Shown here: piece by piece, positions 1-48,924 of the stretch
How the letters are laid out: the number at the start of each line of letters is the position of its first letter
Position numbering within the stretch: the first letter of the stretch is position 1
Origin: Lachnospiraceae bacterium
GTDB lineage: Bacteria > Bacillota > Clostridia > Lachnospirales > Lachnospiraceae
Direction: 5' to 3'
Length of the DNA: 48,924 bases
Assembly (NCBI GenBank): GCA_017962825.1
Contig: JAGCUO010000013.1
Location: 1 to 48,924 of the forward strand
The notes under the pieces: model-generated
What the model was told of the DNA's origin: nothing
The model's input: the letters and a program-made list of their open reading frames with translations, nothing else
Databases searched by the model: none
Translations under genes and position numbers: made by a program

Positions 1-2
1 AT

Positions 3-1748
3 ATCATACGTGAAGTGGTTGCAGGCGGCGGATACGAACCGGGTTCTGAGGAAGCGATCATAAAGGCTGCTTATGAGAAATTTTCTGCCTACGATTTTGA
101 GAACAGTCCCGTTCCCGCAGAGCTGGATGCACTTCTTCATGAGATTGATGAAGTAGGATCCATTGAAGAATTTCTCGATGTGGATGCAAAACTTCAGAGA
201 GATTACGGAATCGGTAATGTTTTTAACATAATGGTCGATGATAATTATCTGGCATCCGGAGAAAAGATCCTTGTTTTCGGACAGTATGCGAGCGTGGTTG
301 ATGTCGTATTTGAGGGTCTGGAAGATTCTTACAGAAGTCTGAATTCACTTAAAGAATACGGCAGTGCCGCAATGCAGGCAATGGGCCATGATGTTGAATA
401 TTCCGATAATGCAGGAACCGGGTTCGGATACATCGCATTGGATCTGTATAACAAAACGGATATGGACATTGTGAAAGCGGAAATGCCTTATATTTACTTC
501 AATGTATATACCGAAGATCAGATAAAGGAACTTCTTCCGGGTATAGATATCGAAGGCTATATTACCAAGCTTGGAATAGATAGAAAATACTTAGATAAGT
601 TTGGAATATACGATCCTGATCAGCTCAGATTTCTCGGAGAGATCCTCACGGAAGAAAGACTCGATGCGCTCAAAGCATGGGATATGGTCAATCTCATAAA
701 TAAATATCGAAGATTTGTGGTATACGGTTATGATGCATTGGAAAAGTATACAACGATCGATTACTCCTCCGATGAGGACAGGATCATCGATGAGATATAT
801 AGCGTATTTTCTTCCGAAACCGATCCCATTTATGTAGAGAAATATTATACGGAGGAAATGGATGATGCTCTGATCGAAATGTGTGATGACATAAAAGAGG
901 GTTACAGACATCTTATCTCCGATGCGGATTGGCTGAGCGAAGAAACCAGGGCCGGTCTTTTGGAAAAGCTTGAGAATATTGTTTATGTAACGGGTGCCGA
1001 TGTCAAAAGACATGACAATTCCGAATATAAAAATATAACAGGCAAAGATTATTTCGAATTATATCTCAGCTATACAAGACATGGGATTAAGGAAACATTC
1101 GGAGCTCTGGACGAAAAATTTGACAGAGAATCCGTCATGATGGATATGCAGGTTTTGAATGCCTGCTACAATCCTTCATATAACAACATAAACATAACCG
1201 TTGCGATCATGATCGATCCTTTCTTTGATATGAACGCAGATTATTATACCAATCTCGGCGGCCTCGGAATGGTAGTCGCTCATGAGATGGGACATGCTTT
1301 TGACAGTAACTGCATTCTTTTTGATGAAACCGGAATGTATGATCCTTCCTGGATCTCGGCTGATGATTATGAAAAGCTGGTATCAAGAAACGAAGCCGCT
1401 GTAAGATATTTTGAAGACAATTTCACCATCTTCGGAGTATACCATGTTGACGGCGAGCAGACTCTGGGAGAAAACTACGCGGATCTGGGAGCCATGGAAT
1501 GTATCTCATCCCTTGCTTCGAACGATGAAGAAAGAAAACTTCTGTTTACTAATTTTGCAAAGATCTGGGCTGAGAAGAGAGTTGATTCCGCACTCATCGA
1601 TCAGATAGATTCCGATCCACACAGTCCTGCGATCATCAGAGTAAATGCGATTCTGTCTACTCTTGATGTTTTCTATGAGACTTATGATGTTACCGAAGGT
1701 GACGGTATGTATATCGCCCCCGAGGACAGGATCTCAAGATGGCATTAA
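3..1748 (+). CDS. M13 family (PepO/neprilysin-like) zinc metallopeptidase, 5' partial
   Basis: The frame is open to the left edge, so the true start and any signal peptide lie outside. Counting from the GTG at 15, the zinc motif HEMGH begins at residue 423 and the third-ligand motif ENYAD spans residues 486-490, which is the HExxH plus ExxxD pair of the neprilysin family. Upstream, a stretch around NACYNPSYNNIN matches the substrate-binding segment of M13 enzymes, and the protein ends close to a conserved Trp (ISRWH). M13 enzymes are usually extracytoplasmic and cleave oligopeptides; location cannot be judged here. The stop is 15 bases before the next gene, an ABC exporter permease, so co-transcription is likely. 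Family assignment is secure; substrate is unknown. Confidence 0.9.
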   Translation: MIREVVAGGGYEPGSEEAIIKAAYEKFSAYDFENSPVPAELDALLHEIDEVGSIEEFLDVDAKLQRDYGIGNVFNIMVDDNYLASGEKILVFGQYASVVDVVFEGLEDSYRSLNSLKEYGSAAMQAMGHDVEYSDNAGTGFGYIALDLYNKTDMDIVKAEMPYIYFNVYTEDQIKELLPGIDIEGYITKLGIDRKYLDKFGIYDPDQLRFLGEILTEERLDALKAWDMVNLINKYRRFVVYGYDALEKYTTIDYSSDEDRIIDEIYSVFSSETDPIYVEKYYTEEMDDALIEMCDDIKEGYRHLISDADWLSEETRAGLLEKLENIVYVTGADVKRHDNSEYKNITGKDYFELYLSYTRHGIKETFGALDEKFDRESVMMDMQVLNACYNPSYNNINITVAIMIDPFFDMNADYYTNLGGLGMVVAHEMGHAFDSNCILFDETGMYDPSWISADDYEKLVSRNEAAVRYFEDNFTIFGVYHVDGEQTLGENYADLGAMECISSLASNDEERKLLFTNFAKIWAEKRVDSALIDQIDSDPHSPAIIRVNAILSTLDVFYETYDVTEGDGMYIAPEDRISRWH

Positions 1749-1763
1749 GGGAGGAATGAAAGA

Positions 1764-4229
1764 ATGAGAATTATTTTAAAAACAGTAATAAAAAATACAT
1801 TCGGAAAACCATTAAGATCACTTCTTGTAATTTTCTCGATCTTTTTCTGTGCACTTTCCGCAATGTTTTGTTTTGACCTTGCCAAGACTGAGAAGAATCT
1901 GATCACCAATCTTTTAAGCAGTATGAGCGGAGAAGCAGATCTTGGCGTAAGCATGAGAATCTGTGATGAATCAAGGCTGCCGGAAGGACTTCCCGAGTAC
2001 AATGCATTCAGACTAAGAGGGGTAAATGATTCCATCTATACGGACATTGATGGCGAGTATGCCTTCGTAAAGATGGAGAATATGTATGTATATGGCGTCG
2101 ATCCGGAGATGGCAGTTTCAATGGGTTATATGGATGATGCGAATCTCAAAACCGGAGAGATCATCATCACCGATAAGGTTGCCGATGCATGCGGATACAG
2201 CGTCGGGGATATGGCTGAGATTCACGATCTTGCAGGAGATGTTCATGAATTTGAGATCATCAGGATTGAAAAAGCCGATCTTAAAAATCTCCTTTTCCAG
2301 GATTATACGGCAGTAGTTAATGAAGAATCCGCAGACATTCTCGCATGCGGAAAACCGGTCTCCGGAACAATGATGATCGATGTCATTGATAATTCGAAGA
2401 TCAATGAAGCGGAAGATATTCTCAAAGAGGAATTTAAGCCGGACAATGTTCAGAGATATGCTTTGACGGAAGATATCGAAGCTATGATGAATGAGCTTTA
2501 CGGAATTTTGTTTATTCTCTTTGCCATCACTTTCCTGCTTGTTGTATTCATAACCTTCTCCATCTGTGAAAGAATCGTAGGAGAGAGAATGTCCTTTATA
2601 GGTACACTCAGAAGCCTGGGTCTTAGTTCTGCGCAGACGGCAGTGGTTCTTTTGATGGAAAATGTTATGTACGCACTTTTGGGAAGTATACCCGGAGTGT
2701 GGCTCTACCTGTCCTTGAGAGGCCCTATGATGTCTACGCTTTTTGATGTATCGGCGCAGGGACTGGAAGTGAAATTTGATATTCCGGAAGTTTCGGTTGC
2801 ACTTGTGGTAACCGTTATATTGTCAGCGATTCTCATCGAGTGCCTCATTCCTCTCAAGGCTGTTATCAAGGCGCTTAAAACCTCCATCAGAGATATCATC
2901 TTTGATAACAGAGATACGGAATACAAATTCAGTAAAAGCGGCACTGTGATCGGAATAGTCATGTGCGGTATTGCGCTTATTTCTTTTGTGTTCGGCAGAT
3001 CTCTTTTCGGTGCGGGACTTTGCCTTATCGCTTCAGTTATAGCGTTGTCGCTGTTATTCCCCAGGATCCTTAAGTTTGTTACGGGAGTGATCAAAGGTAT
3101 CGCAGAAAGAAGAGAAAACGGAAAAGTCTATCTTGCTTCCGGCGAGGCAATGTCCAGGAAGAGTACCGTGGGAAGCGGAGTGTTATGTGCCACATCCGCA
3201 GCCATGTGCATCCTTATATATGTTATCGCGATGGCGATGTCGGGGCTATATAATGCGGATGTTTATGATTGCGACACCATCGTTACCTGTACAGGTAAGA
3301 TGAAGCAGCTTTCATTCATTCAGTATCTGGACGGTGTGAATGATCTTGAGTATGTGTATTATTCATTGGACTATGTGACGATAGGCGATGACAAAACAGA
3401 AAAAACAAGTCAGATAGTCGGTTATCCCGATGGCGGATTCAGATTCTACAATGCATTCGAGGGATTGCCCGATTCACTTGAAGACGGAACCATATGCGTA
3501 GAGAAAGTCTGGGCCGGAAGAAATAATGTATCCATCGGAGATACGATTAAGTTTACGTTTAATTCATCCGGTGTATTCCCCATAGAAAAAGAATACGAAG
3601 TTGTAGCGTTCTTCAAGATGGATGATTATGAATCCCTCAAAAATAATTTCGTAGTATCCGAAGCGGAATACAAGAGTATATATCATGACTATCCGGGATA
3701 TATTCTGATCCGGAGCGATGATCCCGATGGCGTAAAGGATATGATCGATAAATATGCGGTAGGTTCTGTTTCCAAAGTACAGACCAAAGCTGAAATGATA
3801 GAGGAAAATGAGAAGGATAATGCATCCTCAGCAAGAGTTCTCTTTATCGTTATCACTGTTGCCATGGGAATGACCTGTATCGGAATGATCACCAACCAGC
3901 TCATCGGTTTTGAAGGAAGAAAGAAGGAGTGTGCGGTAATGGTATCCACTTCCATGAGCAAGCGTACTCTTTCAGGTATTCTGATAAGAGAGATGCTTAT
4001 CACATCCGTCACTGCCGTAACTTCAGGAACCGTTATCGGTCTTTTGCTCATAGCAGTCATCAAGAGGGCTGTCGATAATTCGGAATCCGTTATGCTGTAC
4101 TTTAATTTCAATCCCTTAACGGTGGTTTTGGTTTATGTCGTTATGATCGTTGTTTTCACATTAACGACACTGTTCCCGATAAAGAATCTGAAGAAGATGA
4201 AACTTTCGGAACAGCTCAAATACGAATAA
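1764..4229 (+). CDS. FtsX/MacB-type ABC transporter permease
   Basis: This 821-residue integral membrane protein has the layout of large FtsX-like permeases: an N-terminal helix (about residues 18-38), an extracytoplasmic domain, a helix block from about residue 245, more helices in the middle, a second extracytoplasmic domain (about residues 500-680), and three C-terminal helices. I count roughly ten hydrophobic segments. A GGAGG precedes the ATG. The ATPase gene follows after 36 bases, making a two-gene exporter of the type used for lipoproteins, antimicrobial peptides or lipids. Unlike LolCE/MacB dimers, one long polypeptide seems to carry both permease halves. The preceding metallopeptidase may be part of the same transcript. 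Substrate cannot be inferred. Confidence 0.88.
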   Translation: MRIILKTVIKNTFGKPLRSLLVIFSIFFCALSAMFCFDLAKTEKNLITNLLSSMSGEADLGVSMRICDESRLPEGLPEYNAFRLRGVNDSIYTDIDGEYAFVKMENMYVYGVDPEMAVSMGYMDDANLKTGEIIITDKVADACGYSVGDMAEIHDLAGDVHEFEIIRIEKADLKNLLFQDYTAVVNEESADILACGKPVSGTMMIDVIDNSKINEAEDILKEEFKPDNVQRYALTEDIEAMMNELYGILFILFAITFLLVVFITFSICERIVGERMSFIGTLRSLGLSSAQTAVVLLMENVMYALLGSIPGVWLYLSLRGPMMSTLFDVSAQGLEVKFDIPEVSVALVVTVILSAILIECLIPLKAVIKALKTSIRDIIFDNRDTEYKFSKSGTVIGIVMCGIALISFVFGRSLFGAGLCLIASVIALSLLFPRILKFVTGVIKGIAERRENGKVYLASGEAMSRKSTVGSGVLCATSAAMCILIYVIAMAMSGLYNADVYDCDTIVTCTGKMKQLSFIQYLDGVNDLEYVYYSLDYVTIGDDKTEKTSQIVGYPDGGFRFYNAFEGLPDSLEDGTICVEKVWAGRNNVSIGDTIKFTFNSSGVFPIEKEYEVVAFFKMDDYESLKNNFVVSEAEYKSIYHDYPGYILIRSDDPDGVKDMIDKYAVGSVSKVQTKAEMIEENEKDNASSARVLFIVITVAMGMTCIGMITNQLIGFEGRKKECAVMVSTSMSKRTLSGILIREMLITSVTAVTSGTVIGLLLIAVIKRAVDNSESVMLYFNFNPLTVVLVYVVMIVVFTLTTLFPIKNLKKMKLSEQLKYE

Positions 4230-4265
4230 CAGGCAGCGCTTTCAGGTAAATATATTCAGGGAGAA

Positions 4266-5003
4266 ATGATAATGAAGAAAATTATAGAAGTAGACGGTGT
4301 GAGCAAGACCTTTGGTAAAGGAACCAATCTCAATAAAGTTCTTGATAACTGCAGCTTATATGTAAACGAGGGAGAATTTGTTTCCCTCATGGGTGCATCC
4401 GGATCCGGAAAATCAACCCTTCTGTATCTGATAGGAGGCCTTGACAGAGAATTCGAAGGTAAGATATCTCTTTGCGGTGAAGATATAGGAGCGCTTAAAG
4501 ACAACAAGCTTTCCAAGATCAGACTCGCAAGTATCGGATTTGTATTTCAGTTCTATAATCTGGTCATGAACTTAAATGTGGAGGACAATATCCTCCTTCC
4601 CATGACAGTAAACGGTAAGAAAAAGAGTGAGCTTAAGAAGGAGCTTGACGAGATTCTTGAGATCACCGGTCTTACCGAGAAAAGAAAGGCAATGCCCGCA
4701 ACACTTTCGGGAGGACAGCAGCAGAGAGTCGCAATTGCAAGAGCAATCCTCGGAAATCCTTCCATAATCCTTGCGGACGAGCCCACCGGTAACCTTGATT
4801 CCAAATCAACCGCAGAGATCATGGATCTCTTCTCAAGACTTAATCGGGAAAAGGGACTTACCATCCTTCAGGTAACCCACTCCGAGAAATGTGCTTCTTA
4901 CGGAAGCAGGACCATTCTTCTCGACAGCGGTAAGATCGTAGGCGGAGAAACCGGGGAAGAAAGCCCGGAAGAAGCAAACGCTGATGAAGCAAAAACCGAA
5001 TAA
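4266..5003 (+). CDS. ABC transporter ATP-binding protein (LolD/MacB type)
   Basis: A 245-residue nucleotide-binding subunit with all expected motifs: Walker [10 protein letters not shown] at residues 43-51, a Q-loop in FVFQFYNLV, the signature [10 protein letters not shown], Walker [12 protein letters not shown] and a switch His in VTHSEK. The PTGNLDS sequence is typical of the LolD/MacB/FtsE group that partners FtsX-like permeases, which fits the gene just upstream. A GGGAGA ribosome site precedes two in-frame ATGs (4266, 4272). The C-terminal 25 residues are acidic and probably disordered. It energises the permease from the cytoplasmic face. A strong terminator follows, ending the operon. 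Confidence 0.93.
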
Positions 5004-5023
5004 AGCACTATTTGTTTGACATC

Positions 5024-5076
5024 AAAACAAGGCAGGTTCTACAATCAGAAAGAATGAACCCGCCTTGTTTTATTTT
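5024..5076 (+). terminator. Rho-independent terminator after the ABC exporter
   Basis: A long inverted repeat (AAAACAAGGCaGGTTC with GAACCcGCCTTGTTTT, one mismatch) is followed by a TTTTATTTT tract. It closes the peptidase/ABC exporter unit 20 bases after the ATPase stop. Confidence 0.9.
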
Positions 5077-5090
5077 GTAAGGAGTAGTAA

Positions 5091-6686
5091 ATGACAGGTA
5101 AGACCCTTAAGAGATTTAAAGATCTGAATATGACGCCGGGACAGATGATCCTTGGCTGCATGCTGATCCTTCAACTGATATGTCTTTTTATTTTGAACCT
5201 GACCCTGGTAACATCAAGGATCGACTGGGATTCCGCCAATCTTTTTACCCATATGATCAGGATGGCTGAGGAAAAGACTTATATAATTCCCGGCTGGCTG
5301 TATACCACATCTTTAGAGATCGATTGCTCGGTTTTGCTGGCCATGCCCATATATATGATTACGGGGAGTCTGGGATTATCCGTAGCTGTATCAAATCTGG
5401 TATTTGCCATTATCTTTATACATGTATGGTTCAGGATCCTGCAAAATGAATCGTTTTGGGTAAGATTTCTGTTTGCAAATCTGGTCCTGATCCCCTATAA
5501 CACCGGAATGCTGGATTACTATAATATGATGTTTTTTGCCGGTGGACAGTATCTGATCCGTATCCTGATAGTATCGCTTTTGATCTATATATTATCCGAA
5601 ACGGATATCGAATCTCATAAAAAGTCGTATATTGCCTTGTCGGGACTCTTTATAGTTTTGGTATTTATATCAAGCTTGTCTTCGGGAATGTATGTTTTAC
5701 TGATGGGATTGTTTCCGGTTGCGACCGTCTATTTTTTGATCCGTTTCGTAAAATGGCAGAAAGTCCCTTTATATATCTGGGGGCTGGGCGTTGCTTCACT
5801 GCTTAGTACACTGTGCGGAATGATGCTGAACAACCGGATATTTATCGGAGAGAGATATGTTACGGGTATCAACTATACTGCATTGTCAGTAATGTATGAA
5901 TATCCAGAGCGCGTATTCTGGGGAGTATTTGAGTTGTTTGGGGCAGCGTCATATCTGGGAGATCTCCCGGCCATGAGTCTCGAAGGCGTATTTTTCCTGG
6001 TAAGATTTGTCCTGGTCATGCTCCTTTACCTGTCCGTGATCTACTCGGTATGGAGGATATTCCGTAAAAAGGCGTCGAAATTCGAAGCATTATCCGTAGG
6101 GTTGATATTATGGAATTTCTTCGTCAATACGGTTTTCATGACATGCTATGCAACGGGAACCTTTGAATACAGGTATCACCTGATGGTTGCAATTCCCGCC
6201 ATGGCGCTTCTGTGCAGACATATCGAAGAATTCACAAGTAAGTTTGAACTGCTTCTGCAAAAAAAGATCATTACTGCTGTTTTGATCTGCATGATCTTAG
6301 CTACCGGTACGTACCAATATGGTAAATTTATCCTTGCGGAAGATATAAATAAGGATGCGGAGGAGATAGCGGATTATTGTGAGAGCTTGGGCTGCGATCA
6401 CGTATATGTTTACTTTTCGCAGGAACTTTCCGAACTTACCAGGTTCTTCTCCGGCGGTAAGGATTATACCAGAATGCTGGCAAACGGACGTACATATATC
6501 AGGGATTATTATCTGGCATATCAGGATCGCCCCATTGATCCTTCAGACAGATCTTTGTTTGTCTTCTCACTTGAGGATGGTGCAGCCTTCGGCCTCGGAC
6601 CGGACACCGGAGGATTCTTTGACAAATATGAACTTAAGCCGCTTAAACAGATCGGTGATTACGTTGTTTTTACGATAAATGAGTAA
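5091..6686 (+). CDS. multi-pass membrane protein, possibly a GT-C-like glycosyltransferase
   Basis: A 531-residue protein with about ten or eleven hydrophobic helices and a C-terminal soluble tail of roughly 110 residues. The first long loop after helix 1 contains Asp-rich sequence (SRIDWDSANLF), where GT-C membrane glycosyltransferases often have an acidic metal/substrate motif. This and the topology are the only reasons for the suggested function. The start at 5091 has a GGAG ribosome site (TAAGGAGTAGTAA). The gene stands alone between two terminators. I do not recognise the exact family; an O-antigen-type or lipid-linked sugar transferase, or an uncharacterised membrane protein, are all possible. 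Confidence 0.6.
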   Translation: MTGKTLKRFKDLNMTPGQMILGCMLILQLICLFILNLTLVTSRIDWDSANLFTHMIRMAEEKTYIIPGWLYTTSLEIDCSVLLAMPIYMITGSLGLSVAVSNLVFAIIFIHVWFRILQNESFWVRFLFANLVLIPYNTGMLDYYNMMFFAGGQYLIRILIVSLLIYILSETDIESHKKSYIALSGLFIVLVFISSLSSGMYVLLMGLFPVATVYFLIRFVKWQKVPLYIWGLGVASLLSTLCGMMLNNRIFIGERYVTGINYTALSVMYEYPERVFWGVFELFGAASYLGDLPAMSLEGVFFLVRFVLVMLLYLSVIYSVWRIFRKKASKFEALSVGLILWNFFVNTVFMTCYATGTFEYRYHLMVAIPAMALLCRHIEEFTSKFELLLQKKIITAVLICMILATGTYQYGKFILAEDINKDAEEIADYCESLGCDHVYVYFSQELSELTRFFSGGKDYTRMLANGRTYIRDYYLAYQDRPIDPSDRSLFVFSLEDGAAFGLGPDTGGFFDKYELKPLKQIGDYVVFTINE

Positions 6687-6724
6687 AAAAACAGCTGCCT
6701 GTAAGAACAGGCAGCTGTTTTAAC
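6687..6724. terminator. bidirectional terminator between convergent genes
   Basis: A perfect inverted repeat, AACAGCTGCCTGT / ACAGGCAGCTGTT, has A-tract and T-tract flanks, so it can terminate both the membrane-protein gene (+) and the DUF4867-type gene (-), whose stop codons face it. Confidence 0.92.
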
Positions 6725-6737
6725 TTGTTTGTTATTA

Positions 6738-7373
6738 TCAGTCGACTGCAATGTCGATGTTCTTACCTGTGAGTCCTACATAAGCGCCGGAAGATGCTTC
6801 GCTGCTCTCGGGATGAGCGATGAGCCACTTGTTGCGGGCCCAAAGGAGCTTGTCCTCCTCATTTCCTTCCTTAAGAGCGGGCTTATCGGTGTTGGTTCCC
6901 TTGGGAAGAACAACTGCAACGCGGAATCCGTCGTTTCCGTCGCACTGGCAGGGAGCATAGTGAAGGCTGTCTTCATAAACGAGGACAACATCTCCCTTAT
7001 CTGCCTTGAATGCTACAACATCCTTGGTATCAAGTTTTCCGTCGTGGATATCCTCTGCCTTAGCAAGAAGAAGAACGAAAGAAGTGGTTCCGATGTTGAG
7101 CTCGCTTCCTCTGTGATACTCAAGGCAATTGAGCTTGGTGTTTCTTCCCCAGCACATACCTACCTGAATGGGCATTCCGCCGTAAGCGCGGTCTGTGAAA
7201 TCCTTGTAAAGATCGGTGCAAGCCTCGAGGCTGTCGATTCCGGGCTCGTAAGCTACTCCCTCTGCGGGAAGATCTATCTTGTTCATTGCATCGAGCAATG
7301 CAGATACATCATATCCGGTTAAAACCTTTCCGTACTTTTCGAATTCTTTGCTGTGAACTGAGATTAACTGCAT
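6738..7373 (-). CDS. DUF4867 family protein (cupin-like)
   Basis: A 211-residue soluble protein without a signal peptide or membrane segment. The start is the ATG at 7373 on the reverse strand, because GGAGG lies at the right distance there; a longer reading to 7409 has no ribosome site. The sequence (opening MQLISVHSKEF, with ECY/LEYHRGSEL and FKADKGDVVLVYEDSLHYAPC) looks like the DUF4867 family, whose beta-rich core with spaced His/Glu resembles cupin sugar-binding or isomerase folds. H and E in LEYHRGSE and H in SLHYAP are possible metal ligands. Function is unknown; a role in sugar metabolism is only a guess. It is transcribed alone. Confidence 0.65.
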   Translation of the reverse strand: MQLISVHSKEFEKYGKVLTGYDVSALLDAMNKIDLPAEGVAYEPGIDSLEACTDLYKDFTDRAYGGMPIQVGMCWGRNTKLNCLEYHRGSELNIGTTSFVLLLAKAEDIHDGKLDTKDVVAFKADKGDVVLVYEDSLHYAPCQCDGNDGFRVAVVLPKGTNTDKPALKEGNEEDKLLWARNKWLIAHPESSEASSGAYVGLTGKNIDIAVD

Positions 7374-7563
7374 AGTGAAACCTCCTATATAATAAAATAC
7401 CCCGTACACCCAAAATCAGTGTCTTTTCATATAATACATCATTTGCCGGAAACCCGATACCGTTTTCTTGCTAAAAACATGGGCACTTTTTGTTATTGTA
7501 AGAAAGATATATATGATAAAATATCTGTGCCTGAAGATGGTTTCCGGGCAGGGAGGAGGATGT

Positions 7564-7812
7564 ATGGACGAAGCTTTTATAACCGTAGATCTTCACGGTC
7601 TGAGACGTGATGAAGCGGAAAAAAGAATCGAAAAAGTACTGGCTGAAGCAGGAAGCGGTACATATCAGATACGTCTTATCCATGGGTTTAACAGGGGAAC
7701 AAACCTCAAAGAGATGATATATGACAGCTTCAGGTATGATAAGAAAGTAAAACGTATTATGCCGGGCGATAATCAGGGCATTACTATTCTTGTATTAAAA
7801 GAACTGTTTTAA
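7564..7812 (+). CDS. small Smr-domain protein
   Basis: An 82-residue stand-alone Smr domain, the small MutS-related domain found at the C-terminus of MutS2. The Smr signature is visible as VDLHGLRRDEA near the start and HGFNRGT in the middle, corresponding to the DLHG and HGxG motifs linked to nuclease or nucleic-acid binding. I chose the ATG at 7564 because a strong GGAGGAGG sits directly before it; an upstream reading from 7468 has no ribosome site and adds non-Smr sequence. There is no mutS2 nearby, so it probably acts as an independent RNA or DNA-binding factor. A terminator follows. Confidence 0.85.
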   Translation: MDEAFITVDLHGLRRDEAEKRIEKVLAEAGSGTYQIRLIHGFNRGTNLKEMIYDSFRYDKKVKRIMPGDNQGITILVLKELF

Positions 7813-7835
7813 GGATAAATCAATATAATATATTA

Positions 7836-7880
7836 AAATAAGTCAATTTCTTCGGTGGGAGAAATTGACTTATTATTTTG
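7836..7880 (+). terminator. terminator after the smr gene
   Basis: AATAAGTCAATTTCT pairs perfectly with AGAAATTGACTTATT across an 8-base loop and is followed by ATTTTG. The A/T-rich flanks would also allow function on the reverse strand. Confidence 0.85.
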
Positions 7881-7956
7881 CAAAAACCTGATAAAATCGC
7901 TATTTTAAGCCAAACCGTGTTAAAATGGGTCAATAAACGAGATTAAAATACCTCTT

Positions 7957-7972
7957 GAATTTTTAAAAATTC
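7957..7972. promoter_or_regulatory. perfect 16-bp palindrome upstream of leuA
   Basis: GAATTTTTAAAAATTC is an exact palindrome 66 bases before the leuA start. About 15-35 bases upstream lie two TTAAAAT boxes (7920-7926 and 7943-7949) spaced 23 bases apart. Together they could form an operator/promoter zone. No T-box elements are visible in this leader. Low complexity makes a chance palindrome possible. Confidence 0.35.
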
Positions 7973-8038
7973 AGTAGTATCTTAAATTCATAATTGTTCA
8001 AAGCGGATTATTTAAATATATCTGCAGAAGGAGTAATC

Positions 8039-10042
8039 ATGAATAATATCAATATCAGTGAGAAGTACAGGCCTACATATCATATGCCTCCCATTCTCAA
8101 CCATAACTGGGTCAAAAAAGACAGGATCACAAAGCCTCCCATTTGGTGCAGTGTAGATCTTCGTGACGGAAATCAGGCTCTTATCGATCCCATGAGTTTG
8201 GAGGTAAAGCTTGAGTTTTTCAAACTTCTTGTTGATGTCGGATTTAAAGAGATAGAGGTAGGATTCCCCGCTTCGTCCGATACAGAGTTCGAATTCATCA
8301 GAGCTCTTATCGATAAGAATATGATCCCGGATGATGTTACGATCCAGGTTCTTACTCAGGCTAGAGAGCACATCATCCGCAAAACCTTTGATGCCGTCAA
8401 GGGATGTCCCAAAGCTATAGTTCATCTGTATAACTCTACTTCCGTGGAACAGAGAGAACAGGTTTTCAAGAAGGATAAGCCCGAGATACTTAAAATTGCG
8501 GTTGACGGAGCCAAGCTTTTGAAAGAGCTTGCGGATGAAACCGACGGAAACTTCATGTTCGAGTACAGTCCCGAGAGCTTCTCCCAGACCGAGCCCGAAT
8601 TTGCACTTGAAGTATGTAATGCGGTTCTTGATGTATGGCAGCCCACTCCCGAGAAGAAGGCGATTATCAACCTTCCTTCAACCGTACAGGTAGCAATGCC
8701 ACATGTATTTGCGGATCAGATCGAATATATGTCCGATAACATGAAATACCGTGATGGCGTAGTGCTGTCCGTTCACCCTCACAATGACAGAGGAACGGGC
8801 GTTGCCGATGCCGAGCTCGGAGTTCTTGCAGGTGCAGACCGTGTTGAGGGTACTCTTTTCGGAAACGGTGAGAGAACCGGTAATGTCGATCTTGTAACCG
8901 TAGCCATGAACATGGTTACCCACGGTGTGGACAGCGGACTTGATTTCTCCAATATCATGAAGATCCGCGAAGCTTATGAGAGATTTACCAATATGAAGGT
9001 TCACGAGAGAACCCCTTACGGCGGAGATCTTGTATTTACCGCATTCTCCGGATCTCACCAGGATGCAATAAGCAAGGGTATGAACTACCGTGCCGAGGGC
9101 AAGACCGGTGCAAGATGGGATATTCCTTATATCCCCATCGATCCTTCGGATATCGGAAGAGAGTACGAATCCGATGTCATCCGTATCAACTCTACCTCCG
9201 GAAAGGGTGGCGTTGCATTCGTTCTCAAGCAGCAGTTCGGTTTCAGTCTTCCCGCAGCCATGAAGGAGGAGGTCGGATACCTTATGAAGGGCGTATCCGA
9301 CAGAAAGCACAAAGAGCTTAAGCCCGATGAGATGTTCTCGGTATTTGAGGATGTATATGTAACCTCAAGACCTGTATTCGATGCGACCGAAATCCACTAT
9401 AAGCAGCTCGGAAACGGCGGAATAGAAAGCTCCGTCAGCTTCAAGGACAAGAGTGGTGAGCAGAAGGTCGTAACCGTAGGAAACGGAAGACTCGACTCGG
9501 TCAGCAACGCGATCAAGCTCTATCTGGGTGTTGATTATGAACTGACCGGTTATGAGGAGCATGCAATCTCCAAGACCAGTTCCTCCAAGGCGGCTTCATA
9601 CGTAAGCGTTGTCTCCGAAGGTAAGACCTATTGGGGAGTCGGTGTAGATGAAGACATTATCAAGGCTTCCAATGCGGCTCTCGTAAGCTGTGTTAACAAA
9701 GTTGCTTCCGACCAGCACATTAACAGGGCCCGCGAGGAAAGACTTGTGGAGATCCTCACATATATCCAGAGAAATTATCAGGATGTTTCCCTTGATTCCA
9801 TGGCAGAAGAGTTCCACCTCTCCAGACCGTATCTGTCAAAATACATTAAGGAAAAGACGGGCGAAACCTTCCAGGATGTCCTCCGTATAGAAAAGCTTAA
9901 GAGGGCAAAGACCCTTCTGAAGGATACCGCCAAGACCATCGAGAACATTGCTCTTGAGGTCGGCTATGAAAATGTGGAGCATTTCAACAGGATGTTCAAG
10001 AAGACCTACGGAGTAACCCCCGTACAGTATAGAAAGCAGTAA
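8039..10042 (+). CDS. leuA: 2-isopropylmalate synthase fused to a C-terminal AraC-type HTH domain
   Basis: A 667-residue protein. Residues 1 to about 555 are a complete LeuA of the longer (about 560-residue) class: catalytic DLRDGNQA at 40-47, the metal motif HPHNDRG at 246-252, and a C-terminal leucine-sensing region ending near AALVSCVNKV. It condenses acetyl-CoA with 2-oxoisovalerate, the first step of leucine synthesis. From about residue 564 to the end comes an AraC/XylS domain with two helix-turn-helix units (SLDSMAEEFHLSRPYLSKYIKE, shortened here to its core SMAEEFHLSRPYL, and IALEVGYENVEHFNRMFKK) ending in the typical GVTPVQYRK. The frame is continuous, with no stop or shift at the joint. 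Start ATG 8039 has AGAAGGAG before it; a longer reading from 7994 does not. A direct leucine-responsive transcription factor is inferred, not known. Confidence 0.93.
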   Translation: MNNINISEKYRPTYHMPPILNHNWVKKDRITKPPIWCSVDLRDGNQALIDPMSLEVKLEFFKLLVDVGFKEIEVGFPASSDTEFEFIRALIDKNMIPDDVTIQVLTQAREHIIRKTFDAVKGCPKAIVHLYNSTSVEQREQVFKKDKPEILKIAVDGAKLLKELADETDGNFMFEYSPESFSQTEPEFALEVCNAVLDVWQPTPEKKAIINLPSTVQVAMPHVFADQIEYMSDNMKYRDGVVLSVHPHNDRGTGVADAELGVLAGADRVEGTLFGNGERTGNVDLVTVAMNMVTHGVDSGLDFSNIMKIREAYERFTNMKVHERTPYGGDLVFTAFSGSHQDAISKGMNYRAEGKTGARWDIPYIPIDPSDIGREYESDVIRINSTSGKGGVAFVLKQQFGFSLPAAMKEEVGYLMKGVSDRKHKELKPDEMFSVFEDVYVTSRPVFDATEIHYKQLGNGGIESSVSFKDKSGEQKVVTVGNGRLDSVSNAIKLYLGVDYELTGYEEHAISKTSSSKAASYVSVVSEGKTYWGVGVDEDIIKASNAALVSCVNKVASDQHINRAREERLVEILTYIQRNYQDVSLDSMAEEFHLSRPYLSKYIKEKTGETFQDVLRIEKLKRAKTLLKDTAKTIENIALEVGYENVEHFNRMFKKTYGVTPVQYRKQ

Positions 10043-10065
10043 CAAAGCGGGTTTCAGTGAATTTT

Positions 10066-10103
10066 ACGACCCTCGGACCGGATGGTCCGAAGGTCGTTTT
10101 ACT
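10066..10103 (+). terminator. terminator after leuA
   Basis: ACGACC-CTCGGACC and GGTCCGA-AGGTCGT form a long hairpin with a small mismatch, followed by TTTTA. It isolates leuA from the XRE/ATP-grasp region. Confidence 0.88.
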
Positions 10104-10145
10104 ATCTGAGACAACAGTTATGTCATTGGAGATAAAATACTCCGG

Positions 10146-10175
10146 TTGACAAATCTCTCAAAAGAGGTGTATTTA
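10146..10175 (+). promoter_or_regulatory. candidate sigma-A promoter for the XRE gene
   Basis: TTGACA at 10146-10151 is a consensus -35 box; TATTTA at 10170-10175 lies 18 bases on. TCAAAAGAG at 10158-10166 sits in the spacer and its inverted copy CTCTTTTGA is at 10261-10269 next to the ribosome site, which might be an operator pair for the regulator itself. Confidence 0.5.
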
Positions 10176-10286
10176 TAACAATAAGTGCAGTTAACATAGC
10201 TATATAAGCGTTAATAGTATCATAATGCACCATATATACCACAAAATGTTATTTATTTATCTCTTTTGAACAAGAAAGGAGCCAAA

Positions 10287-10493
10287 ATGATCAAAAACAG
10301 GATCAAAGAATACCGTGCGAAGATCGGAATTAATCAGGAAGAGCTTGCTTTTAAAGTAGGCGTACGCCGTGAAACCATAGGAAATCTGGAAAATGGACGC
10401 TACAATCCCAGTCTGGTACTGGCCTGGAAGATAGCAAAGGTATTTGATGTGGCCATTGAAGAGGTTTTCACTATAGATGAGATCATCCGCTGA
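10287..10493 (+). CDS. small XRE/Cro-type HTH transcriptional regulator
   Basis: A 68-residue protein that is essentially one helix-turn-helix domain (IKEYRAKIGINQEELA ... VRRETIGNLENGRYNPSL ... WKIAKVFDVAIEEVF). It belongs to the short YgzD/Cro-like group common in Clostridia. The ATG at 10287 is preceded by AAAGGAG; the reading from 10266 lacks one. It lies 82 bases before the first ATP-grasp gene and on the same strand, so it may regulate it, but many such regulators act alone. The 180-base upstream region is AT-rich with a good -35 box. Confidence 0.88.
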   Translation: MIKNRIKEYRAKIGINQEELAFKVGVRRETIGNLENGRYNPSLVLAWKIAKVFDVAIEEVFTIDEIIR

Positions 10494-10575
10494 AGATAAT
10501 AATGGGGACAATAACTTTGGCTTATGATAAAATGCTGTTCATGCGGCCGGATATTTCGCAGGAAGGGATAAGGCA

Positions 10576-11448
10576 TTGAAAGGCTGGTTAATAGTAAATT
10601 CTTTTGTAAAATGGGATAAGTTCAGTGAGATCTATACGTTGCTCCTTGAAGCCGGTAAGAAGGTGGGAGTTGAGCTTGAGCTTAAGACTTCCTCCGATAT
10701 TCTCTGCAGCGTTCAGAGCAGATTTTCAGAATATGAACTCCCTGATTTCGGAATATTCTGGGACAAGGATATTCTTCTGGCATCACGTCTCGAGAAGATG
10801 GGACTCAGGCTTTTTAATTCATCTCAGAGCATCGAAGCCTGTGATGATAAAGGTCAGACAGCCATTGCTCTCGTAGATGGCGGGATCAGGACTCCCAAGA
10901 CCTTTTTGTCCCCCAAGGCGTATCCCACTTTCGGTTGTACCGATATGACATTTCTCCGAATGGCGGAGGAAGAGCTGGGTTATCCCATGATCATCAAGGA
11001 AAACCGGGGTTCATTCGGACAGCAGGTTCATCTGGTGAAGAGTTCATATGAGGCTGAAGTCCTTATAAAATCATTTAAAGAACATCCTTTTATAATGCAG
11101 GAATACATAGAAGAGTCTTCCGGAAGGGATGTAAGGATCAATGTTGTCGGAGACAGGGTGGTGGCTTCGATGTACAGATATAATGACAATGATTTCCGCT
11201 CAAATATCACAGGCGGCGGGAGCATGAAGAGCTTTACCGCTGACAAAGAGCAGGAAGAACTGGCTATTGCTGCGTGTAAGGCGCTGGGGCTGGACTTCGC
11301 GGGAGTTGATGTCCTTTTCGGAAAAGAAGGACCGATCATTTGTGAGGTAAATTCCAACCCTCATTTCAAAACTACGCTGGAATGCACCGGCATAAACATG
11401 GCCGAGCACATAATCAGTTATATAAAAGAGTACATGGATGAAAGATAA
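10576..11448 (+). CDS. RimK-like ATP-grasp ligase (first of tandem pair)
   Basis: A 290-residue ATP-grasp protein of the RimK (alpha-L-glutamate ligase) family. ATP-binding features include MIIKENRGSFGQQV (Lys for phosphate, Gly-rich loop) around residues 138-152, FIMQEYIEES, the basic GRDVRINVVGDRVVASM segment, and the metal-binding CEVNSNPHF near residue 260. Start is TTG at 10576 after AGGAAGGGATAAGG. Such enzymes join amino acids to a carboxylate on a protein, peptide or cofactor (for example RimK on ribosomal S6, CofF, LysX). It overlaps the next ATP-grasp gene by 11 bases, so the pair is translationally coupled. Which substrate they use is unknown. Confidence 0.88.
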   Translation: MKGWLIVNSFVKWDKFSEIYTLLLEAGKKVGVELELKTSSDILCSVQSRFSEYELPDFGIFWDKDILLASRLEKMGLRLFNSSQSIEACDDKGQTAIALVDGGIRTPKTFLSPKAYPTFGCTDMTFLRMAEEELGYPMIIKENRGSFGQQVHLVKSSYEAEVLIKSFKEHPFIMQEYIEESSGRDVRINVVGDRVVASMYRYNDNDFRSNITGGGSMKSFTADKEQEELAIAACKALGLDFAGVDVLFGKEGPIICEVNSNPHFKTTLECTGINMAEHIISYIKEYMDER

Positions 11449-12253
11449 CAGAGCGCTTCTGGTATATTTTGAAGCGGACATTGAAAAGAACAGATGGTTC
11501 ATAGACAGACTGACAGACATAGCAGCCGGAAGAGGAATCAGGCTTGATCTGGTAACTCCATGGCAGGCGTTTGATGAAACTGAAGCGGCCTTTGTGATAA
11601 ACAGATCAAGGGATGAAGAGGTTTCAAGGTATTTCGAAGGTCTCGGCATCAAGAGTTTCAATAATTCGGAAACCGTCAGGATCGGAAATGATAAGCTGGA
11701 AGAGTATTACCTTTTTCAGGAACTTGGATTGCCCGCTATGGAAACGGTAACCGGTGATACGCCCCGGGAAGATATCCTGTTTTCTGCGCCATATATCGTA
11801 AAGCACAGAAGGGGCCACGGCGGGAACAGGGTATTCAAGGCCGAAAAGTATGAGGAAGTCCGTGAGATCATAAGAGGGCTGAATCCTTCTGAGTGGATAA
11901 TCCAAAAAATGTGCGATACCCCCGGAAAGGATATGCGTCTTTATATTCTCGGCGGCAAAGTAGTGGCATCGGTAATTCGAACTTCAAAGAAGGATTTCAG
12001 AAGTAATTTCAGTCTCGGGGGCGAGGCTGTTCTTGCGGATCCTCCCGAAGAGGTTGTGAAAATGGCACTCAAACTGTCGGATTATCTTCTGTCGGATTAT
12101 TTTGCCGTTGACGTGATCAGAGACCACGGAATGTGGATCGTGAATGAGATCGAGGATGCCGCAGGAGCAAGGATGCTTTACAGCCTCACAGACCTTGACA
12201 TAGCTGAAATGTATATGAGTCATATTATCGAAAAATCTTCCCAAAAGCAGTAA
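11438..12253 (+). CDS. RimK-like ATP-grasp ligase (second of tandem pair)
   Basis: A 271-residue ATP-grasp protein, clearly related to its upstream neighbour but diverged. It keeps the nucleotide-loop region YIVKHRRGHGGNRVF, the GKDMRLYILGGKVVASV basic segment and DFRSNFSLGG. At the metal site, where RimK enzymes have E-x-N-x-x-P-G, this protein reads EIEDAAG, so the usual Asn is replaced by Glu and the Pro is lost. The start overlaps the preceding gene by 11 bases, with no strong ribosome site, consistent with coupling. It may be a ligase with altered metal handling or a partner/regulatory subunit of the first enzyme. Confidence 0.83.
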   Translation: MKDNRALLVYFEADIEKNRWFIDRLTDIAAGRGIRLDLVTPWQAFDETEAAFVINRSRDEEVSRYFEGLGIKSFNNSETVRIGNDKLEEYYLFQELGLPAMETVTGDTPREDILFSAPYIVKHRRGHGGNRVFKAEKYEEVREIIRGLNPSEWIIQKMCDTPGKDMRLYILGGKVVASVIRTSKKDFRSNFSLGGEAVLADPPEEVVKMALKLSDYLLSDYFAVDVIRDHGMWIVNEIEDAAGARMLYSLTDLDIAEMYMSHIIEKSSQKQ

Positions 12254-12320
12254 AATGGGATAGAATAATGCAATGCGCGGGGCAGATAGAGCAGATTGCC
12301 CGGTATGAAAGGAGATTTTT

Positions 12321-13856
12321 ATGTCCGATAAGACCGAAAGTGCCGTTCAGACGGAGAACAGCGAACAGACAGAAAAGACCGTCAAGACGCACTATGATAT
12401 GAAAATGGAAAAGCGCAAGGCAGCCCAGAAGCGTGAAAAGCGCGAACAGGCAATCTGGAAGTGCGCGGGAATCGTGATCCTTATAGCGATCATTGCATTT
12501 ATCGCTTCTTTCCCTATCAGAAAGTATATGGCGATGAATGAAACTGTCTGCACCATCGGCGGCAGAGCTATAGGACGCGTAGAGTTTGACTATAACTACA
12601 ATTTGGTCAAGAACTCTTATATCAATAATTACAGCTCGGTTCTCTCTTATTACGGAATGGATGTAAATGAGATAGAGAACCAGATGTATGATGACACTCT
12701 TACCTTCAGACAGTATTTCGAGAAGGGAGCGGTTGAACGCATCAAGCAGACCATAGCTCTTAATGCAGAGATGGCAAATGAGGGCTATACCAAAGACATC
12801 ACAGAACTGTATGAAGAGTATGCTCAGACCATGAGAGACGGAGCTAAGGAAGCCGGAATGAGTCTTGGCGCTTATTACAAACAGTCCCTCGGAGATTATG
12901 CTTCCGAGAGAAGGATCGAAAAGTTTGTAAAAGAATCACTTCTTGTAGCCGAGTTCAGCGATTACAAGCAGAATGGTTTCGAGCCCACCGATGAAGAAAT
13001 CGATGCCCGCTATACCGAAGATGCGGATGATTATGATGTATTTGATTATAAGATGGTAAGGATAGACGCAGAGCTTCCCGATGCTCCCACGGAGCTTGCC
13101 GATGAAGGCGCTGCTGTAGCTGAGGACGGAAGCTATACTCCTTCCGAGGCAGAGGTAGCAGCTGCAATGGAAGAGGCGAGAAAGCTTGCTGATGAAGCCG
13201 AGACCACCATTATGACCGACGGCGAAGTTCATGAAGCCGAGAGAGGATCAGTGGTCAACTATCAGATACGTAACTGGATCCTTGATCCTTCCAGAAAAGA
13301 AGGAGATACTACCATTGTAGAGTCCGAGACAACAAACAGCTATTATGTTGCAGGTTTTGTTTCCAGATATAAGGATGAGAATCCTACTCTTTCACTCAGG
13401 ATCATCTCCACAAAAGAAGATAACGGAGCACAGATCCTTTCGGAGTTTGCTCAGGCAGGAAGCTCTGAAGAAGCATTTATAGCTCTTTATGATCAGTATT
13501 CTCAGGATCAGACAACCGAAGGCGGACTTTATGAGGGGATCACCGGAGGAGCTCTTCCCGGAGATCTCGGAGTATGGGCAAATGATTCGGCACGCGTAGC
13601 CGGAGATGTAACCTCCTACTTTGATGAGACTGCAACCATTACTTATGTAGCTTATTATGTGGGCGCAGGAAAGCCTTCGTGGTATTATACTATTAAGAAT
13701 ATCTTGATGTCGGAGGGAATGGATAATTATCTGGCAGGAATCACCGAGCCCCTTACGGTAGAAGATCCCAAGGGAAATCTTGAGTATATTTCCGTCGAAG
13801 AAGCTCATCAGCTCCTTCAGCAGATGGAAGAGCTTTATACTCCCGCTGATGAATAA
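12321..13856 (+). CDS. membrane-anchored SurA/PrsA-like foldase protein
   Basis: A 511-residue protein with a charged cytoplasmic N-terminus (about 45 residues), one hydrophobic segment near residues 50-66 (AGIVILIAIIAFIASFPI), and a large outer domain rich in acidic and helical sequence. The early outer part (TIGGRAIGRVEFDYNYN) resembles SurA N-terminal chaperone domains found in PrsA-like lipoproteins. A parvulin catalytic core is not obvious in the later part (residues about 330-460), so isomerase activity is uncertain. AAAGGAG precedes the ATG. It follows the ATP-grasp pair after 67 bases and ends at a terminator. It probably helps fold or quality-control secreted proteins. Confidence 0.65.
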   Translation: MSDKTESAVQTENSEQTEKTVKTHYDMKMEKRKAAQKREKREQAIWKCAGIVILIAIIAFIASFPIRKYMAMNETVCTIGGRAIGRVEFDYNYNLVKNSYINNYSSVLSYYGMDVNEIENQMYDDTLTFRQYFEKGAVERIKQTIALNAEMANEGYTKDITELYEEYAQTMRDGAKEAGMSLGAYYKQSLGDYASERRIEKFVKESLLVAEFSDYKQNGFEPTDEEIDARYTEDADDYDVFDYKMVRIDAELPDAPTELADEGAAVAEDGSYTPSEAEVAAAMEEARKLADEAETTIMTDGEVHEAERGSVVNYQIRNWILDPSRKEGDTTIVESETTNSYYVAGFVSRYKDENPTLSLRIISTKEDNGAQILSEFAQAGSSEEAFIALYDQYSQDQTTEGGLYEGITGGALPGDLGVWANDSARVAGDVTSYFDETATITYVAYYVGAGKPSWYYTIKNILMSEGMDNYLAGITEPLTVEDPKGNLEYISVEEAHQLLQQMEELYTPADE

Positions 13857-13879
13857 TACATCCGATTAATAGAACCTTC

Positions 13880-13926
13880 TGCGGCCGGAAGACAGAGATC
13901 AAGACTCTTCTTACGGCCGCATTTTT
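13880..13926 (+). terminator. terminator after the SurA-like gene
   Basis: TGCGGCCG pairs with CGGCCGCA, extended inward by GAAGA/TCTTC, and is followed by TTTTTA. It ends ten bases before the cca start codon. Confidence 0.85.
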
Positions 13927-13935
13927 ATACGGTAA

Positions 13936-15276
13936 ATGAACATAAATATTCCCAAAGAAGTAAATTTTATACTGGAGACGCTTTTTGACGCAGGATTCGA
14001 AGCATATGTTGTGGGCGGCTGTGTTAGGGACAGTGTTCTCGGCAAGGAACCGGACGATTGGGACATTACAACCAATGCTCTTCCGCTTGAAGTTAAGGCA
14101 CTGTTCAGAAGGACCGTGGATACGGGACTTCAGCACGGTACCATAACCGTTATGAGGGGAAGCGAAGGCTATGAAGTCACCACCTACCGTACCGACGGAA
14201 AATACAGTGACGGAAGGCACCCCGATAAGGTAACGTTCGTACCAAGTCTCGAAGAAGACCTAAAGAGAAGAGATTTTACGATCAATGCCATGGCATATAA
14301 TGACAGAGCAGGATTGATCGATCTTTTCGGAGGAATGAAAGATCTTGAGGACGGGGTCATAAGATGTGTGGGCAAAGCCGAGGAGAGATTTACCGAGGAT
14401 GCACTCAGGATGCTCAGAGCTGTAAGATTTGCGGCAAAACTGGGCTATACTCTCGACAGGGATGTATATGATTCCATCAAAAAACTATCAGGTACCCTAT
14501 CCGTTGTCTCGGCAGAAAGGATTACAACCGAGCTCATAAAGCTTCTTACATCCGATCATCCGGAGATGATAAAGATTGCCTACGAAACAGGGCTTACGGC
14601 CGTATTTTTCCCCGAATTCGATAAAGCAATGCAAACGGAGCAAAATCACCCTCACCACATGTATAGCGTGGGTGAACATCTGGTGGAATCGGTTAGGATA
14701 TCGAAAAATGACCGTATAATAAGGCTGACCATGCTCCTACATGATATCGCCAAGCCCGAGACTCTCACCACGGATAAAGATGGACTGACCCACTTCCACG
14801 GACATGCGGCTCTGGGCGCAGAGATGGCGGAAGATATACTTCGAAGATGGAAGTTGGATAATGACACGATCAGACGTGTATGCAGGCTTATCCGTTACCA
14901 CGATCTGGGAAAAGGAGTACCCTGCACACCGCGTGCCGTCAGAAAAGGTGTCAGACTTTTGGAGGAGGATTTTCCCCTTCTTCTGGAAGTTGAAAGAGCC
15001 GATGTACTTGCACAAAGCACCTACATGAGGGAAGAAAAGCTCGAAACAATTAAACAATATTCCGCAGAATATGAGATAATCCTTAAGGAACATCAGTGCT
15101 GCAGCCTGAAAGATCTTGCGGTAAACGGAAAAGATCTTATGGAACTCGGCTTTACTCCGGGTCCCGGACTGGGCAAAGTGCTTGGTACTCTTCTTGATAA
15201 GGTGATCGAAGATCCTTCGCTTAATGAAAAGGCTGTCCTTTTAAAAATTGCAGACGGGATGAAAGATGAGATATGA
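13936..15276 (+). CDS. cca: CCA-adding tRNA nucleotidyltransferase
   Basis: A 446-residue class II nucleotidyltransferase. The head domain shows YVVGGCVRDSVLG and the metal motif DDWDITTNA (about residues 39-48). The neck follows with RMLRAVRFAAKLGY, and an HD-type domain is present (HMYSVGEHL, MLLHDIAKPET, RYHDLG), as in Lachnospiraceae and E. coli-type enzymes. It adds or repairs the 3' CCA of tRNAs. This fits the window: the tRNA-Leu gene at 23.9 kb does not encode CCA. The start codon follows directly on a terminator and has only a weak ribosome site. Its last 11 bases overlap the next gene. Confidence 0.95.
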   Translation: MNINIPKEVNFILETLFDAGFEAYVVGGCVRDSVLGKEPDDWDITTNALPLEVKALFRRTVDTGLQHGTITVMRGSEGYEVTTYRTDGKYSDGRHPDKVTFVPSLEEDLKRRDFTINAMAYNDRAGLIDLFGGMKDLEDGVIRCVGKAEERFTEDALRMLRAVRFAAKLGYTLDRDVYDSIKKLSGTLSVVSAERITTELIKLLTSDHPEMIKIAYETGLTAVFFPEFDKAMQTEQNHPHHMYSVGEHLVESVRISKNDRIIRLTMLLHDIAKPETLTTDKDGLTHFHGHAALGAEMAEDILRRWKLDNDTIRRVCRLIRYHDLGKGVPCTPRAVRKGVRLLEEDFPLLLEVERADVLAQSTYMREEKLETIKQYSAEYEIILKEHQCCSLKDLAVNGKDLMELGFTPGPGLGKVLGTLLDKVIEDPSLNEKAVLLKIADGMKDEI

Positions 15277-16594
15277 TTCTTTTCTCAAAAAAATAAGGGT
15301 TGGGCTATCTGCCGTAACCGCATGTGTGATGGTTCTTACAGGCATTTGCGGCTGCGGAAAAAGTCCTGTGACTCTTCCCGGACAGACCGGAGATACGGCT
15401 AACGAAACGGGATTTGTGATGTACGGGACATATGATTACGATTCCACCGATACGGCGGTGCTTGTTGCCAAAGATACCGAGGGTGCGACTTTGACATTTC
15501 TGAACGCCGAGCTGGGAAAGAGATATACTCTCGGATATGACGGAACCACCGGTTTTTACGACCGCTACGGACAGCTCATCGCTCTTTCACAGCTGGCAGT
15601 CGGTGATATCGTAGATCTTCGATTTGTCCGTGAAAAGAGACATCTCACCATGGCGTCACTTTCTTCCTCTGCGTGGACCAAGGAAGCCACCGATCAGTAT
15701 ATTTTTAACAGTATCAAAAATGAGGTAACCCTCGGTAGCGATATATATAAGCTTTCCGGTGATATATTTTGCTATTCCGGAAAGGAAGAGCTCGATTACA
15801 GGGAGATCAACAGTGCCGATGTTCTTACCTTCCGAGGCATAGATACCACCGTACTCAGTGTATGCGTAGAAAAAGGCCATGGATATCTGAGACTGACCGG
15901 ACATGAGTATTTTGTGGGCGGATGGATAGAGATAGGTACCAAGAATATTCAGAAGATCACGGAAGAAATGCTTCTTACAGTCCCTGAGGGCACCTACAAC
16001 ATCGTAGTCTCGGGAAGCGGAATGAGCGTAGACAGGAACGTAACCATAAAAAGGGGACTTGAAACGGTGATGGATCTTTCGGACGTGGTCCCCGAAACGC
16101 CCAAGGAAGGTCTGGTTCTCTTTTCGATCACACCTGCCGAGGCAACGCTTTATATCGACGGGGAGAAGACAGATACTTCTTCCGCCGTATCTCTTACATA
16201 CGGATTGCACCAGCTCATGTGTACCTGTGACGGATATCGCACACTGACCAGATATTTGAGTGTGGGTGAGCCGAACGCCGGCATCAGCATTACCATGGAA
16301 AAAGAACCCGAAGACGTAAGCGGAAACGGCTCATCACCCTCTTCGAACGAATCATCTCAAACCGCGACCACGGGAAGTAACAGAGTGTATATCTATGCTC
16401 CCGTAGGGGCTGAATGCTATGTTGACGGCAATTACGTAGGTGTGGTTCCCTGTTATTTCCCTAAGACGGAAGGTTCCCATGTGGTCACTTTAAGCCAGTC
16501 GGGATACAACACAAAGAGTTATACCATAACTGTCGACAGAGGGTCTGCGGATATGTCATTTTCATTCACCGATCTGGAGAAGACAACTCCTTAA
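15266..16594 (+). CDS. PEGA-domain lipoprotein
   Basis: A 442-residue predicted lipoprotein: a basic N-terminus, a hydrophobic stretch and a lipobox LTGIC with the lipidated Cys near residue 28-30 (two Cys, ICGCG). After a unique N-terminal domain come two PEGA-like repeats, one around residues 285-350 (SITPAEATLYIDGEKT ... LTYGLHQL) and one at the C-terminus (YAPVGAECYVDGNYVG ... GSHVVTLSQSGY). A Ser/Asn/Thr-rich linker separates them. PEGA domains are surface carbohydrate or wall-associated modules of uncertain function. The start overlaps cca by 11 bases, an unusual pairing of tRNA maturation and cell-surface genes that may only reflect genome packing. Confidence 0.85.
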   Translation: MRYDSFLKKIRVGLSAVTACVMVLTGICGCGKSPVTLPGQTGDTANETGFVMYGTYDYDSTDTAVLVAKDTEGATLTFLNAELGKRYTLGYDGTTGFYDRYGQLIALSQLAVGDIVDLRFVREKRHLTMASLSSSAWTKEATDQYIFNSIKNEVTLGSDIYKLSGDIFCYSGKEELDYREINSADVLTFRGIDTTVLSVCVEKGHGYLRLTGHEYFVGGWIEIGTKNIQKITEEMLLTVPEGTYNIVVSGSGMSVDRNVTIKRGLETVMDLSDVVPETPKEGLVLFSITPAEATLYIDGEKTDTSSAVSLTYGLHQLMCTCDGYRTLTRYLSVGEPNAGISITMEKEPEDVSGNGSSPSSNESSQTATTGSNRVYIYAPVGAECYVDGNYVGVVPCYFPKTEGSHVVTLSQSGYNTKSYTITVDRGSADMSFSFTDLEKTTP

Positions 16595-16634
16595 AAACCG
16601 CATGATAAAGCTCTTTTCCGACATGCCCGGTTTT
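16593..16634 (+). terminator. probable terminator after the PEGA lipoprotein
   Basis: AAAACCGCATG can pair with CATGCccGGTTTT (two-base bulge), followed by an interrupted T tract (TTTTACGCTTTTT). Weaker than others in the window. Confidence 0.5.
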
Positions 16635-16665
16635 ACGCTTTTTGGATCCTAAGGCCCTGTTTTCC

Positions 16666-16696
16666 TTGACAAACAGGCATATACTGTTTATATAAT
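16666..16696 (+). promoter_or_regulatory. promoter of hup with an internal inverted repeat
   Basis: TTGACA at 16666-16671 and TATAAT at 16691-16696 (19-base spacer; TATATA two bases earlier gives 17). The spacer holds AAACAG-gcatata-CTGTTT (16671-16689), an inverted repeat placed where a repressor would block RNA polymerase. Confidence 0.7.
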
Positions 16697-16759
16697 TTAT
16701 TTAGCGGTTTTTTCGATAAATTCCGCACAACTTTCACGAATAACAGGAGGAATTACATC

Positions 16760-17032
16760 ATGAACAAGACCGAATTGGTTGCAGCCGTAGCAGATTCCGC
16801 TGATCTTACCAAGAAGGATGCTGAGAAGGCTGTTAATGCTTTCACTGACGTAGTTACCAAGGCACTCAAGAAGGGCGACAAGGTTCAGCTTGTCGGATTC
16901 GGAACTTTCGAAGTTGTTAAGAGAGCAGCAAGAGAGGGAAGAAATCCTCAGACCGGAAAGGCTATGAAGATTAAAGCTTCAAAGGCTCCTAAGTTCAAAG
17001 CTGGCAAGGCTCTTAAGGACGCTCTTAACTAA
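16760..17032 (+). CDS. hup: HU-family DNA-binding protein
   Basis: A 90-residue histone-like protein, the standard length for HU. It begins MNKTELVAAVADSADLTKKDAEKA and contains the beta-arm signature GFGTFEVVKRAAREGRNPQTG, with the arm's Asn-Pro at the tip. It bends and compacts DNA as a dimer. ACAGGAGG precedes the ATG, and a near-consensus promoter lies about 65 bases upstream. It heads the hup-rqcP-divIC-tilS-hpt-ftsH block, the same order seen around hupN/yabO in Bacillus and Clostridium. A hairpin terminator after it probably makes hup the most highly expressed gene of the block. Confidence 0.97.
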   Translation: MNKTELVAAVADSADLTKKDAEKAVNAFTDVVTKALKKGDKVQLVGFGTFEVVKRAAREGRNPQTGKAMKIKASKAPKFKAGKALKDALN

Positions 17033-17052
17033 TTGTTTTATGTGTATAACAG

Positions 17053-17087
17053 CGCACCCGTTTGACTTGTCAGGCGGGTGCACTTTT
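17053..17087 (+). terminator. terminator/attenuator between hup and rqcP
   Basis: GCACCCG pairs with CGGGTGC over a 14-base loop and is followed by ACTTTTG. The short T tract suggests partial read-through into the downstream genes. Confidence 0.65.
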
Positions 17088-17103
17088 GTATCAGAGGAAT
17101 GAC

Positions 17104-17343
17104 ATGAGACTTGATAAATATCTGAAGGTTTCCAGGCTGATCAAAAGAAGAACGGTAGCCAATTCCGCCTGTGATGCCGGAAGGGTTACGATCAATGACA
17201 GGCCTGCCAAGGCCTCAACGGATGTAAAGGTCGGAGACATTATTTGTGTTTCATTCGGAAACAGGGAACTCAAAGTAAAAGTCACTGATGTTCGCGAAAC
17301 GGTCAAAAAGGAAGAGGCCGACGCGATGTATGAGGAATTGTGA
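17104..17343 (+). CDS. rqcP: S4-domain RNA-binding protein RqcP (YabO/Hsp15-like)
   Basis: A 79-residue S4 domain (MRLDKYLKVSRLIKRRTVAN ... GRVTINDRPAKAS). In Firmicutes this protein works with RqcH in ribosome-associated quality control, adding alanine tails to nascent chains on stalled 50S subunits. I use the ATG at 17104, where AGAGGAAT precedes and the family alignment begins; the reading from 17062 starts inside the hup terminator. In Bacillus the next genes are yabP and yabQ, both for sporulation. Here divIC follows at once, overlapping by one base (TGATG). Confidence 0.92.
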   Translation: MRLDKYLKVSRLIKRRTVANSACDAGRVTINDRPAKASTDVKVGDIICVSFGNRELKVKVTDVRETVKKEEADAMYEEL

Positions 17344-17684
17344 TGGCAACTGCCTTAAACAGATCTAGAAAGAAAAAACAGACCGCAATGGAGAAGCGCC
17401 GCAGAAGATCAGGCGCTTATGGATATATTACCGCCGCGATCATCATCCTAATGATCACGGTTGTTGTCATGATCCAGATCAAGGATGTCAAATCCAGACT
17501 CAGGGTATATGAAGAGCAGGATCAGGCACTTGATGAGCAGATTGCCGCCGAACTCGAAAGAGCAGAAGAGCTGAACGAACTCGAGAAGTACGTTCAGACA
17601 AAGGCTTACGCCGAGGAACAGGCTCATGAGAAGCTCGGATTGGTAAATGAAGGTGAGATAGTCTTTAGACTCGAGGATAATTAG
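17343..17684 (+). CDS. divIC: FtsB/DivIC-family septum formation protein
   Basis: A 113-residue bitopic membrane protein: a basic cytoplasmic start with clustered Arg/Lys, a single helix around residues 27-46 (ITAAIIILMITVVVMIQI), then a heptad-rich coiled coil (residues about 48-85) and a short tail with KLGLVNEGEIVF, which is the conserved C-terminal motif of DivIC/FtsB. It is part of the divisome complex with FtsL and DivIB/FtsQ. Start codon ATG 17343 overlaps the rqcP stop, and its stop codon TAG overlaps the tilS GTG start by one base, so the three genes are tightly coupled. Confidence 0.92.
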   Translation: MATALNRSRKKKQTAMEKRRRRSGAYGYITAAIIILMITVVVMIQIKDVKSRLRVYEEQDQALDEQIAAELERAEELNELEKYVQTKAYAEEQAHEKLGLVNEGEIVFRLEDN

Positions 17685-19135
17685 TGTTAACCAAAGCCGA
17701 GATCGTCTGTAAAGAATATATGGATGAAATGATGGCAGGCGGACCTGTCCGTCTTGTCATAGGAGTATCCGGCGGGGCAGATTCTATCTGCCTTTTATTT
17801 TTGATGAAAAAATATCTTCCCGGTGAAAATATCCGGGTTTTACATATAAATCATATGATCCGCGGTATGGATGCGGACGAGGATTCTTTATTTGTTAAAA
17901 ATATCTGTGAAAACGAAGGTTTATTTTTCAAAGAGATAAAAGAAGACGTTCCCGAATTGGCCAAAACCGCCGGATGCTCCGAAGAAGAGGCCGGCAGGAA
18001 GCTCAGATACGAAAGCTTCGAAAAAGAAGCCGCCGCCTGGGAACAGGAGGAGGGCTTGCCTGCAGGAAGCGTGAAGATTGCGGTGGCTCACCATATCGAG
18101 GACAGTGCGGAGACGTTTTTGTTCAATCTTTTCCGCGGAAGCGGGATAAGGGGGCTTTCCGGTATCGCAGACAAAAGAGACCGGATCATCAGACCGCTTT
18201 TGAATGCTACTCGGGAAGATATAGAGGAATATCTGGAAAGTATCGGCCGGGATTTCAGGACAGACAGTACCAATTCGGATACTTCATATGCTAGAAACCG
18301 TATCAGGAACCTGATCTTACCCGAAGCTTCCAGGATCTGTTCTACGGCGTCGGGGCATATTGCATCGGCGTCACGTAAGCTCAGGGATATTACCGAATAT
18401 CTGGACGATGTGGTGGATGATGCATGTAAAACGGTGATCATCAGCTCGGATGGTAAAGTCACACTGATGGATAAAAAGGCATTTAACGACCTTCCCGGGG
18501 TTATCGCCTCCATGCTTATCCTGAAGGTTCTTACTTCCATGACACCGGGTAAAAAAGATATCGGAGAGGTACACGCCGGGGCTGTCATGAATATGGCCAA
18601 GGCTGATAGCGGCAAGCATCTGGATCTTCCCTACGGTATCTCGGCGGATTTTTCTCATGACAGGATCACTTTGGCACGAGGTATTGACTCCGACGACGAA
18701 GACAGTGTGCCCGAAGCTATAGAAACGCTTATGAAAGCTTCGGATCTGTCACAGGAAGAGAAGGATGCCTTGTTTGACCCTTCAAATCCGCTTAACAGGT
18801 ACACTAAATATTTTGATTGTGATAAAATATCCCTCATATCATCTAAATTCGGTATCACCGGGTCACAGACCCATGAGATAAGAGCCAGAAGAAGCGGTGA
18901 TTATCTTGTTATCAGAGACAGGGCGGGAAATCCCTGTAAGAAATCCGTCAGTGACTATCTGACTGACCTTAAGCTCTCCGCTCCCGATAAGGATAAGATA
19001 CGTGTCCTTGCCGTCGGAAACGAGGTATTGTGGGTTATCGGATACAGAATGGGCGACAGTGCCAAGCTGACCGAAGATACCGTTAATATACTGAAAGTCG
19101 AAGTGGAGGCTAAAAATGGCAGAACATCATATTGA
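17684..19135 (+). CDS. tilS: tRNA(Ile)-lysidine synthetase
   Basis: A 483-residue enzyme that changes C34 of the CAU-anticodon tRNA-Ile to lysidine so it reads AUA. The N-terminal PP-loop SGGADS is at residues 29-34; the N-type ATPase region continues with HINHMIRG, a gap, then AHHIEDSAETFLFNLFRGSG and RPLL. The C-terminal substrate-binding domain (RARRSGDYLVIRDRAG ... KKSVSDYLTD) is complete. Length is normal. Translation starts at GTG 17684, overlapping the divIC stop by one base, and the end overlaps hpt by 20 bases. Confidence 0.96.
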   Translation: MLTKAEIVCKEYMDEMMAGGPVRLVIGVSGGADSICLLFLMKKYLPGENIRVLHINHMIRGMDADEDSLFVKNICENEGLFFKEIKEDVPELAKTAGCSEEEAGRKLRYESFEKEAAAWEQEEGLPAGSVKIAVAHHIEDSAETFLFNLFRGSGIRGLSGIADKRDRIIRPLLNATREDIEEYLESIGRDFRTDSTNSDTSYARNRIRNLILPEASRICSTASGHIASASRKLRDITEYLDDVVDDACKTVIISSDGKVTLMDKKAFNDLPGVIASMLILKVLTSMTPGKKDIGEVHAGAVMNMAKADSGKHLDLPYGISADFSHDRITLARGIDSDDEDSVPEAIETLMKASDLSQEEKDALFDPSNPLNRYTKYFDCDKISLISSKFGITGSQTHEIRARRSGDYLVIRDRAGNPCKKSVSDYLTDLKLSAPDKDKIRVLAVGNEVLWVIGYRMGDSAKLTEDTVNILKVEVEAKNGRTSY

Positions 19136-19643
19136 AGTTATGCTCAGTGAAGAAGAAGTAGATAAGAGGATTCAGGAGATCGGAGATCAGATAACCAAAG
19201 ATTATGCCGGCAAGCAGGTTCATCTTGTATGTGTACTTAAAGGCGGTGCTTTCTTTATGTGCGAGCTCGCAAAGCGCATCAAGCTGGATACCTCTCTTGA
19301 TTTCATGAGTGCTTCAAGCTATGGTTCCGGAACGGAATCCAGCGGCCTTATCAAGATAGTAAAGGATCTTGACGAGCCCCTTAAGGATAAGGATGTCATA
19401 GTGGTAGAGGACATCGTAGACAGCGGAAGGACTCTCAGCTATCTTCTTAAGATGCTTTCCGAAAGAGGTCCCAGATCTCTTAAGCTCTGTACCCTTCTCG
19501 ACAAACCTTCGAGACGAGTTACGGAGGTTGAAGTGGCTTATACGGGATTCCAGATTCCCGATGAGTTTGTGGTAGGTTATGGTCTTGATTACGATCAGAA
19601 ATACAGAAACCTGCCTTATATTGGTGTTGTAAAGTTCGATTGA
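19116..19643 (+). CDS. hpt: hypoxanthine phosphoribosyltransferase
   Basis: A 175-residue purine salvage enzyme, making IMP or GMP from the base and PRPP. The PRPP motif VVEDIVDSG spans residues 96-104 and is followed by RTLSYL; the N-terminal [11 protein letters not shown] and the C-terminal [11 protein letters not shown] are typical of bacterial HPRT. It overlaps tilS by 20 bases. The tilS-hpt-ftsH order is conserved in many Firmicutes, where the HPRT and TilS proteins can also contact ftsH regulation in Listeria/Bacillus; that last point is from other organisms. Confidence 0.97.
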
Positions 19644-19662
19644 TCCGTTTGGAGGAATTATT

Positions 19663-21480
19663 TTGGAAAAAAGTGCTAGAAACCCGTTCAGATCCTATCT
19701 GTGGCTGATCTTTTTCATACTTGTCCTGGTGTGGCTGTTACAGACCCTTAAAGGGAATTCCGCATCATATTCATACGGACAGCTTCAGAGCGATCTGGCA
19801 GAGGGAAAGGTTGTGGCGTGTGAGATAACCCCTGACGCGTCGGGAAGTACCGGATATGTTGCGGTCAAGTTTAAGAACGGAGCTGTCCAGAGAGTATACG
19901 TCACGAATGTAAATGAAGCGGATGCGGTATTGAGAGAAGCAGGTATCGATCCCGTTATCAAAGACAAGGCGGTCACCAACTGGATAGTTAATATCCTGAT
20001 CCCTATAATACTGCTTGCATTTGTTGCGGTATTTTTGCTGTCGGCGCTTTTCGGTTCTGCCCAGGGACAGAGTCAGGGAAGCCGAATGATGAACTTCGGC
20101 AAGATCAGGATCAACATCATAAACGGCGACGGTAAGATAACCTTCGCTGATGTTGCCGGTCTCAAGGAAGAAAAAGAGGAGCTTGCCGAGATCGTTGATT
20201 TCCTCAAAGATCCCGGTAAATATTCAAACCTTGGAGCAAGGATCCCCAAAGGAGTTCTTCTCGAGGGCGCTCCCGGAACAGGTAAGACCTTACTAGCTAA
20301 GGCTGTTGCCGGAGAAGCTAAAGTACCTTTCTTATCCATTTCCGGATCCGACTTCGTAGAGATGTTCGTCGGTGTCGGCGCATCCAGAGTAAGAGACCTG
20401 TTTGATGAAGCAAAGAAGCGCATGCCCTGTATTATTTTCATCGATGAGATCGATGCGGTAGCAAGAAGACGTGGTACCGGTCTGGGCGGCGGACATGACG
20501 AGAGAGAGCAGACATTAAACCAGCTCCTTGTTGAGATGGACGGATTCAAGGAAAACTCGGGAATCATCGTAATGGCTGCGACCAACAGAGTAGACATCCT
20601 TGATCCGGCTATTTTAAGACCCGGAAGATTTGACCGTAAAGTTACGGTTCAGAGACCCGACGTAGCGGGAAGAGAAGAAATCCTCAAGGTTCATGCAAGA
20701 AACAAGAAGCTTGCGGAGGACGTAAATCTTGAGAATATTGCACGTACAACCGCAGGATTTACCGGAGCGGATCTTGAGAATCTTATGAACGAAGCTGCCA
20801 TCGGAGCGGCAAGGAGCGGAAGTCCCTTCATTACCGCAGATCAGGTCAAAACTGCTTTTGTAAAGGTCGGTATGGGAACCGAGAAGAAGAGCCGTATCAT
20901 TTCCGAAAAGGAAAAGAAGATCACGGCATATCACGAGGCGGGACATGCGATCCTGTTCCATGTGCTTCCAGATGTGGGTCCCGTTTATTCGGTATCCATT
21001 ATTCCTACGGGTGTGGGAGCGGCCGGATATACAATGCCTCTTCCCGACAGAGATGAAATGTTCCTTTCCAAAGGTAAGATGCTTCAGGATATAATGGTCA
21101 CCCTCGGCGGAAGGATCGCTGAAGAGATCATATTCGGAGATATCACCACCGGTGCTTCCTCCGATATCAAGAAGGCTACCAAAGAAGCCAAGAGCATGGT
21201 TACCAAATACGGTATGAGCGATAATATCGGCGTCGTATGCTATGATGACGAGGATGACGAAGTCTTTATAGGACGCGATCTGGCCCACGCCAAGTCCCAC
21301 AGTGAGGATGTTGCAAGCCAGATTGATAAGGAAGTCAGAAGCATTATCGATGACTGCTATAAGAAGGCTAAGGATCTGATCCTTCAGCACGAAGATGTTC
21401 TTCATAAGTGTGCACAGCTCCTTCTTGAAAAGGAGAAGATCGGCAGAGAAGAGTTTGAAGCCCTTTTTGAAACCACCTAA
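19663..21480 (+). CDS. ftsH: ATP-dependent zinc metalloprotease FtsH
   Basis: A 605-residue membrane protease. Two helices near the N-terminus (about residues 13-28 and 108-130) flank the extracytoplasmic domain. The AAA module has Walker A GAPGTGKT at 202-209, Walker B IIFIDEID and an Arg-finger region [19 protein letters not shown]. The protease domain has HEAGH at 424-428 and the third zinc ligand Asp at 501 (SSDIKKAT). It degrades misassembled membrane proteins and regulatory factors. The start is TTG at 19663 after GGAGG. A terminator lies about 150 bases past the stop. All catalytic residues are present. Confidence 0.97.
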
Positions 21481-21625
21481 TTGTAAGAGTTGCACAAAAA
21501 GACAGCAAAGTCTTCGTTAGATTTGTGAATCTGTGCCATTTTGCAAAATACGGTCGGGTGCTACTATATACACGTACCCCCAATACATTTTGTTTTGGAA
21601 ATACCCCAAAGAGATAGATTCTCTG

Positions 21626-21658
21626 GAAAAAAGACAGCTTCCCCGGCTGTCTTTTTTC
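21626..21658 (+). terminator. terminator after ftsH
   Basis: AAAAGACAGC and GCTGTCTTTT flank a short loop (TTCCCCG), ending in a TTTTTT tract. The preceding 140 bases after ftsH show only a weak AAGAC/GTCTT hairpin. Confidence 0.93.
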
Positions 21659-21733
21659 TTTTTCGTTTAACTTGTATAGGCAATGGAAATGAGCTACAAT
21701 ATTTTGTGGTTTATAGACATGGCGGAGGGTTGT

Positions 21734-23845
21734 ATGTCTGCAGATTTAGTACATCGGAAGAAAGTTCTGAACGATCAGGACTATATTCTTTCAATGAGAG
21801 CCGTATTTAATATAAGGGCTCTCTATTCCGATACCACATCCAATTATCTGAATCCCGAAGAACCTGAGCCCGGTGAGGAGATCACCGTAAGGTTCAGAAC
21901 GGCCAAGAATAATGTGGATGTAGTTCTGCTTGTCAGCGGCAGTAAAAGATTCGTCATGACCAAAGCCGAGACGGAAAGACATTTCGATTATTACGAGACC
22001 CGGATGGAGGTCACCGATAAAAAGATAGCTTATCATTTCGAAATAATCTCCGGAGCTCTCAAGGTATATTTTGACTCAAGGGGTGCTGTTACAGATCCCA
22101 ACGAGTATTATGATTTTGTTATTTTCCCGGGATTCTCTACTCCGGACTGGAGTAAGGGCGCGGTCATGTACCAGATATACGTGGACCGCTTCTGTAACGG
22201 GGACACGACCAACGACGTACTTGATAACGAATATCTGTATATAGGACAGCCGGTACACAAGGTAGAGGACTGGTATGCCCCTCCCTCACAGATGGATGTG
22301 AGAAACTTCTACGGCGGAGACCTGCAGGGGGTCCTCGATAAGATGGATTATCTGAAAAGTCTCGGAGTTGAGGTTATCTATTTTAATCCTCTTTTCGTAT
22401 CCCCGTCGAATCACAAATATGATATTCAGGACTATGATCATATAGATCCTCATTTCGGTAAGATCGTGGACGATGAAGGAGACGTTCTCCCGGAGGGAGA
22501 GGCGGAAAACAGACTGGCGACCAGATATATCAGAAGAGTGGCCGGAATGGCTAATCTTACGGCCAGCGATGAGCTTTTTATCAAAGTGGTAAAGGAAGCT
22601 CATAAAAGAGGAATGAAGGTGATCCTGGACGGAGTGTTCAACCATTGCGGTTCTTTTAACAAATGGATGGACAGGGAAAGGATCTACGAAAATGAAGAAG
22701 GCTATGATAAGGGAGCGTATGTAAATTCTTCAAGCCCCTATCGTAACTATTTCTCATTCAATAACGAGAACGGATGGCCCTACAACTGTTCATATGACGG
22801 GTGGTGGGGATATGATACCCTTCCGAAACTTAATTACGAGGGCTCCGAGGAACTTGTGGAATATGTCCTTAAGATCGCTGCTAAATGGGTTTCCGAACCC
22901 TTCTGTGCGGACGGATGGCGACTGGATGTGGCTGCGGATCTGGGCCATTCACAGGAATATAACCACAAATTCTGGAAAAGATTCCGCAAAACAGTAAAAG
23001 AAGCCAATCCCGAAGCACTCATATTGGCAGAGCATTACGGTGATAAAAAAGCATGGCTTCAGGGCGATGAATGGGATTCCGTAATGAACTATGACGCTTT
23101 CATGGAGCCCGTAACCTGGTTCCTTACGGGAATGGATAAGCATTCCGATGATTTCAGGGAAGATCTTTTGGGAAATGCCGATGCATTCTGGGGGGCAATG
23201 ACTCATCACGGAGCAACTTTTTCGACTCCCAGCATGCAGTCAGCCATGAACGAGCTTTCTAATCATGACCATTCCAGATTCCTGACCAGGACCAATCATA
23301 TGGTGGGCAGAACCGGAACTCTTGGTCCGGAAGCTGCGGAAAAGAACATTGATAAAGCGGTTTTCAGGGAAGCTGTTGTGATACAGATGACCTGGATGGG
23401 TGCTCCTACCATCTATTACGGAGATGAAGCGGGAGTATGCGGTTTTACGGATCCCGATAACAGACGAACCTATCCCTGGGGACGTGAAGACAAGGCAATG
23501 ATCTCTTTTCACAGGGATCTGATCTCACTGAGAAACAGACATCCCGTATTCAGGACCGGTTCCATCAAGATGGTGGACAGCGATTACAATTTCCTAGCTT
23601 ACGGAAGATTTGACCGAAATGAACAGATTCTGGTGATCATCAACAATAACGATACACCTGTTCATAAAGAGCTGACCGTATGGGAGATAGGAACCACCAG
23701 ATCCGGCATCATGAAGACTGTTTTTTCCACGGACAAAAACGGTTATAATATGGGCGGCGAACAATACAGCTTAAAATGCGGAATATTGGATATAACCGTG
23801 TCACCGGAATCAGCCACTATTCTTGCTTTTTATAAATCTGTATGA
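21734..23845 (+). CDS. GH13 alpha-glucan hydrolase (neopullulanase/cyclomaltodextrinase-like)
   Basis: A 703-residue GH13 enzyme with an N-terminal CBM34-like beta domain (about 1-135), the barrel (from WSKGAVMYQIYVDRF) and a C-terminal beta domain. The catalytic triad is visible: nucleophile Asp398 in GWRLDVAAD, acid/base Glu433 in ILAEHYGD, and Asp512 in NHDHSRF. No signal peptide is seen, so it is probably intracellular and processes imported maltodextrins or glycogen. I chose ATG 21734, after CGGAGGG; two earlier in-frame ATGs lack a ribosome site. A long insertion lies in the barrel before DGVFNHCG. Exact specificity cannot be read from motifs. Confidence 0.9.
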   Translation: MSADLVHRKKVLNDQDYILSMRAVFNIRALYSDTTSNYLNPEEPEPGEEITVRFRTAKNNVDVVLLVSGSKRFVMTKAETERHFDYYETRMEVTDKKIAYHFEIISGALKVYFDSRGAVTDPNEYYDFVIFPGFSTPDWSKGAVMYQIYVDRFCNGDTTNDVLDNEYLYIGQPVHKVEDWYAPPSQMDVRNFYGGDLQGVLDKMDYLKSLGVEVIYFNPLFVSPSNHKYDIQDYDHIDPHFGKIVDDEGDVLPEGEAENRLATRYIRRVAGMANLTASDELFIKVVKEAHKRGMKVILDGVFNHCGSFNKWMDRERIYENEEGYDKGAYVNSSSPYRNYFSFNNENGWPYNCSYDGWWGYDTLPKLNYEGSEELVEYVLKIAAKWVSEPFCADGWRLDVAADLGHSQEYNHKFWKRFRKTVKEANPEALILAEHYGDKKAWLQGDEWDSVMNYDAFMEPVTWFLTGMDKHSDDFREDLLGNADAFWGAMTHHGATFSTPSMQSAMNELSNHDHSRFLTRTNHMVGRTGTLGPEAAEKNIDKAVFREAVVIQMTWMGAPTIYYGDEAGVCGFTDPDNRRTYPWGREDKAMISFHRDLISLRNRHPVFRTGSIKMVDSDYNFLAYGRFDRNEQILVIINNNDTPVHKELTVWEIGTTRSGIMKTVFSTDKNGYNMGGEQYSLKCGILDITVSPESATILAFYKSV

Positions 23846-23872
23846 TAAAATTCTCACTTGCAGATTAAGCAT

Positions 23873-23956
23873 GCGGGTATGGCGAAATAGGTAGACGCAA
23901 GGGACTTAAAATCCCTCGGGGGCGACTCCGTGCCGGTTCGAGTCCGGCTACCCGCA
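23873..23956 (+). tRNA. tRNA-Leu (anticodon UAA)
   Basis: An 84-base tRNA with acceptor arms GCGGGTA / TACCCGC, a class II long variable arm (CGGGGGCGACTCCG), anticodon stem AGGGA/TCCCT around loop CTTAAAA (anticodon TAA), and a T arm GCCGGTTCGAGTCCGGC. The 3' CCA is not encoded; the discriminator A is followed by TTT. It sits alone, 27 bases after the amylase stop, so it may be cut from the amylase transcript. Confidence 0.97.
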
Positions 23957-23999
23957 TTTTAGTGTAAAAATTTTTATATTTCTGAGAATATATAAGATT

Positions 24000-25232
24000 A
24001 TGCATCTTAAGAAAATAGCTAAAAAAAGTGTATATCTGGCAGCGGCTCTAGCTGTTGTGATTACCGGATGCAGTCCTTCGGATTATCAGCCCCATCAGGA
24101 TCCCGTGGAAACTTCAAGTCCGGTTACAGATCCTTCACCCAGCCCCGGTTCCTCCAACCAGTATGATCCGGGACTTATGGCGATAGGCGAGAGATATGAA
24201 AAAGACGGTAAAGTAGAGAGCTATCTGACCGGTGAATGGGTCGACAGCGAGGTTGCCTACAGAAGACCCATGGCGGTTATGATACCCAATAACCGTAACG
24301 CGCTTCCTCAGTACGGAATATCCTATGCAGATGTAATATATGAAGCCCCCATGGAAAAATGCAGCTGTACCAGACTTATGGGTATTTTCCAGAATTACCG
24401 GGATCTTGAGTATATCGAGCCTATAAGAAGCAGCAGACATTATTTCCTTCTTGAATCACTCAGTTATGATGCAATCTATTGTAACTGGGGACTTGCGGCA
24501 GCTTATGTCGGGCCTCTTCTGAACAGCGATCTTGTAGACAATGTCAGTGCTTCCGTATCCGGGGTAAATGTAACCGCAGATGAAGCGTTCTCGAGAGACA
24601 AAGAGCGTCAGGAACTGGGATACTCACTTGAATATACCGGACTTATGACGATAGAAGGATATAATTCGGCTGTAGCAAGACTTGGATATGACACCAAATA
24701 TCCTACATCCGATTACACTTTCCCTCTTGTATTTGCAACCGATGCACATCTGGCTGAGTACGAAAGCTATGCAGATTGTAATTTGATCTATCCCGGAGGT
24801 AATTCAAACCAGTCCGCACCTAACGGATACAGCGAATTGAATCCTTATTTCGAATATAACGCAGAGGACAGGCTGTATTACAGGTATCAGAACGGAGCTC
24901 CGCATATTGATGAATATAACGGAGAGCAGGTTGCGGTCACAAACGTGATCATCAAGTTCGTATCAGGAGACAGGTTTGAGAACGATGATCTGGGTTATAT
25001 GAATTTCAACGTAGCCGGCGTCGGAGAGGGTGTTCTGTTTACCAACGGAAAGAGCATACCTCTTGTATGGAAAAGAGATCTGCCCTTTGATGAAAATTTA
25101 AACTACGATTCTTCGGTATATGCTCAGACCAGATACTACGATGCCAAGACCGGCGACGAAGTGATCCTCAATAAGGGAAAGACCTGGGTATGCCTTGTAT
25201 GGGATAAATATAAGACTTTTACGATATATTGA
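24000..25232 (+). CDS. DUF3048 (YerB-like) lipoprotein
   Basis: A 410-residue predicted lipoprotein with a basic N-terminus, hydrophobic stretch and lipobox VITGC (Cys near residue 25), followed by a Pro/Ser-rich linker. The body matches the DUF3048/YerB pattern: RRPMAVMIPNNRNALPQYG, ADVIYEAPMEKCSCTRLMG and IEPIRSSRHYFL, then a C-terminal beta domain ending LVWDKYKTF. Function of the family is unknown; it is exported and may act at the cell wall. There is no clear ribosome site before the ATG (AAGATT only). A strong bidirectional terminator follows. Confidence 0.88.
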   Translation: MHLKKIAKKSVYLAAALAVVITGCSPSDYQPHQDPVETSSPVTDPSPSPGSSNQYDPGLMAIGERYEKDGKVESYLTGEWVDSEVAYRRPMAVMIPNNRNALPQYGISYADVIYEAPMEKCSCTRLMGIFQNYRDLEYIEPIRSSRHYFLLESLSYDAIYCNWGLAAAYVGPLLNSDLVDNVSASVSGVNVTADEAFSRDKERQELGYSLEYTGLMTIEGYNSAVARLGYDTKYPTSDYTFPLVFATDAHLAEYESYADCNLIYPGGNSNQSAPNGYSELNPYFEYNAEDRLYYRYQNGAPHIDEYNGEQVAVTNVIIKFVSGDRFENDDLGYMNFNVAGVGEGVLFTNGKSIPLVWKRDLPFDENLNYDSSVYAQTRYYDAKTGDEVILNKGKTWVCLVWDKYKTFTIY

Positions 25233-25243
25233 TTACCGGATAT

Positions 25244-25275
25244 TAAAAGAGGACCCGCAGACGGGTCCTCTTTTT
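25244..25275. terminator. bidirectional terminator between DUF3048 gene and the ABC importer operon
   Basis: AAAAGAGGACCCG and CGGGTCCTCTTTTT form a perfect hairpin with A and T flanks. It serves the DUF3048 gene (+) and the reverse-strand ATPase gene (-), whose stop is just beyond. Confidence 0.94.
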
Positions 25276-25288
25276 GCATGTATCTTTA

Positions 25289-26089
25289 TCAGGTTGAAAG
25301 AAGAATCCTGTCGTTATCAAGTTCTTCTCCTACCTTATTCTTGAATTTCTCGATAAGATCCTTGGGAGTAAGTGCGGATCTTTCTTCTCCGCTTACATCA
25401 AGCACGATATGTCCGTTATTCATAAGAAATGTTCTGTTTCCGGTGTTTAAAGCCTGCTTCATATTGTGGGTGATCATAAGGCAGGTGATGTGTCCGCCTT
25501 CGACTATGCTTTTTGTAAGCTCTATTACTTTTTCCGCGGTTCCGGGATCGAGCGCCGCTGTGTGTTCATCCAGAAGAAGTACTTTGGGTGTGACTATGGT
25601 TGCCATAAGGAGTGTAAGGGCCTGTCTCTGTCCGCCGGATAATAGTCCCACGGGATCTCTCATTCTGTCTTCAAGTCCCATTCCCAGCTTGGAAAGCTGC
25701 TCCCTGAAATTCTTTTTGTCTCTTGCGGAAATCCTGCTGAAAGGAGAGGTTCCTTCCGAGGATCTGAGGTAGGCCAGAGCAAGGTTTTCTTCGATGGTCA
25801 TTGAGGGAGCGGTTCCTTTAAGCGGATCCTGGAACATACGTCCTATTACGCGGCTTCTTTTATGCTCCTCAAGGTAAGTTATGTCCTGTCCTCCGAGGAA
25901 AATAGAACCCTCATCTACGAAAAAAGAACCGGCAATGGCATTGAAGAGAGTGGATTTTCCCGCTCCGTTTGAACCGATTATGGTGATGAAGTCACCGTCT
26001 TTAACATTAAGTGACAGACCGCTTAAGGCCTTTTTTTCATTTACCGTACCGGGGGCGAAAGTTTTGCTGATATTTCTGATCTCAAGCAT
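25289..26089 (-). CDS. ABC importer ATP-binding protein (TrpZ-like)
   Basis: A 266-residue ATPase with Walker A GSNGAGKST near residues 38-46, a signature LSGGQRQALTL, Walker B VLLLDEHTAALDP and a switch His in MITHNMK. The DEHTAALDP version and the partner genes mark the group that serves ABC_sub_bind (PF04392) systems such as tryptophan TrpXYZ of streptococci. Its ATG is separated from the permease stop by one base, indicating coupling. It is the last gene of the reverse operon SBP-permease-ATPase and is closed by the shared terminator. Confidence 0.92.
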   Translation of the reverse strand: MLEIRNISKTFAPGTVNEKKALSGLSLNVKDGDFITIIGSNGAGKSTLFNAIAGSFFVDEGSIFLGGQDITYLEEHKRSRVIGRMFQDPLKGTAPSMTIEENLALAYLRSSEGTSPFSRISARDKKNFREQLSKLGMGLEDRMRDPVGLLSGGQRQALTLLMATIVTPKVLLLDEHTAALDPGTAEKVIELTKSIVEGGHITCLMITHNMKQALNTGNRTFLMNNGHIVLDVSGEERSALTPKDLIEKFKNKVGEELDNDRILLST

Positions 26090-26090
26090 T

Positions 26091-27014
26091 TTATTTGTCC
26101 TCCTTTTCGGATGACTTTACGGATGCCATATGCTTTTTGTGCATAAAACGGAGATAATCCCTGATGGTGGGAAAGGCTATGGCAAACGCAACGACCAGCG
26201 CGGTCATGAGCTTAAGTCCCTGTATGGGAACGATTCTTGTTTTAAGGACGATCGCATAAATAACCCTGTAGATCACAGATCCTACAATGGCGGCAACGGC
26301 CCCCTTAAATACGGTCTTTTTGCCAAGGATGGTCTCGCCGATTATTAGGCATGCAAGAGCTATGACTACGATACCTGTTCCGCTGTTGATATCAACGGTA
26401 TTCTGATACTGTCCTACCATTGCGCCTGAAAGAGCGGTTAGAGAGTTTGCCACGCATAATCCGACGGTTGTTGTAAATCTGGGATTTACGGAGGAAGCTC
26501 TTACCATATCGGGGTTATCACCTGTAGCACGGATCGAAAGACCGAGTCTTGTGGATAAGAACCAGATGAGGCCTGCAGCTGCCAGAGCGGTGATACATGC
26601 TACAAGCAACATGTCCGAATAGGCTCCCGCAAAAGAAGCCCTGCGGGCAAATATGGTAAACAGGGTATCGGTTTTGAGCAGGTTAACATTGGAACTCCAT
26701 CCCATTACCATAAGGTTTACGGTATAGAGACCGAAATTGGTTATTATACCCGCAAGGATCGAGGGTACACCGAATCTGGTCTGGAGAAGGGCTGTCACAA
26801 AACCGGCAAGGACGCCTGCTGCCATGGCCATGGGAATTCCCAGGAAAGGATGACCGGCCGCAGCCCAGGTTACGGATACGGCTGCACCCAGAACAAAGCA
26901 TCCGTCTGTGGTCATATCTGCAATATTGAGGATCCTGAAACTTAAAAACAGGGCAAGCGGTATGGGAGCATATAAAAGGCCCAGTTCCAGAGCTGTTTTG
27001 ATGATATATGCCAA
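26091..27014 (-). CDS. ABC importer permease (TrpY-like)
   Basis: A 307-residue membrane protein with about eight or nine helices and the BPD_transp_2-type pattern (FRILNIADMTTDGCFVLGAAV near the start; IRATGDNPDMVRAS in the cytoplasmic coupling loop). It is related to branched-chain amino-acid permeases and partners the PF04392 binding protein. Translation begins at TTG 27014 (reverse), with GGAGG placed just before; no ATG is available. A terminator hairpin lies between this gene and the binding-protein gene, so its expression is likely lower. Confidence 0.92.
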   Translation of the reverse strand: MAYIIKTALELGLLYAPIPLALFLSFRILNIADMTTDGCFVLGAAVSVTWAAAGHPFLGIPMAMAAGVLAGFVTALLQTRFGVPSILAGIITNFGLYTVNLMVMGWSSNVNLLKTDTLFTIFARRASFAGAYSDMLLVACITALAAAGLIWFLSTRLGLSIRATGDNPDMVRASSVNPRFTTTVGLCVANSLTALSGAMVGQYQNTVDINSGTGIVVIALACLIIGETILGKKTVFKGAVAAIVGSVIYRVIYAIVLKTRIVPIQGLKLMTALVVAFAIAFPTIRDYLRFMHKKHMASVKSSEKEDK

Positions 27015-27030
27015 AACGAAACCTCCTGAA

Positions 27031-27069
27031 AAAAAATATCCGGCTCTCCTTAAACGGAAAGCCGGATAC
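27031..27069 (-). terminator. intercistronic terminator between the binding protein and permease genes
   Basis: Read on the reverse strand, TATCCGGCTTTCC... pairs with ...AGAGCCGGATA (nine-base core TATCCGGCT/AGCCGGATA) and is followed by eight T residues, directly before the permease ribosome site. Confidence 0.88.
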
Positions 27070-27083
27070 TATTATATACCATA

Positions 27084-28079
27084 TCACTCTTCGGAAGTGG
27101 TAACTTCTACGATTTCTCCGAAAGAAGAAAATACGGAATAATCGATTCCGATAGCTTCAGCGGTCTCAGTGTTGACGGTAACGATTCCGCCTTCCATGGT
27201 GTAATAATCTTCCATGTCGTTCATTCCCTGAGTAACAGCCTGATAAGCTAGATCGGCGGTCTTGGTACCGAGAGCGGTGTAGTTAACTCCGCAGGTGGTG
27301 AAACCACCGTTTCTTACGAAAGAGTCAGCACCGGTGTAGTGAGGGATTCCGGCAGCGGCAAGATCTTCATAGATAGCAAGCTCTGCAGCCATGATCACGT
27401 TGTCGGTGGGAGTGAAGATAGCATCTACGCCTTCAGCGATAAGTGAAGAAACGGCAGCAACTACTTCATCGTTGGTGGAAGCAGTGTACTCTACATAAGA
27501 AGCTCCCTTTTCCTCGATAAGAGCTTTAGCCTCTTCAATGGGAAGAGCGGAGTTTGCTTCTGAAAGAGAATAAAGAAGTCCGATCTTGGAGGCATCGTTA
27601 TCTGCAGCGAAGATCATATCGATGATGGTAGCGGTATCGAGCATGTCACTGGTTCCGGTTACATTTTCGATTCCTGCAAGTCCGGCACCTTCGGGATCGG
27701 AGATCGCAGCATAAACAACGGGGGTCTTGGAAGCAGAGGTGCTGGTTGCGGCAACCTGTGCTGCCATGGTTGCGATGGGGATGATGACATCACATCCGTC
27801 TGCAACTGCCTGATCTGAGATCTGCTTGAGAGTACTCTGATCGTTCTGTCCGGAGTATAAGGTATAGGTGATGGTTACTCCGTTTGCCTCGGCAAGAACA
27901 TCAAGTTCTGCGGTGATGGCATTTGCAATCTCATCAAGAGATGCGTGGTCGAGCTGTTTGATAACAGCAACCTTGATCTCGTCATTTGAAGAAGCGGTCT
28001 TTCCGCATCCTGCAAGAGACAGGGTCATAAGTGCGGCAGAAGCAAGGGCAACTGCCTTTTTGAAAAGATTCTTTTTCAT
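27084..28079 (-). CDS. ABC substrate-binding lipoprotein (ABC_sub_bind, TrpX-like)
   Basis: A 331-residue lipoprotein: MKKNLFKKAV, a hydrophobic stretch, then lipobox LAGC (Cys near residue 23). The body matches PF04392 binding proteins: IKVAVIKQLDHASLDEI, SDQAVADGCDVIIPIAT, PVVYAAISDPEGAGL, and IFTPTDNVIMAAE. The start is ATG 28079 (reverse) preceded by AAAGGAT; a longer reading to 28124 is not needed. Known relatives bind tryptophan, tyrosine or other small metabolites; the ligand here is not determined. It has its own strong promoter and the next gene sits behind a terminator, so it is expected to be made in excess over the permease. Confidence 0.93.
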   Translation of the reverse strand: MKKNLFKKAVALASAALMTLSLAGCGKTASSNDEIKVAVIKQLDHASLDEIANAITAELDVLAEANGVTITYTLYSGQNDQSTLKQISDQAVADGCDVIIPIATMAAQVAATSTSASKTPVVYAAISDPEGAGLAGIENVTGTSDMLDTATIIDMIFAADNDASKIGLLYSLSEANSALPIEEAKALIEEKGASYVEYTASTNDEVVAAVSSLIAEGVDAIFTPTDNVIMAAELAIYEDLAAAGIPHYTGADSFVRNGGFTTCGVNYTALGTKTADLAYQAVTQGMNDMEDYYTMEGGIVTVNTETAEAIGIDYSVFSSFGEIVEVTTSEE

Positions 28080-28143
28080 AATATCCTTTCTGCCATGATA
28101 GGCACTCCTCATACAATCGCGCACTTTAGTACGCTAATGTATC

Positions 28144-28172
28144 ATATTACAGGCAGGAGTCCCGTTCGTCAA
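28144..28172 (-). promoter_or_regulatory. sigma-A promoter of the ABC importer operon
   Basis: On the reverse strand TTGACG (28172-28167) and TAATAT (28149-28144) are separated by exactly 17 bases, about 65 bases before the binding-protein start. Confidence 0.8.
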
Positions 28173-28180
28173 ATATTTCC

Positions 28181-28209
28181 TTGCGAGGGGGTATCCTGTG
28201 GTCTAAAAT
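28181..28209 (+). promoter_or_regulatory. candidate promoter of metY
   Basis: TTGCGA (28181-28186) and TAAAAT (28204-28209) with a 17-base spacer. It lies back-to-back with the divergent importer promoter, the two -35 boxes only eight bases apart. No SAM riboswitch or T-box is visible in the 37-base leader. Confidence 0.65.
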
Positions 28210-28246
28210 AAATAAAGATTTTATTCAGGCCCTACAAGGAGGAAAG

Positions 28247-29515
28247 ATGAGACAGGAAACTAAATGTATTCAGGCAGGATATGAACCCAAAAACGGCGAA
28301 TCCCGTATGATACCCATTGTTCAGAGCACCACTTTTAAGTATGACACCAGTGAGGATATGGGTAAGCTTTTTGATCTGGAAGCCAGCGGATACTTCTATA
28401 CAAGACTCCAGAACCCCACCAACGATTATGTAGCTGCAAAGATTGCGGCACTTGAGGGCGGAACGGCAGCAATGCTCACAAGTTCGGGACAGGCAGCCAA
28501 TATGTTTGCCGTTTTCAACCTGGCTAACTGTGGGGATCATGTTATCGCATCCTCTTCAATATACGGCGGAACCTTCAATCTCTTTAATGTAACCATGAGA
28601 AAGATGGGAATTGAATTTACCTTCATTTCTCCCGACTGCACGGAAGAAGAGCTGGAAGCCGCGTTTAAGCCTAATACCAAGGCTGTATTCGGTGAGACCA
28701 TCGCAAATCCCGCTCTTACCGTATTTGACTTCGAAAAATTTTCTAAGATAGCACATAAGCACGGTGTTCCCCTTATTGTGGACAACACCTTTGCAACTCC
28801 CATAAACTGCAGACCTTTTGAGTGGGGAGCTGATATAGTAACACATTCCACCACAAAGTATATGGACGGACATGACGTGGCTGTAGGCGGATGCGTCGTG
28901 GATTCCGGTAAGTTCGACTGGATGGCTCATGCCGACAAATTCCCCGGACTCTGCACTCCCGACGAGAGCTATCACGGAATCACTTATGCCGAGAAGTTCG
29001 GCAAGGAAGGCGCCTTCATCACCAAGTGTACCGCTCAGCTCATGAGAGATATGGGCTGCATCCAGGCTCCTCAGAATGCATTTTATCTTAATCTGGGCCT
29101 CGAGTCCCTTGCGGTAAGAATGCCCAGACATTGTGAGAATGCCCAGAAAGTTGCCGAGTTCCTTCAGGGTAACGATAAAGTGGCATGGATCACCTATCCC
29201 GGACTTAAGGGAGACAAGTACTATGAGCTTGCTCAGAAATATATGCCTGACGGCACCTGCGGAGTTATCTCCTTTGGCGTAAAGGGCGGACGAAAAGCTG
29301 CCGAGGACTTCATGAGAAAACTCAAGGTTGCTATGATCGCTACACATGTTGCGGATGCGCACACCTGCGTACTTCACCCCGCTTCTTCTACCCACAGACA
29401 GTTATCCGATGAAGAACTAATTGCGGCCGGAGTAGGCCCCGATCTTATCAGACTCAGCGTTGGTCTTGAAAACGCAGATGATATCATTGAAGATCTTAAG
29501 CAGGCGCTTGCCTGA
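28247..29515 (+). CDS. metY: O-acetylhomoserine sulfhydrylase / aminocarboxypropyltransferase
   Basis: A 422-residue PLP enzyme of the Cys/Met metabolism family. The PLP lysine is Lys204 in HSTTKYMDGH; other motifs are YFYTRLQNPTNDYVAAK, TSSGQAANMFA, VDNTFATPINCRPFEWGAD and the C-terminal LHPASSTHRQLSDEEL. Its length and sequence favour MetY, which makes homocysteine from O-acetylhomoserine and sulfide, over cystathionine gamma-synthase or lyase. ATG 28247 follows AAGGAGG; the reading from 28181 overlaps its promoter. YbjQ and galK follow on the same strand but with their own ribosome sites. Confidence 0.92.
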   Translation: MRQETKCIQAGYEPKNGESRMIPIVQSTTFKYDTSEDMGKLFDLEASGYFYTRLQNPTNDYVAAKIAALEGGTAAMLTSSGQAANMFAVFNLANCGDHVIASSSIYGGTFNLFNVTMRKMGIEFTFISPDCTEEELEAAFKPNTKAVFGETIANPALTVFDFEKFSKIAHKHGVPLIVDNTFATPINCRPFEWGADIVTHSTTKYMDGHDVAVGGCVVDSGKFDWMAHADKFPGLCTPDESYHGITYAEKFGKEGAFITKCTAQLMRDMGCIQAPQNAFYLNLGLESLAVRMPRHCENAQKVAEFLQGNDKVAWITYPGLKGDKYYELAQKYMPDGTCGVISFGVKGGRKAAEDFMRKLKVAMIATHVADAHTCVLHPASSTHRQLSDEELIAAGVGPDLIRLSVGLENADDIIEDLKQALA

Positions 29516-29536
29516 CCACTTGAAAGGAGGGCCGTT

Positions 29537-29857
29537 ATGATAGTAACTACTACACCCGGTGTCGATGGATTCAAGATCGTTGAATATAAGGGTATTGTAT
29601 TCGGAGAAGTCATTGCCGGCGTAAACGTTATCAAGGATATGGTAGCCGGACTTTCCAATTTCTTCGGCGGACGTTCCTCAACCTATGAGGATGAGCTTAT
29701 TCAGGCAAGGCAGCAGGCGGTTGCCGAGATGCAGCAGCGTGCCGCACAGATGGGTGCAAATGCCGTAGTAGGCGTTGATATAGATTACGAAGTACTTGGT
29801 GCGGATAACGGAATGCTCATGGTAACTGCAAGCGGAACCGCAGTGGTTATTCAGTAA
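29537..29857 (+). CDS. YbjQ/UPF0145 family protein
   Basis: A 106-residue protein with the characteristic start of the UPF0145 family ([16 protein letters not shown]-like, here [15 protein letters not shown]), a helical middle ([20 protein letters not shown]) and [14 protein letters not shown] near the C-terminus. The fold is a small pentameric alpha/beta domain sometimes called heavy-metal-binding, though the evidence for metal binding is thin. AAAGGAGGG precedes the ATG. It is 21 bases after metY and 18 before galK. Confidence 0.93.
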
Positions 29858-29875
29858 GCGATACGGGGTACGAAT

Positions 29876-31060
29876 ATGGAAAGTGCACAGGAAGTAAAAA
29901 ACAGGATATTGGAAGTTTTTGCCGATAAGTACGGTTCCAAAGACGGAGTAAGGGTTTTCTTTGCTCCCGGAAGAGTCAATCTTATAGGTGAGCATACCGA
30001 TTATAACGGCGGACATGTATTCCCCTGTGCTCTTACGATAGGAACATACGGAGCTGTCCGTATGAGAGATGACAGACAGCTTCGTTTTTATTCCATGAAC
30101 TTTGAAGAAAAGGGAGTCCTCACATCCTCTTTGGATGATATGAAACCCCTTGAGGACAAAGAATGGGCAGCATATCCCAAGGGAATGATCTGGGCTTTCG
30201 GAGAAAAAGGTTACAAAGTCGACAAGGGCTTTGATCTGGTCCTTTACGGTAATATCCCCAACGGCTCAGGATTATCATCCTCCGCATCGGTTGAGGTTCT
30301 TACGGGTTATTTCCTCCGTGAACTGTACGGCTTTGACGGTATCACCAATCAGGATATCGCGCTTATCGGACAGTATTCGGAGAACAAATATAACGGTGTT
30401 AACTGCGGGATCATGGACCAGTTCGCCATCGCAATGGGTAAAAAAGACAATGCGATCTTCCTTGATACCGCTACTCTTCAATACGAATATGCTCCCGTTG
30501 TTCTTCGCGATGCAAAGCTTGTTATCGTCTGCTCCAACAAAAAGAGAGGGCTCGGCGATTCCAAGTACAACGAAAGACGTGCGGAGTGTGAGAAGGCTCT
30601 TTCAGAGATAAGGGAATTCCTTGATGTTAAGACTTTAGGAGATCTTGATGAAGCGACTTTCGGTAAGTTTGAATCTCTGATCAAGGATGATGTAAGGGTC
30701 AGAAGGGCAAGACATGCCGTTTATGAAAACCGAAGAACCGTTTCCGCCGTTGAAGCTTTAAAACGCGGAGACATTAAAGTATTCGGACAGCTCATGAACG
30801 CATCCCACGAATCACTCAGGGATGATTATGAGGTAACCGGTATAGAGCTTGATACACTTGTGGATGCCGCAAGAAAGGTTCCCGGAGTCATAGGTGCCAG
30901 AATGACCGGTGCGGGCTTTGGAGGATGTACCGTAAACATCGTAAAAGAATCATCCGTGGATGAGTTCATTAAGAAAGTCGGAGAGGAGTATCTGAATAAG
31001 ATCGGATATGCCGCTGATTTCTATGTAGTGGATATCGGCGACGGTCCGGGTGAGATCTGA
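29876..31060 (+). CDS. galK: galactokinase
   Basis: A 394-residue GHMP kinase that phosphorylates galactose at C1 in the Leloir pathway. The galactokinase signature GRVNLIGEHTDYNGG starts at residue 32, the ATP loop is PNGSGLSSSASVEV, and the C-terminal motif is RMTGAGFGGCTVNIV. The catalytic Asp is in CGIMDQFAIAMG. The ribosome site (GGGGTACGAAT) is modest. No other gal genes are in the window. Its stop directly abuts the stop of a convergent gene inside an 18-base palindrome. Confidence 0.96.
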   Translation: MESAQEVKNRILEVFADKYGSKDGVRVFFAPGRVNLIGEHTDYNGGHVFPCALTIGTYGAVRMRDDRQLRFYSMNFEEKGVLTSSLDDMKPLEDKEWAAYPKGMIWAFGEKGYKVDKGFDLVLYGNIPNGSGLSSSASVEVLTGYFLRELYGFDGITNQDIALIGQYSENKYNGVNCGIMDQFAIAMGKKDNAIFLDTATLQYEYAPVVLRDAKLVIVCSNKKRGLGDSKYNERRAECEKALSEIREFLDVKTLGDLDEATFGKFESLIKDDVRVRRARHAVYENRRTVSAVEALKRGDIKVFGQLMNASHESLRDDYEVTGIELDTLVDAARKVPGVIGARMTGAGFGGCTVNIVKESSVDEFIKKVGEEYLNKIGYAADFYVVDIGDGPGEI

Positions 31061-31069
31061 TCAGATCTC
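31052..31069. repeat. 18-bp perfect palindrome holding two convergent stop codons
   Basis: GAGATCTGATCAGATCTC contains the galK stop TGA and, on the other strand, the stop of the neighbouring gene. Both proteins end Glu-Ile. No T tract follows, so it is a weak terminator at best. Confidence 0.8.
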
Positions 31070-31663
31070 TTCCAGATACCTTAAGATGACATTTTTGCTG
31101 GATGAATTAAGATTCTCGGCGGTCTTTCGCAGATTCTCGATCTTTTCGGGTTCATTGTTATCCCGATAATAAACTGCCAGTTTTCTGTATGCGGAAGTGA
31201 CATCCGCGTGAATCCTGACCTGCTCTTCCAAAAGAGGGACGGCTTCGACGGTATATCCGTTTTCCCATAATCTGTCGGCCCATTTCCGGATGGTCTGGAC
31301 CAGAAGGGTGAACCTGTCATCATACTCGGAAAGCTGCTTTAGGTTGGCAACGCCGTATTTAAGCTTTAGATCCGTATTGGTATAACCTGTCAGATTAACG
31401 ATCTTTTCATTTGAAAGTTCCTTGATAAGTTCCCGGCATTCGGTGACCTCAGGGTCGTCAGCCATTACATCCATGGGAAAAGAAGACATATCGGGTTTTA
31501 CGTATACGAGATCGTCGAGAGGCTTTCTGCGGACATCGTTTGCTTTACGTTCTCTTTCCCAAAAAGCTTTCTCGCTGTTTTCTTCGATCCTTCTGTTTCG
31601 TCTGATGTTATGTCTTACCAGCAGGATGAAGATTATGAAACTTGCAAAAACAGGATACTTCAT
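31061..31663 (-). CDS. membrane-anchored TPR-like protein of unknown function
   Basis: A 200-residue protein with one N-terminal helix (about residues 4-17, PVFASFIIFILLVR), a short basic/charged juxtamembrane stretch and a helical cytoplasmic domain. Residues about 130-200 read like tetratricopeptide units (WADRLWENGYTVEAVPLLEEQVRI; TSAYRKLAVYYRDNNEPEKIENL). I do not recognise the family. The start ATG at 31663 has no Shine-Dalgarno; a TATTAT box sits only about 10 bases upstream, so the message may be nearly leaderless, or the start may be misplaced. It is convergent with galK and divergent from the 35-residue peptide gene. Confidence 0.7.
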   Translation of the reverse strand: MKYPVFASFIIFILLVRHNIRRNRRIEENSEKAFWERERKANDVRRKPLDDLVYVKPDMSSFPMDVMADDPEVTECRELIKELSNEKIVNLTGYTNTDLKLKYGVANLKQLSEYDDRFTLLVQTIRKWADRLWENGYTVEAVPLLEEQVRIHADVTSAYRKLAVYYRDNNEPEKIENLRKTAENLNSSSKNVILRYLEEI

Positions 31664-31706
31664 ACTATAATAGTCCCCGATATACGTTTAAAAAGGGTAA
31701 TCCGAT

Positions 31707-31814
31707 ATGATGAATTTACACAGTCGTAAAAATAAAAGAATCCTCGCGGCGGTCATAGTCATAATTTTGGCCATTGCAATGATAGTTCCGATTATAGCAT
31801 CTGCCCTTGGCTGA
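31707..31814 (+). CDS. 35-residue single-pass membrane peptide
   Basis: A short reading frame, MMNLHSRKNKRILAAV..., with a basic N-terminus followed by a hydrophobic helix to the end (VIVIILAIAMIVPIIASALG in part). The composition (KNKR then a clean 20-residue helix) is what real small membrane proteins look like. A weak AAAGGG lies before the two ATGs. It is 33 bases upstream of the next gene and on the same strand. Function unknown; coding status rests on composition only. Confidence 0.5.
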   Translation: MMNLHSRKNKRILAAVIVIILAIAMIVPIIASALG

Positions 31815-31847
31815 TTCAATCAGTGAGGGCGCCGGAGGATATACGGG

Positions 31848-32321
31848 ATGAATAATGTAAATGGCGCAGCATCTGCTTGCGCCTCTTTTGATATTACGGT
31901 ATCCGGATATGCGGGATCCTACGGTGCGGCAAAGGCCTGCATCGAGGCGGAAAAGTGCCCCGACGGTATTCGTGAAGATATCTGGAAAAGACTCACGATG
32001 TGGGCCGGGAAGACACTTTCTTCGTATTCTTTTTCCCGGAAAACAGAGAGCATTCACAGGCTCTTATGGGAGATCGGAGAAAAAAAACACGGATTTTGCG
32101 TAAATGTTCGCGACATACCTCTTTGTCAGGAGGCGGTGGAGATCTGCGAGGCTCTGGGACTGAATATATATGAGCTGGAATCTGCAGATCTCGAATTAGG
32201 CATAAATACTTATCCTTATCCGGATGGACATGTCCGGATAGGTGAGATAATACCGGGACGGGATAAACTCATCATCAATGGTGAGGATGTGTCCTGCATG
32301 AACAGACCCGGGACAGATTAA
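31848..32321 (+). CDS. C-terminal-domain-only AIR synthase/HypE-related protein
   Basis: A 157-residue protein matching only the C-terminal half of AIR-synthase-related (HypE/PurM superfamily) proteins. Recognisable pieces are ITVSGYAGSYGAAKACI, then IHRLLWEIGEKKHGFCVNVRDIPLCQEAVEICEALGL (core: RDIPLCQEAVEICEALGL), and the ending RIGEIIPGRDKLIINGE. Full-length relatives are about 320-340 residues with an N-terminal ATP-binding and dimer domain that is absent here. The ATG has a good ribosome site (CCGGAGGAT), so this is an intact small gene, not simply debris. Activity without the N-terminal half is doubtful; binding or a regulatory role is possible. Confidence 0.65.
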   Translation: MNNVNGAASACASFDITVSGYAGSYGAAKACIEAEKCPDGIREDIWKRLTMWAGKTLSSYSFSRKTESIHRLLWEIGEKKHGFCVNVRDIPLCQEAVEICEALGLNIYELESADLELGINTYPYPDGHVRIGEIIPGRDKLIINGEDVSCMNRPGTD

Positions 32322-32355
32322 TTTTTTCATACCTTTATGGGATCAGGAGGAAAAA

Positions 32356-32844
32356 ATGGAATTCAGAGAAGAACTGCTTCGCATCATGGAAAAAAACAGC
32401 CGCATGAACACCAAGGAACTGGCGGTGTTATTAGGGGTTTCCGAAGAAGCGGCGATAAATGAACTCAAGGCCCTTGAAGATGAAGGAACCATCTGCGGTT
32501 ACCACACCATGGTCAATTGGGACAATGTTTCTACAGAAAAGGTTACCGCGCTTATCGAAGTAAAGGTTACTCCACAGAGAGGACAGGGGTTTGACAACAT
32601 CGCGGAGCGTATCTATAACTATCCCGAAGTTGAGAGTGTATACCTTATGGCCGGAGGATATGACCTGATGGTCATCCTTGAGGGAAAAACCCTTAAAGAG
32701 GTATCCGGATTTGTAACCGAAAAGCTTTCCGCACTTGAGACCGTAACCGGAACCGCGACACACTTTATCCTCAAGAAGTATAAAGACCACGGAACCATTC
32801 TCGGTAAGAAAAAAGAAGATACGAGGGAGATTGTGACACCATGA
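32356..32844 (+). CDS. Lrp/AsnC-family transcriptional regulator
   Basis: A 162-residue regulator: an N-terminal winged helix (MNTKELAVLLGVSEEAAINELKALEDEGTICGYH) followed by the RAM ligand-binding domain (VTALIEVKVTPQRGQGFDNIAERIYNYPEVESVYLMAGGYDLMVILEG). AGGAGG precedes the ATG. Its stop overlaps the start of the aminotransferase by four bases (ATGA), so the two are translated together. Such pairs are common in Clostridia, where the Lrp protein probably senses an amino acid made or used by the aminotransferase. Confidence 0.94.
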   Translation: MEFREELLRIMEKNSRMNTKELAVLLGVSEEAAINELKALEDEGTICGYHTMVNWDNVSTEKVTALIEVKVTPQRGQGFDNIAERIYNYPEVESVYLMAGGYDLMVILEGKTLKEVSGFVTEKLSALETVTGTATHFILKKYKDHGTILGKKKEDTREIVTP

Positions 32845-34016
32845 GAGATCCTCTTGCAAAAAAAGTTGTAGATATTAAGCCTTCGGGCATCAGAAAATTC
32901 TTTGATATCGTAAGCGAGATGAAAGACGCCATTTCACTCGGCGTCGGCGAACCCGATTTCGATACTCCCTGGCATATAAGGGATGAGGGCATCTATGCTC
33001 TTGAAAAGGGTAAAACCTTCTATACCTCAAATGCCGGACTTAAAGAGCTCAGAGAAGAGATTGCTGCATATCTTAAGCGTACCCAGGATATCATGTACGA
33101 TCCCGTCAGCGAGATCCTCGTTACCGTCGGAGGATCCGAGGGTATCGATGTTGCACTCAGAGCAATGTGCGACCCCGGAGATGAGGTACTTATCCCCCAG
33201 CCCAGTTATGTATCCTACGAGCCCTGCGCAGTACTTACCGGTGCAAAGCCCGTTATCATAAACCTTAAGCCCGAAAACGAGTTCAGACTCACCGCACAGG
33301 AGATCGAAGAGGCAGTTACCGAGAAGACCAAGATCCTGGTACTTCCCTTCCCCAACAATCCTACCGGTGCGATCATGGAACAGAGTGATCTCGAGGCTAT
33401 CAGGGAAGTTATCATCAAGCATGACCTTTATGTAATCTCCGATGAGATCTACGGGGAACTCACATATAAGGGAAAGCATATTTCCATCGCAACCCTTCCC
33501 GGAATGCAGGAGAGAACCATTCTCATCAACGGTTTCTCCAAGGCATATGCAATGACCGGATGGAGACTCGGATATGCTTGCGGTCCCAAGAATATCCTTG
33601 CCCAGATGACCAAGATCCACCAGTTTGCGATCATGTGTGCTCCCACTACCAGCCAGTATGCTGCAATCGAAGCCGTCAAAAACGGTGATCCCGATATCGC
33701 AAGGATGAGAGACAGCTATAACATGAGAAGAAGATTCCTTCTCAATGCTTTCAAAGAGATGAACATCGAATGCTTTGAACCCTTCGGAGCATTTTACGTA
33801 TTCCCCTGCATCAAGGAATTCGGCATGACCAGTGAAGAGTTTGCGACCAGATTCCTGCAGGAAGATAAAGTTGCAGCCGTTCCCGGAACTGCATTCGGTG
33901 ACAGCGGAGAAGGATATCTGAGAATATCCTATGCATATTCTCTTGAAAGACTTGAAGAGGCAATGAAGAGATTTGCGCATTTTGTAGAAAAGCTTCGCGC
34001 ACAGAAGAACGCATAA
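32841..34016 (+). CDS. PLP-dependent class I/II aminotransferase
   Basis: A 391-residue fold-type I aminotransferase. The PLP lysine is Lys234 in GFSKAYAMTGWRLG; other hallmarks are the NPTG motif (FPNNPTGAIME), SDEIYGELTY and the C-terminal RISYA arginine that binds the substrate carboxylate. It fits the aspartate/aromatic/alanine aminotransferase subgroup (PatA/AlaA-like); exact substrate cannot be read. It overlaps the Lrp gene by four bases, and rsmA begins two bases after its stop, making a three-gene unit ending at a terminator. Confidence 0.93.
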   Translation: MRDPLAKKVVDIKPSGIRKFFDIVSEMKDAISLGVGEPDFDTPWHIRDEGIYALEKGKTFYTSNAGLKELREEIAAYLKRTQDIMYDPVSEILVTVGGSEGIDVALRAMCDPGDEVLIPQPSYVSYEPCAVLTGAKPVIINLKPENEFRLTAQEIEEAVTEKTKILVLPFPNNPTGAIMEQSDLEAIREVIIKHDLYVISDEIYGELTYKGKHISIATLPGMQERTILINGFSKAYAMTGWRLGYACGPKNILAQMTKIHQFAIMCAPTTSQYAAIEAVKNGDPDIARMRDSYNMRRRFLLNAFKEMNIECFEPFGAFYVFPCIKEFGMTSEEFATRFLQEDKVAAVPGTAFGDSGEGYLRISYAYSLERLEEAMKRFAHFVEKLRAQKNA

Positions 34017-34017
34017 T

Positions 34018-34872
34018 ATGTCCAATTCCAATCAGAAAAGCGCCACAATGAGTATCGTGCGCAAGCATGATATCAAGGCACAAAAAAAATACGGACAAAA
34101 TTTCCTTACGGATGACGGGGTTCTCGATGAGATAGTCGAGGCAGCAGGCGTCTGTGATAAGGACCATATAGTGGAAATAGGACCCGGACTCGGAGCGCTG
34201 ACCAAGAGACTTGCCGAAAAGGCATCCCATGTCACAGCAATCGAGATAGATCCCCGGATGATCCCCGTTTTGGATGAAGTTCTGGAAGGATTCGAAAATA
34301 CCAGGGTTATCTGCGCCGATGTTCTAAAGACCGATATGAAGGAGATCGCGGAGACCTATCCCGGAGAAGATGTTAAGGTTGTCGCAAACCTCCCCTACTA
34401 CATTACTACTCCCATAGTCACATCCCTTTTAGAGAGCGGGATCCGATATAAGAGCATAACCGTAATGGTCCAGACCGAGGTTGCCGAACGTATGCAGACC
34501 GGTCCCGGATCCAAAGAATACGGAGCACTATCCCTTGCGGTTCAGTACTATTCAAACCCCGAGATAATGATAGATGTTCCCCCCGAATGTTTTTATCCCA
34601 TGCCCGGAGTCGGCAGCTCGGTGATAAAACTCGATCTGTATGATGAACCGCCGGTTAAGGTCACAAATCCTGAATTTATGTTCCGGATCATCAAAGCATC
34701 CTTTATGCAGAGAAGAAAAACCCTGCAAAATGCCCTTCAGAACAATCCCGAAACAAAGATCTCCAGGGACAGAACAGTAGAGGCGCTGGAAAAGCTCGGG
34801 TTAGATCCCATGATAAGGGGTGAAGCCCTGACACTTAAGCAGTTTGCCGCATTGGCAGATCTCCTTGTATAA
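34018..34872 (+). CDS. rsmA: 16S rRNA (adenine1518-N6/adenine1519-N6)-dimethyltransferase
   Basis: A 284-residue KsgA/RsmA methyltransferase that dimethylates two adenines at the 3' end of 16S rRNA during 30S maturation. Visible motifs are KKYGQNFLTD, the SAM loop EIGPGLGALT, the acidic EIDPRM, and the catalytic NLPYYITTP. The C-terminal helical domain (KASFMQRRKTLQNAL) is complete. The first ATG follows the aminotransferase stop by one base, with no separate ribosome site; ATG 34048 is an alternative. A terminator follows 24 bases after the stop. Confidence 0.96.
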   Translation: MSNSNQKSATMSIVRKHDIKAQKKYGQNFLTDDGVLDEIVEAAGVCDKDHIVEIGPGLGALTKRLAEKASHVTAIEIDPRMIPVLDEVLEGFENTRVICADVLKTDMKEIAETYPGEDVKVVANLPYYITTPIVTSLLESGIRYKSITVMVQTEVAERMQTGPGSKEYGALSLAVQYYSNPEIMIDVPPECFYPMPGVGSSVIKLDLYDEPPVKVTNPEFMFRIIKASFMQRRKTLQNALQNNPETKISRDRTVEALEKLGLDPMIRGEALTLKQFAALADLLV

Positions 34873-34895
34873 TGCCCGTTATGTGCATAACTCAT

Positions 34896-34931
34896 GAATG
34901 CCGCCATGGCTCTGGCTTTGGCGGTATTTTT
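34896..34931 (+). terminator. terminator after rsmA
   Basis: ATGCCGCC pairs with GGCGGTAT over the loop and is followed by seven T residues. It lies inside any longer reading of the downstream gene, which rules out a start at 34894. Confidence 0.9.
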
Positions 34932-35027
34932 TTATGCTGAAACAATCATACATATCCACATTTGGTGTCTCAAATGTGGAAAAAATACAAAATATAGCCG
35001 GAATTATAGACATAATCACACTAGTTA

Positions 35028-35036
35028 TGGTACAAT
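35028..35036 (+). promoter_or_regulatory. extended -10 promoter for the TPR/AAA gene
   Basis: TGGTACAAT is a TG-extended -10 element 58 bases before the GTG start. No convincing -35 box is seen, as expected for an extended -10 promoter. Confidence 0.55.
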
Positions 35037-35094
35037 TTCGAAGATTGGATTAATAGATATTGTGGTTTATTTCTGTCTTTATAGGGGTGGAAAC

Positions 35095-37680
35095 GTGGAT
35101 AAGTACGAATATAAAGTAAAATTACAGGAAATAAACAATCTTATAGATGAAAAGAACTATTTCGATGCAGCAGCCATTGCCGATACCATCGATTGGGAGA
35201 AAAAGCCCGTTGAGACTCTTGTACGTATAGGTGACCTCTACAGAAAGGTCATGAGATATGATGACGCCATCGATCTCCTCAGACTTGCATACAGAAAGAG
35301 CCCCGAAAACAGGAATATCTGCTATTATCTCTGCAAGCTTTACATCAAGAAAGAATACATAGTTCAGGCTGTTTACGCTTATAACGAGTTCGAGAGGATC
35401 GCCAGAGAGAACGATTCCAGAGTCTATAAGCTTAAATACATGCGCGATCAGATGCTTCATGTTGAGATGGCCCAGAAGATCGAAACCCTGGAAACCCTCA
35501 AGAAGCTGGAATATTCCGAAAAGTGGGCGTATACCCTTGCGTATCAGTACTACCTTGACGGAAGAGAAAGCGACTGCGTAAGAGAATGCGATGAACTTAT
35601 CGCAGCATTCGGCGACGGCAAGTATGTCTATGCCGCTATGCTCCTTAAGAAGAAATACAGAGAGCTCGACCCCCAGCAGCAGAAGATCTTCGATAACTGG
35701 AAAGAAGAAAAGACTTCCAAACAGACCGAAGAGGCTCCCGCTAAGGAAGAGATGACTGCAGATACCCGTGAGATCCCCAGGGCGGAAGAAGGTGCCACAA
35801 GAGAGATCACGACTGAAGAGCTTTCTCAGATAAACAATGCAGTATCCACCGATACGGTTGTATATGATCCCGCGCAGATACAGATGGCTCTCGAAAAGGT
35901 TAACCTTTCCGATGAGACCAGGATCTTCAGACCCGTCGAGATCCCTGCTGAACCCGAGATACGCGTAAAGACCGTAGATGTCGGTATGTACAACACCATC
36001 GATCTTCAGAAAGCACTTGCTACAGCGGTAAGGGAAGTTGTCGGCGAACCTTCTCAGAGTGAAGTTACCAGAACACTTATGGCTCCCATGATCGATCCCG
36101 ATACCGGAAGCCTTGATAATCCCGAATTTGCAGAGCCCAGCGAGAATGAGTATGACTATGATACTTCCGAGATTCCCGCAGATGAGGCTCCCGAGACGGT
36201 ATTTGCCGAGACCGGTGCGGTATCGGCTGCTCCCACGGAAGAGGAGATGGAGGATGACTACACCAGAGTCATTCCCAATATCGAAGATTATCCTGCTTTT
36301 GCGGCTCAGGAAGAAAAAGAGACCGTTTCGGAAAGTGATGACCGTCTTGTAACAGAGAATGAAGGTATCAATACTTATTATCCGAAGGATATGTCGAGAT
36401 ACGAGCAGCTGTCCGAAACAGGAATGATCCGTTTCCGTGAAGCTGCGGCAGCTCAGCCTCCCGAGTCCATTGCCTCCGCTCTTTCACAGGGTGAGGACGG
36501 ACAGATCAAGCTGGTTCTTCCCGATGATAAGGAGATTACCAGACAGATCACAGGTCAGATGAACATAGCTCAGGTTCTCGAAGAGTGGGAGAACCGTCAG
36601 GCAGAGCTTGAAAAGAGCCTTCAGGAAGAATTCCATGAACAGGTAAAAGAACAGACCGGAGAACTCTTCGATCATTTTGAGACCGAAATATTAAATTCTC
36701 TTCTCGAGGTACTGGAGAGAGAATCCGATGAAGAGGAAGAAGTCAGTCAGGCTATTTATGAAGGAAGGGTCAATGAGTTCGACGACCTTCCCGATGAAGC
36801 AAAGCTTGAGACCGGACTTATCCCGGTAACCACCATCGCTGAACTTACCGAAAAAGACGCGGATGATGAGGCTGCAAAGCAGCGCATTCGTGACAATCAG
36901 GAAAGGATCAGACTCGTTGGTGAGGATGAGAGCATAAGAGATCTTACCAAAGAGGAAAAAGAACTCTTCGGACCTTATATCCAGAGCAGAGCCGCAAAGC
37001 GTCAGCTTGCAGTGCTTCTCGATTCACTCAGTATGGCTTCCTATACCGGAAATGCGATCCTTGCGGGTGATGACGGAATCGACGTCGAAAACCTTGCCAT
37101 CAGGATTCTGAAGGAAGTCAGAAACAGCGACCATAACCTTTCCGGAAAAGTAGCACGCATCAAGGGCGAGAATCTTAACGGAAAGAGCATGGATGCCACC
37201 ATGAAGCTCCTTGACGGCGGCGGACTTATTATCAGCGATATCACTTCGATAAACGAAGAGACCGCAGAGAAGCTTGAAAATGCGCTGCTGAAGGAAAACC
37301 AGGGCATGATCGTTATCCTGGCTGACAGAAAGAGAAGCGTTGAGAAGTTCATGGATATGTATCCCACTCTCTGCGAAATGTTCCCTGCATATATGGAAGT
37401 AAAAGCACTCAGTGAAAAGAAGCTGGTTGCTTTCGCCAAGAAGTATGCTCGTGAACGTGAATATGTGATCAACGAGATGGGTGAGCTTGCGCTTCACACC
37501 CAGATTTCCTTAAGACAGTCCAATGACCATGCGGTCACCGTAATGGAAGTTAAGAAGATCGTTGATGATGCCATCAAACATGTGGAAAAGAAAACCGCCA
37601 CACATTTCTTTGATATACTGCTTGGAAAGCGGTATGATATAGAAGACATGATAATTCTCGGCGAAAGGGATTTTGCCTAG
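35095..37680 (+). CDS. TPR protein with degenerate CbxX/SpoVK-like AAA domain
   Basis: An 861-residue soluble protein starting at GTG 35095 (AGGGGTGG ribosome site; the longer reading from 34894 crosses a terminator). Residues 1 to about 200 are TPR-like (VETLVRIGDLYRKVMRYDDAIDLLRLAYRKSP). Residues about 210-540 are acidic, low-complexity and probably disordered. Residues about 615-861 resemble CbxX/SpoVK AAA modules (NAILAGDDG ... GGGLIISDITSINEETAEKLENAL ... IVILADRKRSVEKFMDMYP). The Walker A position (658-666) reads GDDGIDVEN, without the GK[ST], and Walker B reads LIISDI. It is probably a pseudo-ATPase scaffold. Function unknown; glgB follows. Confidence 0.75.
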   Translation: MDKYEYKVKLQEINNLIDEKNYFDAAAIADTIDWEKKPVETLVRIGDLYRKVMRYDDAIDLLRLAYRKSPENRNICYYLCKLYIKKEYIVQAVYAYNEFERIARENDSRVYKLKYMRDQMLHVEMAQKIETLETLKKLEYSEKWAYTLAYQYYLDGRESDCVRECDELIAAFGDGKYVYAAMLLKKKYRELDPQQQKIFDNWKEEKTSKQTEEAPAKEEMTADTREIPRAEEGATREITTEELSQINNAVSTDTVVYDPAQIQMALEKVNLSDETRIFRPVEIPAEPEIRVKTVDVGMYNTIDLQKALATAVREVVGEPSQSEVTRTLMAPMIDPDTGSLDNPEFAEPSENEYDYDTSEIPADEAPETVFAETGAVSAAPTEEEMEDDYTRVIPNIEDYPAFAAQEEKETVSESDDRLVTENEGINTYYPKDMSRYEQLSETGMIRFREAAAAQPPESIASALSQGEDGQIKLVLPDDKEITRQITGQMNIAQVLEEWENRQAELEKSLQEEFHEQVKEQTGELFDHFETEILNSLLEVLERESDEEEEVSQAIYEGRVNEFDDLPDEAKLETGLIPVTTIAELTEKDADDEAAKQRIRDNQERIRLVGEDESIRDLTKEEKELFGPYIQSRAAKRQLAVLLDSLSMASYTGNAILAGDDGIDVENLAIRILKEVRNSDHNLSGKVARIKGENLNGKSMDATMKLLDGGGLIISDITSINEETAEKLENALLKENQGMIVILADRKRSVEKFMDMYPTLCEMFPAYMEVKALSEKKLVAFAKKYAREREYVINEMGELALHTQISLRQSNDHAVTVMEVKKIVDDAIKHVEKKTATHFFDILLGKRYDIEDMIILGERDFA

Positions 37681-37703
37681 GAATATTTAATGGGGGTACC
37701 CGC

Positions 37704-39689
37704 ATGGCATCTGCTAAAGAAACCAATAAGAAAACCGTGAAGCCTGCAAGCGCAGGCAAAACGTCTGCTAAAAAAACTCCTGCCGGGGCTTCCTCGGCAG
37801 AAGTTTTTATTTCTAAGGATGATATGTATCTTTTTGGGCAGGGGACCCATTACGATATATACAAAAAACTCGGAGCACATCCTTCCGTAAAAGACGGGAA
37901 AGCCGGGTATTATTTTGCCGTATGGGCGCCAAATGCACTTTCCGTTCACGTAATCGGATCCTGGAACGGATGGAGAGAAGACGAGGGCGAGATGAAAAAA
38001 CTCGGTCCCGTCGGAATCTGGGAAGTATTCCTTGAGGGCGTAACTCCGGGACAGATGTACAAATTCCTGATCTATGCCGAAGACGGATCGAAGCTGTACA
38101 AGGCGGATCCCTATGCAAATCAGGCGGAGTTCAGACCCGGAACAGCATCCATTACCGCAGATCTTTCTCATTTCAAGTGGAGTGATGGGAAGTGGGAGAA
38201 TGAACGGGATAAAAAAGATCCTTACAAAGAGCCCATGGCAATTTACGAATGCCATATCGGATCTTTCATGAAGCATCCCAACGGCACCGAGGACGGCTTC
38301 TATAACTATCGGGAGTTTGCAACAAGGATCATCGAATATCTGAAGGAGATGAACTATACCCATGTGGAACTCATGGGCATAGCAGAGCACCCCTTTGACG
38401 GATCTTGGGGATATCAGGTTACCGGATATTATGCACCTACTTCCCGCTACGGAACTCCCGAAGATTTCATGTATCTGATCAATGAACTTCATAAAGCCGG
38501 TGTGGGAGTAATCCTTGACTGGGTTCCCGCGCACTTTGCAACCGATGCTCATGGACTGGGAAGATTTGACGGACAGTGCATCTTTGAAGATCCCGATCCC
38601 AGAAGAGGCGAGCATCCCGACTGGGGAACCAAGATCTTTAATCTGGCAAAGCCGGAAGTAAAGAACTTCCTGATCGCCAATGTTCTCTTTTGGCTGAGGG
38701 AATTCCATATCGACGGTATCCGTGTTGACGCCGTGGCCTCGATGCTCTATCTGGATTACGGCAAAAAGGACGGACAGTGGCTTCCCAATAAGTACGGCGA
38801 TAACAAGAATCTTGATGCCATAGTATTTTTCCAGCATTTAAATTCCGTGGTAAGGGGAACATATCCCGGATTTATCACCATCGCGGAAGAGTCCACCGCC
38901 TGGCCTAATGTCACCGGTCCCATCGGTACTAACAGCCTTGGATTTACCTTCAAATGGAACATGGGCTGGATGCATGACTTCTGTGAATACATGAAACTGG
39001 ATCCCGTAATGCGCGGCGGAGCTCATCACAATATGACCTTTGCCATGACCTATAACGAGAGTGAGCATTACATACTTCCTCTTTCCCATGATGAGGTTGT
39101 TCACCTCAAGTGTTCCATGGTGGAGAAGATGCCCGGCTATAAGATCGATAAGTATGCCAATCTCAGGGTCGGCTACACATATATGTTCGGACATTCCGGC
39201 AAAAAGCTCCTTTTCATGGGCCAGGATTTCGGTCAGGAAAGAGAGTGGAGTGAAGCTAGAGAGCTTGACTGGTTCCTTCTGGGTGAGAAAAACAATTCCG
39301 GCATGAAAGCTTATGTTGCCGAGCTTCTTAAGATGTATCATAAATATCCCTGCCTTTACAGAATCGATGACAGCTGGGCGGGATTCGAATGGATGAATGC
39401 GGACGATGCCGACAGAAACATCTATACTTTTGTCAGAAGAGATGATACCGGCAAGAAAAATCTCCTCTTTATCCTCAATATGTCCCCTATGAAGTGGGAT
39501 AATTACCTTGTTCCGGTACCTAAAGCAGGGGAGTACAAGCTGGTTCTCAATTCGGACGAGGACAGATTCGGAGGTTTCGGAACATCCGCCCCGGAAAAGA
39601 TCAGATCCGAGAAACAGCATCTTGTTCTTCAGGAAAATACAATAAAGCTCGATGTGAATCCTTACAGCGCACTTGTTTATACTTTCTGA
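37704..39689 (+). CDS. glgB: 1,4-alpha-glucan branching enzyme
   Basis: A 661-residue GH13 branching enzyme of glycogen synthesis. It has a Lys/Ala/Thr-rich N-terminal extension (about 30 residues), a CBM48 domain (YFAVWAPNALSVHVIGSWNGW), the barrel with nucleophile Asp342 (GIRVDAVASM), acid/base Glu in IAEEST (395-396) and Asp463 in LSHDEVVH, and a C-terminal beta domain. The enzyme cuts an alpha-1,4 chain and rejoins it by an alpha-1,6 bond. No other glg genes are in the window. The start has GGGGGTACCCGC before it, a modest ribosome site. Confidence 0.95.
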   Translation: MASAKETNKKTVKPASAGKTSAKKTPAGASSAEVFISKDDMYLFGQGTHYDIYKKLGAHPSVKDGKAGYYFAVWAPNALSVHVIGSWNGWREDEGEMKKLGPVGIWEVFLEGVTPGQMYKFLIYAEDGSKLYKADPYANQAEFRPGTASITADLSHFKWSDGKWENERDKKDPYKEPMAIYECHIGSFMKHPNGTEDGFYNYREFATRIIEYLKEMNYTHVELMGIAEHPFDGSWGYQVTGYYAPTSRYGTPEDFMYLINELHKAGVGVILDWVPAHFATDAHGLGRFDGQCIFEDPDPRRGEHPDWGTKIFNLAKPEVKNFLIANVLFWLREFHIDGIRVDAVASMLYLDYGKKDGQWLPNKYGDNKNLDAIVFFQHLNSVVRGTYPGFITIAEESTAWPNVTGPIGTNSLGFTFKWNMGWMHDFCEYMKLDPVMRGGAHHNMTFAMTYNESEHYILPLSHDEVVHLKCSMVEKMPGYKIDKYANLRVGYTYMFGHSGKKLLFMGQDFGQEREWSEARELDWFLLGEKNNSGMKAYVAELLKMYHKYPCLYRIDDSWAGFEWMNADDADRNIYTFVRRDDTGKKNLLFILNMSPMKWDNYLVPVPKAGEYKLVLNSDEDRFGGFGTSAPEKIRSEKQHLVLQENTIKLDVNPYSALVYTF

Positions 39690-39735
39690 TGTGCTTTTCG
39701 GAAACCCGTTAATGAGCTTTTGGTTTCTACGGGGT

Positions 39736-39762
39736 TAAGAAAAAGGAAAAATTGACCGAAAT
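39736..39762 (+). promoter_or_regulatory. sigma-28 (SigD/FliA)-type flagellar promoter
   Basis: TAAG (39736-39739), 15 bases, then ACCGAAAT (39755-39762), compared with the flagellar consensus TAAA-N15-GCCGATAA. It precedes the FliK-like/flagellin/FliS genes and predicts transcription starting close to 39768-39772. Confidence 0.7.
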
Positions 39763-39766
39763 TATA

Positions 39767-39794
39767 GGTGAGTGCATGGACGCGCTCACCTTTT
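39767..39794 (+). ncRNA. hairpin at the predicted 5' end of the flagellar operon mRNA
   Basis: GGTGAGTGC pairs with GCGCTCACC (one T-G wobble) over the loop ATGGAC, then TTTT. Being placed at the predicted transcription start, it may protect the 5' end of the message; with its T run it could also act as an attenuator. Confidence 0.55.
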
Positions 39795-39842
39795 GGTTTG
39801 TTTGGGACGGATCCCCTGATTGAATCGATTAGGAGATTTGAT

Positions 39843-42692
39843 TTGAAGATCACATTCGAAGGACAGGACAATTCCACCGCGATCAAATACATAAATAACG
39901 TGCCTTCAGGGAAACAGAAATCAGCAGAGACTTCTTTTTCTCCCGAAAGCATGTCTGCACTTGTAGATATCGGAACCGCTCAGCTTCCTCAGGGAGAGGG
40001 CGGAAAGCATACACTTCTGGCAGGGCTCAAAAAGGACGCCGCAGCATCCGAAGCGGGCGTGCTCAGTGATGCCCGTATCGTAATGGCCCATACCATGTCG
40101 GGCAGAGACCTCCGAAAAGCAAATGAAGACGGATTCGATCTTAAAAGTATGAATTCCGAGGAGTCCGTGACCATTCTAGATAAGGTAAAGGCGGAGACCG
40201 CAAAGGGCGGAACTGTTATCAAGGGATATAACGATGACCTCTCCGGAAGCGTACTTGAAAGTATGGGAAATGCGGGACTGGAAGGAATTATCAAGAATGC
40301 GCTTATGTCCGAAGATCTTCCCGTGACAGGCGAAAATATAAAAGACGTAAAAAATACGGTCTCTCTTGCATCGGAGCTGGAAAGCCCCAAAGAGAGCGAA
40401 GCCGTATACATGATAGAGAATGAACTGATGCCCACGGTCAGGGATTTTTATGTCGCAAAGAGTGCGGCTCCCGCATCGGTTCAGGTAAAGGCTTCTTCCG
40501 AGGCCCTTGATTCTCCCGAAATGAAGAATGTAAAAGAGAGCATGCAGGAGGCTGCCCGTGTTCTGGATGATCCTGAAGAAGGATATGAAAGGGCAAAGTG
40601 GCTTTTCGAGCACTCTCTGCCCGTGACCAGCGAAAACATCCTCAGATCCAAGACCATAGATGAGATAGAATTTCCCGTATCTGCGGAAAAAGCTGCGAAG
40701 GCTGCTGCCCGTGCCATAGCTGAAGGCTACAAGGCAGAAGATGCCGACCTTTCCGGAAAACCCGGTTTATATGAGCAGGCGGGGGCTGTTCTGGATAAGT
40801 ACTTTTCCGAAGATATGGAAAGACCCGGGGATATCACATGGCAGAGAAAGATCCAGGAGATCAGGCTCTCCATGACCGCCGAGGTCAATATAGAGCTTAT
40901 CAGAAGCGGATTTGCCATAGATACCGCTCCCATCGAGGAGCTTTTAAACGAACTGAAAGTAGCCGAGCAGGCAGTTGCCATAAAGTACTTCCCCGAGACG
41001 GCAGGAGCCTCTGCACACGGAGATAACGCTCCGGGAATGAGCATCGGTTCCCCGGAAGATGCGGTTAAGGCGTACAGACTCATGAACGCGGTAAACAATT
41101 CCGTGTCTGAACTGGCAGATGCGCCCGCTTCTTCACTTGGAATGTTCACTGCGAGGATTCCGGCAGAGGTTGCATTCGGTGAATTCGAAGAGATCGCCCT
41201 TGGCGAAAAAGAAAGAATCCACAGAGCAGGGGAGAGCTATGAAGCCCTCATGACCCAGGTTCGTCCGGACCTCGGCGACAGGATCTCAAAGGCATTTGCG
41301 AATGTGGATTCTCTGATCTCCGAAATGGGACTGGATCTCAATGACGAGAACAGAAGACATGTCAGGATCCTTGCGTATAACCGCATGGAGATCAGCGTGG
41401 AAAATATAGATAAGGTGGCTGAGGCTGACAAAGTTGTTCAGGATGTTATAGGCAAGATGAAGCCCGCAGCCGTTCTGGATATGATCAGAAACGGCATCAA
41501 TCCGCTTGAAAAGACCTTCGATGAAATAAACAAATTTCTGGATGAAAGAGTCGTTAAGACTGCCGGGTATGAGAAGGCATCTGAAAACTACGCACAGTTT
41601 TTGTATTCCCTTGATAAAAACAAAGAGATCACTGCTGCCGAAAGAGAATCCTATATCGGTATCTACAGAATGCTTAATAAGATCGAGTCAAAGGACGGCT
41701 CTGCGGTAGGTGCGGTTCTTGAAACCGGAAGTGTTCTCGATTTTTCAAGCCTTCTTACTGCCGTCAGAAGCTCCCGTTTTAAGGGAATGGATGTCAAGAT
41801 CGATGAAAATACCGGTCTTGCCGAGATAAGGACGGTGGGAAAGAGCATAACCGATCAGATCATGTCTTCTTTTGCGGAAAACTCCGCTGAGTATTACGAG
41901 GAAGAAGCGGAGGAGATCAGAAGAAGCGCCTTTGCGGGCAGAGAAAGCCTTGAACTCCTCAGGGAGGCAGATCTTCCCGAGACCCCCGAAAATATTAATG
42001 CTTCCGTAAATCTTTTATCCGGTGATGATGACTTCTACAAGGCACTTTCGGGAGTTAAGAAAAAGCAGCTTAAGGATGATGAAAGATTAAGTAAGCTTGA
42101 GGAGAAAGCATGGGATATACTCTCAGGCGCTGATGACGAAGCGGATGTATACAGGGATCTGATGGAATCCGTAAGAGATCTGGCTTCTGAGATGACTTTC
42201 GATGCGGGATCCGTTATCGATGTCAAAGCCATGCAGATGGTTAACAAGCAGATATCCGTGGCGGTAAAGATGGCCGATGAAGGAATCGAAGAATACTTTG
42301 TTCCCGTTGAGATAGGCGGAGAACTTGCCAAGGTCAGAGTATCCTTCAAGGGTTCGGGTGACGGTTCATCAAATGCGGATATTACCTTCAAAACTCCGGA
42401 TGGAGCACAGTGCATCGCACATATCGAAGTATCGGGCAGGTCGGTAGGCGGTTATATTTCCGTAAATTCCGATGATGATATTAAGAAAATGTCTCTGGTT
42501 TCCGATATATTTATTGCAGACTTAAAGAGTCAGGGTTTTGATACCTCCTCAGGAATCGGAGTTGTCAGAACAAATCAGCCCGCCGGCACGGATGCCGGTA
42601 TCTACAGACAGGAAGGAGCCGGTCGTAAAGAGCTTTTCGGAATCTCCAGGGATTTCCTGAAAGCAGTCAAGGAGAGCTATAATGAGAATTAA
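39843..42692 (+). CDS. large FliK-like flagellar protein (possibly DUF6240)
   Basis: A 949-residue, mostly helical, acidic protein upstream of flagellin. I place the start at TTG 39843, seven bases after AGGAG; a longer reading to 39768 begins inside the leader hairpin. Its C-terminal 150 residues (IGGELAKVRVSFKG ... ITFKTPDGAQCIAHIEVSGRSVGGYISV ... IFIADLKSQGFD) resemble the Flg_hook domain of FliK hook-length proteins. Three copies of an LPxTxENI motif occur at residues 159, 259 and 711. No signal peptide is seen, as expected for a type III export substrate. It overlaps flagellin by 11 bases. A length-control or filament-related role is inferred. The DUF6240 label is from memory. Confidence 0.65.
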   Translation: MKITFEGQDNSTAIKYINNVPSGKQKSAETSFSPESMSALVDIGTAQLPQGEGGKHTLLAGLKKDAAASEAGVLSDARIVMAHTMSGRDLRKANEDGFDLKSMNSEESVTILDKVKAETAKGGTVIKGYNDDLSGSVLESMGNAGLEGIIKNALMSEDLPVTGENIKDVKNTVSLASELESPKESEAVYMIENELMPTVRDFYVAKSAAPASVQVKASSEALDSPEMKNVKESMQEAARVLDDPEEGYERAKWLFEHSLPVTSENILRSKTIDEIEFPVSAEKAAKAAARAIAEGYKAEDADLSGKPGLYEQAGAVLDKYFSEDMERPGDITWQRKIQEIRLSMTAEVNIELIRSGFAIDTAPIEELLNELKVAEQAVAIKYFPETAGASAHGDNAPGMSIGSPEDAVKAYRLMNAVNNSVSELADAPASSLGMFTARIPAEVAFGEFEEIALGEKERIHRAGESYEALMTQVRPDLGDRISKAFANVDSLISEMGLDLNDENRRHVRILAYNRMEISVENIDKVAEADKVVQDVIGKMKPAAVLDMIRNGINPLEKTFDEINKFLDERVVKTAGYEKASENYAQFLYSLDKNKEITAAERESYIGIYRMLNKIESKDGSAVGAVLETGSVLDFSSLLTAVRSSRFKGMDVKIDENTGLAEIRTVGKSITDQIMSSFAENSAEYYEEEAEEIRRSAFAGRESLELLREADLPETPENINASVNLLSGDDDFYKALSGVKKKQLKDDERLSKLEEKAWDILSGADDEADVYRDLMESVRDLASEMTFDAGSVIDVKAMQMVNKQISVAVKMADEGIEEYFVPVEIGGELAKVRVSFKGSGDGSSNADITFKTPDGAQCIAHIEVSGRSVGGYISVNSDDDIKKMSLVSDIFIADLKSQGFDTSSGIGVVRTNQPAGTDAGIYRQEGAGRKELFGISRDFLKAVKESYNEN

Positions 42693-43788
42693 CTATAACG
42701 TATCGGCTATGATCGCCAATAACTCCCTTAAGAACAACGACGATCTTCTCTCTGCTTCTCTTCAGAGATTATCCTCAGGTTTTAAGATCAACGGTGCCAA
42801 GGACAACCCTGCGGGACTTGCCATGGCCAAAAGAATGAATGCACAGATAGTCGGCACCAAGACCGCCGATGATAATACCATGGACGGAATTTCCGTAATA
42901 GAGACCGCAGACGGTGCTCTTTCGGAAGTTGCCGCTATGCTCCAGAGAATGAATGAACTCGCCATTCAGGCATCCAACGGAACCATGAACGATGACGACA
43001 GAGAGATCATTCAGAAAGAGATCGCACAGCTCAAAGAGGAGATAGACAGAGTCTCAACCAGCACGGAATTCAATTCACAGCCTCTTCTGGACGGATTTTA
43101 CGACCTTAAGGGCTATACCAATAATAACGATGTAAAGGTACTTACATATTCCAAGGAAATTCCCGCGGATACTTATACCTTCAACAGCATAAACTGGACC
43201 GTGGACTCAGACGGAAATAAGGAAGTTGTCGTAACGGATTCCACCGGATCGACCACCAATTACACCGGATCCATGTTGGATAACGTCATTACCATAACCG
43301 GTGACCACGGTTTTGAAATGAAGCTTACCGTTCCCAAAGATCAGGCCGATGCGGACGGAAGCGTTACCGGTCTTGAGGTTGAGTGTACCGGAATCGGAGC
43401 AATGAGACTTCAGGTGGGCTCAAACGAAGGTCAGGTACTTGAGATGCAGATCCCTGCAGTAAACTTAAGCAACATGGGACTCAGCGGACTTGATCTTTCC
43501 ACCGAGGAAAGCGCCAAGGAAGGTATTGACAGGATCAAGAACGCAATGACCTTTGTAAATACCGTAAGAGGTCAGCTCGGTGCATATCAGAACAGACTTG
43601 AGAATACCGATGCCAGACTCGATATCACGGAAGAGAACATGACCAGCGCCTACTCCAGAATAATGGATGTTGATATGGCTGAGGAAATGACCAAATATTC
43701 AACATATACCGTAATGACTCAGGCGGGTACCAGCGTACTTGCCCAGGCTAACGACAGACCTTCAACCGTTTTACAGCTTCTTCAGTAA
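42682..43788 (+). CDS. fliC: flagellin
   Basis: A 368-residue flagellin. The N-terminal D0/D1 region (MRINYNVSAMIANNSLKNND ... LQRLSSGFKINGAKDNPAGLAMAKRM) and C-terminal region (VDMAEEMTKYSTYTVMTQAGTSVLAQAN, ending in LQLLQ) are well conserved; the middle (about residues 140-265) is a variable surface domain rich in Thr, Asp and Asn. It is the filament subunit exported through the flagellar type III system. An AAGGAG ribosome site lies inside the end of the upstream gene, which it overlaps by 11 bases. The fliS chaperone gene follows after 12 bases. Confidence 0.96.
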   Translation: MRINYNVSAMIANNSLKNNDDLLSASLQRLSSGFKINGAKDNPAGLAMAKRMNAQIVGTKTADDNTMDGISVIETADGALSEVAAMLQRMNELAIQASNGTMNDDDREIIQKEIAQLKEEIDRVSTSTEFNSQPLLDGFYDLKGYTNNNDVKVLTYSKEIPADTYTFNSINWTVDSDGNKEVVVTDSTGSTTNYTGSMLDNVITITGDHGFEMKLTVPKDQADADGSVTGLEVECTGIGAMRLQVGSNEGQVLEMQIPAVNLSNMGLSGLDLSTEESAKEGIDRIKNAMTFVNTVRGQLGAYQNRLENTDARLDITEENMTSAYSRIMDVDMAEEMTKYSTYTVMTQAGTSVLAQANDRPSTVLQLLQ

Positions 43789-43800
43789 GGAGGATAATTA

Positions 43801-44274
43801 ATGCAGGATACTCTTAAGCAGGAATTTACCAGACGTATCAGTATGGCCAATTCAACCGAACTTATCGTGATCCTCTATGATATGGTCCTTGCTTATTCCG
43901 ATGATGCGGAGGAGGCACTTAAAGAAGACAGAGATCATGATTTCTATGTATCAATATCCCGAATGAGAAACTGTGTGAATGAGCTTATGTGCTCGCTCCA
44001 CATGGAATATGAACCTGCATCAGCACTTCTTTCGCTTTACAGATATTGCATGAGAAAGCTCGGGGCAGCAGGCGTAAGAAGAAGTATCGAGCCCATTGAT
44101 GAGATCAGAAATATCATCAGACCTTTGAGGGAATCCTACTCCGGACTTGTGGAACTCAATACCTCCGGCCCTGTCATGGGTAATTCTGAATCGGTTATTG
44201 CAGGACTTACCTACGGAAAAAATGATATCAACGAAAATTTCGTTAACAACATAAACCGTGGAATGCTGGTATAA
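43801..44274 (+). CDS. fliS: FliS-like flagellin export chaperone
   Basis: A 157-residue helical protein resembling FliS: an N-terminal RRISMANSTELIVILYDMVLAY (compare the FliS start with its LLLMLYDGAI motif), then helices with VNELMCSLHMEYEPASALLSLYRYCMRKL. FliS caps the C-terminal helix of flagellin to keep it unfolded for export. It is a little longer than typical FliS (about 120-140 residues), with an extra Asn/Gly-rich tail. AAGGAGG precedes the ATG. A terminator follows six bases after the stop. Confidence 0.88.
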   Translation: MQDTLKQEFTRRISMANSTELIVILYDMVLAYSDDAEEALKEDRDHDFYVSISRMRNCVNELMCSLHMEYEPASALLSLYRYCMRKLGAAGVRRSIEPIDEIRNIIRPLRESYSGLVELNTSGPVMGNSESVIAGLTYGKNDINENFVNNINRGMLV

Positions 44275-44280
44275 AAACAT

Positions 44281-44325
44281 ATTGCAAATATGAGAAGAAC
44301 CCTTTGATTAAAGGGTTCTTTTTTT
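44281..44325 (+). repeat. left 45-bp imperfect repeat (with terminator) bracketing the cassette
   Basis: Aligns without gaps to 46095-46139: 38 of 45 positions agree by eye. The shared block runs from ATTGCA through the terminator hairpin to its T tract. Confidence 0.75.
44294..44325 (+). terminator. terminator after fliS
   Basis: AAGAACCCTTT-gatt-AAAGGGTTCTT followed by a long T tract. It ends the flagellar operon. Confidence 0.95.
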
Positions 44326-44414
44326 ATATTATTAAAGCAATAGTTTCCAAGGTAAAGAACCGGGATGAGACTATTAATAGATGCACTTGGTTGTAGGATC
44401 TCGGGAGATTTTAA

Positions 44415-45293
44415 ATGCAGGAAAAAAGAATTGCACCACTGATCGTCAAAAAAATATTTGAGGAGGCAGAGTTTACCGTAAGCACGCTTGCTCTTATGAG
44501 CTCAAAAAACACCGTTGCAGCGGTATATACGGGACTTGTTTCATTTTTCGTTTTCGACAGTAATATGGACAATGATCTTATCCAAAGGTTGAAAATGGAA
44601 TACCAAAGCAGACTTTTAAGAGATCATTCAGGTAGCGAGTTTGAAAAATACTCCCATACGATCGATGATGCATATGCCCGTTTCAGTTTAAACGGAGTAA
44701 GAAATGCATATACAAGCACGGAATGGAATGAAAAGAATGCAGCCTATTATGTCGATACCGTGATTGAAATGATCGGGTCCCAATCAAATGACTATAACAA
44801 TGAGCTTGTTATGGAAACCGTATCCAGACTTTATAGGGCAGTAACAAAGGATTATTCGAAGGAAAAAGTTCCTCTCGACAAGCCCTCAAATTTTGGGGGA
44901 GTATTTCAATTTGTGTACTTTTGCCTGTTATATTATGCGGCATGGAAAGGCGCAGGTTTTATCGCTCCCGGACTGCATAGAATTATTGATTCAACAGATT
45001 CGGTTTTTTCCGTGGTAGGTATGATATTTCTCTATGCAGTTTTGCCCTTTGCCATGGCCATTTTTATCCATATGACTTATAGGCTGATAATCCGTAACAG
45101 CATGACCGGTTTCGGCAGCGGGATTATGATGTTTCTTGTTGTTTACACTCATGCGGTGGGCAGTCTTATTGAGGAATATAATGTGTATGAAGATTTAAGT
45201 CCGAATGTCGGAGCAAAACTTTTGTTTTACTCTGTTTTGATCGTATTTTTGGTTTTTTTCTTTTATCCGAGATTCGACAGATATAGGGACTAG
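44415..45293 (+). CDS. four-helix membrane protein of unknown function
   Basis: A 292-residue protein. Residues 1 to about 150 are soluble and helical (VKKIFEEAEFTVSTLALMSSKNTVAAVYTGLVSFF, core FEEAEFTVSTLALMSSKNTV). Four hydrophobic helices follow, roughly residues 163-183, 198-222, 233-252 and 268-288, with the C-terminus charged. I do not recognise the family. The N-terminal 90 residues are clearly related to the next gene, so the pair arose by duplication. The ribosome site is weak (CTCGGGAGATTTTAA). The DNA is visibly more AT-rich than the flanking operons, suggesting acquisition. No function can be assigned. Confidence 0.75.
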   Translation: MQEKRIAPLIVKKIFEEAEFTVSTLALMSSKNTVAAVYTGLVSFFVFDSNMDNDLIQRLKMEYQSRLLRDHSGSEFEKYSHTIDDAYARFSLNGVRNAYTSTEWNEKNAAYYVDTVIEMIGSQSNDYNNELVMETVSRLYRAVTKDYSKEKVPLDKPSNFGGVFQFVYFCLLYYAAWKGAGFIAPGLHRIIDSTDSVFSVVGMIFLYAVLPFAMAIFIHMTYRLIIRNSMTGFGSGIMMFLVVYTHAVGSLIEEYNVYEDLSPNVGAKLLFYSVLIVFLVFFFYPRFDRYRD

Positions 45294-45349
45294 TCTCGAA
45301 GAGGCAGTTTGTATAGCCTGATACATCCACAACACATTTGGAGGATTTA

Positions 45350-45667
45350 ATGTTCGTAAATTCTGTACCGTCCACGATCATCAACAATGTATTTGAGGAG
45401 GCGGATCGTACCGTAAATACTTTTGTTTCTTTCAGCTCTGTAAATGATGTGGCTGCCGTATATACAGCACTTGTCTCATATTTCCTGGCAGGGCAAAAAA
45501 TGGAAGATGATCTTGCCCATAGCCTTATTTCGGAATATCAAAATAAAATTCGTGGAAAAGTCTCCGAAACGGAGTTTTCGTACTCCTTCGGTATGATCAG
45601 TGAAGCATATACCAGGTTTCGTATATTTTTATCAATCTCGATGGGACAGAAGTTAGTATATGTTTGA
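45350..45667 (+). CDS. truncated paralogue of the preceding protein (soluble domain only)
   Basis: A 105-residue protein that matches the first 90 residues of its upstream neighbour (INNVFEEADRTVNTFVSFSSVNDVAAVYTALVSYF against the same region) and then ends after a short different tail (LSISMGQKLVYV). The transmembrane half is missing. ATG 45350 has a GGAGG site. Its last eight bases overlap the start of the ADP-ribosyltransferase-like gene, so the two are probably translated together. It could be a functional small partner protein or a decayed duplicate whose C-terminal part was replaced. Confidence 0.7.
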   Translation: MFVNSVPSTIINNVFEEADRTVNTFVSFSSVNDVAAVYTALVSYFLAGQKMEDDLAHSLISEYQNKIRGKVSETEFSYSFGMISEAYTRFRIFLSISMGQKLVYV

Positions 45668-46073
45668 TGCGAATATATTTGACGATAATGTATTATTTCA
45701 TGGGAGTCCCTATAAGCTTGATAAGATCGTTCCCAATCAGGCGCATGATTCCGGGTTCAGTGAGGGTTGTCAGCTGGCGGTTTATGCTACAAGTAGTCTT
45801 GATATGGCAATCTGTTTTGCGCTTGGCTGTGCCCAAGAAAGTGAAAATGCTCAGCGCATAATGATGCCGGAATACGGAAATAAAATGCATTTTATTGATT
45901 GTCATCCTAATTACGGCGGCAAGGGATATGTGTATGTCTTAGATAAAAGCAAATTTGTCCATGCGTACGGAACACAATGGGTTTGCTATGAATCGCTGAT
46001 ACCTCAAAAAGTAATAACAATAGATGTGGATGACTATTTGGACACCCACTGTGTGATAACACACAATAATTGA
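45660..46073 (+). CDS. ADP-ribosyltransferase-fold-like protein, uncharacterised
   Basis: A 137-residue soluble protein. It opens with LFHGSPYKLDKIVPNQ, followed about 25 residues later by LAVYATSSLDMAICFALG, then YVYVLDKSKF and WVCYESLIPQKVITID. The order FHG, VYAT-with-helix, YVYVLD, YES resembles small Arr/PARP-type ADP-ribosyltransferases, which use an H-Y-E/D triad; here H15 region, the Tyr of VYAT and the Glu of YES are candidates. The assignment is by pattern only. Stand-alone ART-fold proteins can be toxins, drug-modifying enzymes or host-defence factors. It starts inside the preceding gene (eight-base overlap) and is followed by a terminator within the cassette repeat. Confidence 0.55.
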   Translation: MFDANIFDDNVLFHGSPYKLDKIVPNQAHDSGFSEGCQLAVYATSSLDMAICFALGCAQESENAQRIMMPEYGNKMHFIDCHPNYGGKGYVYVLDKSKFVHAYGTQWVCYESLIPQKVITIDVDDYLDTHCVITHNN

Positions 46074-46094
46074 GCCTGAACATGAAGAAGGCAC

Positions 46095-46139
46095 ATTGCA
46101 CATATTAAAAGAACTCTTTGGATAAAGGGTTCTTTTTTG
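46095..46139 (+). repeat. right 45-bp imperfect repeat (with terminator) bracketing the cassette
   Basis: Direct repeat partner of 44281-44325, same orientation, about 84 percent identical by eye, spaced 1,814 bases apart. Confidence 0.75.
46107..46138 (+). terminator. terminator after the ART-like gene
   Basis: AAAGAACtCTTT-ggat-AAAGGGTTCTTT with a TTTTTT tract; nearly the same sequence as the fliS terminator. Confidence 0.93.
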
Positions 46140-46387
46140 TTTGTGACATGCATGTCGCAAATACATTGTTAGGAATTAACGAAATTTGAAAAAATGACAA
46201 AAAACTATTGAACTTCGAAAAATGCGAATATATAATCGCATTTACAAAACATCCTTCGAAAGACAATCTGTCTTCGGATGTGGGCGAAGAGCGGTATATA
46301 CCGCATTCGTGTAAGGGAAGATCTTCCCGGCAATTCACAATTAGTTATGTCCGGATGATCCGGATAAATTTCAAACGGAGAAAGATT
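46140..46387 (+). promoter_or_regulatory. palindrome-dense leader upstream of the Tad pilus genes
   Basis: This 248-base stretch has no convincing gene but six good inverted repeats: GACATGCATGTC (46145-46156, extended to TTG...CAA), AAATGCGA/TCGCATTT (46220-46243), CATCC...AGAC/GTCT...GGATG (46250-46280), GCGGTATATACCGC (46291-46304), GGGAAGATCTTCCC (46315-46328) and TCCGGA-tga-TCCGGA (46350-46364). A reading frame from 46208 crosses it but has no ribosome site. It looks like a structured 5' leader or multi-operator region. It does not contain the conserved GEMM-I c-di-GMP riboswitch core. Confidence 0.5.
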
Positions 46388-46891
46388 ATGCTGATTATGA
46401 CTGTGTTTTTGGCGGTCGCCGGCATTTTCGATCATCTCTTTCATAAGATACCAAATGCTTTGATATTGGTAATGCTGATCTCCTCAGTCATTTATGCCTG
46501 TATGACATCGGGACCCTCACTTCTCCCATATGCCGTATTCAGGATGACTGTTACCGGGGCAGTATTCTATCTGTTCTTTGTGATAGGAGCTATGGGAGCG
46601 GGAGATGTAAAACTTCTTGCGGCATGCAGCGGCTTCATGACGGGGACCAGAACTTTGATATTCATCTTTATAGCCATGATGATTGCTTCTTTGTATGGCG
46701 TGACACAGCTTTGTATCAGGAAAGAGTTTGGTAAGAGAATGCGGAGACTTGAATTGTATATCGGTAATTTGTTGAAAACGGGAAAAGTTCAAAGGTATCA
46801 CTGTAGCAGGGAAGCTGCCGTAAGAAACGGGGTGGCACTTGCGGGACCAATGTTTCTCAGTGCACTTATAGGGATCGGAGGATTGTACTGA
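46388..46891 (+). CDS. tadV: prepilin peptidase (TadV/CpaA type)
   Basis: A 167-residue membrane aspartic protease with about five or six helices, the short form without the N-methylase domain. The two catalytic Asp residues are visible: Asp15 in GIFDHLFHKIPN and Asp73 in the GxGD motif GAGDVKLLAA. It cleaves the leader of Flp-type prepilins. I chose ATG 46388, where ACGGAGAAAG precedes and the family match begins; a reading from 46208 adds 60 non-homologous residues from the leader. TadZ starts two bases after its stop. Confidence 0.88.
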   Translation: MLIMTVFLAVAGIFDHLFHKIPNALILVMLISSVIYACMTSGPSLLPYAVFRMTVTGAVFYLFFVIGAMGAGDVKLLAACSGFMTGTRTLIFIFIAMMIASLYGVTQLCIRKEFGKRMRRLELYIGNLLKTGKVQRYHCSREAAVRNGVALAGPMFLSALIGIGGLY

Positions 46892-46892
46892 A

Positions 46893-47885
46893 ATGAAGCC
46901 GGACAGTGTTTTGATCCTTTATGACGAAGATGAAGAATATGCGGAGTTAATGGGCGAATATCTGCTGAGCCAAAAGGCTCTTCCGTGGAAGGTCGCAGTG
47001 TGCACCTCAGAAAATGATCTTGTGAAGATCTGCTCCGGAAGAAATCCGATACTGGTAACCAGCAGTTCCGCATACAGAGAAAGCCTGCAGCTAGCAGGAG
47101 CATTGAAGATCATTGTGCTGGATGACGGAGGCGGAATAAGGGCCGAACCGCGTATAGAGAAATATCAGCCGGCGGAGGAGACGCTTCGGAAGATACTTGA
47201 AATATATATGCAGGATGCGGATGAAGATTTTGCTGTGCAATTCGAATCCGGAGGAGAAAAGGCCAAGCTTATCGGAGTGTTTTCTCCGGTCAGAAGATGT
47301 TATCAGACAACCTTTTCCGTATTGATGGGGAGACTTCTTCTGGGAAGGGGAAGGGTGCTTTATCTGAGTTTCGAATTTTGTGAAGGCTGCGAGGAACTGT
47401 TATCCCCCGAAAAAAGCGGAAATCTGTCAGATCTGATGTATTTCATCAAAAGTCCGCCGTCTGTTTTTTCGGTGCGCTTTAAGTCCATGGTACGAACCAT
47501 CGCGGGACTGGACTATATTCCCTGCGCGGTCCCGGGGACAGATCTGACGGAAATACCCGAAGAGGAATGGAAGTCTTTTTTGATGAGGATTTGTTCTCTT
47601 GAAGGTTACTCATATGTCATCCTGGATCTTTCTGAATGCATCAGGGGAATCTTCGGAATACTCAGAATGTGTGACACGGTATATACACTTACACGTAATG
47701 ACAGAGTTGCCAGAACCAAGATAGAAAGTTATGAGAACGTTTTAAAAATGTATGACTACACCGATGTCAGGGATAAAAGCATCAAATGCAGTATACCCGC
47801 TGTAAGCCGGGTTCCTTCTTTTGGCGGAGACGATCTTACCGGTGAGCTGGTTGATTTCATCAGAAAACAGATGGAGGTGCTTTGA
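46893..47885 (+). CDS. tadZ: TadZ/CpaE-like pilus assembly protein with degenerate P-loop
   Basis: A 330-residue protein: an N-terminal receiver-like region (SVLILYDEDEEYAELMGEYLL, about 1-110), then a ParA/MinD-type domain (from about residue 125). The Walker A region reads VFSPVRRCYQTTFSVL, where relatives have a GxCGKTS-like loop; the essential Lys position is Gln138. Downstream, DLSDLMYFIKSP and YSYVILDLSE correspond to the switch and Walker B regions. TadZ localises the Tad/Flp pilus machine at the cell pole, a job that does not always need ATP hydrolysis. The stop overlaps the tadA start by one base (TGATG). Confidence 0.8.
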   Translation: MKPDSVLILYDEDEEYAELMGEYLLSQKALPWKVAVCTSENDLVKICSGRNPILVTSSSAYRESLQLAGALKIIVLDDGGGIRAEPRIEKYQPAEETLRKILEIYMQDADEDFAVQFESGGEKAKLIGVFSPVRRCYQTTFSVLMGRLLLGRGRVLYLSFEFCEGCEELLSPEKSGNLSDLMYFIKSPPSVFSVRFKSMVRTIAGLDYIPCAVPGTDLTEIPEEEWKSFLMRICSLEGYSYVILDLSECIRGIFGILRMCDTVYTLTRNDRVARTKIESYENVLKMYDYTDVRDKSIKCSIPAVSRVPSFGGDDLTGELVDFIRKQMEVL

Positions 47886-48826
47886 TGGATCTTACATCCG
47901 AAAAGGAAGAACTGAAGGAATGGGTAAGAGAAAGGCTGGGTTTTGGAAGGGAATATACGGATGACGAGGTGTCGGAATTTATCGATGACTGCATTATGGA
48001 GTCGGATAAGTTAAGAGCTCTTCCCATAGGAGAGAAAAGACGTCTCGGGAAGGAAGTCTTTGATTCCCTCAGGCGTTTGGATATATTACAGAGTTTTATC
48101 GAAAACAAAGACGTGACCGAGATCATGATCAACGGTCATTCAAATGTCTTCGTGGAAAAGTCGGGAGCACTCGGAAAACTGGATAACGGTTTTGATTCTG
48201 AGGAAAAACTGATGGATGTTATCCAGCAGATCGTAGCCGGATGTAACCGAACGGTTAACGAAGCTTCTCCGATAGTGGATGCAAGACTGGAGGACGGATC
48301 CAGGGTAAACATTGTCCTCCCGCCCGTTGCACTGTCCGGGCCTACAGTGACCATAAGACGTTTCCCTGAAAAGCCGGTAACAATGGAAGGACTTTTAAGT
48401 TACGGATCGATCACTAAAGAGGCAGCGGATTTTCTAAAACTTTTGGTCATAGCAGGATACAACATTTTTATCAGCGGCGGAACCGGAAGCGGAAAGACCA
48501 CATTCCTGAATGTACTTTCAGGTTTTATACCGCATGATGAGCGCGTTATCACAATCGAGGACAGTGCGGAACTTCAGCTTCAGGGGATAGAAAATCTGGT
48601 AAGGCTTGAAACGAGAAACGGTAGCCCGGGAGTGGATGAGATAAGCATAAGGGATCTGATCCGTTCCTCTCTGAGAATGCGCCCGGACAGGATAGTAGTG
48701 GGTGAGGTAAGAGGAGGAGAAGCCTTGGATATGCTTCAGTGTCTTAATACAGGACATCCTGTCTTACCTTCTTACCTACATTTTTTTCATCAGAGAAATC
48801 ACTGTTATTCTGCTGCTTTGCTATGA
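47885..48826 (+). pseudogene. tadA: TadA/CpaF pilus assembly ATPase, truncated by an insertion
   Basis: A type II/IV secretion ATPase with an intact N-terminal domain, Walker A GGTGSGKT at 198-205, Asp box ITIEDSAELQL, Walker B-type LRMRPDRIVVGEVRGGEA and the start of the His box at ALDMLQCLNTGH (His291). In intact TadA the next residues are of the type xGSLSTxHANSP; here 22 unrelated residues (292-313) lead to a stop. The break falls at an ACAGGA-ca-TCCTGT palindrome (48749-48762). About 100 C-terminal residues are missing, so the protein should be inactive. The remaining 3' part probably lies beyond the right edge, past the inserted element. Confidence 0.85.
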
Positions 48827-48924
48827 TTACCTGACCTGATTTCAGAAGCATTTCAATGTCTCCATCAGGCCTTAAATCAATTCTTTCAATATAATTGAGA
48901 ATCCTATCACGATCGATACTGGTA
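48744..48924 (-). CDS. C-terminal end of a probable large serine recombinase (partial)
   Basis: On the reverse strand a frame is open from the right edge to a TAA at 48744, giving about 59 residues. Part of it reads LNYIERIDLRPDGDIEM, similar in feel to the C-terminal coiled-coil/beta segment of large serine recombinases and other site-specific recombinases. The rest is charged (KQQNNSDFSDEKNVGKKVR). It ends exactly at the point where tadA homology stops, as expected when the recombinase gene of an integrated element lies next to its attachment site. The family call is tentative; the rest of the gene is outside the window. Confidence 0.5.
   Translation of the reverse strand, partial: TSIDRDRILNYIERIDLRPDGDIEMLLKSGQVIIAKQQNNSDFSDEKNVGKKVRQDVLY
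48749..48762. mobile_element. putative left junction (att site) of an element inserted in tadA
   Basis: ACAGGACATCCTGT is a palindrome apart from its two central bases and lies at the exact end of tadA homology. Short imperfect palindromes at gene-disrupting insertions are typical of serine-recombinase attachment sites. Only one end is visible, so the element's size and the duplicate core cannot be confirmed. Confidence 0.5.

Follow-up and report, generated by a model that had tools for sequence, protein, structure and literature searches.

Our data point to a 2-isopropylmalate synthase (LeuA) that is probably both a working enzyme and a regulator acting on its own gene through DNA binding, perhaps with extra targets in some lineages and with an activating role that leucine would switch. 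The enzyme is continuous with an AraC-type double helix-turn-helix (HTH) domain, the fusion is conserved, and a tandem DNA site, whose presence matches that of the HTH, lies at the promoter of the fused genes; these are features read directly from the compared sequences. The gene was found in a Lachnospiraceae bacterium, in a stretch of 48,924 nucleotides that is called the window here (contig JAGCUO010000013.1 of assembly GCA_017962825.1).

The fused gene occupies positions 8039-10042 of the forward strand and translates into 667 residues without internal stop, ending with the TAA at 10040-10042. Pfam-A assigns it an HMGL-like catalytic domain (residues 35-311, positions 8141-8971), which contains DLRDGNQ, HPHND and GNGERTGN, a post-catalytic IPMS_D2 domain (residues 330-397, positions 9026-9229) and a LeuA_dimer allosteric domain (residues 426-555, positions 9314-9703) containing GNGRLD and YEEH, which together make the domain order of a LeuA complete. 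The AraC-type double HTH is covered by HTH_18 (residues 588-667, positions 9800-10039; 81.0 bits against a cut-off of 33.6, profile positions 1-80 of 80) and by HTH_AraC (residues 628-666), and all five of these matches exceed their curated cut-offs. The protein scores 790.8 bits against NCBIfam PRK03739, 2-isopropylmalate synthase, where the cut-off is 455, and its HTH matches chains of SoxS, MarA, Rob and AraC. An earlier sequence-only reading of the window had claimed a single frame joining a complete LeuA to a full AraC double HTH, and the translation, the domain matches and the motifs kept in the catalytic and leucine domains bear this out. That reading also placed the HTH immediately after the leucine-binding domain; the order stands, but the two are separated by a linker of constant length in the alignment of representatives (residues 556-587, positions 9704-9799). 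The closest solved LeuA by sequence, 1sr9, which we take to be the 2-isopropylmalate synthase of Mycobacterium tuberculosis, aligns to residues 9-523 of the fusion (522.8 bits) and, in a second, weak alignment, to residues 517-556. Unlike the fusion, 1sr9 has no HTH, and its match ends at residue 643 of 644, aligned to fusion residue 556, where the linker starts.

From reading the sequence, a ribosome-binding site, AGAAGGAG, at 8026-8033 (+) precedes the ATG at 8039, and a terminator-like stem-loop at 10073-10090 (+) follows the gene as a consensus match that does not rise above shuffled sequence. The genome, an 81% complete draft, comprises 3.03 Mb in 204 contigs, and the fusion is the sole LeuA found in it. 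Since leuB, leuC-like genes and ilvC are present beside it, the fused enzyme is probably the working one, and the sequence evidence suggests that it retains its enzyme activity.

Eighty-three distinct fusions were reduced to 33 representatives that are less than 90% identical to each other. DLRDGNQ, HPHND and GNGERTGN, which we take to be the catalytic and metal motifs, are identical in 33/33, with the exception of P247 (32/33). GNGRLD and YEEH, where GNGxL and YEEH presumably form the leucine site of LeuA_dimer, are kept in 32 or 33 of the 33 at each position, and from 556 to 588 every representative counts 33 residues. In the HTH, helix 3 (PYxSKYI) and helix 6 (GYxNVEHFNRxFKK) are almost invariant among representatives that are 62-90% identical to the window protein. 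Nine recognition-helix residues (S600, K601, I603, G642, Y643, E647, F649, R651 and F653), among which we assume the DNA-touching residues to lie, are identical in all 33; a loss of DNA-contact residues, which would have spoken against the sequence-only reading, is thus not what the alignment holds. The dN/dS of the HTH lies between 0.006 and 0.10 in the seven usable of nine pairs, most with dS near saturation, and that of the catalytic part between 0.005 and 0.040, so that pair by pair the HTH value is half to about three times the catalytic one. These comparisons support purifying selection on the HTH.

Within the window's genus, 27 of 31 genomes carry a full-length, uninterrupted fusion. 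The exceptions are G007, where the fusion is cut by a contig start, G023, where the HTH is out of frame, G028, where the match ends at residue 370, and the draft G013, which gave no LeuA match. Of 397 genomes sampled from the family, at least 89 have a full-length fusion without stop, 87 of these at 58-76% identity, and some LeuA match at E<=1e-60 was obtained in 363 of the 397. The fusion is present in at least 17 of 295 genomes sampled from the order, all 17 from the window's family, and in at least 13 of 391 sampled from the class, three of which (G901, G767 and G903) are outside the family and the order; the counts for family, order and class are lower bounds drawn from about 150 best-scoring places each, the family count having been made by hand. 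Carriers include Faecalicatena contorta ET55, Dorea sp. 5-2, Sporofaciens musculi and Lachnospiraceae bacterium strains P6A3 and AC2028, and a second, HTH-less LeuA stands beside the fusion in G052, G625, G901 and G767. Two outcomes named beforehand as fatal to the proposal, a stop or frameshift at the joint and a lack of any other genome with the architecture, are therefore contradicted by the genus and by the family sample respectively. Uninterrupted fusions across genus and family genomes rule out that the joint is a frameshift or an assembly chimera, and the 89 or more family carriers rule out an oddity of a single genome.

Upstream of the fused leuA genes is a tandem direct repeat, TTAAAATAnATCAA-N9-TTAAAAT, with a period of 23 bp. 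In the window this proximal operator spans 7920-7957 (+), with half-sites TTAAAAT at 7920 and 7943, 23 bp apart, and 7920-7949 matches the two-half-site pattern with zero mismatches. Half-site 2 abuts a putative -35 box, TTGAAT (7955-7960, +), and a putative -10 box, TATCTT (7978-7983, +), follows 17 bp from the -35 and 58 bp from the operator start; both boxes were assigned by reading the sequence. Class II activators of the AraC type sit in this way, abutting the -35 region. The best -10-like hexamer within a 40-bp range falls at offsets 58-60 from the site start in 25 of 58 upstreams. What the comparison yields, as looked for in an AraC/XylS regulator, is a candidate direct-repeat site at the fusion's own promoter.

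The repeat was first noticed by eye in the upstreams of fused genes, before any motif sampling. Gibbs sampling from random starts on 65 non-redundant upstreams, from which L128 with only 47 bp of upstream was left out, returned the motif tTAAAAtAaATCAAgaAAAntGATTAAAaT, again two direct half-sites 23 bp apart; at width 38, two of three runs reached 23.6-23.7 bits and the third 16.5. The core pattern [AT]TAAA[AT][AT]...TCA, which was picked after viewing the upstreams, is present in 46/65, and shuffled upstreams never gave more than 4. A weight-matrix site scoring at least 12 was located no more than 1400 bp upstream in 58/65, compared with 1 of 325 shuffled 700-bp upstreams. Because the matrix was built from 27 hand-picked sites upstream of fusions, there is some circularity in the scores of those sites; its training included none of the T-box group, the split genes or the three fusions outside the order. 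In L035, L042 and L047 neither score reaches 12 despite available upstream sequence. Within the window the tandem pattern has 3 matches where 0.1 are expected, all upstream of the fusion gene, and the single half-site pattern is at chance (7 matches, 6.9 expected).

The site and the HTH occur together. Among 64 LeuA rows of a tree, 34 have both, 28 have neither, two have the HTH only and none has the site only (Fisher 4e-16, with relatedness left in); the two HTH-bearing rows without site are L128, with its short upstream, and L035. The sequence-only reading had suggested looking for a conserved upstream motif, and the motif at the leuA promoter tracks the HTH in 34/36 genes as against 0/28. 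All fusions fall inside one group of 46 rows (99/92), which also contains ten HTH-less LeuAs, all of them without the site, and two split ones. Eight changes are needed on the tree, fewer than in any of 500 shuffles. One gain followed by losses is a fitting, if tentative, order of events. Four independent pairs on well supported branches are nearly always concordant, a number too small for p<0.05. Three of the 29 LeuAs that were initially filed as unfused carry the site, and all three retain HTH sequence: in G091 and G108 the HTH is encoded directly behind leuA in a different frame, and in G192 the gene is cut by the contig end within the HTH. The three fusions outside the order all have the site, with scores of 30-37, and it was absent from the HTH-less second LeuAs of G901 and G052 when these were examined.

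A distal tandem operator lies at 7810-7847 (+), 110 bp upstream of the proximal one, and is recognisable in most of 13 aligned upstreams of the genus; in G015 and G023 the second operator is 110 and 111 bp upstream. A DNA loop between the two operators is possible in this genus. An Rfam T-box precedes the fused gene in 9 of 30 scanned fused loci and also in L370 and L371, and by alignment reading its specifier in L127, L370 and L371 is CUC, a leucine codon. A 300-bp scan had suggested that the T-box-bearing fused genes are without the site, an idea abandoned when a longer scan located the site above the T-box; wherever the longer scan was made, the operator is upstream of the T-box.

Targets beyond leuA were sought with the pattern TNAAAATANATCAANNNNNNTGATTAAA, allowing up to 3 mismatches, in the 30 genomes of a fused set and in 30 without the fusion. 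There were 77 matches in the fused set and 45 in the fusion-free set, and the reversed pattern gave 33 and 28 (hand-summed), which indicates that most matches away from leuA are background. At 0-2 mismatches the counts are 18 and 2, and 15 of the 18 fall on the fusion promoter. Counting matches away from leuA, 8/53 in the fused set and 0/45 in the fusion-free set precede a branched-chain amino-acid gene by no more than 600 bp (p 0.007). The candidate targets are leuB (G185, G013), ilvD (G001, G017), ilvN-ilvC (G227), ilvB (G220) and, in G185, a livJ-like transporter gene and a porC/porD pair of the pyruvate/2-ketoisovalerate family. Family searches confirm the target genes at L270, L272, L274, L276 and L277, with livJ below its curated cut-off, as well as an ilvB behind ilvD at L275; the ilvD and leuB genes at L275, L179 and L159 were identified through similarity search, and porC and livJ became queries only once the matches were known. 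The fused sets of 30 genomes include G013, the draft without detected LeuA, which gives one positive each in the leuB/leuC, ilvC and non-leuA target counts. Excluding it leaves 7/52 compared with 0/45 (p 0.014), or 5/52 compared with 0/45 (p 0.06) for leu/ilv genes only, and because several genomes are closely related the number of independent targets is smaller still.

Individual genes give a similar range of results. An ilvC half-site scoring at least 12 is found in 5/28 fused and 0/28 control upstreams (28 of 30 loci, the weaker second ilvC-like loci L313 and L314 being omitted), at a distance similar to that of the site which precedes ilvN in G227. Without G013, G091 and G108 the figures become 4/27 and 0/26 (p 0.11), at score 10 they are 5 in each set, and for the full site at score 12 they are 2 and 1, the 1 being the split genome G091. 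Upstreams with p<=0.05 number 6/29 for leuB, where one of the 29 (L209) is a cut gene with the wrong upstream. For leuC they number 1/26 for the full site and 2/26 for the half-site, and leuC was dropped as a general target. In the window's own genome the two operator patterns match only the leuA promoter, which supports self-regulation but not a regulon in this species. A site at other leu/ilv genes thus has moderate support from these scans for some lineages and fails in the genome of the window itself.

Alternatively, the upstream repeat could belong to some other regulator, such as a stand-alone AraC protein of the same cell, with the fused HTH serving some other role such as oligomerisation. 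The genome does encode other AraC-type proteins (19 further HTH matches in G000), half-sites of the AraC type are short and A+T-rich, and the available text of PMC5107987 describes a separate AraC-family repressor, SAV742, that binds the leuA2, leuC, ilvB1 and ilvC promoters of Streptomyces avermitilis. We nevertheless consider this improbable, because a separate regulator is not expected to vanish with the fused domain and the site is missing from all 28 HTH-less leuA genes, ten of them inside the fused clade; the invariance of the recognition-helix residues in 33/33 and the site at the three fusions outside the order also count against it. That the HTH is a passive appendage, fixed with the fusion by chance and without regulatory role, seems very improbable indeed. 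The HTH-less LeuAs nested in the fused clade do indicate that the HTH can be lost while LeuA stays, but its low dN/dS (0.006-0.10 over seven pairs with synonymous sites near saturation), the near invariance of helices 3 and 6 among the representatives and a matching DNA site found only together with the HTH all speak against this reading.

The nature of the signal and the sign of the control invite closer rivals. A pathway intermediate held in the catalytic site (2-isopropylmalate, 2-ketoisovalerate or acetyl-CoA), rather than leucine, is a real possibility, if not the one we favour: the catalytic motifs are intact, the ilv genes, which feed the substrate, may share the site in some lineages, and according to the available text of PMC2930855 leucine-gene transcription in yeast is tied to alpha-isopropylmalate through Leu3, a known pair. 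The HTH, however, comes next after the dimer domain that binds leucine, and there GNGRLD and YEEH are conserved in 32-33 of 33 representatives. It is also possible, though less likely than not, that the bound protein, perhaps with leucine, represses by covering the -35 and blocking the promoter while the distal operator forms a loop. Half-site 2 does abut the -35 box, the second operator of the window genus lies 110 bp upstream, comparable to the loop sites that araBAD has, and the -35 of this genus is fair (TTGAAT/TTGATT). In many other lineages, by contrast, the -35 region is far from TTGACA (for example ACTTTCC) and an extended -10 stands at a fixed distance, and such a poor -35 with an extended -10 is the usual mark of an activator-dependent promoter.

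We return to the likely reading of a LeuA that activates its own gene under the control of leucine. The LeuA dimer would present two AraC-type HTHs on linkers of fixed length to two half-sites, and the HTHs would bind the tandem repeat (TTAAAATAnATCAA, N9, TTAAAAT) just upstream of the leuA -35 box; physical binding of DNA by the fused HTH is what we infer from the conserved helices and the matching site. Reading a direct repeat with a two-fold LeuA dimer needs a flexible or asymmetric arm. In some lineages the fusion protein probably also binds at leuB-ilvD, ilvN-ilvC, ilvB and a branched-chain amino-acid transporter gene. The leucine-free dimer would most likely activate transcription from the class II position rather than repress it, and leucine, the presumed ligand and signal given the domain that precedes the HTH, would on binding LeuA_dimer switch off catalysis and activation together.

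A more elaborate version joins this one-protein feedback loop with operator looping, a T-box as second sensor and a single origin followed by losses; taken jointly these are plausible, yet we would put them somewhat short of an even chance. One movement of the leucine-bound dimer domain would stop both catalysis and activation at the DNA, and in the window genus LeuA dimers on the operators 110 bp apart would bring the promoter into a loop. The same gene would respond to free leucine at initiation through LeuA-AraC and to charged tRNA-Leu at elongation through the T-box. A single origin of the fusion, close to the root of a large group of Lachnospiraceae, would have been followed by spread to a few other families and by several losses in which the operator went too.

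Enzymes that regulate transcription (trigger enzymes) are already known, and it is the LeuA-AraC combination that appears new. As a candidate of this kind the fusion has genome comparisons in favour of its control over a gene, and a response to its metabolite is predicted. The sequence-only reading knew of no such described system, and searches of open-licence PubMed Central full text likewise turned up no account of a LeuA bearing an AraC or other DNA-binding domain. In Ada of Escherichia coli an AraC-type HTH is joined to a catalytic domain and the protein regulates its own gene, the suicidal methyl transfer itself being the signal; LeuA, unlike Ada, turns over its substrates and has an allosteric domain. 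PutA and BirA use DNA-binding folds other than the AraC HTH. In both, as the available text of PMC6978683 has it, the same chain works in metabolism as an enzyme and regulates the transcription of its own pathway. The fusion resembles them in placing enzyme and predicted regulator in one chain and differs in being the enzyme of a biosynthetic committed step with a C-terminal AraC HTH. AraC itself has direct-repeat half-sites beside the -35, a distal operator and a dimeric ligand domain followed by linker and double HTH. The fusion shares with AraC and araBAD the two half-sites by the -35, the distal operator and the succession of dimer domain, linker and double HTH, but its ligand domain is a whole enzyme and its sites are A+T-rich and 23 bp apart. 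SAV742 differs in that the HTH described here is joined to LeuA itself, and Leu3, a zinc-cluster protein, is separate from the enzyme. The leucine T-box, which according to the available text of PMC2494555 reads tRNA charging by anti-termination, is an RNA control of amino-acid genes and, unlike the control proposed for the fusion, does not act at the promoter.

Amino-acid pathways usually divide their feedback, part of it residing in an allosteric enzyme and part in a separate regulator or an RNA. Among gut and rumen bacteria, a large group seems to unite both roles in the first committed enzyme, which offers a clean, testable case of an allosteric enzyme turning into a transcription factor and possibly a natural leucine-responsive switch. 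The repeated joint absence of domain and operator within one clade is an evolutionary control that few regulators offer. For the Lachnospiraceae, the analysis provides a predicted leuA operator together with candidate targets among the genes for branched-chain amino acids.

A perfect inverted repeat with 15-bp arms and an 8-nt loop lies ahead of the leuA promoter at 7837-7874, and the distal operator, at 7810-7847, overlaps its left arm. As judged by eye, paired changes seem to retain the stem of this repeat in relatives, which is why we read it as probably the terminator of the preceding gene.

Additional control elements were observed upstream of other leuA genes. At four loci (L127, L370, L371 and L084) leuA is probably under tandem control of two elements, the predicted DNA operator and a T-box leader located downstream of it. 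At a further locus, L373, a second and weaker operator-like repeat (score 18.7) is found in the leader, about 55 bp before the start, and stretches resembling it were seen by eye in Dorea-like relatives.

Two loci from different genera, L282 (genome G261) and L283 (G220), have identical ORF starts, site and locus coordinates, much as would be expected of a recently transferred segment. The window itself also holds two neighboring, mutually overlapping genes (10576-12253) that from their sequence look like putative ATP-grasp ligases of the RimK kind, and its draft genome contains two leuC-like genes (C110:2745 and C117:152916), reflecting either duplication or contamination.

In two genomes, G091 (locus L345) and G108 (L354), an intact HTH frame directly follows leuA in a different reading frame, and in G108 the frame change is located at a run of A; these arrangements are split genes, slippage or assembly errors. 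L354 and another HTH-bearing row of the LeuA tree, L365, sit on long branches (0.48 and 0.5, respectively). Long branches of 0.40-0.63 are also found for eight of the ten HTH-less LeuAs in the fused clade (L343, L348-L351 and L358-L360, the length counted for L358 and L360 being that of the branch common to both), and the remaining two are shorter (L344, 0.27; L347, 0.37). The eight long branches look as if the enzyme were changing faster without the domain.
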